A stretch of DNA of 34,031 bases from Vicingaceae bacterium (GTDB lineage: Bacteria > Bacteroidota > Bacteroidia > Flavobacteriales_E > Vicingaceae). The notes beneath the pieces were generated by a model. The model saw only the letters and a program-made list of their open reading frames with translations, did not search any database and was not told the origin of the DNA. The stretch is taken from contig JAQXDJ010000303.1 in NCBI GenBank assembly GCA_029251425.1, positions 1 to 34,031 on the forward strand. Direction: 5' to 3'. Below are positions 1 to 34,031 of the stretch, one piece after another (position 1 is the first letter of the stretch; each line of letters opens with the position of its first letter). The translations under genes were made by a program, and so were the position numbers.

Positions 1-251
1 AAATAGATAATATTATATCTTGCTCTTACAGCAGCGAGGAAATTACGCATGGGCATTTATTAGGAAAAGTAGACTCGAGAGGAAACATACAAATGAGTTA
101 TCATCAAATTAACACCCAAGGAGCATTAATGAATGGTATTTGTAGTTCTAAACCAGAGCTTCTAGATAATGGGAAAATTCGTTTACTAGAAGAATGGCAA
201 TGGACCTCTGGAGATAAATCCAAAGGAAGGTCAATACTTGAAGAGGTTTAA
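1..251 (+). CDS. Partial CDS (5' end outside window), small protein resembling those annotated 'n-acetylglutamate synthase' in Bacteroidetes
   Basis: Open frame from position 3 to TAA at 249-251: IDNIISCSYSSEEITHGHLLGKVDSRGNIQMSYHQINTQGALMNGICSSKPELLDNGKIRLLEEWQWTSGDKSKGRSILEEV*. The GKIRLxEEWQWTxGDxSKGxSIxEE ending is familiar from this small family. Confidence 0.7.
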   Translation, partial: IDNIISCSYSSEEITHGHLLGKVDSRGNIQMSYHQINTQGALMNGICSSKPELLDNGKIRLLEEWQWTSGDKSKGRSILEEV

Positions 252-264
252 TCGGAGATGTCAA

Positions 265-1548
265 TTATTCTTCATACTTCTCACTATACTTTCTAAACAA
301 TTTCTTTTGGTGGTTATCTATATCAATTAAACGTCCTTGTATAAAAGCTGTTTTAATGTTGTTTGTTCGCATGTCTAAGGCATCTCCTTCAGAAATAAAT
401 AGTGTTGCATCCTTTCCAATTTCTAAACTGCCCACTAAATTATCTATACCTAAAATTTTAGCCGTATTTAAGGTAATTAGTTTTAAGGCCTCTTCTTTTT
501 CCATGCCATAAGCAGCAGCGGTTCCCGCATAAAAAGGCAAGTTTCGTGTTTGCATAGCTGCCATATCTCCTGCATTTTCTAAGCAAAACAAAACTCCTGC
601 ATCAAACAGCTTTTTTGGCATTTTGTAAGGTAAATAAACATCTTCTTCTTGGTGTGTAGGTAAACTATGTACTCGCTTTAAAATAACCGACACCTTGTTT
701 TCATTTAACATATCGGTTGCCATCCAAGCATCATAACCTCCAACAATAACGAGTTTTGTAACTTCGTGCTTCTTAGAAAAATTAATCGCTTCTGTTATTT
801 CTTTAATAAAATTTGCATGGATATAAAGTGTTTTTTCTCCATTAAAAACTCCTCTCATTGCCTCAAAACGTAAGTTCTTTTCTTCATGTACTTTCTTTTT
901 AGAATATGCTAGTGCGTTGTTAAAGAAGGTGTTTAAATTAGCTATTGATTTGTCGTAATTTTTATTGGTTTTACCTGTCCACCTGTTGTACATCCCTTCC
1001 CAATTTAAATGTACTCCATCATCTTTTTTAATAATAGCATCTTCCCAATTCCAAGCATCAAAATGAACGATTGAAGAGGTTCCTGATATGGTTCCAGAAC
1101 GCGGAGTAATTTGCCCCAATAAAACACCATTAGAACGAACAGTTGTTGTTATTTTAGATTCGGTATTGTAGGCAATAATTGATCTGACATGTGGTTTAAA
1201 AATTCCATATTCAGCATAATCATGCGTCATTCTAACCGCATCAATTTCTGTTAACCCTAAAGTTGAGTTTGGCGTAATAAACCCTGGATAAATGTGCTGC
1301 GATTCATTTAGTTTAATAACTGTATCAAACTGCTTAAAATCTATTTTAATAGCAGCAGCATTTGCCACCTCAGTTAATTTTCCGTTTTCAAAAGCAATGG
1401 CCGAATTTTTAATGATTTCACCTGTTCCTAAATGAGCAATTCCATTTAGCAATAAAATTTTACTTGCTTGTTTTGGTCCTGGAGTTTCAATTTGGGCCGT
1501 TGAACTCAAAAAGGTTCCTATAAATAATAATACGAGTATGTTTTTCAT
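265..1548 (-). CDS. Secreted amidohydrolase-family protein, apparently lacking the HxH metal motif
   Basis: ORF 265..1572; the ATG at 1546-1548 gives the signal peptide MKNILVLLFIGTFLSSTAQ. The C-terminus ITLNTAKILGIDNLVGSLEIGKDATLFI is typical of imidazolonepropionase-like amidohydrolases. Confidence 0.85.
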   Translation of the reverse strand: MKNILVLLFIGTFLSSTAQIETPGPKQASKILLLNGIAHLGTGEIIKNSAIAFENGKLTEVANAAAIKIDFKQFDTVIKLNESQHIYPGFITPNSTLGLTEIDAVRMTHDYAEYGIFKPHVRSIIAYNTESKITTTVRSNGVLLGQITPRSGTISGTSSIVHFDAWNWEDAIIKKDDGVHLNWEGMYNRWTGKTNKNYDKSIANLNTFFNNALAYSKKKVHEEKNLRFEAMRGVFNGEKTLYIHANFIKEITEAINFSKKHEVTKLVIVGGYDAWMATDMLNENKVSVILKRVHSLPTHQEEDVYLPYKMPKKLFDAGVLFCLENAGDMAAMQTRNLPFYAGTAAAYGMEKEEALKLITLNTAKILGIDNLVGSLEIGKDATLFISEGDALDMRTNNIKTAFIQGRLIDIDNHQKKLFRKYSEKYEE

Positions 1549-1575
1549 CTTTTTTCTTTTTCTAATTGCCAAAAA

Positions 1576-4500
1576 TTATTCTCCAACAGTATCACAGTGA
1601 TAATGCTTTGGTTTTTTACTCATTGCCTTTTGTGTTTTTGCTCCTCCATTTTTAGCAACAATCATTTTTTCTATTATTCGAGCTTTTTCCTCTTGGTTTG
1701 CTTTTTGGTTTTCAGCATCTTTTTCAATATCAAAATAAACTGCCCCATCAATTATCGTTTTTTCAACCTTAGCATAAATAGAAAGCGGGTTATCCGACCA
1801 CAACACTACATCAGCATCTTTTCCAATTTTAATACTCCCTAATTTATTGTCTAAATGCAATAATTTTGCAGGGTTAAGTGTAACAAATTTCCAAGCTTCC
1901 TCTTCACTAACTCCACCATATTTTACCGCTTTAGCAGCTTCTTGGTTTAGTCTTCTTCCCATTTCTGCATCATCAGAATTAAAAGCTACTGTAATTCCTT
2001 GGTTGTGCATTATTGCTCCATTGTAAGGAATAGCATCATTCACCTCAAATTTATAAGCCCACCAATCAGAAAAAGTAGATCCACCAACACCATGTTCCTT
2101 CATCTTATCAGCCACTTTATACCCTTCTAAAATATGGGTAAAAGTATTTACCATAAACCCCATAGAATCTGCAACGTGCATTAACATGTTAATCTCTCCT
2201 TGCTGGTATGAGTGACAAGAAATAAAACGTTCGCTATTCATAATTTCATTCAACGTTTCTAACTCTAAATCTCTTCTTGGAGCAACCGCTGTAGCTTTTT
2301 TCTTTTTAGGAGTAGCAGCAAAATTATCCCAAGCATTCTTGTACTCTCTAGCTCTTATAAAAGCATCATAATACACTTGTTCAACACCCATTCTTGTTTG
2401 TGGGAACCTGCTTCTTCCTCCTGCACGTTTAACATTTTCTCCTAAAGCAAACTTTATAAACCCTGGAGTATTTTTTATTTGCATAGAGTCTGGGCTGCTT
2501 CCCCACTTTAGCTTAATTATTGCCGATTGCCCTCCAACTGGATTACAAGATCCGTGTAATAATTGGGACGTGGTAACACCTCCTGCCAATTGACGATAAA
2601 TGTTAATGTCATCTGAATTAACAACATCTGCAATACTCACCTCAGCAGTAACAGATTGTGTACATTCATTTACTCCACGACTAATCGCGATGTGAGAGTG
2701 TTCATCAATAATTCCAGTTGTTAAATGCTTACCTGTTCCATCTACAACAATCGCTTCTGGGATCTCTAAATTATTCCCAATCGCTTCTATTATCCCATTT
2801 TTAAGTAAAACATCTGTATTTTTCAATATTCCTTCTACTTCGTTTGTCCAAACGGTTGCTCCTTTTATTAAAATTGTTTCGGCCTTTGGTAATGAATCAA
2901 ATCCGTAAGCCATGTTTGGGTATTGAATTCGAGGAATAAATAAAGAATCTTGTTCTTCTTTAGCTTCATCCTTTTTCTCTTTTTTCTTGTCTGATTTCGC
3001 TTTTATTGCTGTCCATTTAATCCAATCTCCATTAGATAATTGTCCATTTCCATCCCAAATACCAGTATTACTAGATACTGTTCCGCTTAATCGAATATTC
3101 CCTTTCTGAAAGTCATCATTTGGATTAAAACTCAACGAAATAGTATTTCCTTTGGCAACAACAGTTACCTTAACTTTAGAGGTATCTGCTTTGCCATCTT
3201 TAGTTCCTATAATTTTAATACTTCCTTTTAATTTTGAAGGTTCGCCAGTTACTTTTACTTCATAAATTTTAGCTCCTAAATTAACATCGTAATTACCTCT
3301 AACATCTAAAACATTGTAATCAGCAATAACATGTTTTTTACCCTTTATCCAGTTCTCATAAATAATAGTTTTCTCTGCAAATAAGTTTTCTGATGTAACA
3401 ATAAAATTAGCCAGTTTTCCTTTTTCTAAACTTCCTATTCTATCATATTCATTTAACAAATTTGCTGGAGAATACGTTAAAGCCTTTAATGCGTTTTCTT
3501 CAGAAATTCCTGATTTAATAGCTCTCCTTAAATTTTTAAAGAACACTTTTTTATCTTTTAAATCTGAGGTGGTAATAGAAAAATCAATTTCATTTTTTGC
3601 AAGTATTCCTAAATTATATGGAGCTAATTCCCAATTTTTAACATCAGAGTAATTTACTTTTAAAGCACTGTAAGCATCAGTTACATCATAAACTTCAGGA
3701 AAATTTAACGGTACAATTAATTTTCCTTCTGTTGCTTTAATTTCTTCAATTCTTTGATACTCATCTCCCCTTCCTTTAAAAACATATTGTAGCTCAAACT
3801 CATCACCAACCTTATCTGCTCTTAAAATGCTCAACTTATCGTTCGCTTCAAATATTTGAAGCATCTCTTTGTTTTTTGTAACAGCATCTAACGAAATATT
3901 AAATTCATCAGCATTTTCATTTTTCGAGAGCCAATCAGCATCATAATATGTTTGTCTAAGTAAGGCAATCATCCCCATTAAAGAACCTGGATAGCCTTGT
4001 GTTGAAGTTCCTTTGTTAAAGGATAAATGATTCGCAATGTTATTATTTAACATTACAGCATTTGCCTTATCGTTAGCTAAAGTTACCAAAGCCGAAGTTC
4101 CTCGCATTATTCCATCTTGTTGATGTGTCAATACAACACCGAATCCTAACTTTCTTAACTCTTCCGCTTTTTTAGGATTTACTTTAAACAGTTTTCCTGA
4201 TTCTACTTCTGCTTTTATTGCTTCATTCCAACCTAAAGCACCTCTTTGTTTTTGTTTTGAATGATTAACATGCCCTCCAGATTTATTTACTTTAGGTAAA
4301 GCAAGGCCATAATCCGAATATACATCGATTAACGAAGGATAAATATGCTTGCCATCTAAATCATATACAACAACATTATCCGGAAGACTTACATTTTTAG
4401 CGGCAGCCACCACTTTTCCGTCCTGGATTAGTAATGTTCCCTTCTCTATTGTTGTTTGATAATCAACATGAATTGTTGCATTTTTAAACGCATAATAATT

Positions 4501-4596
4501 ATGATTGGTGTTATGAGCTCCGTTTACATTAAACGTTTCTTGAGCCATTGATAGATATGAGCTCAACACAAATATGAAAAGAAATATTTTTCTCAT
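1576..4596 (-). CDS. Large two-module secreted amidohydrolase (imidazolonepropionase-like)
   Basis: 1006 aa with a signal peptide. Two amidohydrolase modules, each ending in NPAKLL/SPANLL..GSLEKGKxAxF-type sequences. The C-terminal module carries DEHSH. Confidence 0.88.
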   Translation of the reverse strand: MRKIFLFIFVLSSYLSMAQETFNVNGAHNTNHNYYAFKNATIHVDYQTTIEKGTLLIQDGKVVAAAKNVSLPDNVVVYDLDGKHIYPSLIDVYSDYGLALPKVNKSGGHVNHSKQKQRGALGWNEAIKAEVESGKLFKVNPKKAEELRKLGFGVVLTHQQDGIMRGTSALVTLANDKANAVMLNNNIANHLSFNKGTSTQGYPGSLMGMIALLRQTYYDADWLSKNENADEFNISLDAVTKNKEMLQIFEANDKLSILRADKVGDEFELQYVFKGRGDEYQRIEEIKATEGKLIVPLNFPEVYDVTDAYSALKVNYSDVKNWELAPYNLGILAKNEIDFSITTSDLKDKKVFFKNLRRAIKSGISEENALKALTYSPANLLNEYDRIGSLEKGKLANFIVTSENLFAEKTIIYENWIKGKKHVIADYNVLDVRGNYDVNLGAKIYEVKVTGEPSKLKGSIKIIGTKDGKADTSKVKVTVVAKGNTISLSFNPNDDFQKGNIRLSGTVSSNTGIWDGNGQLSNGDWIKWTAIKAKSDKKKEKKDEAKEEQDSLFIPRIQYPNMAYGFDSLPKAETILIKGATVWTNEVEGILKNTDVLLKNGIIEAIGNNLEIPEAIVVDGTGKHLTTGIIDEHSHIAISRGVNECTQSVTAEVSIADVVNSDDINIYRQLAGGVTTSQLLHGSCNPVGGQSAIIKLKWGSSPDSMQIKNTPGFIKFALGENVKRAGGRSRFPQTRMGVEQVYYDAFIRAREYKNAWDNFAATPKKKKATAVAPRRDLELETLNEIMNSERFISCHSYQQGEINMLMHVADSMGFMVNTFTHILEGYKVADKMKEHGVGGSTFSDWWAYKFEVNDAIPYNGAIMHNQGITVAFNSDDAEMGRRLNQEAAKAVKYGGVSEEEAWKFVTLNPAKLLHLDNKLGSIKIGKDADVVLWSDNPLSIYAKVEKTIIDGAVYFDIEKDAENQKANQEEKARIIEKMIVAKNGGAKTQKAMSKKPKHYHCDTVGE

Positions 4597-4621
4597 GAAA
4601 ATAATTTTAAATCGATGTTCT

Positions 4622-4629
4622 CAAAAATA
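4622..4629 (-). promoter_or_regulatory. Bacteroidetes -7 box (TATTTTTG) upstream of the large amidohydrolase gene
   Basis: CAAAAATA on + is TATTTTTG on -, a match to TAnnTTTG, about 25 nt before the ATG. Confidence 0.45.
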
Positions 4630-4713
4630 ATATTTTAAACTGAAAACGATTGTTAGAAAATGATGAATGGTAAGATAAATTCAAATTAGTTTAAATAAGA
4701 ACGAGTTTCTAAT

Positions 4714-4721
4714 TAAGTTTG
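4714..4721 (+). promoter_or_regulatory. -7 box TAAGTTTG upstream of the membrane protein gene at 4747
   Basis: Exact TAnnTTTG match 25 nt before the ATG. Confidence 0.5.
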
Positions 4722-4746
4722 CCTAACAGAACTTAAAACTTTCAAA

Positions 4747-5184
4747 ATGGGAACAGGATTATTACACACACATTCATTATTTAGATGGCTAGCAGCTGTT
4801 TTTTTACTTATTGCTATAATTAAATCATTAAGTGGTTGGTTAGGCAAAAAAGAGTACAACAAGTCTGACAATTTAGTAGCAATACTATTAATCAGTTTCA
4901 CTCACATTCAGTTTTTATTGGGGCTAGGACTTTATTTTATGAATGGATGGTTTAAGCAAATGTCTAACATGGGGGAATCTACTATTCGTTTTTGGGCAAT
5001 GGAACATGGGTTAATGATGTTGATTGCTATTGTATTAATTACATTAGGAAGAGTAAAATCAAAAAAAGCCGCTACAGATGAATTGAAACATAAAAAAGGA
5101 GCTATTTTTTACATTATAGCATTTGTTTTAATTCTTTGGGCTGGAATAATCAAACCACTTGCTTTAAGTAGAGGTTGGTTTTAA
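4747..5184 (+). CDS. Integral membrane protein with about 4 TM segments (often annotated 'cytochrome B'-like in Flavobacteriia)
   Basis: 145 aa MGTGLLHTHSLFRWLAAVFLLIAIIKSL...; H-x-H/SxFRW start, four hydrophobic segments. Confidence 0.7.
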   Translation: MGTGLLHTHSLFRWLAAVFLLIAIIKSLSGWLGKKEYNKSDNLVAILLISFTHIQFLLGLGLYFMNGWFKQMSNMGESTIRFWAMEHGLMMLIAIVLITLGRVKSKKAATDELKHKKGAIFYIIAFVLILWAGIIKPLALSRGWF

Positions 5185-5196
5185 GATTAAAATAAT

Positions 5197-6396
5197 TTGG
5201 GAAACAAAGGGCATAAAACTTCTGAACAAAAACACGAAACTGCTGTTTTAGTAGGCGTTTCTGTTAGAGGGCAAAAAGATAGTACAACTAAAGAGTACTT
5301 AGACGAATTAGCATTTTTAGCTAAAACTGCAGGTGTAGAAACATTAAAACGATTTACTCAAAAATTAGACAAGCCACATCCTAAAACCTTTATTGGAAAA
5401 GGAAAAATGGAAGATGTTCAAGCTTATGTCAAAGAACATTGCGTAGATATTGTCATTTTTGATGATGAATTAACACCTTCTCAACTAAGAAACATTGAAC
5501 GTATTTTAGAAGTTAAAATTCTAGATAGAAGTAATCTAATTTTAGACATATTTGCTACTAGAGCGCAAACAGCTCATGCACGAGCTCAAGTAGAACTAGC
5601 TCAATGCCAGTATATGTTGCCTCGTTTAACACGATTATGGACTCACCTGGATAGACAAAAAGGTGGTGGTGCAGGAATGCGTGGTCCAGGAGAAACCCAA
5701 ATAGAAACAGATAAGCGAATTATTACTCAAAAAATTACGCTACTAAAAGAGAAACTAAAGCAAATAGACAAACAAAAATCTACACAACGAAAGCAACGTA
5801 TGCAAATGGTTAGAGTTGCTTTAGTAGGATATACCAATGTTGGTAAATCTACTATAATGAATATGTTGAGCAAATCGGAAGTATTTGCCGAAAACAAACT
5901 ATTTGCTACGCTTGATACAACCATTAGAAAAGTAGTCATTCAAAACTTACCCTTCTTATTAACCGATACTGTTGGGTTTATTAGAAAACTACCTCATCAC
6001 TTGGTAGAATCTTTCAAATCAACTTTAGATGAAGTTAGAGATGCTGATGTTTTAGTGCATGTGGTTGATGTTTCGCACCCAAATTTTGAAGACCATGTGG
6101 CAGTTGTAAATGAAACTTTAAAAGACATTGGAGGTTTGGATAAGCCCACAATTGTTGTTTTTAATAAAGTTGATGCCTTTACTTATGTTAAAAAAGATGA
6201 AGATGATTTACTTCCTAAAACACGAGAAAATTATTCTTTAGAAGAACTCAAAAAGATGTGGATGTCTAATGTTGATCATCCTACAGTTTACATTTCGGCA
6301 GTTAAAAAAATAAATACTGATGAGTTGAAAGATGTAATGTATGAGCATATTAAAAGCACTCATTTAGACATTTACCCACACCAATTATTATATTAA
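5197..6396 (+). CDS. hflX: GTPase HflX
   Basis: GPGETQIETDKRII and the G1 motif GYTNVGKST, DTVGFIRKLPHHLVESFKSTLDE, NKVD. TTG start as called. Confidence 0.95.
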   Translation: MGNKGHKTSEQKHETAVLVGVSVRGQKDSTTKEYLDELAFLAKTAGVETLKRFTQKLDKPHPKTFIGKGKMEDVQAYVKEHCVDIVIFDDELTPSQLRNIERILEVKILDRSNLILDIFATRAQTAHARAQVELAQCQYMLPRLTRLWTHLDRQKGGGAGMRGPGETQIETDKRIITQKITLLKEKLKQIDKQKSTQRKQRMQMVRVALVGYTNVGKSTIMNMLSKSEVFAENKLFATLDTTIRKVVIQNLPFLLTDTVGFIRKLPHHLVESFKSTLDEVRDADVLVHVVDVSHPNFEDHVAVVNETLKDIGGLDKPTIVVFNKVDAFTYVKKDEDDLLPKTRENYSLEELKKMWMSNVDHPTVYISAVKKINTDELKDVMYEHIKSTHLDIYPHQLLY

Positions 6397-6404
6397 TACC
6401 TTTG
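6397..6404 (+). promoter_or_regulatory. -7 box TACCTTTG, 4 nt before the rbfA ATG
   Basis: Exact TAnnTTTG match, then CGCT, then ATG at 6409. Confidence 0.5.
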
Positions 6405-6408
6405 CGCT

Positions 6409-6747
6409 ATGAGTTCAATACGTCAACAAAAAGTAGAAAGATTATTGCAAAAGGAAATTAGCACAATTTTTCAATTAAATTATGGTGATTGGTTTCCCAA
6501 TACAATGGTTACAGTAACTGTTGTGAGGGTTTCTCCAGACTTCAGTTTTGCAAGAGTTTACTTAAGTGTTTTTGGTAAAATGGAACCAAAAGAATGTGTT
6601 GATTTAATCAACCAACATTCAAGCTTGGTTAGAGGAGAGCTTGGGCGAAGAATTGGTAAGCAACTAAGAATAACTCCTGATGTTGCTTTTTACATTGACG
6701 ATTCTTTAGATTATGCCGAAGAAATTGACAAACTGTTAAAAGAATAA
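6409..6747 (+). CDS. rbfA: 30S ribosome-binding factor A
   Basis: 112 aa; SSIRQQKVERLLQKEISTIFQ and the RIGKQLRITPDVAFYIDDSLDYAEEID motif of RbfA. Confidence 0.93.
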   Translation: MSSIRQQKVERLLQKEISTIFQLNYGDWFPNTMVTVTVVRVSPDFSFARVYLSVFGKMEPKECVDLINQHSSLVRGELGRRIGKQLRITPDVAFYIDDSLDYAEEIDKLLKE

Positions 6748-6749
6748 CA

Positions 6750-7955
6750 ATCAACTTTCCTTTCTATATCGCCAAACGTTATTTGATTTCTAAGAAATCA
6801 CACAATGTTATTAATATAATTTCTTGGATTTCGGTAACAGGTATTGCTGTTGGAACAATGGCTTTAATTATTGTTTTGTCTGCATTTAATGGATTAGAAA
6901 CATTGGTTGAAGATCTTTACGCTTCTTTTGATCCTGATTTAAAAATAACTGTTGTAGAAGGCAAAACATTTAACTCCGCAGACTTTCCGAAAGACAAAAT
7001 TTTAGCCTTAGATGCTGTTGAGTTTTATAATGCAGCACTAGAAGAAGTTACCCTTGTAAAGTACAACGACAAACAAACTGTAGCCACCATTAAAGGTGTA
7101 GAGAATAGTTTTTACCAAATGAGCGGTCTCGATTCTTTAATGATTGAGGGTTCGATTAATAACAACCCAGAAAACAAAAACAATGTTATTTTAGGTTGGG
7201 GAATAGCCAACCAATTAGGTCTTTATATTTCCGATTATTCTTTTCCAATAGGATTAATTGTTCCTAAAAAAGGAACTAAAAAGGGCTTTACTCCAGGGTC
7301 TGAATTTAATAGAAAAACGGCCGATGCTTCTGGTGTTTTTTCGGTAAACCCTGATTTTGACACTAAATATGTGCTAGGAAATTTAGAGTTTGTTCAAAGT
7401 TTATTGCAACAGAAAAATAGATTGTCTTCAGTAGAAATAGGCGTAAAGAAAAATGCTGATTGGATTGGTGTAAAAAATGAACTACAAAAAATTGTGGGTA
7501 ATAAATACAAAGTACAAACGCGCTACGAATTAAACGAATTGGTGTTTAAAACCAATAAAACCGAAAAATGGATTACCTTTTTAATATTGGCTTTTATTTT
7601 AGTAATTGCTTCTTTTAACATCATTGGTTCACTAACCATGTTAATTATCGACAAGCAAAAAGATGTTTGGATCCTTAAAACTATGGGGGCAAACAATGGT
7701 GTTATTCGTAAAATTTTCTTTGCCGAAGGAATGCTTATTAATTTATTAGGCGCAGTTTCAGGAATGGTAATTGGTGCATTTATTTGTTGGGTGCAAATAC
7801 AGTTTGGGTTATTGCGCTTAAACGGTGGTGTAGTAGAGTTTTATCCTATAGAACTCAATATTCTCGATTTTGTAAATGTCTCTATTATTGTAATAATTAT
7901 TGGTTTGATTGCTTCTTGGTACCCAGTACAAGTTCTAACTAAAAAGTACCTGTAA
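6750..7955 (+). CDS. ABC transporter permease, FtsX/LolC-LolE family
   Basis: ORF track starts at TTG 6783, but the family N-terminus (NFPFYIAKRYLISKKSHNVINIISWISVTGIAVGTMALIIVLSAFNGLE) continues in frame upstream to about 6750. Four TM segments. Confidence 0.85.
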   Translation: MNFPFYIAKRYLISKKSHNVINIISWISVTGIAVGTMALIIVLSAFNGLETLVEDLYASFDPDLKITVVEGKTFNSADFPKDKILALDAVEFYNAALEEVTLVKYNDKQTVATIKGVENSFYQMSGLDSLMIEGSINNNPENKNNVILGWGIANQLGLYISDYSFPIGLIVPKKGTKKGFTPGSEFNRKTADASGVFSVNPDFDTKYVLGNLEFVQSLLQQKNRLSSVEIGVKKNADWIGVKNELQKIVGNKYKVQTRYELNELVFKTNKTEKWITFLILAFILVIASFNIIGSLTMLIIDKQKDVWILKTMGANNGVIRKIFFAEGMLINLLGAVSGMVIGAFICWVQIQFGLLRLNGGVVEFYPIELNILDFVNVSIIVIIIGLIASWYPVQVLTKKYL

Positions 7956-7958
7956 CAG

Positions 7959-8160
7959 CTAATCCGTTTCTAACTCCCATTCAGCAGCATTATAATTTAT
8001 AGCTTTCTCTCGTTTTGGTGCTTTCGTAGTTCTGTAGAAAATATAGAAAAAACTTAGAAGGGATTAAACTAACAAAAACAAATGGTGTGAAGGAATAACG
8101 AAGTTGTTCTTTAGGGTTATAAACATAAGTAAGAGATCTTATTAAAAACCTATACTTATA
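7959..8160 (-). pseudogene. Possible frameshifted C-terminal remnant of a membrane protein
   Basis: Minus strand reads ...RSLTYVYNPKEQLRYSFTPFVFVSLIPSKFF in one frame, then FYIFYRTTKAPKREKAINYNAAEWELETD* in another (stop 7959-7961). No intact ORF. Confidence 0.4.
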
Positions 8161-9803
8161 CGTTTAGATATTATTGAACGACTTTCTAAATCTATTACTT
8201 TAAGAACATAAACACCTGAAGTAATAGCACTAACATTTATTGTTTTTAATATTTCACTCCTATTCACATCGGCTTGATAAACTGTTCTTCCCATCATATC
8301 AACCATTTCAACAGCTATATTCTCAGTAAGTGGTTGTTCCCATTGAAGATTAAGTATATCTTGGGCAGGAATTGGGTAAACACTAAGTTTAGAAAAATAG
8401 GGGTTGTTTGACGCTGATGTTCCTGTACAAAGTGAGTTCAAATCTGTAACCTCAAAACTTTCAGAGCTTAAAAATCCGTCACCAGCAGTTATCCAAACCT
8501 GGTATTTACCTGGGCTAGTTATAGTGATAGATGCTGTTGTGTCTCCTGTACTCCAATAATACGATGGGTGTGCATTTAGTGTAGATAATTCCATTGTATT
8601 TTGATTACATGTAATTATTGGTCTATTTATTTCCCAAGGAATGTCTGATTTAATTGCTCTGTAAGAAGCAAATCCATCAACCAAATCAACCTCCATTACT
8701 TCATTCAGTCCAAGATCAAATTCTTGTATTGAGCTTCCTAAAGCATAATCAAAACCACCTCCCCAAGATATTAAGAAATTGTCATTACCTAAGCTTCTTC
8801 CGCTCCCCATAAACCCGCTATAAAAATTTAAAGGATGGTAGTATGATAATACAGGGTTTACTGTCATGTTAACATCATCCAAATCATAAATCAGCATTCT
8901 TGCAACAGCATGTGGAGTTGTAAAAGTAGCGTTATCGAACAATACAACTTGTCCGTTTGAAAAATATTGAGCATCATGCTGAGCTGTAAACTGAATGGTG
9001 TCGTTTAAGAAAGTAAACTCATTATTTTTTCCACCCAACCTCCACATTATTTGTCCTGTTTGGTAATTAATTCTTGTTATTTCATTTAACGACCTAGAAG
9101 ATATTACATAATTTCCATCATCGTCAACAAATAATGAATTAACGTGCGCATGATCTACCCTAAGTGAATCTGTAAAATAGTAAGGGTAAATATCAGAAAG
9201 AGCAAAATGGTCTAAAGACTTCCATTCTCCTACCAACACATTGTTTTGATCAAACTCTTGAATAATATGACCAATTACAACACAGTTAGGGTCTCCCGTC
9301 TGTCCGCTTTCCGTTGTTAATGCACTTGCATCCATTATCCGCTCTTCCATAGCCAAAAGATGATAATGCCCGTCAGGAGTAATTACAAAATCATGCCCAT
9401 CAAGTACGTATTGAGGAGAACAGGTTACAGTGTCTGTAATCTGAAAAGTACTGTCCATTATATAAATACTACCAGGCCCAAATAAAGCATCTGTAAATGA
9501 CATCCTACCATCATCATGTATTTGAAAATTACCAACTGCTTTTCTAGTATAAGGGGCTTCTGTTTCATTAGCAAATGGAAGGTAAAAAAGAAGGTCTCCT
9601 TCTTTATCTAAAATCATTACCGTGGATGGCCAATTAGATGTAGGAAGAGTCATATCTATTCCCGAAAAAAACAAGTAATTGTTATCATGAACTCCATTAA
9701 CGTTTACACTAAATGGGGGAACCACTAGAGGTAAATTAGTCTGTGCACTTATTTTTGTGATGAATGTAAATACTGACAGCAGTAAAAAAACAACTATTTT
9801 CAT
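8142..9803 (-). CDS. Secreted arylsulfotransferase (ASST)-like protein with T9SS type A C-terminal sorting domain
   Basis: Signal peptide; DHAHVNSLFVDDDGNYVISSRSLNEITRINYQTGQIMWRLGG and HDAQYFSNGQVVLFDNA are ASST-like. C-terminus PYFSKLSVYPIPAQDILNLQWEQ...GVYVLKVIDLESRSIISKRISI is a Por sorting domain. Confidence 0.85.
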   Translation of the reverse strand: MKIVVFLLLSVFTFITKISAQTNLPLVVPPFSVNVNGVHDNNYLFFSGIDMTLPTSNWPSTVMILDKEGDLLFYLPFANETEAPYTRKAVGNFQIHDDGRMSFTDALFGPGSIYIMDSTFQITDTVTCSPQYVLDGHDFVITPDGHYHLLAMEERIMDASALTTESGQTGDPNCVVIGHIIQEFDQNNVLVGEWKSLDHFALSDIYPYYFTDSLRVDHAHVNSLFVDDDGNYVISSRSLNEITRINYQTGQIMWRLGGKNNEFTFLNDTIQFTAQHDAQYFSNGQVVLFDNATFTTPHAVARMLIYDLDDVNMTVNPVLSYYHPLNFYSGFMGSGRSLGNDNFLISWGGGFDYALGSSIQEFDLGLNEVMEVDLVDGFASYRAIKSDIPWEINRPIITCNQNTMELSTLNAHPSYYWSTGDTTASITITSPGKYQVWITAGDGFLSSESFEVTDLNSLCTGTSASNNPYFSKLSVYPIPAQDILNLQWEQPLTENIAVEMVDMMGRTVYQADVNRSEILKTINVSAITSGVYVLKVIDLESRSIISKRISIGF

Positions 9804-9873
9804 AAAGCAATTATTTATACGTAGAAAGCTACAGAATCAATTAATGCTAAATACTCAAACTAGTTTTTTTCTC

Positions 9874-11148
9874 CTAAACTAAATCAAACCCTATATCTTT
9901 TCTATAGTTTTTCTTTTCGAAGTTAATCTTTTCGGCATTGGCAAAAGAATGACTTAAAGCTTCTTGAATAGTATCTCCAAAAGAAGTTAATGCCAACACT
10001 CTTCCTCCAGAAGTAACCACATTCTCACCGTCTTGTTTGGTTCCTGCATGAAAAGGAATGCTGTTTTCAATCGCATCAAAACCTGTCATTACCTTCCCTT
10101 TTTCGTAAGCTTCTGGGTAACCTCCAGAAACCAACATTACAGTAGTTGCAGTTCTTTCATCTACTTCAAACGTTTTTTCTCCTAACGTTTGATTGGCAAC
10201 ACCTTCAAATAAGTCTAATAAATCAGATTTTATTCTTGGAATAACAACTTCAGTTTCAGGGTCTCCCATTCTTACATTGTATTCTACAACAGAAGGATTT
10301 CCATTATCATTCATCAGTCCAATAAAAATAAATCCTTTGTAATCTATCCCATCAGCTTTTAATCCTGCAATTGTTGGTTTTACTACTAGCTCTTCTACTT
10401 TATCTAAATAAGCTTGATCAGCAAATGGAACTGGAGAAATTGCTCCCATTCCCCCTGTATTTAATCCTACATCTCCCTCTCCAATTCTTTTATAATCTTT
10501 TGCCGAAGGCAATATTTTATAACTTTCTCCATCTGTTAAAACAAACACCGAAAGCTCTATTCCGTGTAAAAATTCTTCAATAACCACTGTTGCTGATGCA
10601 TTTCCAAACTTTCCGTTGGTCATGTTTGCTAATTCAGTTTTAGCTTCAGCTAAATCATCTAAAATCAGCACTCCTTTTCCTGCCGCTAAACCATCTGCTT
10701 TTAACACGTAAGGTGGTTTTAAACTTTCTAAGAAAGTATAACCAGCCTCTAAATTAGCAGTTGTAAAGCTTTGGTATTTTGCTGTTGGTACTCCGTGTTT
10801 CTCCATGAATATCTTAGAGAACTCTTTACTTCCTTCTAATTCAGCTCCATCTTTCTTTGGCCCAATTACACCAACATTCTTTAACTCTTCGTCAGCCAAA
10901 AAGAAATCATGTACTCCATTTACCAATGGATCTTCGGGCCCAACAACAACAATTTTAATATCGTTTACTAAAACAAACTCTTTAATCGCATCAAAATCAT
11001 TCACTCCTATTTCAACATTAGTTCCAACAGCAGCAGTTCCAGCATTTCCTGGGGCAATAAACAAGTTATTTAACTTTTTACTTTGAGCTAATTTCCATGC
11101 AAATGCATGCTCTCTTCCTCCTGATCCTAATATTAATACGTTCATCAA
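9874..11148 (-). CDS. purD: Phosphoribosylamine--glycine ligase
   Basis: MNVLILGSGGREHAFAWKL..., LKADGLAAGKGV, NVRMGDPETEVVIPRIKSDL. Confidence 0.97.
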   Translation of the reverse strand: MMNVLILGSGGREHAFAWKLAQSKKLNNLFIAPGNAGTAAVGTNVEIGVNDFDAIKEFVLVNDIKIVVVGPEDPLVNGVHDFFLADEELKNVGVIGPKKDGAELEGSKEFSKIFMEKHGVPTAKYQSFTTANLEAGYTFLESLKPPYVLKADGLAAGKGVLILDDLAEAKTELANMTNGKFGNASATVVIEEFLHGIELSVFVLTDGESYKILPSAKDYKRIGEGDVGLNTGGMGAISPVPFADQAYLDKVEELVVKPTIAGLKADGIDYKGFIFIGLMNDNGNPSVVEYNVRMGDPETEVVIPRIKSDLLDLFEGVANQTLGEKTFEVDERTATTVMLVSGGYPEAYEKGKVMTGFDAIENSIPFHAGTKQDGENVVTSGGRVLALTSFGDTIQEALSHSFANAEKINFEKKNYRKDIGFDLV

Positions 11149-11170
11149 TAATGTGTTTAATAAGTTGATG

Positions 11171-11178
11171 CAAAAGTA
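11171..11178 (-). promoter_or_regulatory. -7 box TACTTTTG upstream of purD
   Basis: CAAAAGTA on +; exact TAnnTTTG match on -. Confidence 0.45.
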
Positions 11179-11228
11179 AAAAAACCGCTTCGCTAATGGA
11201 AGAAGATTTTAATTTAGTTATAAAAAGA

Positions 11229-11250
11229 AGCCCCAAATAAATTTGGGGCT
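11229..11250 (-). terminator. Rho-independent terminator for the 11294-11809 lipoprotein gene
   Basis: AGCCCCAAAT-AA-ATTTGGGGCT perfect 10-bp stem, followed on - by TTCTTTTTA. Confidence 0.8.
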
Positions 11251-11293
11251 CCTTTCCACTCCTAAAAGTGTGAACTAAAAAAGTCTTTAGTAT

Positions 11294-11809
11294 TTATTTT
11301 ACGATACTTGTAAATTTACCATTGGTAATTTTTGTACTATCATTCATGGTAACAGTAAAAGTTCCTGTTACACCATTAATAGTATCTAACGCACTTACAA
11401 CAACTGTTCCGTAAGCTGGGTTTACAACTCCGCCAGCAGCAGAATAATATTGAACATTAGCTGATGACCCTGGTATTGCTAAACCATCAACATTGTACGT
11501 TCCTGCTACCAATCCTTCAATATCCAACTCTATTTGCTCAAATGAATTTCCTGATCCGTTTTCCCAGTAAACCCTTGTTCTACTTCCATTATAAACAAAA
11601 AGTTTAGCTGGACCACTTTTATTAACCGACCCATAATCCATACAAAATCCAGGGTCTCCATTACATGGGTCTGATGTTGGTGCAGGTGTTGGTGCGGGAG
11701 TAGCTGTTGTTGTTGCTACTGGAGCTGGAGTATCTTCTTCTTTTTTACAAGCAGTAAACATTACTATTGCTGCTGAAATCATCAATGTACTTAAAACTAT
11801 TTTTCTCAT
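11294..11809 (-). CDS. Lipoprotein of unknown function with a Pro/Thr/Ala linker
   Basis: MRKIVLSTLMISAAIVMFTACKKEE lipobox, then TPAPVATTTATPAPTPAPTSDP and a beta-rich domain. Confidence 0.8.
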   Translation of the reverse strand: MRKIVLSTLMISAAIVMFTACKKEEDTPAPVATTTATPAPTPAPTSDPCNGDPGFCMDYGSVNKSGPAKLFVYNGSRTRVYWENGSGNSFEQIELDIEGLVAGTYNVDGLAIPGSSANVQYYSAAGGVVNPAYGTVVVSALDTINGVTGTFTVTMNDSTKITNGKFTSIVK

Positions 11810-11862
11810 ATCTTTTAAATTTTAATTTTCTGTAAAGGTCATCCTCTCTTCAACAAATGACA

Positions 11863-11880
11863 ATACGTCATTTGCCTTAT
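11863..11880. promoter_or_regulatory. Copy 1 of the 18-bp dyad element (ATACGTCATTTGCCTTAT)
   Basis: 15/18 identical to the copy at 15232; 53 nt upstream of the lipoprotein ATG. Confidence 0.5.
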
Positions 11881-11925
11881 TTACATAAAACACCCACAAA
11901 AGTTGCAGGTGCTTTATAAATTATT

Positions 11926-13701
11926 TTATTGTTGCATTGGATCAAACTTTCCAAACCAAAGTTGATTCCCCCATCTTTCATTTCCTTTAATTCCACCTTT
12001 ACGTTTTCTAGCACAGTAAACAATTTGTTTGCCTCCATTAATACTAAAGTATGGCAAGTCTTTCCCTTTTCCATCATCCTCTAAATCGATGTACAAGTAA
12101 AAGTCATCTCCACCAAAATTATTAAAATTAGAAACCATTCCAGATTTTACATTAATCTTACCCATCATCCCTTTATAAAGAGGTGTATAAACACAAGTTG
12201 TAGTTCTAGTATTTCCACTTGTTTCAGAAGAGCAATCTACATCAATATCTCCACATAAAAATACATTCCAGAACAACTCATCTTTGTTTGTAGGAGATTC
12301 AAACACTGTAGATTCTGCTGGATAAGATTTTGCTCCTCCAGCCCCTCCTAAAAGACCTGCAGATTTTGCAGTGTTTTGAACACCATAATAACGTTTAAAT
12401 ACTCCTGTTTTATCAAATTGAAACATTAATAAGTCTTTATAAACTCTTCCTTTCACATCTCCAACATTATCATATTTAAAATCTTGACCTGTTATAAAAA
12501 TATCTCCCGAGCTTGTTACACTAACACCATTTAACACAAACTTTTTACCATCAAATTCTCTTAATTTTTTCTGGTCTCCTGGCTTTACTCCTTTTGCATT
12601 AATATCGTCAATAGAAACAGCAGAAACAAATTCAGCTTTTCCTCCACTTAATTTAACCACCTGTAAAAATCCATACTTCATACTTTCTAATGTATTCATT
12701 CTTTGCTCAGCAGTTCCTGCACCTGGAGCAGCATCAGCAGTAATACAAAATGGCGCTTTAGTAAACTTCTTTTCTGGTTTATTAATATTTCCTGCGCCAT
12801 ATAAATACAATTCGTTACCAACATAATAAGCATCAAAAATTGCCCATTCATTACATTTAGTATTAAAATTAAATCGTTCAGTAACGTTTCCTGCGCCATC
12901 TACTTTTACACAAGTTAATTGAGTCGGATCATCTGCTTGTACTTTACCCATTCCTTGCCCTCCATAATTCTGAAAAACCATTATCCATTCATCTTTATCT
13001 TCAAGTTCAGCCGAATATAATAGTGCTTGTGGATGTTCAAAATTTAAAGGTGTCTTTTTTATAATATTCAAATCCTTATCAATGTGCATAATTTGGTATT
13101 CTCTACCTGCATTTTTAGACATCCTTATAATACCCGTATTAATTAAAGCACAAACCAACAATTCTCCTTTGTCCGATAAGTCTCTGTGTGACGTGTAGTA
13201 TAATTTTCTTTTTTTATCCCCACCGTCTGTTCCTAATTGCTTTGGCTTTTCTTTTGCTAACAATGTTTTTGTTGTCTCATAACCGCCTTTCCACCAGTTC
13301 CATTGGTTAACATACTGTGTCTTTTTTAGCACCAACTTCCCCATCATATTTGGACTTGCTGTTACTCCTGTTACTTCCCAATAATCTCCTTTGTAAGTTT
13401 TGTTTTTTGATCTTTTTCTTCTTGACTTTCTCTCTTCTTCAACAGAATTACTAATCAAATTAAAATCATAATCAAATTTGTAGATTTCGTATTTTGCTTT
13501 TCTAGCATTGTCTTTTGTTACAAAAACCATATCAAATTGCTTCTTAGCATCATCAACAACTACATCTCCTAAATAACCTTTTCTTTTAGATTTTCTTGTT
13601 AATTCAACAACTTGTTCTTTTGCTAATTTTTGAGCTGAAACATCATTTAAACTAAATGCGCTTATTAAAAAAGCCCCTACTATAAATTTTACTTTTTTCA
13701 T
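11926..13701 (-). CDS. Secreted protein of unknown function (591 aa)
   Basis: Signal peptide MKKVKFIVGAFLISAFSLNDVSAQ; no family recognised. Confidence 0.8.
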   Translation of the reverse strand: MKKVKFIVGAFLISAFSLNDVSAQKLAKEQVVELTRKSKRKGYLGDVVVDDAKKQFDMVFVTKDNARKAKYEIYKFDYDFNLISNSVEEERKSRRKRSKNKTYKGDYWEVTGVTASPNMMGKLVLKKTQYVNQWNWWKGGYETTKTLLAKEKPKQLGTDGGDKKRKLYYTSHRDLSDKGELLVCALINTGIIRMSKNAGREYQIMHIDKDLNIIKKTPLNFEHPQALLYSAELEDKDEWIMVFQNYGGQGMGKVQADDPTQLTCVKVDGAGNVTERFNFNTKCNEWAIFDAYYVGNELYLYGAGNINKPEKKFTKAPFCITADAAPGAGTAEQRMNTLESMKYGFLQVVKLSGGKAEFVSAVSIDDINAKGVKPGDQKKLREFDGKKFVLNGVSVTSSGDIFITGQDFKYDNVGDVKGRVYKDLLMFQFDKTGVFKRYYGVQNTAKSAGLLGGAGGAKSYPAESTVFESPTNKDELFWNVFLCGDIDVDCSSETSGNTRTTTCVYTPLYKGMMGKINVKSGMVSNFNNFGGDDFYLYIDLEDDGKGKDLPYFSINGGKQIVYCARKRKGGIKGNERWGNQLWFGKFDPMQQ

Positions 13702-13759
13702 CTTTTTTTGATTTTATTAGTTCACGCTACAAAGATTTGAGAATTACTGTTTTCTAACA

Positions 13760-13777
13760 ATAGGGCATTTGTCGTAT
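13760..13777. promoter_or_regulatory. Copy 2 of the 18-bp dyad element (ATAGGGCATTTGTCGTAT)
   Basis: 17/18 identical to the copy at 15232; 58 nt upstream of the 591-aa gene ATG on -, and 43 nt upstream of the 13821 ORF on +. Confidence 0.6.
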
Positions 13778-13792
13778 ATTTTAAATTACGCC

Positions 13793-13800
13793 TATATTTG
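13793..13800 (+). promoter_or_regulatory. -7 box TATATTTG upstream of the 13821 ORF
   Basis: Exact TAnnTTTG match; a TTTG lies 21 nt upstream, inside dyad copy 2. Confidence 0.5.
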
Positions 13801-13820
13801 CCCGCTATTAATTTATTCTC

Positions 13821-14240
13821 ATGCTTAACAAAAAACATAAAATACTAATTGGCTTTATCGCTTTTATCATTGTAGTGCTTATTGCAATACCTATGATCCC
13901 CAAAAACTATATCAATAATAATGGTAAAGAGTTAATAGGAAGAACAATTAACCTTGAAGGATTGAGCTTAAACTATTTTACTGGAGGGTTAAGCTTAGGC
14001 GAATTATTAATTTATGAAGAAAACGGTAAAGACACTTTTTTATATGTTAATGATTTAAGTGTAAATCCAAATGTAATGGCTTGCATTGGTCAAAATTATG
14101 TTATTGAAGAAATTACTATTGATAGATTAAAATGTAACACTGTGCTAACAGATACTATTTTTAACTTTAACAGTATTATTACTCATTTTGATGATACAAC
14201 AACCGTTGAGGAAGAGGATACTTCATCAGTTAATTGCTAA
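13821..14240 (+). pseudogene. N-terminal fragment of an AsmA-like/DUF748-type protein
   Basis: 139 aa: signal anchor, then GKELIGRTINLEGLSLNYFTGGLSLGELLIYEENGKDTFLYVNDLSVN, the start of large DUF748-type proteins. Ends abruptly after the acidic linker. Confidence 0.55.
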
Positions 14241-14529
14241 AGACACTTCAGGAACTACAGTTGTTTTATATAAATATCGCGTAAAAGAAGTAAAAAGAAT
14301 GCCATTGTTAATGAGAAAAAACAAAGGTGTTATTGTAGATGGGAAATGGAAAGATTTAGTTGTTACGTTTTCTAACACAGGTAAGGTAACTTCCTACGAA
14401 ACTTTACCTGAAGAATTGGTTACCGATTATGAAAAAAAATCCATTGACCCGAATAAGTTAATTCAATCTATTACTACTGCTTTAACAGTAATACTCCCTG
14501 CAGTGTTGGTTTACTTTTCAGTAAAGTAA
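14188..14529 (+). CDS. Short ORF in a different frame; C-terminal part of a membrane-anchored protein (possible fragment)
   Basis: 113 aa; credible protein-like sequence from about LIAKDTSGTTVVLYKYRVKEVKRM to a hydrophobic C-terminus. Overlaps the preceding ORF out of frame. Confidence 0.45.
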   Translation: MMIQQPLRKRILHQLIAKDTSGTTVVLYKYRVKEVKRMPLLMRKNKGVIVDGKWKDLVVTFSNTGKVTSYETLPEELVTDYEKKSIDPNKLIQSITTALTVILPAVLVYFSVK

Positions 14530-14532
14530 GCT

Positions 14533-15183
14533 TTATAAAATATTCAGCTTCATTCCTTTTTGTACCGCCTCCATTTTATTGTGTACTTGTAGTTTTTTAT
14601 AAATATTTTCAATGTGCTTACGAACGGTTGAAGGGCTCAAAATTAAATTTTCTGCAATTTGCTGATAATTTAACCCTTTAGATAATTGCTCTAAAACTTC
14701 AGTTTCTCTTTTTGTAAGTGTAATTTCTTCTTGCTGAATTTTGTCTCCTGTCATTCGGGATGGATTACGCAAAATGTTTAATGCTTTTAACGCAACAGAA
14801 GGAGTCATTGCTGCTCCACCGTCTAATACATCTACAATTGATTTATGTAAGTCTTCAGGATTGGTTTCTTTCAATAAATAACCGTCTGCTCCAGCTTGTA
14901 TTGCTCTAAAAATATTGTCATCATCATCAAAAACTGTCAGCATTAAAATTTTAATATGAGGGTATTTATTTTTAACATATTCTGTTGTTTGAATACCATC
15001 CATTTCTGGCATTTGGATGTCCATTAAAATAACATCAACATTATGATCTTGCGTTAATTTTCCAATAAAATCATTTCCATTAGTGCCCCTAAATTTAAAT
15101 TTTAAATCCTCAAAAAAAGAAATTTTCTCTTGTACTGCCTTTGCTAAAAATCCGTTATCCTCTGCTACCGCTATTTTAATCAT
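14533..15183 (-). CDS. NarL/FixJ (LuxR HTH) two-component response regulator
   Basis: MIKIAVAEDNGFL, VILMDIQMPEMDGIQTTEYV, LLKETNPEDL, and LTKRETEVLEQLSKGLNYQQIAENLILSPSTVRKHIENIYKKLQVHNK. Start set to ATG 15183 because the -7 box at 15202-15209 lies inside the longer ORF. Confidence 0.95.
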   Translation of the reverse strand: MIKIAVAEDNGFLAKAVQEKISFFEDLKFKFRGTNGNDFIGKLTQDHNVDVILMDIQMPEMDGIQTTEYVKNKYPHIKILMLTVFDDDDNIFRAIQAGADGYLLKETNPEDLHKSIVDVLDGGAAMTPSVALKALNILRNPSRMTGDKIQQEEITLTKRETEVLEQLSKGLNYQQIAENLILSPSTVRKHIENIYKKLQVHNKMEAVQKGMKLNIL

Positions 15184-15201
15184 AGTTCTAAAATTATTAC
15201 T

Positions 15202-15209
15202 CAAAGATA
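15202..15209 (-). promoter_or_regulatory. -7 box TATCTTTG upstream of the response regulator
   Basis: CAAAGATA on +; exact TAnnTTTG match on -. Confidence 0.6.
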
Positions 15210-15231
15210 TTGACTTCATCTTGTTTTAGCT

Positions 15232-15249
15232 ATACGGCATTTGTCGTAT
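15232..15249. promoter_or_regulatory. Copy 3 of the 18-bp dyad element (ATACGGCATTTGTCGTAT)
   Basis: Imperfect palindrome (7 of 9 symmetric pairs), 48 nt upstream of the regulator ATG. Confidence 0.65.
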
Positions 15250-15259
15250 TTCGTTTAAA

Positions 15260-17263
15260 CTATTTTGGTAGAGTTAACAATATCTCTGTTCCTTTATTGG
15301 GCTCTGAAATCATATCAAAGGTAGCATTTATTACTAATGCCCTATTTCTCATATTTTCTAACCCATCTCCTAATTCTATTTCAGTTAAATTAAATCCTAT
15401 ACCATCATCTTTAATAGAAACCTGTATTTCCTCCTTTTTTTCTGAAATGTTTAACAATACCGAAGTTGCTGCAGAGTATTTCATTGCATTGTTTATTGCC
15501 TCCTGTACAACACGATAAATACTAACTCCTTGAATAGAATTCAATTGAATATCTGATTTTAAATCTGAATTAAATTCAAATTTAGTTTGCTCTTGAGCCA
15601 AGCTAGCATTTTTAATATAATTATACAGTCGCGCTTTTAAGTCTTCAAAAGAAATTTCATCTTTATTTAATGCCCAAATAGTATCTCTTAACTGGGTAAT
15701 GGTGCCTTTAGTAAAAGTAGTTATGTCGATTAGTTTTTGTTTTAATTTAGCATCCAAATCATTAAACACAAAACTCATATTATCAACCGAAGAAATAATA
15801 AAGGTTAACTGCGAACCAATATTATCGTGTAAACTATTAGAAATTTGTAAGCGTTCTTGATGCAATTCGTTTTGAATGTTTATTCGAGCTATTTCATCCT
15901 TTAATAAATTTTCCTCTTGTAGTCTTAATTGCTTTTGCTTCTGAGTACGATATACAAAACCACCTATAAGCACAATAAATGCAATTAATAGTCCCAACCC
16001 TAAAAGTAAATAATCGCGTTGTTTTACTTGTAGTTGCTGAGAGGTTATTTCTAGTTGTTGAGAGGCTATTTCTTTTTCTTTTTTTTCTGTTTCGTACTGT
16101 GTATTTAACAACGCTATTTGTTCATTTGTTGCCTCATTCAACATGGAGTCTTTAATGAGTTTAAATTTTTGATGAGCAAAAAATGCTAATTCATATTGAT
16201 TTAACTTTTCATAAGCTTCAGACAAGCCTAAATAGTTATCTCTAGATGTTTCTAAATGTCCTGTTTGCTTAGAAAATTCTAAACTTTGATTGAAATAATT
16301 TATCGCTTCTTTATATTTTTTAGTTCCAATAAAAACTGCTCCTAAATTATTATACAAGATAGATTGGCCTTCAATATCATTTGATTCTACCCTGATCTTT
16401 AATGCTTTACGAAGGTTTTGTTCTGCTAAAGCATAGTTTTCTAGTTTTTGTTGTGTCACCCCTAAATTTCCATAGCCCATAGCAATAGTACGTAAATCAC
16501 CACTCATTTCCCCAACAGTTATAGCTTGTTGGTAATACAACAAAGCCGAATCTAATTGAAGCATTTCATCATAGATATTCCCTAAGTTTAATAAAATCAA
16601 AGCCTCCTTTTTTAAACTATTTTGCTTGCGGTTAATATTTAAGGCTTTCTGATAATAAAGAATCGCATCTTCAAACTTTTGTTGTTTGTAAAAAATTAGC
16701 CCTAAATTATTTGTGCTTGATGCAATACCTGAGCTATCTTTAATTTGTTCCCTAACCTTTAAAGCCTGTATATAATAAGATGTTGCCTTGTCGTAATCTC
16801 CTTTACTCATAACTACATTTCCTAAGTTGTTTAGAGAAGCGCCCATTCCAACACTATCATTAAGTCGTTTTCGCATTTCTAAAGCCTTTAAAAAATAAAC
16901 CTCAGTACTATCATAATGTCCCATATAAACATGATAAATTCCCAATTGATTATAAGCTGTGCTTAACTGTTTTGGGCTAAAAGAATTTGTAGCAATAATT
17001 TCTCGATATAAGTTAATTGATTTTTCTAGTTCCCCAGTTTGTGCATATTGGTTTCCAAAATGTTTAGCAACAGTTAATACCCCGTCTAAATAGTGTTGTT
17101 TTTTAGCATAACGCATTGCCTCATCGGCATAACTTATAGATGAGTCAGTACTCTCTGTTTGTTTAGCTTGTTCTAGCAAACTAAAAACAATTAAAGAATC
17201 TTCATTTGCACTTACAGAAGTTGTAAAAAGCAAACATAAGGCGATATTTAAGATGCTTTTCAT
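15260..17263 (-). CDS. TPR-repeat sensor histidine kinase (HisKA_3 + HATPase_c)
   Basis: Signal peptide, multiple TPRs, one TM segment, ISNSLHDNIGSQLTFI, N-box QEAINNAMKYS, DDGIGF, GDGLENMRNRA. Confidence 0.93.
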   Translation of the reverse strand: MKSILNIALCLLFTTSVSANEDSLIVFSLLEQAKQTESTDSSISYADEAMRYAKKQHYLDGVLTVAKHFGNQYAQTGELEKSINLYREIIATNSFSPKQLSTAYNQLGIYHVYMGHYDSTEVYFLKALEMRKRLNDSVGMGASLNNLGNVVMSKGDYDKATSYYIQALKVREQIKDSSGIASSTNNLGLIFYKQQKFEDAILYYQKALNINRKQNSLKKEALILLNLGNIYDEMLQLDSALLYYQQAITVGEMSGDLRTIAMGYGNLGVTQQKLENYALAEQNLRKALKIRVESNDIEGQSILYNNLGAVFIGTKKYKEAINYFNQSLEFSKQTGHLETSRDNYLGLSEAYEKLNQYELAFFAHQKFKLIKDSMLNEATNEQIALLNTQYETEKKEKEIASQQLEITSQQLQVKQRDYLLLGLGLLIAFIVLIGGFVYRTQKQKQLRLQEENLLKDEIARINIQNELHQERLQISNSLHDNIGSQLTFIISSVDNMSFVFNDLDAKLKQKLIDITTFTKGTITQLRDTIWALNKDEISFEDLKARLYNYIKNASLAQEQTKFEFNSDLKSDIQLNSIQGVSIYRVVQEAINNAMKYSAATSVLLNISEKKEEIQVSIKDDGIGFNLTEIELGDGLENMRNRALVINATFDMISEPNKGTEILLTLPK

Positions 17264-18690
17264 TTACTTTTATTTAAGGTGTTAATTGTAACCCTTAACT
17301 CTTTTATTGCATTACGTGAGAACTCATTAAGTTCAGACAACTTGTCTTTTAACTCATTGTTGGTCTCTTTCATAAAATAACTCATATTATCTATTGATGA
17401 AATAATAAAAGTTAGTTGAGCTCCAATATTATCATGCAGATCACGAGAAATTCGAACACGTTCTTCATTTAGCTTTTCTTGCATTTTAATTTTAGCTATT
17501 TCATCTTTTAGTCGGTTAGCTTCAATTAATTTTTGTTGCTTAAATTTTATTTGTTTAAGTATAAAAAATCCTAGCACTACAATTAAAATTCCAATCGCAA
17601 TTAAAACATACATAAAATAACTTTGTTGCTTTATTTCGAGATCCTTGTTAGCAATTATTAAATTTTGTTCTAAAATTTGTTTTTCCTTTTTTTGTGTTTC
17701 AAATTGTGTTTCTAATTCAGCTATAGTTTTGTTTGAGCTTTCATTTAGTAACTTGCTGTTTAGTATTACTTGTTGCTTTTGGTAATACAAAGCTTTTGAG
17801 TAGTTATTTGTTTCCAAATAACAAGTTGCGAGTTGCTGACTAATAATTTTTTGTAAATATGCATAGTTGATTTTAGCTGTTATTTTTTCGGCAGCCAAAT
17901 ATTTAATAATTGCTTGTTTATAAAGCTCTTGCTTAAAGTAAAAATCTCCATAATAACTATAGTTTTCTGCCAGACCGTTCAAATCGTTTCTTTTTTTTCT
18001 AATAACAAACGCTCTATCGTAATAAGACATCGCTTCTTTATAATTGCCTTCTATAACATAGGCTCCAGCAATGTTGTTTAAACTATAAGGAATCCCTATA
18101 CTATCTGCTAGTTCTTCCACAATTAACAACCCTTTTTTATAATAAAACAAAGCGCTATCAATATTGCTCTCCATTTCGTGAAGCACTCCAAAATTATTAT
18201 AGGCTGCAGATAAAGCTTTTTGGTCATTAATTTGTTCTAACTGGTTAATGCCTTTTCGCATATATTCAAATGCTCTTGGTAAATCTCTTCTTTTCATCTG
18301 ATAACCAAGGCTAGCATAAACAGATCCGACTTTTAATCTGTTTTTTAACCCTTCATATAGGTTAATTGCGTTTAAACTTGTCTGAACCGCTAAATCATAA
18401 TCTCCTTTATAATAATAAGCTATTGATTGTTTTTCATAAAGTTGAGCGGTTAAGTTTTCACTTTTCTGGTTCTTTGCGATGTCTATTCCATAACCATAAA
18501 TATCAATAGCGGTAGAAGTATTACTATTCATTTTATCAAAAGGAATAGCGATAATTAACGCTATCTTTTTATCTTCTGAAACCCCTGAAATAACTGTTTT
18601 TAAACTATCGAAATAACTGACCTGAGCATTTACATTAAAGCAAAATACAACAAGGAATAAAACAAATGTATATCGAAAAGTAATTTGCAT
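17260..18690 (-). CDS. TPR-repeat sensor kinase-like protein with a DHp (HisKA_3) domain but no ATPase domain
   Basis: TPRs, one TM segment, RVRISRDLHDNIGAQLTFIISSIDNMSYFM...ELRVTINTLNKSK*. Stop overlaps the next ATG (ATGA). Start set to MQITFRYT at 18690. Confidence 0.88.
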   Translation of the reverse strand: MQITFRYTFVLFLVVFCFNVNAQVSYFDSLKTVISGVSEDKKIALIIAIPFDKMNSNTSTAIDIYGYGIDIAKNQKSENLTAQLYEKQSIAYYYKGDYDLAVQTSLNAINLYEGLKNRLKVGSVYASLGYQMKRRDLPRAFEYMRKGINQLEQINDQKALSAAYNNFGVLHEMESNIDSALFYYKKGLLIVEELADSIGIPYSLNNIAGAYVIEGNYKEAMSYYDRAFVIRKKRNDLNGLAENYSYYGDFYFKQELYKQAIIKYLAAEKITAKINYAYLQKIISQQLATCYLETNNYSKALYYQKQQVILNSKLLNESSNKTIAELETQFETQKKEKQILEQNLIIANKDLEIKQQSYFMYVLIAIGILIVVLGFFILKQIKFKQQKLIEANRLKDEIAKIKMQEKLNEERVRISRDLHDNIGAQLTFIISSIDNMSYFMKETNNELKDKLSELNEFSRNAIKELRVTINTLNKSK

Positions 18691-18804
18691 AAAAACCCTG
18701 ATTAAATTAATCAAGGCTAAATATAATAAGTTTTTTACTTTGACAAACTGAAAAATTAAACGTTGTTTTTTCAAGACAAAATGTTGGCTTTTCCAGCTTA
18801 ACAA

Positions 18805-19314
18805 TTACGCAAATAATGCTTTCAATTCTGTCGCTTCTTCTGGCTTTAGCTTTCCAGCAATAATTAAGCTTAATTGCCTTCTACGTAAAGCTGCATCAAA
18901 ACGTATTTTTTCTACTTCTGTTTCTGGTTTTATAGGTGGAACAGCAATTGCACTTCCATTTTGATCGACAGCAACAAAGGTGTAAATTGCCTCATTGCTT
19001 TTTGTTTGCTTCCCTGTTATTGGATTTTCAATATAAACATCAATAAAAATCTCCATAGAAGAAGTAAAAGCACGAGAAACTTTTGCCTCCATAGTTACAA
19101 TAGATCCTAATTCAATAGACTTTCTAAACTCAACATGATTTACCGATGCTGTTACAACAACTCGTTTACAATGCCTGTGTGCAGATATCGCGGCTATATT
19201 ATCCATCCAATGCAACAGATTTCCCCCATAAAGGTTGTCCAACATATTGGTGTCGTTTGGCAAAACTACTTTTGTGGTAACTGCTAAAGATTCTTTTGGG
19301 GTTTTTGCTTTCAT
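18805..19314 (-). CDS. Acyl-CoA thioesterase (hotdog, cytosolic acyl-CoA hydrolase type)
   Basis: LPNDTNMLDNLYGGNLLHWMDNIAAISAHRHCKRVVVTASVNHVEFRKSIELGSIVTMEAKV. Confidence 0.92.
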   Translation of the reverse strand: MKAKTPKESLAVTTKVVLPNDTNMLDNLYGGNLLHWMDNIAAISAHRHCKRVVVTASVNHVEFRKSIELGSIVTMEAKVSRAFTSSMEIFIDVYIENPITGKQTKSNEAIYTFVAVDQNGSAIAVPPIKPETEVEKIRFDAALRRRQLSLIIAGKLKPEEATELKALFA

Positions 19315-19318
19315 ACTA

Positions 19319-19326
19319 CAAAAGTA
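19319..19326 (-). promoter_or_regulatory. -7 box TACTTTTG, 4 nt before the thioesterase ATG
   Basis: Minus strand reads TACTTTTG-TAGT-ATG. Confidence 0.5.
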
Positions 19327-19377
19327 TGTGTTTATTTTTTATCCTTCGATAAACTCAGGATGACAAAGTAAAATTTT

Positions 19378-20634
19378 CTACAACCCATCTACAAAATCAC
19401 GAATTAACCGAAAACTCTTGTTATACTTTGTTAGTGGTAATGTTTTAGAAACATCATCAACATCATGATAAGCACTAACACCCCCCATTAAGTATAAAAA
19501 AAATGAAGGAACTCCTTTTTCAGAAAACCAATAATGATCGCTATTAGCAGCTTTTCCTCGTTTTTTTATAATTGGCAAATATTTATGTTCGTTATTTATT
19601 TGTGTTAACTTTTCAAAGTGAGATTCATAAACTTTCCCATTCACAATCATACCGCCATCACTACCTGTCCCCATCAAATCCATATTAAATACAAAATTGA
19701 TTTGAGAAAGTGGAACTAATGGGTTATTTACAAAATATTTTGATCCAACCAACCCTGATTCTTCTGCACCAAATGCAATAAAAATGATTGATTTTTTTTG
19801 TGGGTTCTGAGCATAATATTTAGCTAAATCTAACAAAATCGCAACTCCACTTGCATTATCATTTGCTCCAGGAAAATAAACCTTGCTTCCCATTTTGCCT
19901 AAATGATCGTAATGTGCAGAAAGTACAGTAAATGAATCTGGATATTCAGTTCCTTTAACTAGTCCTATTACATTTTGAGATGTATAACTGCTTTTTAATT
20001 CTTGATCAATTTTTACTGAAATAGATTTAGAAGTTTTTGTTAATACCCCTTTTTTAAAATGAAGTGTTGGATAGTTTTTAGCAACGTTTGATAAATGTTG
20101 TGTTAACTTTTTCTCTATAAAAATAATTCCTGCAGCTTTTACTTTGTTCTGTTTTAATTGCAAAAACACCTCACTTTCTGTAATAGTATTATTCTGCTCT
20201 AACACAATAAATTTACTAACAAAAAACCCTGTTGCAATTAATTTATCTAACTCGCTTTTTTTTGAAAAATCTCCTTCCGTATAAAAAAATAAATCAAAAT
20301 TTCCATCAACACTTCCAGAAGCTGCATCAATAATAAAATCTTTTCCTGGAGTAGTTAGTTTTCCATCAACACTAACTTCCATTCTGTTTGGAAATGTATT
20401 TATAGGAGCGTCAAATTCTTGAAAATATGAAGTGTTAATGGTTTTTAACCCGTTCGTTTTAAATTGATTGGATATAAAACCTGCAGCTTTTTGTTCTCCG
20501 TTTTCAACAGCTCCTCTTCCTGCAAAATAAGATGTGGTTAGTGTATCAATAATTTTCCGAGCATAACTTATGTCTTGCGAAAAAATTGAAAAACAACTAA
20601 TCTGAAAAAATAGAAGTAGTACTCCTTTTCTCAT
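19378..20634 (-). CDS. Secreted M28-family metallopeptidase
   Basis: VLSAHYDHLG, GANDNASGVAILLDLAKYY, FIAFGAEESGLVGSKYFV, NMDLMG. Confidence 0.93.
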   Translation of the reverse strand: MRKGVLLLFFQISCFSIFSQDISYARKIIDTLTTSYFAGRGAVENGEQKAAGFISNQFKTNGLKTINTSYFQEFDAPINTFPNRMEVSVDGKLTTPGKDFIIDAASGSVDGNFDLFFYTEGDFSKKSELDKLIATGFFVSKFIVLEQNNTITESEVFLQLKQNKVKAAGIIFIEKKLTQHLSNVAKNYPTLHFKKGVLTKTSKSISVKIDQELKSSYTSQNVIGLVKGTEYPDSFTVLSAHYDHLGKMGSKVYFPGANDNASGVAILLDLAKYYAQNPQKKSIIFIAFGAEESGLVGSKYFVNNPLVPLSQINFVFNMDLMGTGSDGGMIVNGKVYESHFEKLTQINNEHKYLPIIKKRGKAANSDHYWFSEKGVPSFFLYLMGGVSAYHDVDDVSKTLPLTKYNKSFRLIRDFVDGL

Positions 20635-20636
20635 TT

Positions 20637-21245
20637 TTACGAAAATCTACGTTCTACTAAATTAGTAAATGAAATTACATGTTCGTTCTCTAATTCCCAG
20701 TCCATTGAAACATATAAAGCAACAGCTTCATCTAAATTAGAACAGTTATCAATCGCTTTAATTAAGTCATTAAATGCATTCATATCTTTATTAAACAACT
20801 CGTTTGCGTATAAATAACGATCATTTAATGTTAGTCCGTCCGATAATTTAGAAATAGGTGGGTGCTCTATGTTCTCAACTTTTAGCTGTTCTTTTTCCTC
20901 TTCTATTGCTTCAGTTTCAGTTACAATTATAGGCTCAACTTTTTCTTCTTCCGGTTCCTTTTCAACTAAAAATTCTTTCGTATCGCTCGTATCCGTTAAT
21001 TCTTCAACCCCTTCTTTATTGATGGTCTTAACGGGGGGCTCCGTTTTTCCCTCACCTCTTTCTTGATGTTTTGCTTCCAGCAAATATTTTAAAATAGTAA
21101 GAGATTCTTGCACTTTATTTACTTTTTTCAAAATAAAGCTAGCGTCTAAAGTAGAAAGATGCTCCTTTCCTGTATAGTTATTCGAATGCTTCACAACATT
21201 TTCTAATAATTCATTTATCTCTTGTCGTAATTGTTCTATTTCCAT
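20637..21245 (-). CDS. Conserved hypothetical protein with an acidic low-complexity middle region
   Basis: 202 aa; coiled N-terminus, EEEKVEPIIVTETEAIEEEKEQLK linker, C-terminal LTLNDRYLYANELFNKDMNAFNDLIKAIDNCSNLDEAVALY. Confidence 0.75.
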   Translation of the reverse strand: MEIEQLRQEINELLENVVKHSNNYTGKEHLSTLDASFILKKVNKVQESLTILKYLLEAKHQERGEGKTEPPVKTINKEGVEELTDTSDTKEFLVEKEPEEEKVEPIIVTETEAIEEEKEQLKVENIEHPPISKLSDGLTLNDRYLYANELFNKDMNAFNDLIKAIDNCSNLDEAVALYVSMDWELENEHVISFTNLVERRFS

Positions 21246-21312
21246 AACTTCGAAACTTGCAAATTTGTTTAGATAAAATTAAGCAAAATTAACTTCAAAA
21301 ATAAAATTAACC

Positions 21313-21912
21313 ATGTTTCTAGAAGACACCATAAATCCCAATAAAAAGAAAGGCTGGATTGAGGTTGTTTGTGGCTCTATGTTTTCTGGAAAAACAGAAG
21401 AACTGATTCGTAGAATGAAACGAGCACAGTTTGCAAAACAGAATGTAGAAATTTTTAAACCAGGTGTTGACACCCGGTATGATGAAGAAAAAGTTGTATC
21501 ACATGATTCAAACGAAATACATTCAACCCCTGTTCCATCTTCATCAAACATTCCTATTTTAGCAACTAATGTTGATGTTGTTGGTATTGATGAAGCACAA
21601 TTTTTTGATGATGGTTTAGTTGCAGTTTGCAATCAACTAGCAAATAGTGGAATTCGAGTAATTGTTGCTGGGTTAGATATGGATTTTAAGGGGGTTCCTT
21701 TTGGCCCAATGCCAGGGTTAATGGCTTCAGCTGAATATGTTACTAAAGTGCATGCAATTTGTATGCGTTGTGGTGATTTGGCTAATCACTCATTTAGATT
21801 TGGAGAAAAAGAAGATTTAGTGTTGCTAGGTGAAGTTGATGAATATGAGCCGCTTTGCAGATCTTGTTATAATAATGCAACTAAAACAAAATCTCCCCAA
21901 CCATCTACATAA
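21313..21912 (+). CDS. tdk: Thymidine kinase
   Basis: [39 protein letters not shown], Zn-ribbon CMRCGD...CRSCY. Confidence 0.96.
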
Positions 21913-21924
21913 GTGAGGATTAAT

Positions 21925-23028
21925 ATGAAAGAACTCGTTTACGATACCACACTTGAAATTCACATGAATAATTTAGTCTCCAATCTAAATTATTTCAAAT
22001 CGTTACTAAAACCAACTACCAAAATTATGGTAATGGTTAAAGCATTTTCTTATGGGTTAGGAACTTATGATGTAGCCAAACTTTTAGAAGAAAACAATGT
22101 TAATTATTTAGGTGTTGCCAATACTTTTGAAGGAATTGAATTAAGAAACGCAGGCATAAAACTACCCATTATGGTAATGAAGCCAGAAGTTGATAGTTTC
22201 GATTTAGTTAAGGAATACTCTCTAACTCCCACAATATTTTCTCAACATGCTCTAACTCGTTTAATAGACTCTATCGACAATTCTAACCCTATGTCTATTA
22301 GTATTAAAATAGATACGGGAATGCATCGCTTAGGTTTTGATGAGGGTGAAATTCCCAAACTACTAGAAACCTTAAATGCTCACCCTTTTTTAAAAGTAGA
22401 AAGTGTGTTTTCTCATCTAGCTGCAGCTGAAGATAGAAATGAAGATGTTTTTACAAACCAGCAAATAACACAGTTTAAAACCGTTGCCAATTTAATTTCA
22501 AACAATCTAAACTATTCTATTGATAAGCATATTTTAAATTCAACCGGTATTGTTCGTTTTAATAAAGCACAAATGGATATGGTTCGTTTAGGAATTGGCC
22601 TCTATGGTGTTTCAACTGATGAAATTACTCAACAAGAACTATTACCAGCTAGCACTCTAAAATCAAAAATTGCTCAAATTAAACACATCAAAAAAGGAGA
22701 AACTATTGGTTATAATAGGATTGGTATTGCTAAAAAGAATCTAATAATAGCAACAATTCCTGTTGGATATGCAGATGGACTAAACAGAAATTTAAGCAAT
22801 GGTAATTGGAACATGATTGTCAACAACCAAAAAGCACCAATAGTTGGTAATATTTGCATGGACATGGTAATGATTGACATTACTAGTATAGATTGTAATG
22901 TTGGAGATGAGGCTTTCATTTTTAGTGAAAAAAACTCAATAACAGAAATGGCAAAATGCATCGGAACTATTCCTTATGAAATTCTAACCTCCTACTCTCC
23001 TAGAGTAAAACGTGTATTCAAATACTAA
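21925..23028 (+). CDS. alr: Alanine racemase (stand-alone)
   Basis: MVMVKAFSYGLG (PLP lysine), KIDTGMHRLGF, RLGIGLYGV, IGYNRIG, GNICMDMVMIDIT. Confidence 0.93.
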   Translation: MKELVYDTTLEIHMNNLVSNLNYFKSLLKPTTKIMVMVKAFSYGLGTYDVAKLLEENNVNYLGVANTFEGIELRNAGIKLPIMVMKPEVDSFDLVKEYSLTPTIFSQHALTRLIDSIDNSNPMSISIKIDTGMHRLGFDEGEIPKLLETLNAHPFLKVESVFSHLAAAEDRNEDVFTNQQITQFKTVANLISNNLNYSIDKHILNSTGIVRFNKAQMDMVRLGIGLYGVSTDEITQQELLPASTLKSKIAQIKHIKKGETIGYNRIGIAKKNLIIATIPVGYADGLNRNLSNGNWNMIVNNQKAPIVGNICMDMVMIDITSIDCNVGDEAFIFSEKNSITEMAKCIGTIPYEILTSYSPRVKRVFKY

Positions 23029-23993
23029 TACCCCATTTTTTCTCTCACACGAACAAGTACATCAATAGCAACTAAACGCGCTTTGTCTGCTCCAATTTTA
23101 AGTTTTTCGTCTAACTCGTTTAAATTTTCCATATAGTAGTTATACTGTTCTCTTTCTTTGCTAAACCTGTCACAAATCAGCTCAAACAACTCTTGTTTAG
23201 CATGACCATATCCATAATTTCCTCCAGCATAATTTTCTCTCATTTTAGCAATTTGCTCTTCATTTGCTAATAATTCATATAGTGCAAAAGCATTACAAGA
23301 ATCAGTTTCTTTTGGATCTTCCATAGCTGTACTATCTGTTTGGATAGACATTACTTGTTTTCTTAATTTTTTGTCTGATAAAAAAATATTAATCAAGTTT
23401 CCTCTCGATTTGCTCATTTTTTCACCGTCCGTTCCAGGAATCAACTTTGTATCTTCTTGCACAACTGCTTCTGGTAAAACCAAAGCTTCACCCATATTGT
23501 GATTAAACCTACTCGCAACATCTCTCGTCATTTCAATATGCTGCATTTGATCTTTCCCAACAGGAACTAATTCTGCATCGTATAATAAAATATCAGCAGC
23601 CATTAACATTGGGTAAGTAAATAATCCCGAGTTTACATCTTCTAACCTGTCAGCTTTATCTTTAAATGAATGTGCTAATGTTAGTCTCTGGTAAGGGTAA
23701 AAACAACTCAAATGCCACGAAAGCTCTGTACATTCTGGTACATCAGATTGGCGATAAAAAACAGTTTTATCAACATCTAAACCGCAAGCTAACCAAGCAG
23801 CAGCAGTACTATAAGTATTTGTTCTCATTACCTCAGCATCTTTAATTTGCGTTAAAGAATGCATGTTAGCAATAAACAAAAAAGTTTCATTTTCAGGATC
23901 ATTCCCCATTGCTACTGCTGGTAAAATTGCCCCTAATAAATTCCCTAAATGTGGTGTTCCTGTACTTTGTACTCCTGTTAAAACTCTAGCCAT
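23025..23993 (-). CDS. trpS: Tryptophan--tRNA ligase
   Basis: MARVLTGVQSTGTPHLGNLLGA (HIGH-like), LVPVGKDQMQHIEMTRDVA, DGEKMSKSRGN (KMSKS). Start moved to ATG 23993. Confidence 0.96.
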   Translation of the reverse strand: MARVLTGVQSTGTPHLGNLLGAILPAVAMGNDPENETFLFIANMHSLTQIKDAEVMRTNTYSTAAAWLACGLDVDKTVFYRQSDVPECTELSWHLSCFYPYQRLTLAHSFKDKADRLEDVNSGLFTYPMLMAADILLYDAELVPVGKDQMQHIEMTRDVASRFNHNMGEALVLPEAVVQEDTKLIPGTDGEKMSKSRGNLINIFLSDKKLRKQVMSIQTDSTAMEDPKETDSCNAFALYELLANEEQIAKMRENYAGGNYGYGHAKQELFELICDRFSKEREQYNYYMENLNELDEKLKIGADKARLVAIDVLVRVREKMGY

Positions 23994-24075
23994 AAGGTAA
24001 AAGTAATATTTATTTTTGTTCATCAGATATCTTGTGCATTCTGATGGATCATTTTTAATATATTTACGTGCTCAA

Positions 24076-24825
24076 ATGAAAAAGATAAAGGAAATATTAG
24101 GTGGTTTTTGGAAAATTTATGTTTTCCTGTGGTTTACTATTCTGCTTTTAATTTTATACCCTTTTTATTTAGCTTTTTTACTCACAGAAAAACACTTTAA
24201 TAAAGGGTTTAACTTGTTGCGATTCCATACAGGTTTACTAATGTACCTTTCTGGTATTTTTATTTCTGTTAAAAATAGACACTACATTAAAAAGGGGCAA
24301 GCTTATGTTATTACTCCTAACCATTCTTCATTTTTAGATATCATTATTTTATATCAAACCTTTACTCAATATTTTGTTTTTATGGGTAAAAAATCTTTAG
24401 CAACTGTTCCTGTTTTTAACATCTTTTTTAAGAAAATGAACATTCCTGTTGACAGAAGAAGTGCTCGAGATGGAAAACGTTCTATGGATAGATGTGGTAA
24501 AGAATTAGAAAAAGGGCACAGTGTTGTTATGTTTCCTGAGGGAACTATTTCTGCTAAAGTACCTGAGTTATTAAAATTCAAAAATGGTGCCTTTAAACTG
24601 GCTATAGAAAAACAAATACCGGTAATCCCGATTACTTTTTTCACCAATTATAAACGTTTAGAAATGGCTGGTTTATTTTCTGGGAAAGCTGGACCAGGAA
24701 TAGCGAAAGCTGTTATTCACGAACCAATTCCAACAATTGGTATGACAGAAGAAGATGTTCCGACTCTTAGAGACCAAGTCTTTCATATTATTAATGAAGA
24801 GCTTAAAAATTACGCTAACAAATAA
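24076..24825 (+). CDS. 1-acyl-sn-glycerol-3-phosphate acyltransferase (PlsC family)
   Basis: TPNHSSFLDIIIL (NHxxxxD), MFPEGTIS. Start set to ATG 24076, after the -7-like TATATTTA. Confidence 0.92.
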   Translation: MKKIKEILGGFWKIYVFLWFTILLLILYPFYLAFLLTEKHFNKGFNLLRFHTGLLMYLSGIFISVKNRHYIKKGQAYVITPNHSSFLDIIILYQTFTQYFVFMGKKSLATVPVFNIFFKKMNIPVDRRSARDGKRSMDRCGKELEKGHSVVMFPEGTISAKVPELLKFKNGAFKLAIEKQIPVIPITFFTNYKRLEMAGLFSGKAGPGIAKAVIHEPIPTIGMTEEDVPTLRDQVFHIINEELKNYANK

Positions 24826-24955
24826 AGTTTAAAACTCCCCCATCAAAACAACCGATGGTTGATTAAAATCCTCCTTTAAAAAAGATATTAATCTGTTAAT
24901 CGTGTTTATTTATTGATTAAACTCTTAAGTTTACAGTTCATCAAAAATATAAGCT

Positions 24956-27070
24956 ATGAAAAAACTATTACTAAGTTCGCTTCTGCTAGGAGCAATATTA
25001 TATACTAGCAACCTATTTTCTCAAAATGAACTTCTTGAAAAAAGAACTCAAAGTGCCAAACATTATGAGTTGGAAAATGGAAGTTTTGTTGCTGAAGTAT
25101 CTGGTGGTTCTATTCACTATAAAGATAATGAAGGAAAATGGCAAGATATTAATTCTGAAATAACTCCTTCTAACAACCCTCAATACAACTATGAGAATAG
25201 TACTAACAACTTAAGAAGTTATTACTCTAATAGTGGTGTTTTAATAAATGTTGCTGCTGGTAACATTAAAATTGGAGTGAACCCTTCACTTGTATTAATA
25301 AATAGCAGCAATGAGGAAGAAATGATTGAAGCACAATCACATTCTATAGGTATAGTTAGCGGTAGCACTATTGTATATAAAAATGCATTCTTATCTGGAG
25401 ACATAGAATACATTGTTGAAAATGATAAAGTAAAAAACAATCTAATTTTAAACAATATTCCTCTTCAGGTTGTAAACAAAAATGGTTTTCTAGGTTTTTC
25501 TGAAAACATAGTACTTCCTAAAGGGTGGTACATTACTCACAAAGGAAATAAAATTAACAATTCAGAAATAATAAACGGACAGCTGGTTATAAACGATAAA
25601 GATAATAATGCAGCAATAATTATTCCTTCTCCTGAAGTTTTTGACGCTAATATCAATTCTGAAGATGGGTTAAATCAAAACAACTCTGCTTATAAAGTTA
25701 TTAAAAACAGTAAGGGGTATCAAATAATAACAATGGTTCCTTTATCATGGTTAAAAAATTCAGCTAGAGTTTATCCTGTAAAAATAGATCCAACAGTTAC
25801 ACTTCCTGGAACACTGGGGGGATGGCAAAATAGCGCACCTGCATTTGTTGATAATAATGGCTTTGTATTTACAGGCACCTTAACAGCTCAGGACTATAGA
25901 GGTTGGGTTCAGTTCGATATTTCATCAATCCCATCAGGAAATGGAATTAGCTTAGTGGAAACAGAACTTGAAATGAATGGTACAGGTAATGCCGCTTTTT
26001 CAGAAATAATTAACATTAATGATGTTACAGGAACAAAAGGTATATATGGAGCTGTTGATACTTCCGCATATACAGATTTTGGAAATGGGCTTTATACTTC
26101 TTTCACTGCTTTAGCTACAGGAGCTTACGGTTATTATGATTTAGGAACAAGCGCTATCACAAACTTAGCTGCGGACCTCCCTTCTGGAACGTTTCAGTAT
26201 GCAACAGAGATTGTTGCTCCTACTACCTGGAAAAGATTTCAGGCAAACAATTGTAACTTAAGAGTTACATATGCTCCATGTACGAGTTCAACTTCAGGAA
26301 CTTTAGATTCTACTATTTGTAATGGTGATTCTGTTATATTTAATGGTGTTACTTATAATGGAATCAACAATTCGGGGGTAGATACGATAGCCTCTTATAC
26401 TGGATGTGATTCTATTGTTACAATTACAATAACAGAACTACTCCCTATAACCGGAACATTAGATTCTGCTATTTGTGAAGGAGCCTCTTTTATATTTAAT
26501 GGTACAACCTATAATGCTTCAAACAATACTGGAGTTGAAACATTAACAGCTGCTAGCGGTTGTGATTCTTTAGTTACTGTAACTGTTTCAGCATTAATTG
26601 ATACTTCAACAACAACTAATAATAATACTATTTCATCAAATGCAACAACAGGTGCAAGTTATGAATGGATTGATTGTGGTTCTGGGAATGCTATAGTGCC
26701 TGCTGAAACAAACCAAAATTTTACTGCAAATGCTAATGGAGATTATGCTGTAATTGTTACTATTGGAAGTTGCTCAGACACTTCAGCTTGTGTTAATATT
26801 GCAACAGTTGGACTTAATGAAAATAGTTTAAATTCTAATATTTTACTTTATCCAAACCCAAGTAATGATAATGTTAATATTAATTTTGGACAAGCATTAA
26901 ACAATGGTTCTGTTGTTATTTCTGATATAACTGGGAAAGAAGTTTATGGTATTACAGACTTAAACAAACAAGTTTTAAACTTAGACATCAAACATTTTAG
27001 TAGAGGTGTTTATTTTGTTAAAGTTCTGAATAACAACGAACAAAAAGTGATTAAATTGATCAAACAATAA
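24956..27070 (+). CDS. Secreted T9SS type A sorting-domain protein, DNRLRE-like domain plus two tandem 'GTLDSTIC' repeats
   Basis: Signal peptide; C-terminus LNSNILLYPNPSNDNVNINFGQ...GVYFVKVLNNNEQKVIKLIKQ. Confidence 0.85.
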   Translation: MKKLLLSSLLLGAILYTSNLFSQNELLEKRTQSAKHYELENGSFVAEVSGGSIHYKDNEGKWQDINSEITPSNNPQYNYENSTNNLRSYYSNSGVLINVAAGNIKIGVNPSLVLINSSNEEEMIEAQSHSIGIVSGSTIVYKNAFLSGDIEYIVENDKVKNNLILNNIPLQVVNKNGFLGFSENIVLPKGWYITHKGNKINNSEIINGQLVINDKDNNAAIIIPSPEVFDANINSEDGLNQNNSAYKVIKNSKGYQIITMVPLSWLKNSARVYPVKIDPTVTLPGTLGGWQNSAPAFVDNNGFVFTGTLTAQDYRGWVQFDISSIPSGNGISLVETELEMNGTGNAAFSEIININDVTGTKGIYGAVDTSAYTDFGNGLYTSFTALATGAYGYYDLGTSAITNLAADLPSGTFQYATEIVAPTTWKRFQANNCNLRVTYAPCTSSTSGTLDSTICNGDSVIFNGVTYNGINNSGVDTIASYTGCDSIVTITITELLPITGTLDSAICEGASFIFNGTTYNASNNTGVETLTAASGCDSLVTVTVSALIDTSTTTNNNTISSNATTGASYEWIDCGSGNAIVPAETNQNFTANANGDYAVIVTIGSCSDTSACVNIATVGLNENSLNSNILLYPNPSNDNVNINFGQALNNGSVVISDITGKEVYGITDLNKQVLNLDIKHFSRGVYFVKVLNNNEQKVIKLIKQ

Positions 27071-27092
27071 TCAATACTTTTTAATAATAAAC

Positions 27093-27125
27093 AAAAGAGG
27101 CTATGATTATCATAGCCTCTTTTTA
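27093..27125 (+). terminator. Strong intrinsic terminator after the T9SS protein gene, possibly bidirectional
   Basis: AAAAGAGGCTATGA-TTA-TCATAGCCTCTTTTT, stem 10 bp plus A/T tract. Genes converge here. Confidence 0.85.
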
Positions 27126-27148
27126 TGCAATATTAATTATTAATCTAA

Positions 27149-27847
27149 CTACTTCTCAATCTCTTTATAAAACTGTTCTGAAGCAATCTGTTCGGCTTGT
27201 TTTTTTGTAAATGCTTCCCCTCGACCTTTCAACTCTTCATTAACAATTAATTCTGCCAAATACAATCTTCCGCTTTTTTGTTCTTGTTCTGAAATTTTAA
27301 ATTCAAAATTGAGTTTCTCTTTCTGACACCATTCAATTACACGGCTTTTAAAATCCGATTCTGTTTGAATTAAGGCTTCAACATCAATATGGTTTTGAAG
27401 TAACCTTTGTTCAATAAATTTTTGGGCAATTTCATACCCTTTATCTAAAAATATAGCTCCAATTAGTGCTTCTAAAGCATCGCCATAAACAGATTTTGAA
27501 GCTCTTTCTAAATTTGATTGCATTAATTCTTGCAAACCAATTTTTACTCCCAAATTATTGAGTGTTTTTCGGCTAACCAGCCTAGATCGAAGCTTAGTTA
27601 AATAACCTTCGTCTTGTTTCGGAAATTTATGATAAATATTATTGGAAATAACGCTATCGAGAACAGCGTCTCCTAAAAACTCGAGCCTTTCGTTACTTTC
27701 GAAAGGCTCAAGTTTGTTATTTTGTATGATTGATTTGTGTAAAAAAGCCTGCTTATAAATCGAAATCTGATCGGGATAAACCCCTGTTATACGCTCAATA
27801 ATTTCAGCATATTCATCTTTTTTTCGAAAGACTTTTTTTAAAAACAA
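27149..27847 (-). CDS. rnc: Ribonuclease III
   Basis: NERLEFLGDAVLDSVIS, GDALEALIGAIFLDKGYE, C-terminal dsRBD. Confidence 0.96.
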   Translation of the reverse strand: MFLKKVFRKKDEYAEIIERITGVYPDQISIYKQAFLHKSIIQNNKLEPFESNERLEFLGDAVLDSVISNNIYHKFPKQDEGYLTKLRSRLVSRKTLNNLGVKIGLQELMQSNLERASKSVYGDALEALIGAIFLDKGYEIAQKFIEQRLLQNHIDVEALIQTESDFKSRVIEWCQKEKLNFEFKISEQEQKSGRLYLAELIVNEELKGRGEAFTKKQAEQIASEQFYKEIEK

Positions 27848-29101
27848 TTATGCTTCGTATTTCTTAAACAGAACAGAAGCATTATGTCCACCAAATCCAA
27901 AAGTATTACTTAATGCAGCTCTAACTTCTCTCTTTTGAGCCTTATTAAACGTAAAGTTTAATTTAGGGTCAAAAGATTCATCATCATTAAAATGATTAAT
28001 CGTTGGAGGAACAATGTTTTCTTTTACTGCCATTAAGGCTGCAATAGACTCTAACGCACCTGCTGCACCTAATAAGTGACCAGTCATTGATTTTGTAGAA
28101 CTAATGTTTAGGTTGTACGCGTGGTCTCCAAACACTCTTAATATCGCTTGAGACTCTGCAACATCTCCTAAAGGTGTAGATGTTCCATGTACGTTAATAT
28201 AATCAACTTCATCAGCAGACATTCCTGCATCTTCTAAAGCATTTTTCATTACATTAGTTGCTCCTAACCCTTCAGGATGTGGTGCAGTCATATGGTGAGC
28301 ATCAGCAGACATTCCTCCACCCACTATTTCACCGTAAATTTTTGCTCCACGTGCAATTGCATGTTCGTACTCTTCTAAAATTAAAGCTGCTCCACCTTCA
28401 CCCATTACAAAACCATCTCTTTCCTTATCAAAAGGGCGAGAAGCTGTACTCGGGTCGTCATTCCTAGTAGAAAGTGCATGCATTCCATTAAATCCACCCA
28501 TTCCTGCTTCGTAAATTGAAGCTTCAGAACCACCAGAAACAAAAACATCTGCCTTACCTAAACGAATGTAGTTAAATGCATCAATTAAAGCATTTGTTGA
28601 AGAAGCACATGCTGCAACTGTTGTAAAGTTTGGACCTCTAAATCCATATTCCATAGAAATTAATCCCGATGCAATATCTGCAATCATTTTAGGAATAAAG
28701 AATGGATTAAACCTTGGAGTACCATCTCCACTAACAAAATTTGTTACTTCATCTTGGAACGTTTTAATTCCACCAATTCCAGAACCCCAAATCACTCCAA
28801 CTCTATCTTTGTTAACAGCTTCTATATCTAATTTAGAATCTTCAACAGCTTCTTTTGATGCAATTAATGCAAACTGTGTGTAAGGGTCAATTTTACGTCC
28901 TTCTTTTCTATCAAAGTAATCAGCAACATTGTAATCTTTTACCTCACAAGCAAATTGTGTTTTAAATTTTGATGCGTCAAACCTTGTAATAGGAGCACAC
29001 CCACTAACACCTGCTTTTAAATTTTTCCATGTCTCAGGGAAGGTTTTACCTAAAGGAGTAATTGCTCCTAGCCCTGTTACTACAACTCTTTTTAATTCCA
29101 T
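27848..29101 (-). CDS. fabF: Beta-ketoacyl-ACP synthase II
   Basis: VVVTGLGAITPLG, VAACASSTNALIDA active-site Cys, NVHGTSTPLGD, STKSMTGHLLGAAG. Confidence 0.97.
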   Translation of the reverse strand: MELKRVVVTGLGAITPLGKTFPETWKNLKAGVSGCAPITRFDASKFKTQFACEVKDYNVADYFDRKEGRKIDPYTQFALIASKEAVEDSKLDIEAVNKDRVGVIWGSGIGGIKTFQDEVTNFVSGDGTPRFNPFFIPKMIADIASGLISMEYGFRGPNFTTVAACASSTNALIDAFNYIRLGKADVFVSGGSEASIYEAGMGGFNGMHALSTRNDDPSTASRPFDKERDGFVMGEGGAALILEEYEHAIARGAKIYGEIVGGGMSADAHHMTAPHPEGLGATNVMKNALEDAGMSADEVDYINVHGTSTPLGDVAESQAILRVFGDHAYNLNISSTKSMTGHLLGAAGALESIAALMAVKENIVPPTINHFNDDESFDPKLNFTFNKAQKREVRAALSNTFGFGGHNASVLFKKYEA

Positions 29102-29133
29102 TAAGAAATTGATTAAAACTTGTTTGTATAAAG

Positions 29134-29167
29134 TGAAATAGCCTTGAATAAATTCAAAGCTATTTCA
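29134..29167 (-). other. Intercistronic 15-bp stem-loop between acpP and fabF
   Basis: Minus-strand RNA: UGAAAUAGCUUUGAA-UUUA-UUCAAGGCUAUUUCA. All 15 positions pair when one U-G wobble is allowed; no U-run follows. Confidence 0.7.
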
Positions 29168-29189
29168 TTAAACCTATAAGAAACGCTTA

Positions 29190-29426
29190 TTATTTTGCGT
29201 TTTCTGTAATGTAATTTACAGCATCTCCAACTGTAGCAATTTTTTCTGCTTGATCATCTGGAATTGCAATATTGAATTCTTTTTCGAATTCCATAATTAA
29301 CTCAACTGTATCTAATGAATCAGCTCCTAAATCATTTGTGAAGCTTGCTTCATTTGTTACTTCGTTCTCGTCAACTCCTAATTTATCAACGATAATTGCT
29401 TTTACACTTCCTGCGATATCTGACAT
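29190..29426 (-). CDS. acpP: Acyl carrier protein
   Basis: 78 aa; [35 protein letters not shown]. Confidence 0.98.
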
Positions 29427-29497
29427 ATTCTATTTTTTTAATGTTTTATAAGGTGCAAAGAAAATTATTTATCTCAACATAATCAAATAATTTTCGA

Positions 29498-30160
29498 TTA
29501 TTTGTAAACAACGCATAGTTCATTTAATTTTTTTCGATGTATATCTGGTACTTCTGCATTTTTAGCAGGGTGCCCAACGGGTAGTAATAAATATGCTCTT
29601 TCGTTCTCTGGCCTGTTTAATATTTTACCTAAAAAGTTCATAGGACTAGGCGTATGGGTTAGAGTAACCAGCCCTGCATTGTGTATTGCTGAGATTAACA
29701 TCCCACATGCTATACCTATAGACTCGTTTACATAATAGTTATTTCTTTTCTCTCCATCTACTGTTTCGTGAACTCTTTTAAATACTACTATTATATAAGG
29801 TGCTATTTCAATAAATGGTTTTTCCCAGGTTGTTCCTAATGGAGCAAGGTCTTCTTTCCACCTTTCACTCATTCTACTTCCGTAACTCTTTTTTTCTTCT
29901 ACCTCAGCAGCTTCTCTAATTTTAGATTTAAGCTCAGGATTAGAAACTAAACAAAAAGTCCAAGGTTGTTTGTGCGCTCCAGAAGGTGCTGTTCCAGCAG
30001 TTTTTATAATGTTTTCTATTACCTCAATATCAATATCTCTATCTGAATATTCTCTTACAGACCTTCTTTCATCTAATTGCTCATAAAATGTTTTACTCTT
30101 TTCTAGCTGCTCTTCGTTTGTTAATTCTTTTTGCGTATAAGGAATAAATTTATGTGGCAT
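29498..30160 (-). CDS. Nitroreductase-family protein (iodotyrosine deiodinase-like subgroup)
   Basis: DERRSVREYSDRDIDIEVIENIIKTAGTAPSGAHKQPWTFCLVSN, GIACGMLISAIHNAGLVTLTHTPSPMNFL. Confidence 0.9.
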   Translation of the reverse strand: MPHKFIPYTQKELTNEEQLEKSKTFYEQLDERRSVREYSDRDIDIEVIENIIKTAGTAPSGAHKQPWTFCLVSNPELKSKIREAAEVEEKKSYGSRMSERWKEDLAPLGTTWEKPFIEIAPYIIVVFKRVHETVDGEKRNNYYVNESIGIACGMLISAIHNAGLVTLTHTPSPMNFLGKILNRPENERAYLLLPVGHPAKNAEVPDIHRKKLNELCVVYK

Positions 30161-30203
30161 GTTCTCTAATTTTAACTTTTGAAAAAATGAAATTAATAAA
30201 TCT

Positions 30204-30776
30204 ATGACACGTATCGCAATTTTTGCTTCAGGAAGTGGTTCAAATGCTGAAAATATCTTTAATTATTTTAAAGAAAGTGACAATGTTGAGGTTTCATTAA
30301 TATTAACCAACAACCCCAGTGCTTTTGTTATAGAAAGGGCTAAAAATATGAATGTGACTTCTCATGTTTTTACAAAATCCGACTTTTTAAATACTGATGA
30401 AATTTTACATATTTTAGCAAAAAACAATGTAAATCTGATTGTTTTAGCTGGTTTTTTGCTAAAAATACCCGAAAACCTAATAAAAAAATTTTCTAATAAA
30501 ATTGTAAATATACACCCTGCTTTATTACCAAAATATGGAGGAAAAGGCATGTATGGTGACAATGTTCATAAAGCAGTAGTTGCAAATAAAGAAACAGAAT
30601 CAGGAATAACCATTCATTTTGTAAACGAACATTACGATGAAGGAAAAATTATTTTTCAAGCAAAATGTACTGTTTTAGAAAATGACACTTACGAAAATGT
30701 AGCAGCCAAAGTACATAAATTAGAATATGAACACTTTCCTAAGGCAATTAATCAACTAATTAAAAAGCAGATTTAA
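30204..30776 (+). CDS. purN: Phosphoribosylglycinamide formyltransferase
   Basis: IAIFASGSGSNAENI, LAGFLLKIPENLIKKFSNKIVNIHPALLPKYGGKGMYG, ESGITIHFVNEHYDEG. Confidence 0.96.
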   Translation: MTRIAIFASGSGSNAENIFNYFKESDNVEVSLILTNNPSAFVIERAKNMNVTSHVFTKSDFLNTDEILHILAKNNVNLIVLAGFLLKIPENLIKKFSNKIVNIHPALLPKYGGKGMYGDNVHKAVVANKETESGITIHFVNEHYDEGKIIFQAKCTVLENDTYENVAAKVHKLEYEHFPKAINQLIKKQI

Positions 30777-31788
30777 ATTGTTCTAAGAAACGAACATCTC
30801 CTTCAGAATATAACCTTAAATCGTTCACTTTATATTTTAACATAGCAATACGTTCAACACCCATTCCAAAAGCAAATCCTGAATATTTTTTAGAGTCAAT
30901 TCCGCAATTTTCTAAAACATTAGGGTCAACCATTCCGCAACCCATAATCTCTAAATAACCGGTATATTTACATACATTGCACCCTTTGCTATTACAAACA
31001 GAGCATGAAACATCCATTTCGGCACTTGGTTCTGTAAACGGAAAGTATGATGGTCTTAACCTGATTTTTGTTTCCTCACCAAACATCTCTTTAGCAAAGT
31101 ACATTAGCGTTTGTTTTAAATCTGCAAACGAAACATTTTCAGCAATATAAAGTCCTTCAACTTGGTGGAAAAAACAATGCGCTCTGGCAGAAATTGCTTC
31201 GTTTCTATAAACTCTCCCTGGAGATAATGTTCGAATTGGAGGTTTTGTATTCTCCATAATTCTTACCTGTACCGAAGATGTATGTGTTCTCAACGCAATT
31301 TCATCATCTCCATCAGAATCTACAAAAAAGGTGTCTTGCATATCCCTTGCAGGGTGCTCTGGCGGGAAATTTAATGCTGAAAAATTATGCCAATCATCTT
31401 CTACTTCTGGCCCTTCAGAAACAGTAAAACCTATTCTAGAAAAAATATCAATTATTTCATTTCTAACAATAGAAATAGGATGCCTGCTTCCTAACTGCAC
31501 AGGTGTTCCAGTTCTTGTTAAATCTAAATCATTATCCGCAGAAACATCTCCTCCTGCCAATTTTGACTTAAATTCATCTAACTTGTCTTGAGCTTTAACT
31601 TTTAAAGTGTTGATAAGCTGTCCAACCTCTTTCTTCTCCTCATTAGGTACATTTCTAAAATCGGCAAATAGCCCTTTTATTTTACCTTTACTCCCTAATA
31701 ATTGGATTCTAAAATCTTCTAATTGCTCTTTACTTTCTGCTTTAAAGTTTTCAACCTCATCTAGCAGCTCTTCTATTTTATCTTTCAT
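30760..31788 (-). CDS. pheS: Phenylalanine--tRNA ligase alpha subunit
   Basis: GSRHPISIVRNEIIDIFSRIGF, FRPSYFPFTEPSAE-like motif, FAFGMGVERIAMLKY. Confidence 0.97.
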   Translation of the reverse strand: MKDKIEELLDEVENFKAESKEQLEDFRIQLLGSKGKIKGLFADFRNVPNEEKKEVGQLINTLKVKAQDKLDEFKSKLAGGDVSADNDLDLTRTGTPVQLGSRHPISIVRNEIIDIFSRIGFTVSEGPEVEDDWHNFSALNFPPEHPARDMQDTFFVDSDGDDEIALRTHTSSVQVRIMENTKPPIRTLSPGRVYRNEAISARAHCFFHQVEGLYIAENVSFADLKQTLMYFAKEMFGEETKIRLRPSYFPFTEPSAEMDVSCSVCNSKGCNVCKYTGYLEIMGCGMVDPNVLENCGIDSKKYSGFAFGMGVERIAMLKYKVNDLRLYSEGDVRFLEQFKSAF

Positions 31789-31793
31789 TGCGC

Positions 31794-32462
31794 TTATTTA
31801 ACAATTTTCATTGTCATTTTAACATCTTCTTTTGGTCTGTCAGCCCTACCTTTTGCAACAGCTGCAATTTTATCTATCACATCAAACCCTTCTATCACCT
31901 CTCCAAAAACGGTGTAATTCATATCTAACTGAGGAGTTCCCCCCTCTGTTTCATAAACTTTAATTTGCTCATCGGTATATGTAGCTCCAGACCTTTTACC
32001 CATTCCTTCTAAATTTTTTCTATCATATTTTTTACCTTGTACAATATAAAACTGAGAACCAGAAGATGCTTTTTGTGGATTAATTCCATCTCCCATTCTT
32101 GCAGCAGATAAAGCCCCTCTTTTATGGTAAAAGTGCTTATTAAATTCTGCAGGAACTGTATAGCCTGGCCCACCATTTCCTAACATCTGCCCTTTTTTAG
32201 CTGTTTTAGAGTCTGGGTCTCCTCCCTGAATCATAAAACCTTGTATAACCCTATGAAACAAAGTCCCATCATAAAAACCATCCTTTACTAATTTTATAAA
32301 ATTATCGCGATGTTTTGGCGTCTCATTGTAAAGAACAAGGGTCATCTCTCCATAAGAAGTTGAAATTAAAACTTTAGTTTGTTTTTTTGCTTTTTGTGAA
32401 AACCCGCTAATACTAAAAAATAGCATTGCAATTAAGGCTGTAGAAAATATTTTCTTTGTCAT
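31794..32462 (-). CDS. Secreted cyclophilin-type peptidylprolyl isomerase
   Basis: Signal peptide; GTLFHRVIQGFMIQGGDP, GSQFYIV, YTVFGEVIEGFDVIDKI. Confidence 0.95.
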   Translation of the reverse strand: MTKKIFSTALIAMLFFSISGFSQKAKKQTKVLISTSYGEMTLVLYNETPKHRDNFIKLVKDGFYDGTLFHRVIQGFMIQGGDPDSKTAKKGQMLGNGGPGYTVPAEFNKHFYHKRGALSAARMGDGINPQKASSGSQFYIVQGKKYDRKNLEGMGKRSGATYTDEQIKVYETEGGTPQLDMNYTVFGEVIEGFDVIDKIAAVAKGRADRPKEDVKMTMKIVK

Positions 32463-32472
32463 GATTAATTAG

Positions 32473-32480
32473 TATCTTTG
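32473..32480 (+). promoter_or_regulatory. -7 box TATCTTTG upstream of the 32542 lipoprotein gene
   Basis: Exact TAnnTTTG match 61 nt before the ATG. Confidence 0.45.
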
Positions 32481-32541
32481 TTAGCTACAATATTAAGAAA
32501 TTCTGCCTTAAAATAGGCTTAGACTTGTTAAAAATAGAAAA

Positions 32542-32952
32542 ATGAAACACACACAATCTTATATTCTTATCATTCTTTTTGCATCTTTTTTAGTGTTTAC
32601 TGCATGTAGTAAAAAAGATAGAGACCCCATACTAATTGTTAGCGTTAAAGATGTAAGCGGAACACCTTTAGAAGGTGCAACTGTTCGTGCTTGGCCTACT
32701 GACCAATTAGAAATAGATAGCACTAGCAGTGGTGTTGTAGATTCAATAATGGATCAAAAAGGAATAACAGATGCTCTAGGAGAAATTACATTTAACTTTC
32801 CTGCTTCCGCTGTCTTAGATCTTGATGTTGCATACTCTTTAGCAACAGATACAACTCCCGTTCTTTTAGAAGGACATAAGGTTGTGAAAATTGAAGTGAT
32901 TAGACAAAAAGATGAAGAAAACGTTTTTAATGAAACTGTTTACTTAGAGTAA
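32542..32952 (+). CDS. Small lipoprotein, carboxypeptidase-regulatory-like (Ig-type) fold possible
   Basis: Lipobox FLVFTACSKKD; ILIVSVKDVSGTPLEGATVRAW. Confidence 0.75.
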   Translation: MKHTQSYILIILFASFLVFTACSKKDRDPILIVSVKDVSGTPLEGATVRAWPTDQLEIDSTSSGVVDSIMDQKGITDALGEITFNFPASAVLDLDVAYSLATDTTPVLLEGHKVVKIEVIRQKDEENVFNETVYLE

Positions 32953-32955
32953 GTT

Positions 32956-33288
32956 TTACAAATTAAAATATTTTATGATTGCCTGTTTAATCAAGCTTTC
33001 TTGACGCTCCCCTTGAATTTCATTGGGGAGTTTTTTTATGTTTTTAAAATGTGGCCAACCATCATCATCAAATCCAATTTTTTCGTAATACCCAAACTGG
33101 CTCAACACGGTACATATACCTATATGAATAATGTCTAATTTCTCTTCTTTTTTATAATCTGCATCACCTTTACCTAGCTCTTGTAAACCAATAATAAAAA
33201 GTATTGTTTGCTCATCTAACTTCTCTCCAAATCGTTTAAAAACCATTTTTTCAACAGCTAACCAATCTTGTGCAATATTATTTTCCAT
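32956..33288 (-). CDS. Conserved hypothetical protein (110 aa)
   Basis: MENNIAQDWLAVEKMVFKRFGEKLDEQTILFIIGLQELGKG...; preceded on - by TACTTTTG-CTTT-ATG. Confidence 0.75.
   Translation of the reverse strand: MENNIAQDWLAVEKMVFKRFGEKLDEQTILFIIGLQELGKGDADYKKEEKLDIIHIGICTVLSQFGYYEKIGFDDDGWPHFKNIKKLPNEIQGERQESLIKQAIIKYFNL
33007..33037 (+). terminator. Intrinsic terminator for the 32542 lipoprotein gene, inside the convergent 32956-33288 CDS
   Basis: CTCCCC...GGGGAG followed by seven T. Confidence 0.75.
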
Positions 33289-33292
33289 AAAG

Positions 33293-33300
33293 CAAAAGTA
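33293..33300 (-). promoter_or_regulatory. -7 box TACTTTTG, 4 nt before the ATG of the 110-aa protein gene
   Basis: CAAAAGTA on +. Confidence 0.5.
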
Positions 33301-33394
33301 AGGACTTCTTCTAGCTTATGTATAAACAATTTAGTTTTAATAAATCATTAACGCTATAAATTTACCTAACCACTATACTTGTAGTTTTGAATTA

Positions 33395-33958
33395 ATGAAT
33401 TATTTCGACATCATCATCATTATTCCTCTACTTTGGGGAGCTTATAAAGGTTTTAAAAAGGGGATTATCATTGAAGTTGCTTCATTTATTGCTTTAGGAT
33501 TAGGAATCTGGGGAGGTATGAAATTTTCGTCAGTTTCAGCAAAATATTTAAGTAAAGCTTTTGATATTGCTGAAAATATTATGCCTTTAATCTCTTTTGC
33601 TGTCACTTTTATTTTAATTGTTATTGCTGTATTTACACTTGCAAAAATGTTACAAAAGATAATTAAAATGGTAGCACTTGGTTTTGTAAACAAAGCCGCA
33701 GGAGCTCTATTTGGCATGTTAAAATTTGGTTTAATTATGAGTGTAATTATCAATTTTACCAACATTATAAATGAGCAAGTCACTTTTATTGAGCCAGAAA
33801 TGAAAAACACATCTGTTCTGTATAAACCTATTGGAAAAATAGCTCAAATTATTGTTCCAGGCCTTAAAGACATAAGCATTAATAATCTTGTTGACAATGC
33901 CATTAATGAAGCTGTTTCTGATAAAATTGAAGAAACAACAAATAATCTTTCTGATTAA
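33395..33958 (+). CDS. CvpA family membrane protein
   Basis: MNYFDIIIIIPLLWGAYKGFKKGIIIEVASFIALGLGIWGG is the CvpA N-terminus; four TM segments. Confidence 0.9.
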   Translation: MNYFDIIIIIPLLWGAYKGFKKGIIIEVASFIALGLGIWGGMKFSSVSAKYLSKAFDIAENIMPLISFAVTFILIVIAVFTLAKMLQKIIKMVALGFVNKAAGALFGMLKFGLIMSVIINFTNIINEQVTFIEPEMKNTSVLYKPIGKIAQIIVPGLKDISINNLVDNAINEAVSDKIEETTNNLSD

Positions 33959-34031
33959 AATCTGTTCTTTTTCTGGTACCTATTTTGCTTCAGCAATAAA
34001 ATAAAAACATCTTCATGTTTAAACATTAAAT
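33955..34031 (-). CDS. Partial CDS, C-terminal 24 codons only
   Basis: Minus frame LMFKHEDVFILLLKQNRYQKKNRF* running off the window; the stop overlaps the cvpA stop (TTAA). Confidence 0.4.
   Translation of the reverse strand, partial: LMFKHEDVFILLLKQNRYQKKNRF

What the first reader, a model, noticed from the sequence alone, without database searches (positions are those of the whole stretch)
11863..15249. Three copies of an 18-bp dyad at fixed spacing from -7 boxes: candidate regulon of the adjacent LuxR-type response regulator
Seen directly on +: ATACGTCATTTGCCTTAT (11863-11880), ATAGGGCATTTGTCGTAT (13760-13777) and ATACGGCATTTGTCGTAT (15232-15249). All three are intergenic, 53, 58 and 48 nt upstream of minus-strand starts: the lipoprotein (11809), the 591-aa secreted protein (13701) and the response regulator (15183). 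In each case the element edge is exactly 22 nt from a -7-like octamer: GACCTTTA, AATCTTTG and TATCTTTG. The element is an imperfect palindrome of a size typical for NarL/LuxR-type HTH dimers. At this spacing it would centre near -42, a class II activator position. Inference: the neighbouring two-component system autoregulates and controls two secreted proteins of unknown function. The -7 boxes weaken as targets get further from the regulator, which would fit activator dependence.
Basis: partly seen in the sequence, partly recalled or inferred. Interest (0 to 1): 0.75.

Follow-up and report, generated by a model that had tools for sequence, protein, structure and literature searches.

The report
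A response regulator's conserved promoter code
Three near-identical switch sequences in this bacterial genome are real binding-site candidates for the neighbouring signal-response protein, always sitting the same distance from the promoter, and the same arrangement recurs across related bacteria in front of the regulator itself and of genes for secreted proteins.

Summary
The three 18-bp dyads are at the stated coordinates, each exactly 22 nt upstream of a -7 octamer. Exact composite sites (dyad-N22-NAnnTTTG) occur 34 times in 46 genomes of the order (reversed control: 0), in all 14 genomes carrying the close response regulator (RR; one fragment) and in none of the 32 others. Among 47 dyads chosen without regard to the -7 box, the box sits at offset 22 in 20, against 0.3 expected per offset. 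The dyad precedes the RR itself across relatives and several Flavobacteriaceae; where kinase and RR form an operon it can precede the kinase. Other targets are mostly signal-peptide proteins: the 591-aa beta-rich family, DUF6252/Riean_0653-like lipoproteins, beta-propellers, MORN, OmpA/PD40 and FGE-domain proteins. This genome has four sites; the fourth precedes a lipoprotein on another contig. Best reading: an autoregulated NarL/LuxR-type regulon with class II-like activation near -42. The claim that -7 boxes weaken with distance is not supported: RR promoters pair a consensus -7 with no -33 TTG; targets more often have the TTG and a degenerate -7. Binding and activation are untested. No description was found in the open-access library.

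The parts
15232..15249 (-). Operator of the response-regulator promoter (ATACGACAAATGCCGTAT on the - strand)
   Evidence: same element and N22 upstream of RR orthologs
15202..15209 (-). -7 octamer TATCTTTG of the RR promoter, 22 nt from the operator; no TTG at -33
14533..15183 (-). NarL/LuxR-type response regulator P0001 (216 aa; receiver + GerE HTH; D9, D55, T83, K105 invariant in 17 orthologs)
15260..17263 (-). Probable cognate TPR sensor histidine kinase P0002 (667 aa; TPR, HisKA_3, HATPase_c), immediately upstream of the RR promoter
13760..13777 (-). Operator of the 591-aa gene (ATACGACAAATGCCCTAT)
   Evidence: 7 further promoters of the same family carry operator-N22-box
13758..13760 (-). 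TTG at the -33 position, formed by the last operator base plus TG
13730..13737 (-). -7 octamer AATCTTTG of the 591-aa gene
11926..13701 (-). 591-aa secreted protein P0003, no Pfam/NCBIfam family; all-beta, perhaps beta-propeller (low-confidence model)
11863..11880 (-). Operator of the lipoprotein gene (ATAAGGCAAATGACGTAT)
11861..11863 (-). TTG at the -33 position of the lipoprotein promoter
11833..11840 (-). -7-like octamer GACCTTTA of the lipoprotein gene (weak)
11294..11809 (-). Lipoprotein P0004 (171 aa), DUF6252 / Riean_0653-like, below both curated cut-offs
   Evidence: Flavobacteriaceae counterparts under the same operator
17260..18804 (-). TPR + HisKA_3 protein without an ATPase domain next to the kinase; possible partner, role unknown

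Best explanation
The 18-bp dyad (consensus about ATAVGNCAWWTGNCBTAT) is most likely the operator of the adjacent NarL/LuxR-type response regulator P0001, the output of a TPR-sensor two-component system. Shown here: the site, its fixed 22-nt distance to a Bacteroidota -7 box, its restriction within the order to genomes that carry the regulator, its conservation at the regulator's own promoter, and its location in front of genes mostly coding for exported proteins. Inferred: on an envelope or surface signal the kinase phosphorylates P0001 at D55; a P0001 dimer binds the dyad, centred near -42 (TSS not measured), where it adjoins or replaces the -33 element and contacts the housekeeping RNA polymerase (class II-like activation). 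It raises its own gene (positive feedback; that promoter has a consensus -7 but no -33 TTG) and a small set of envelope and secreted proteins (in this genome the 591-aa protein, the lipoprotein and a second lipoprotein on contig C73).
For: Co-occurrence: exact composite sites in 14 of 46 genomes of the order, reversed control 0; these are the 13 genomes with an RR above 380 bits plus G007, whose RR is cut by a contig end; none in the other 32. The RR is patchy inside genera g1 and g4 and the sites follow it. Spacing: 20 of 47 unselected dyads have NAnnTTTG at offset 22, background 0.31 per offset; of 115 composite sites allowed 21-23, 97 are at 22. Autoregulation: the dyad precedes RR orthologs in the family, and in Polaribacter, Lutibacter, Psychroserpens, Gilvibacter and Leeuwenhoekiella; in Flavobacterium solisilvae (L250), F. 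lacus (L251) and a MAG (L252) it precedes a kinase gene of the cluster. In G003 the RR is a separate unit from its kinases and still has the site. Only the RR carries this HTH type in G000. Targets: 82 of 102 flagged as signal peptide or lipobox by a crude rule. Precedent: the NarL-family regulator DevR has its promoter-proximal site overlapping the -35 element (PMC3029386).
Against: No binding, TSS or expression data. A site overlapping -33 can also repress. The genomes are related, so counts are not independent. Flavobacteriaceae sites were found with a pattern that already contained N22. Some RR orthologs (G028, several Flavobacteriaceae) have no recognisable dyad directly upstream of the RR. 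The signal-peptide call is crude and also flags a few cytoplasmic proteins.
Confidence: 0.82

Rival explanations
1. The RR binds the dyad but represses: it occupies the -33 region, blocks RNA polymerase at its own and target promoters, and phosphorylation releases or adds repression.
For: The dyad ends at the -33 position and in 41 of 74 targets shares a base with TTG. In the window the 13760 dyad also covers a TTTG that is 21 nt from TATATTTG of the divergent + strand gene, so it could repress that one (sequence).
Against: A rigid 22-nt distance over about a hundred promoters and many genera is expected for contact with polymerase; a repressor tolerates shifts. RR promoters lack the -33 TTG (15 of 17), as activator-dependent promoters often do.
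Confidence: 0.12
2. Another DNA-binding protein reads the dyad: for example the stand-alone 70-90-aa GerE HTH proteins encoded next to the RR in several relatives.
For: In several relatives (for example G012, G016, G029, G036, G040, G044) such an ORF lies under its own copy of the operator, with a recognition helix like that of the RR.
Against: No such protein is found in G000, G003, G006 or G030, where the only HTH of this type is the RR itself, yet the sites are there.
Confidence: 0.05
3. The 18-mer is the upstream element of an alternative sigma factor rather than an operator.
For: Fixed spacing to the -7 box, as for a promoter element.
Against: Two-fold symmetry over 18 bp; the -7 box is the housekeeping TAnnTTTG; presence follows the RR.
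Confidence: 0.02
4. Chance or repeat-borne similarity without function.
For: The bare 18-mer with 2 mismatches is only mildly enriched in the genome (39 vs 23).
Against: Reversed-pattern controls are zero or far lower, and the element is conserved across families.
Confidence: 0.01

Closest known systems
FimS/FimR of Porphyromonas gingivalis (TPR-sensor kinase and its response regulator; PMC11053733, PMC1974823)
   Same: Bacteroidota; periplasmic TPR sensor; the regulator activates genes for surface proteins and binds a target promoter directly (mfa1). P0002's best NCBIfam model is FimS.
   Different: P0002 scores 139 bits against a FimS cut-off of 600; no fimbrial subunit was identified among the targets annotated; the passages read give no FimR consensus site, so operators cannot be compared.
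NarL/FixJ-LuxR family response regulators (NarL, DesR, VraR/LiaR, DevR)
   Same: Receiver plus GerE domain; closest solved structures are VraR-annotated chains, DesR, ChrA and NarL; DevR also uses a site overlapping the -35 element (PMC3029386).
   Different: Acts on Bacteroidota -33/-7 promoters with a near-invariant 22-nt spacer; operator letters not matched to any described site in the papers searched.
Housekeeping (sigma-ABfr type) Bacteroidota promoter, TAnnTTTG at -7 and TTTG near -33 (PMC7366714)
   Same: -7 octamer, and in many targets a TTG 20 nt upstream of it.
   Different: Here the -33 element adjoins and shares a base with the operator (targets) or is absent (RR promoter).

Membership tests
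NarL/FixJ-LuxR response regulator | Receiver domain with phospho-acceptor Asp and GerE-type HTH | tested here: met
   PF00072 4.6e-23 and PF00196 2.8e-18; D9, D55, T83, K105 invariant
NarL/FixJ-LuxR response regulator | Sequence-specific binding to the proposed operator | not testable with these tools
   Only indirect: co-occurrence and autoregulatory position
FimS/FimR two-component system | Kinase reaches the curated FimS score | tested here: not met
   139.4 bits vs cut-off 600
FimS/FimR two-component system | TPR sensor joined to HisKA_3 and HATPase_c | tested here: met
   TPR_12, HisKA_3, HATPase_c in P0002
FimS/FimR two-component system | Controls fimbrial genes | tested here: inconclusive
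   No fimbrial subunit among the targets annotated; only representatives of the clusters were scanned
Class II-activated Bacteroidota housekeeping promoter | Activator site at fixed position adjoining -33 | tested here: met
   Offset 22 peak; 97 of 115 composite sites
Class II-activated Bacteroidota housekeeping promoter | TSS just downstream of the -7 box and activator dependence | not testable with these tools
   No transcript data for these genomes
DUF6252 / Riean_0653 lipoprotein (P0004) | Curated family cut-off | tested here: not met
   20.6 vs 27.2 and 33.3 vs 57 bits; the three Flavobacteriaceae counterparts scanned do pass DUF6252

The most novel reading that the evidence does not exclude
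The dyad-N22-TAnnTTTG geometry is a general rule for NarL/LuxR-type response regulators of Bacteroidota, each with its own half-site letters, so that many orphan regulons of the phylum could be read from sequence. A second class, ATACCACAAATGTGGTAT-N22-TAnnTTTG, lies beside a different 210-aa NarL-type regulator (L282, L284), and sites of that class occur in two further genomes of another family (G068, G193).
Probability: 0.45. Interest if true: 0.75.

Novelty: new member of a known kind. Interest (0 to 1): 0.6.

Why it matters
As far as I know, few response-regulator operators are defined in Bacteroidota. This gives a sharp operator with a fixed promoter geometry, an autoregulatory site and a recurring set of exported proteins of unknown function, in genera with cultured strains (Flavobacterium, Polaribacter). 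It ties orphan families (DUF6252/Riean_0653-like lipoproteins, the 591-aa protein) to one signalling system and can be tested with one knockout and one DAP-seq experiment.

Tried and rejected
The bare 18-mer scan of the own genome is noisy and was replaced by the composite pattern. Searches for the motif letters and for a described TPR-kinase/LuxR regulon in Bacteroidota found nothing relevant in the open-access library. P0003 has no Pfam, NCBIfam or solved-structure sequence match; its AlphaFold2 model is weak (pLDDT 61) and the Foldseek hits, largely beta-propeller proteins, have TM-scores of at most 0.34, so 'beta-propeller' stays tentative. Stand-alone HTH binder, alternative sigma and chance were considered and rejected (see rivals).

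Full report
Observation. Read on the minus strand they are ATAAGGCAAATGACGTAT, ATACGACAAATGCCCTAT and ATACGACAAATGCCGTAT, each followed after exactly 22 nt by GACCTTTA, AATCTTTG and TATCTTTG. Within the window, 3 matches at up to 3 mismatches compare with 0.01 expected.

Own genome. The window is contig C305 of a 2.54-Mb, 463-contig assembly, about 80% complete. The bare 18-mer at 2 mismatches is noisy (39 hits, reversed control 23). With the spacer and -7 box it is clean: the three window sites plus one at C73:2493 (ATACGCCATATGCCGTAT-N22-TATTTTTG, 56 nt before a 251-aa lipoprotein with a Thr/Pro-rich linker like that of P0004); three further hits at 3 mismatches compare with two in the control.

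Relatives. P0001 has orthologs at 71-88% identity in 12 genomes of the family. In 100 relatives the palindrome ATACGRCANNTGYCGTAT (<=1 mismatch) turns up mainly in those genomes. The composite pattern with 1 mismatch gives 61 hits in 13 RR-carrying genomes (reversed control 3) and 6 in 13 genomes without a close RR ortholog, three of which are a sibling operator. With no mismatch it gives 34 hits in 46 genomes of the order, control 0. The 14 positive genomes are the 13 with a strong RR hit and G007, where the RR runs off a contig. None of the 32 others is positive; these include G009 and G028, whose RRs are only about half identical. By simple counting 14/14 against 0/32 has a probability near 4e-12 (my arithmetic), but the genomes are related; the more telling fact is that presence varies within genera g1 and g4 and sites follow the RR in both.

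Spacing. To avoid circularity, 47 distinct dyads were taken without looking at the -7 box: NAnnTTTG begins at offset 22 in 20 of them, against 0.31 per offset elsewhere. Of 115 composite sites allowed spacings of 21-23, 97 have 22. Only 3 of 41 family dyads lie inside ORFs of 100 aa or more, although 89% of those loci is ORF.

Autoregulation. The element precedes the RR in G003, G006, G007, G012, G016, G017, G029, G030, G036, G039, G040, G042, G044, G071 and G090 (spacing 23 in G017, and a weaker box in G090). In named genomes it stands directly upstream of the RR in Polaribacter aquimarinus, Lutibacter citreus, Psychroserpens mesophilus, Gilvibacter sediminis, Leeuwenhoekiella polynyae and a Bacteroidia MAG (L154) (in Gilvibacter no good box stands at N22, and in Psychroserpens and L154 the spacing is 21). 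In Flavobacterium solisilvae, F. lacus and a MAG (L252) it stands in front of a kinase gene of the cluster instead. In G003 the kinases and the RR are in separate units and the RR still has the site.

Targets. Clusters of downstream genes: RR and stand-alone GerE proteins (25), the 591-aa family (8), DUF6252/Riean_0653-like lipoproteins (6 in Flavobacteriaceae; the window lipoprotein and an L279 counterpart form a separate pair, and P0004 scores weakly with the same models), MORN proteins, a PQQ-type beta-propeller family, OmpA/PD40 proteins, FGE-domain proteins and others. A crude signal test flags 82 of 102 as exported or lipoprotein. The 591-aa family is all-beta; the model is weak but its structure hits are largely beta-propeller proteins.

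Mechanism. The dyad centre lies 35 nt upstream of the centre of the -7 octamer, hence near -42 if the octamer is centred at -7. Published housekeeping promoters of the phylum have TAnnTTTG at -7 and TTTG near -33 (PMC7366714). In targets the last operator base often starts a TTG at the -33 position (41 of 74), whereas RR promoters rarely have it (2 of 17) but always have TA in the -7 box (17 of 17 against 30 of 74 in targets). The 17 RR promoters are related and the -7 box entered the selection score, so these counts are indicative. A rigid spacing adjoining -33 is what a class II activator needs; DevR, another NarL-family regulator, uses a site overlapping -35 (PMC3029386). Activation is nevertheless an inference.

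Who binds. The only HTH of this type in G000, G003, G006 and G030 is the RR itself; relatives that also encode a stand-alone GerE protein under the same operator may add a second layer (amplifier or competitor; inference).

Place among known systems. The RR is a normal NarL/LuxR-type regulator. The kinase resembles FimS in domain order but fails its curated cut-off, so this works like FimS/FimR and is not filed as that system. No paper found in the open-access library held the motif or this regulon; subscription literature was not searched.

Noticed in passing
L282:2601-3310, L284:3440-4147; G068:C258:597, G193:C12:3883: A sibling operator ATACCACAAATGTGGTAT, also N22 from TAnnTTTG, lies between a different 210-aa NarL-type regulator and a ~400-aa exported, possibly porin-like protein; sites of this class recur in two genomes of another family.
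   Followed up: partly
L280:3000-3214, L281:564-800, L283:2957-3166: The same sibling operator between a small globin-like gene and a UbiD-like gene would drive a ~50-aa Cys-rich ORF (KKKKDNCCRKFEKKGKSCCKSCPLNWG); its spacer holds TTAGAATGATTCTAA, a 7-1-7 dyad resembling Fur/PerR boxes (resemblance from memory).
   Followed up: partly
window 17260-18804 (-); L060:2655-4079; L061:4584-6008: A TPR + HisKA_3 protein without ATPase domain, ending at about the same point in three genomes, precedes a complete kinase: a conserved partner that may lack kinase activity of its own.
   Followed up: partly
L062:8635-11742 (G012): The kinase next to the same RR and operator has a Reg_prop/Y_Y_Y propeller sensor instead of TPR repeats: sensor swap with the output kept.
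   Followed up: partly
window 13760-13820 (+): The 13760 operator also covers a TTTG that is 21 nt from TATATTTG on the + strand, so the same site could repress the divergent gene at 13821 (sequence).
   Followed up: no
window 13821-14529 (+): Two overlapping + strand ORFs in different frames (139 and 113 aa) look like a truncated AsmA-like N-terminus joined to an unrelated tail (impression from sequence, not searched).
   Followed up: no
L062:7557-7826, L063:8552 on, L064:4277, L067:8728, L068:9071, L069:9971, L097:1796: Stand-alone 70-90-aa GerE HTH proteins, mostly next to the RR, under their own copy of the operator in several relatives but not found in the window's genome.
   Followed up: partly
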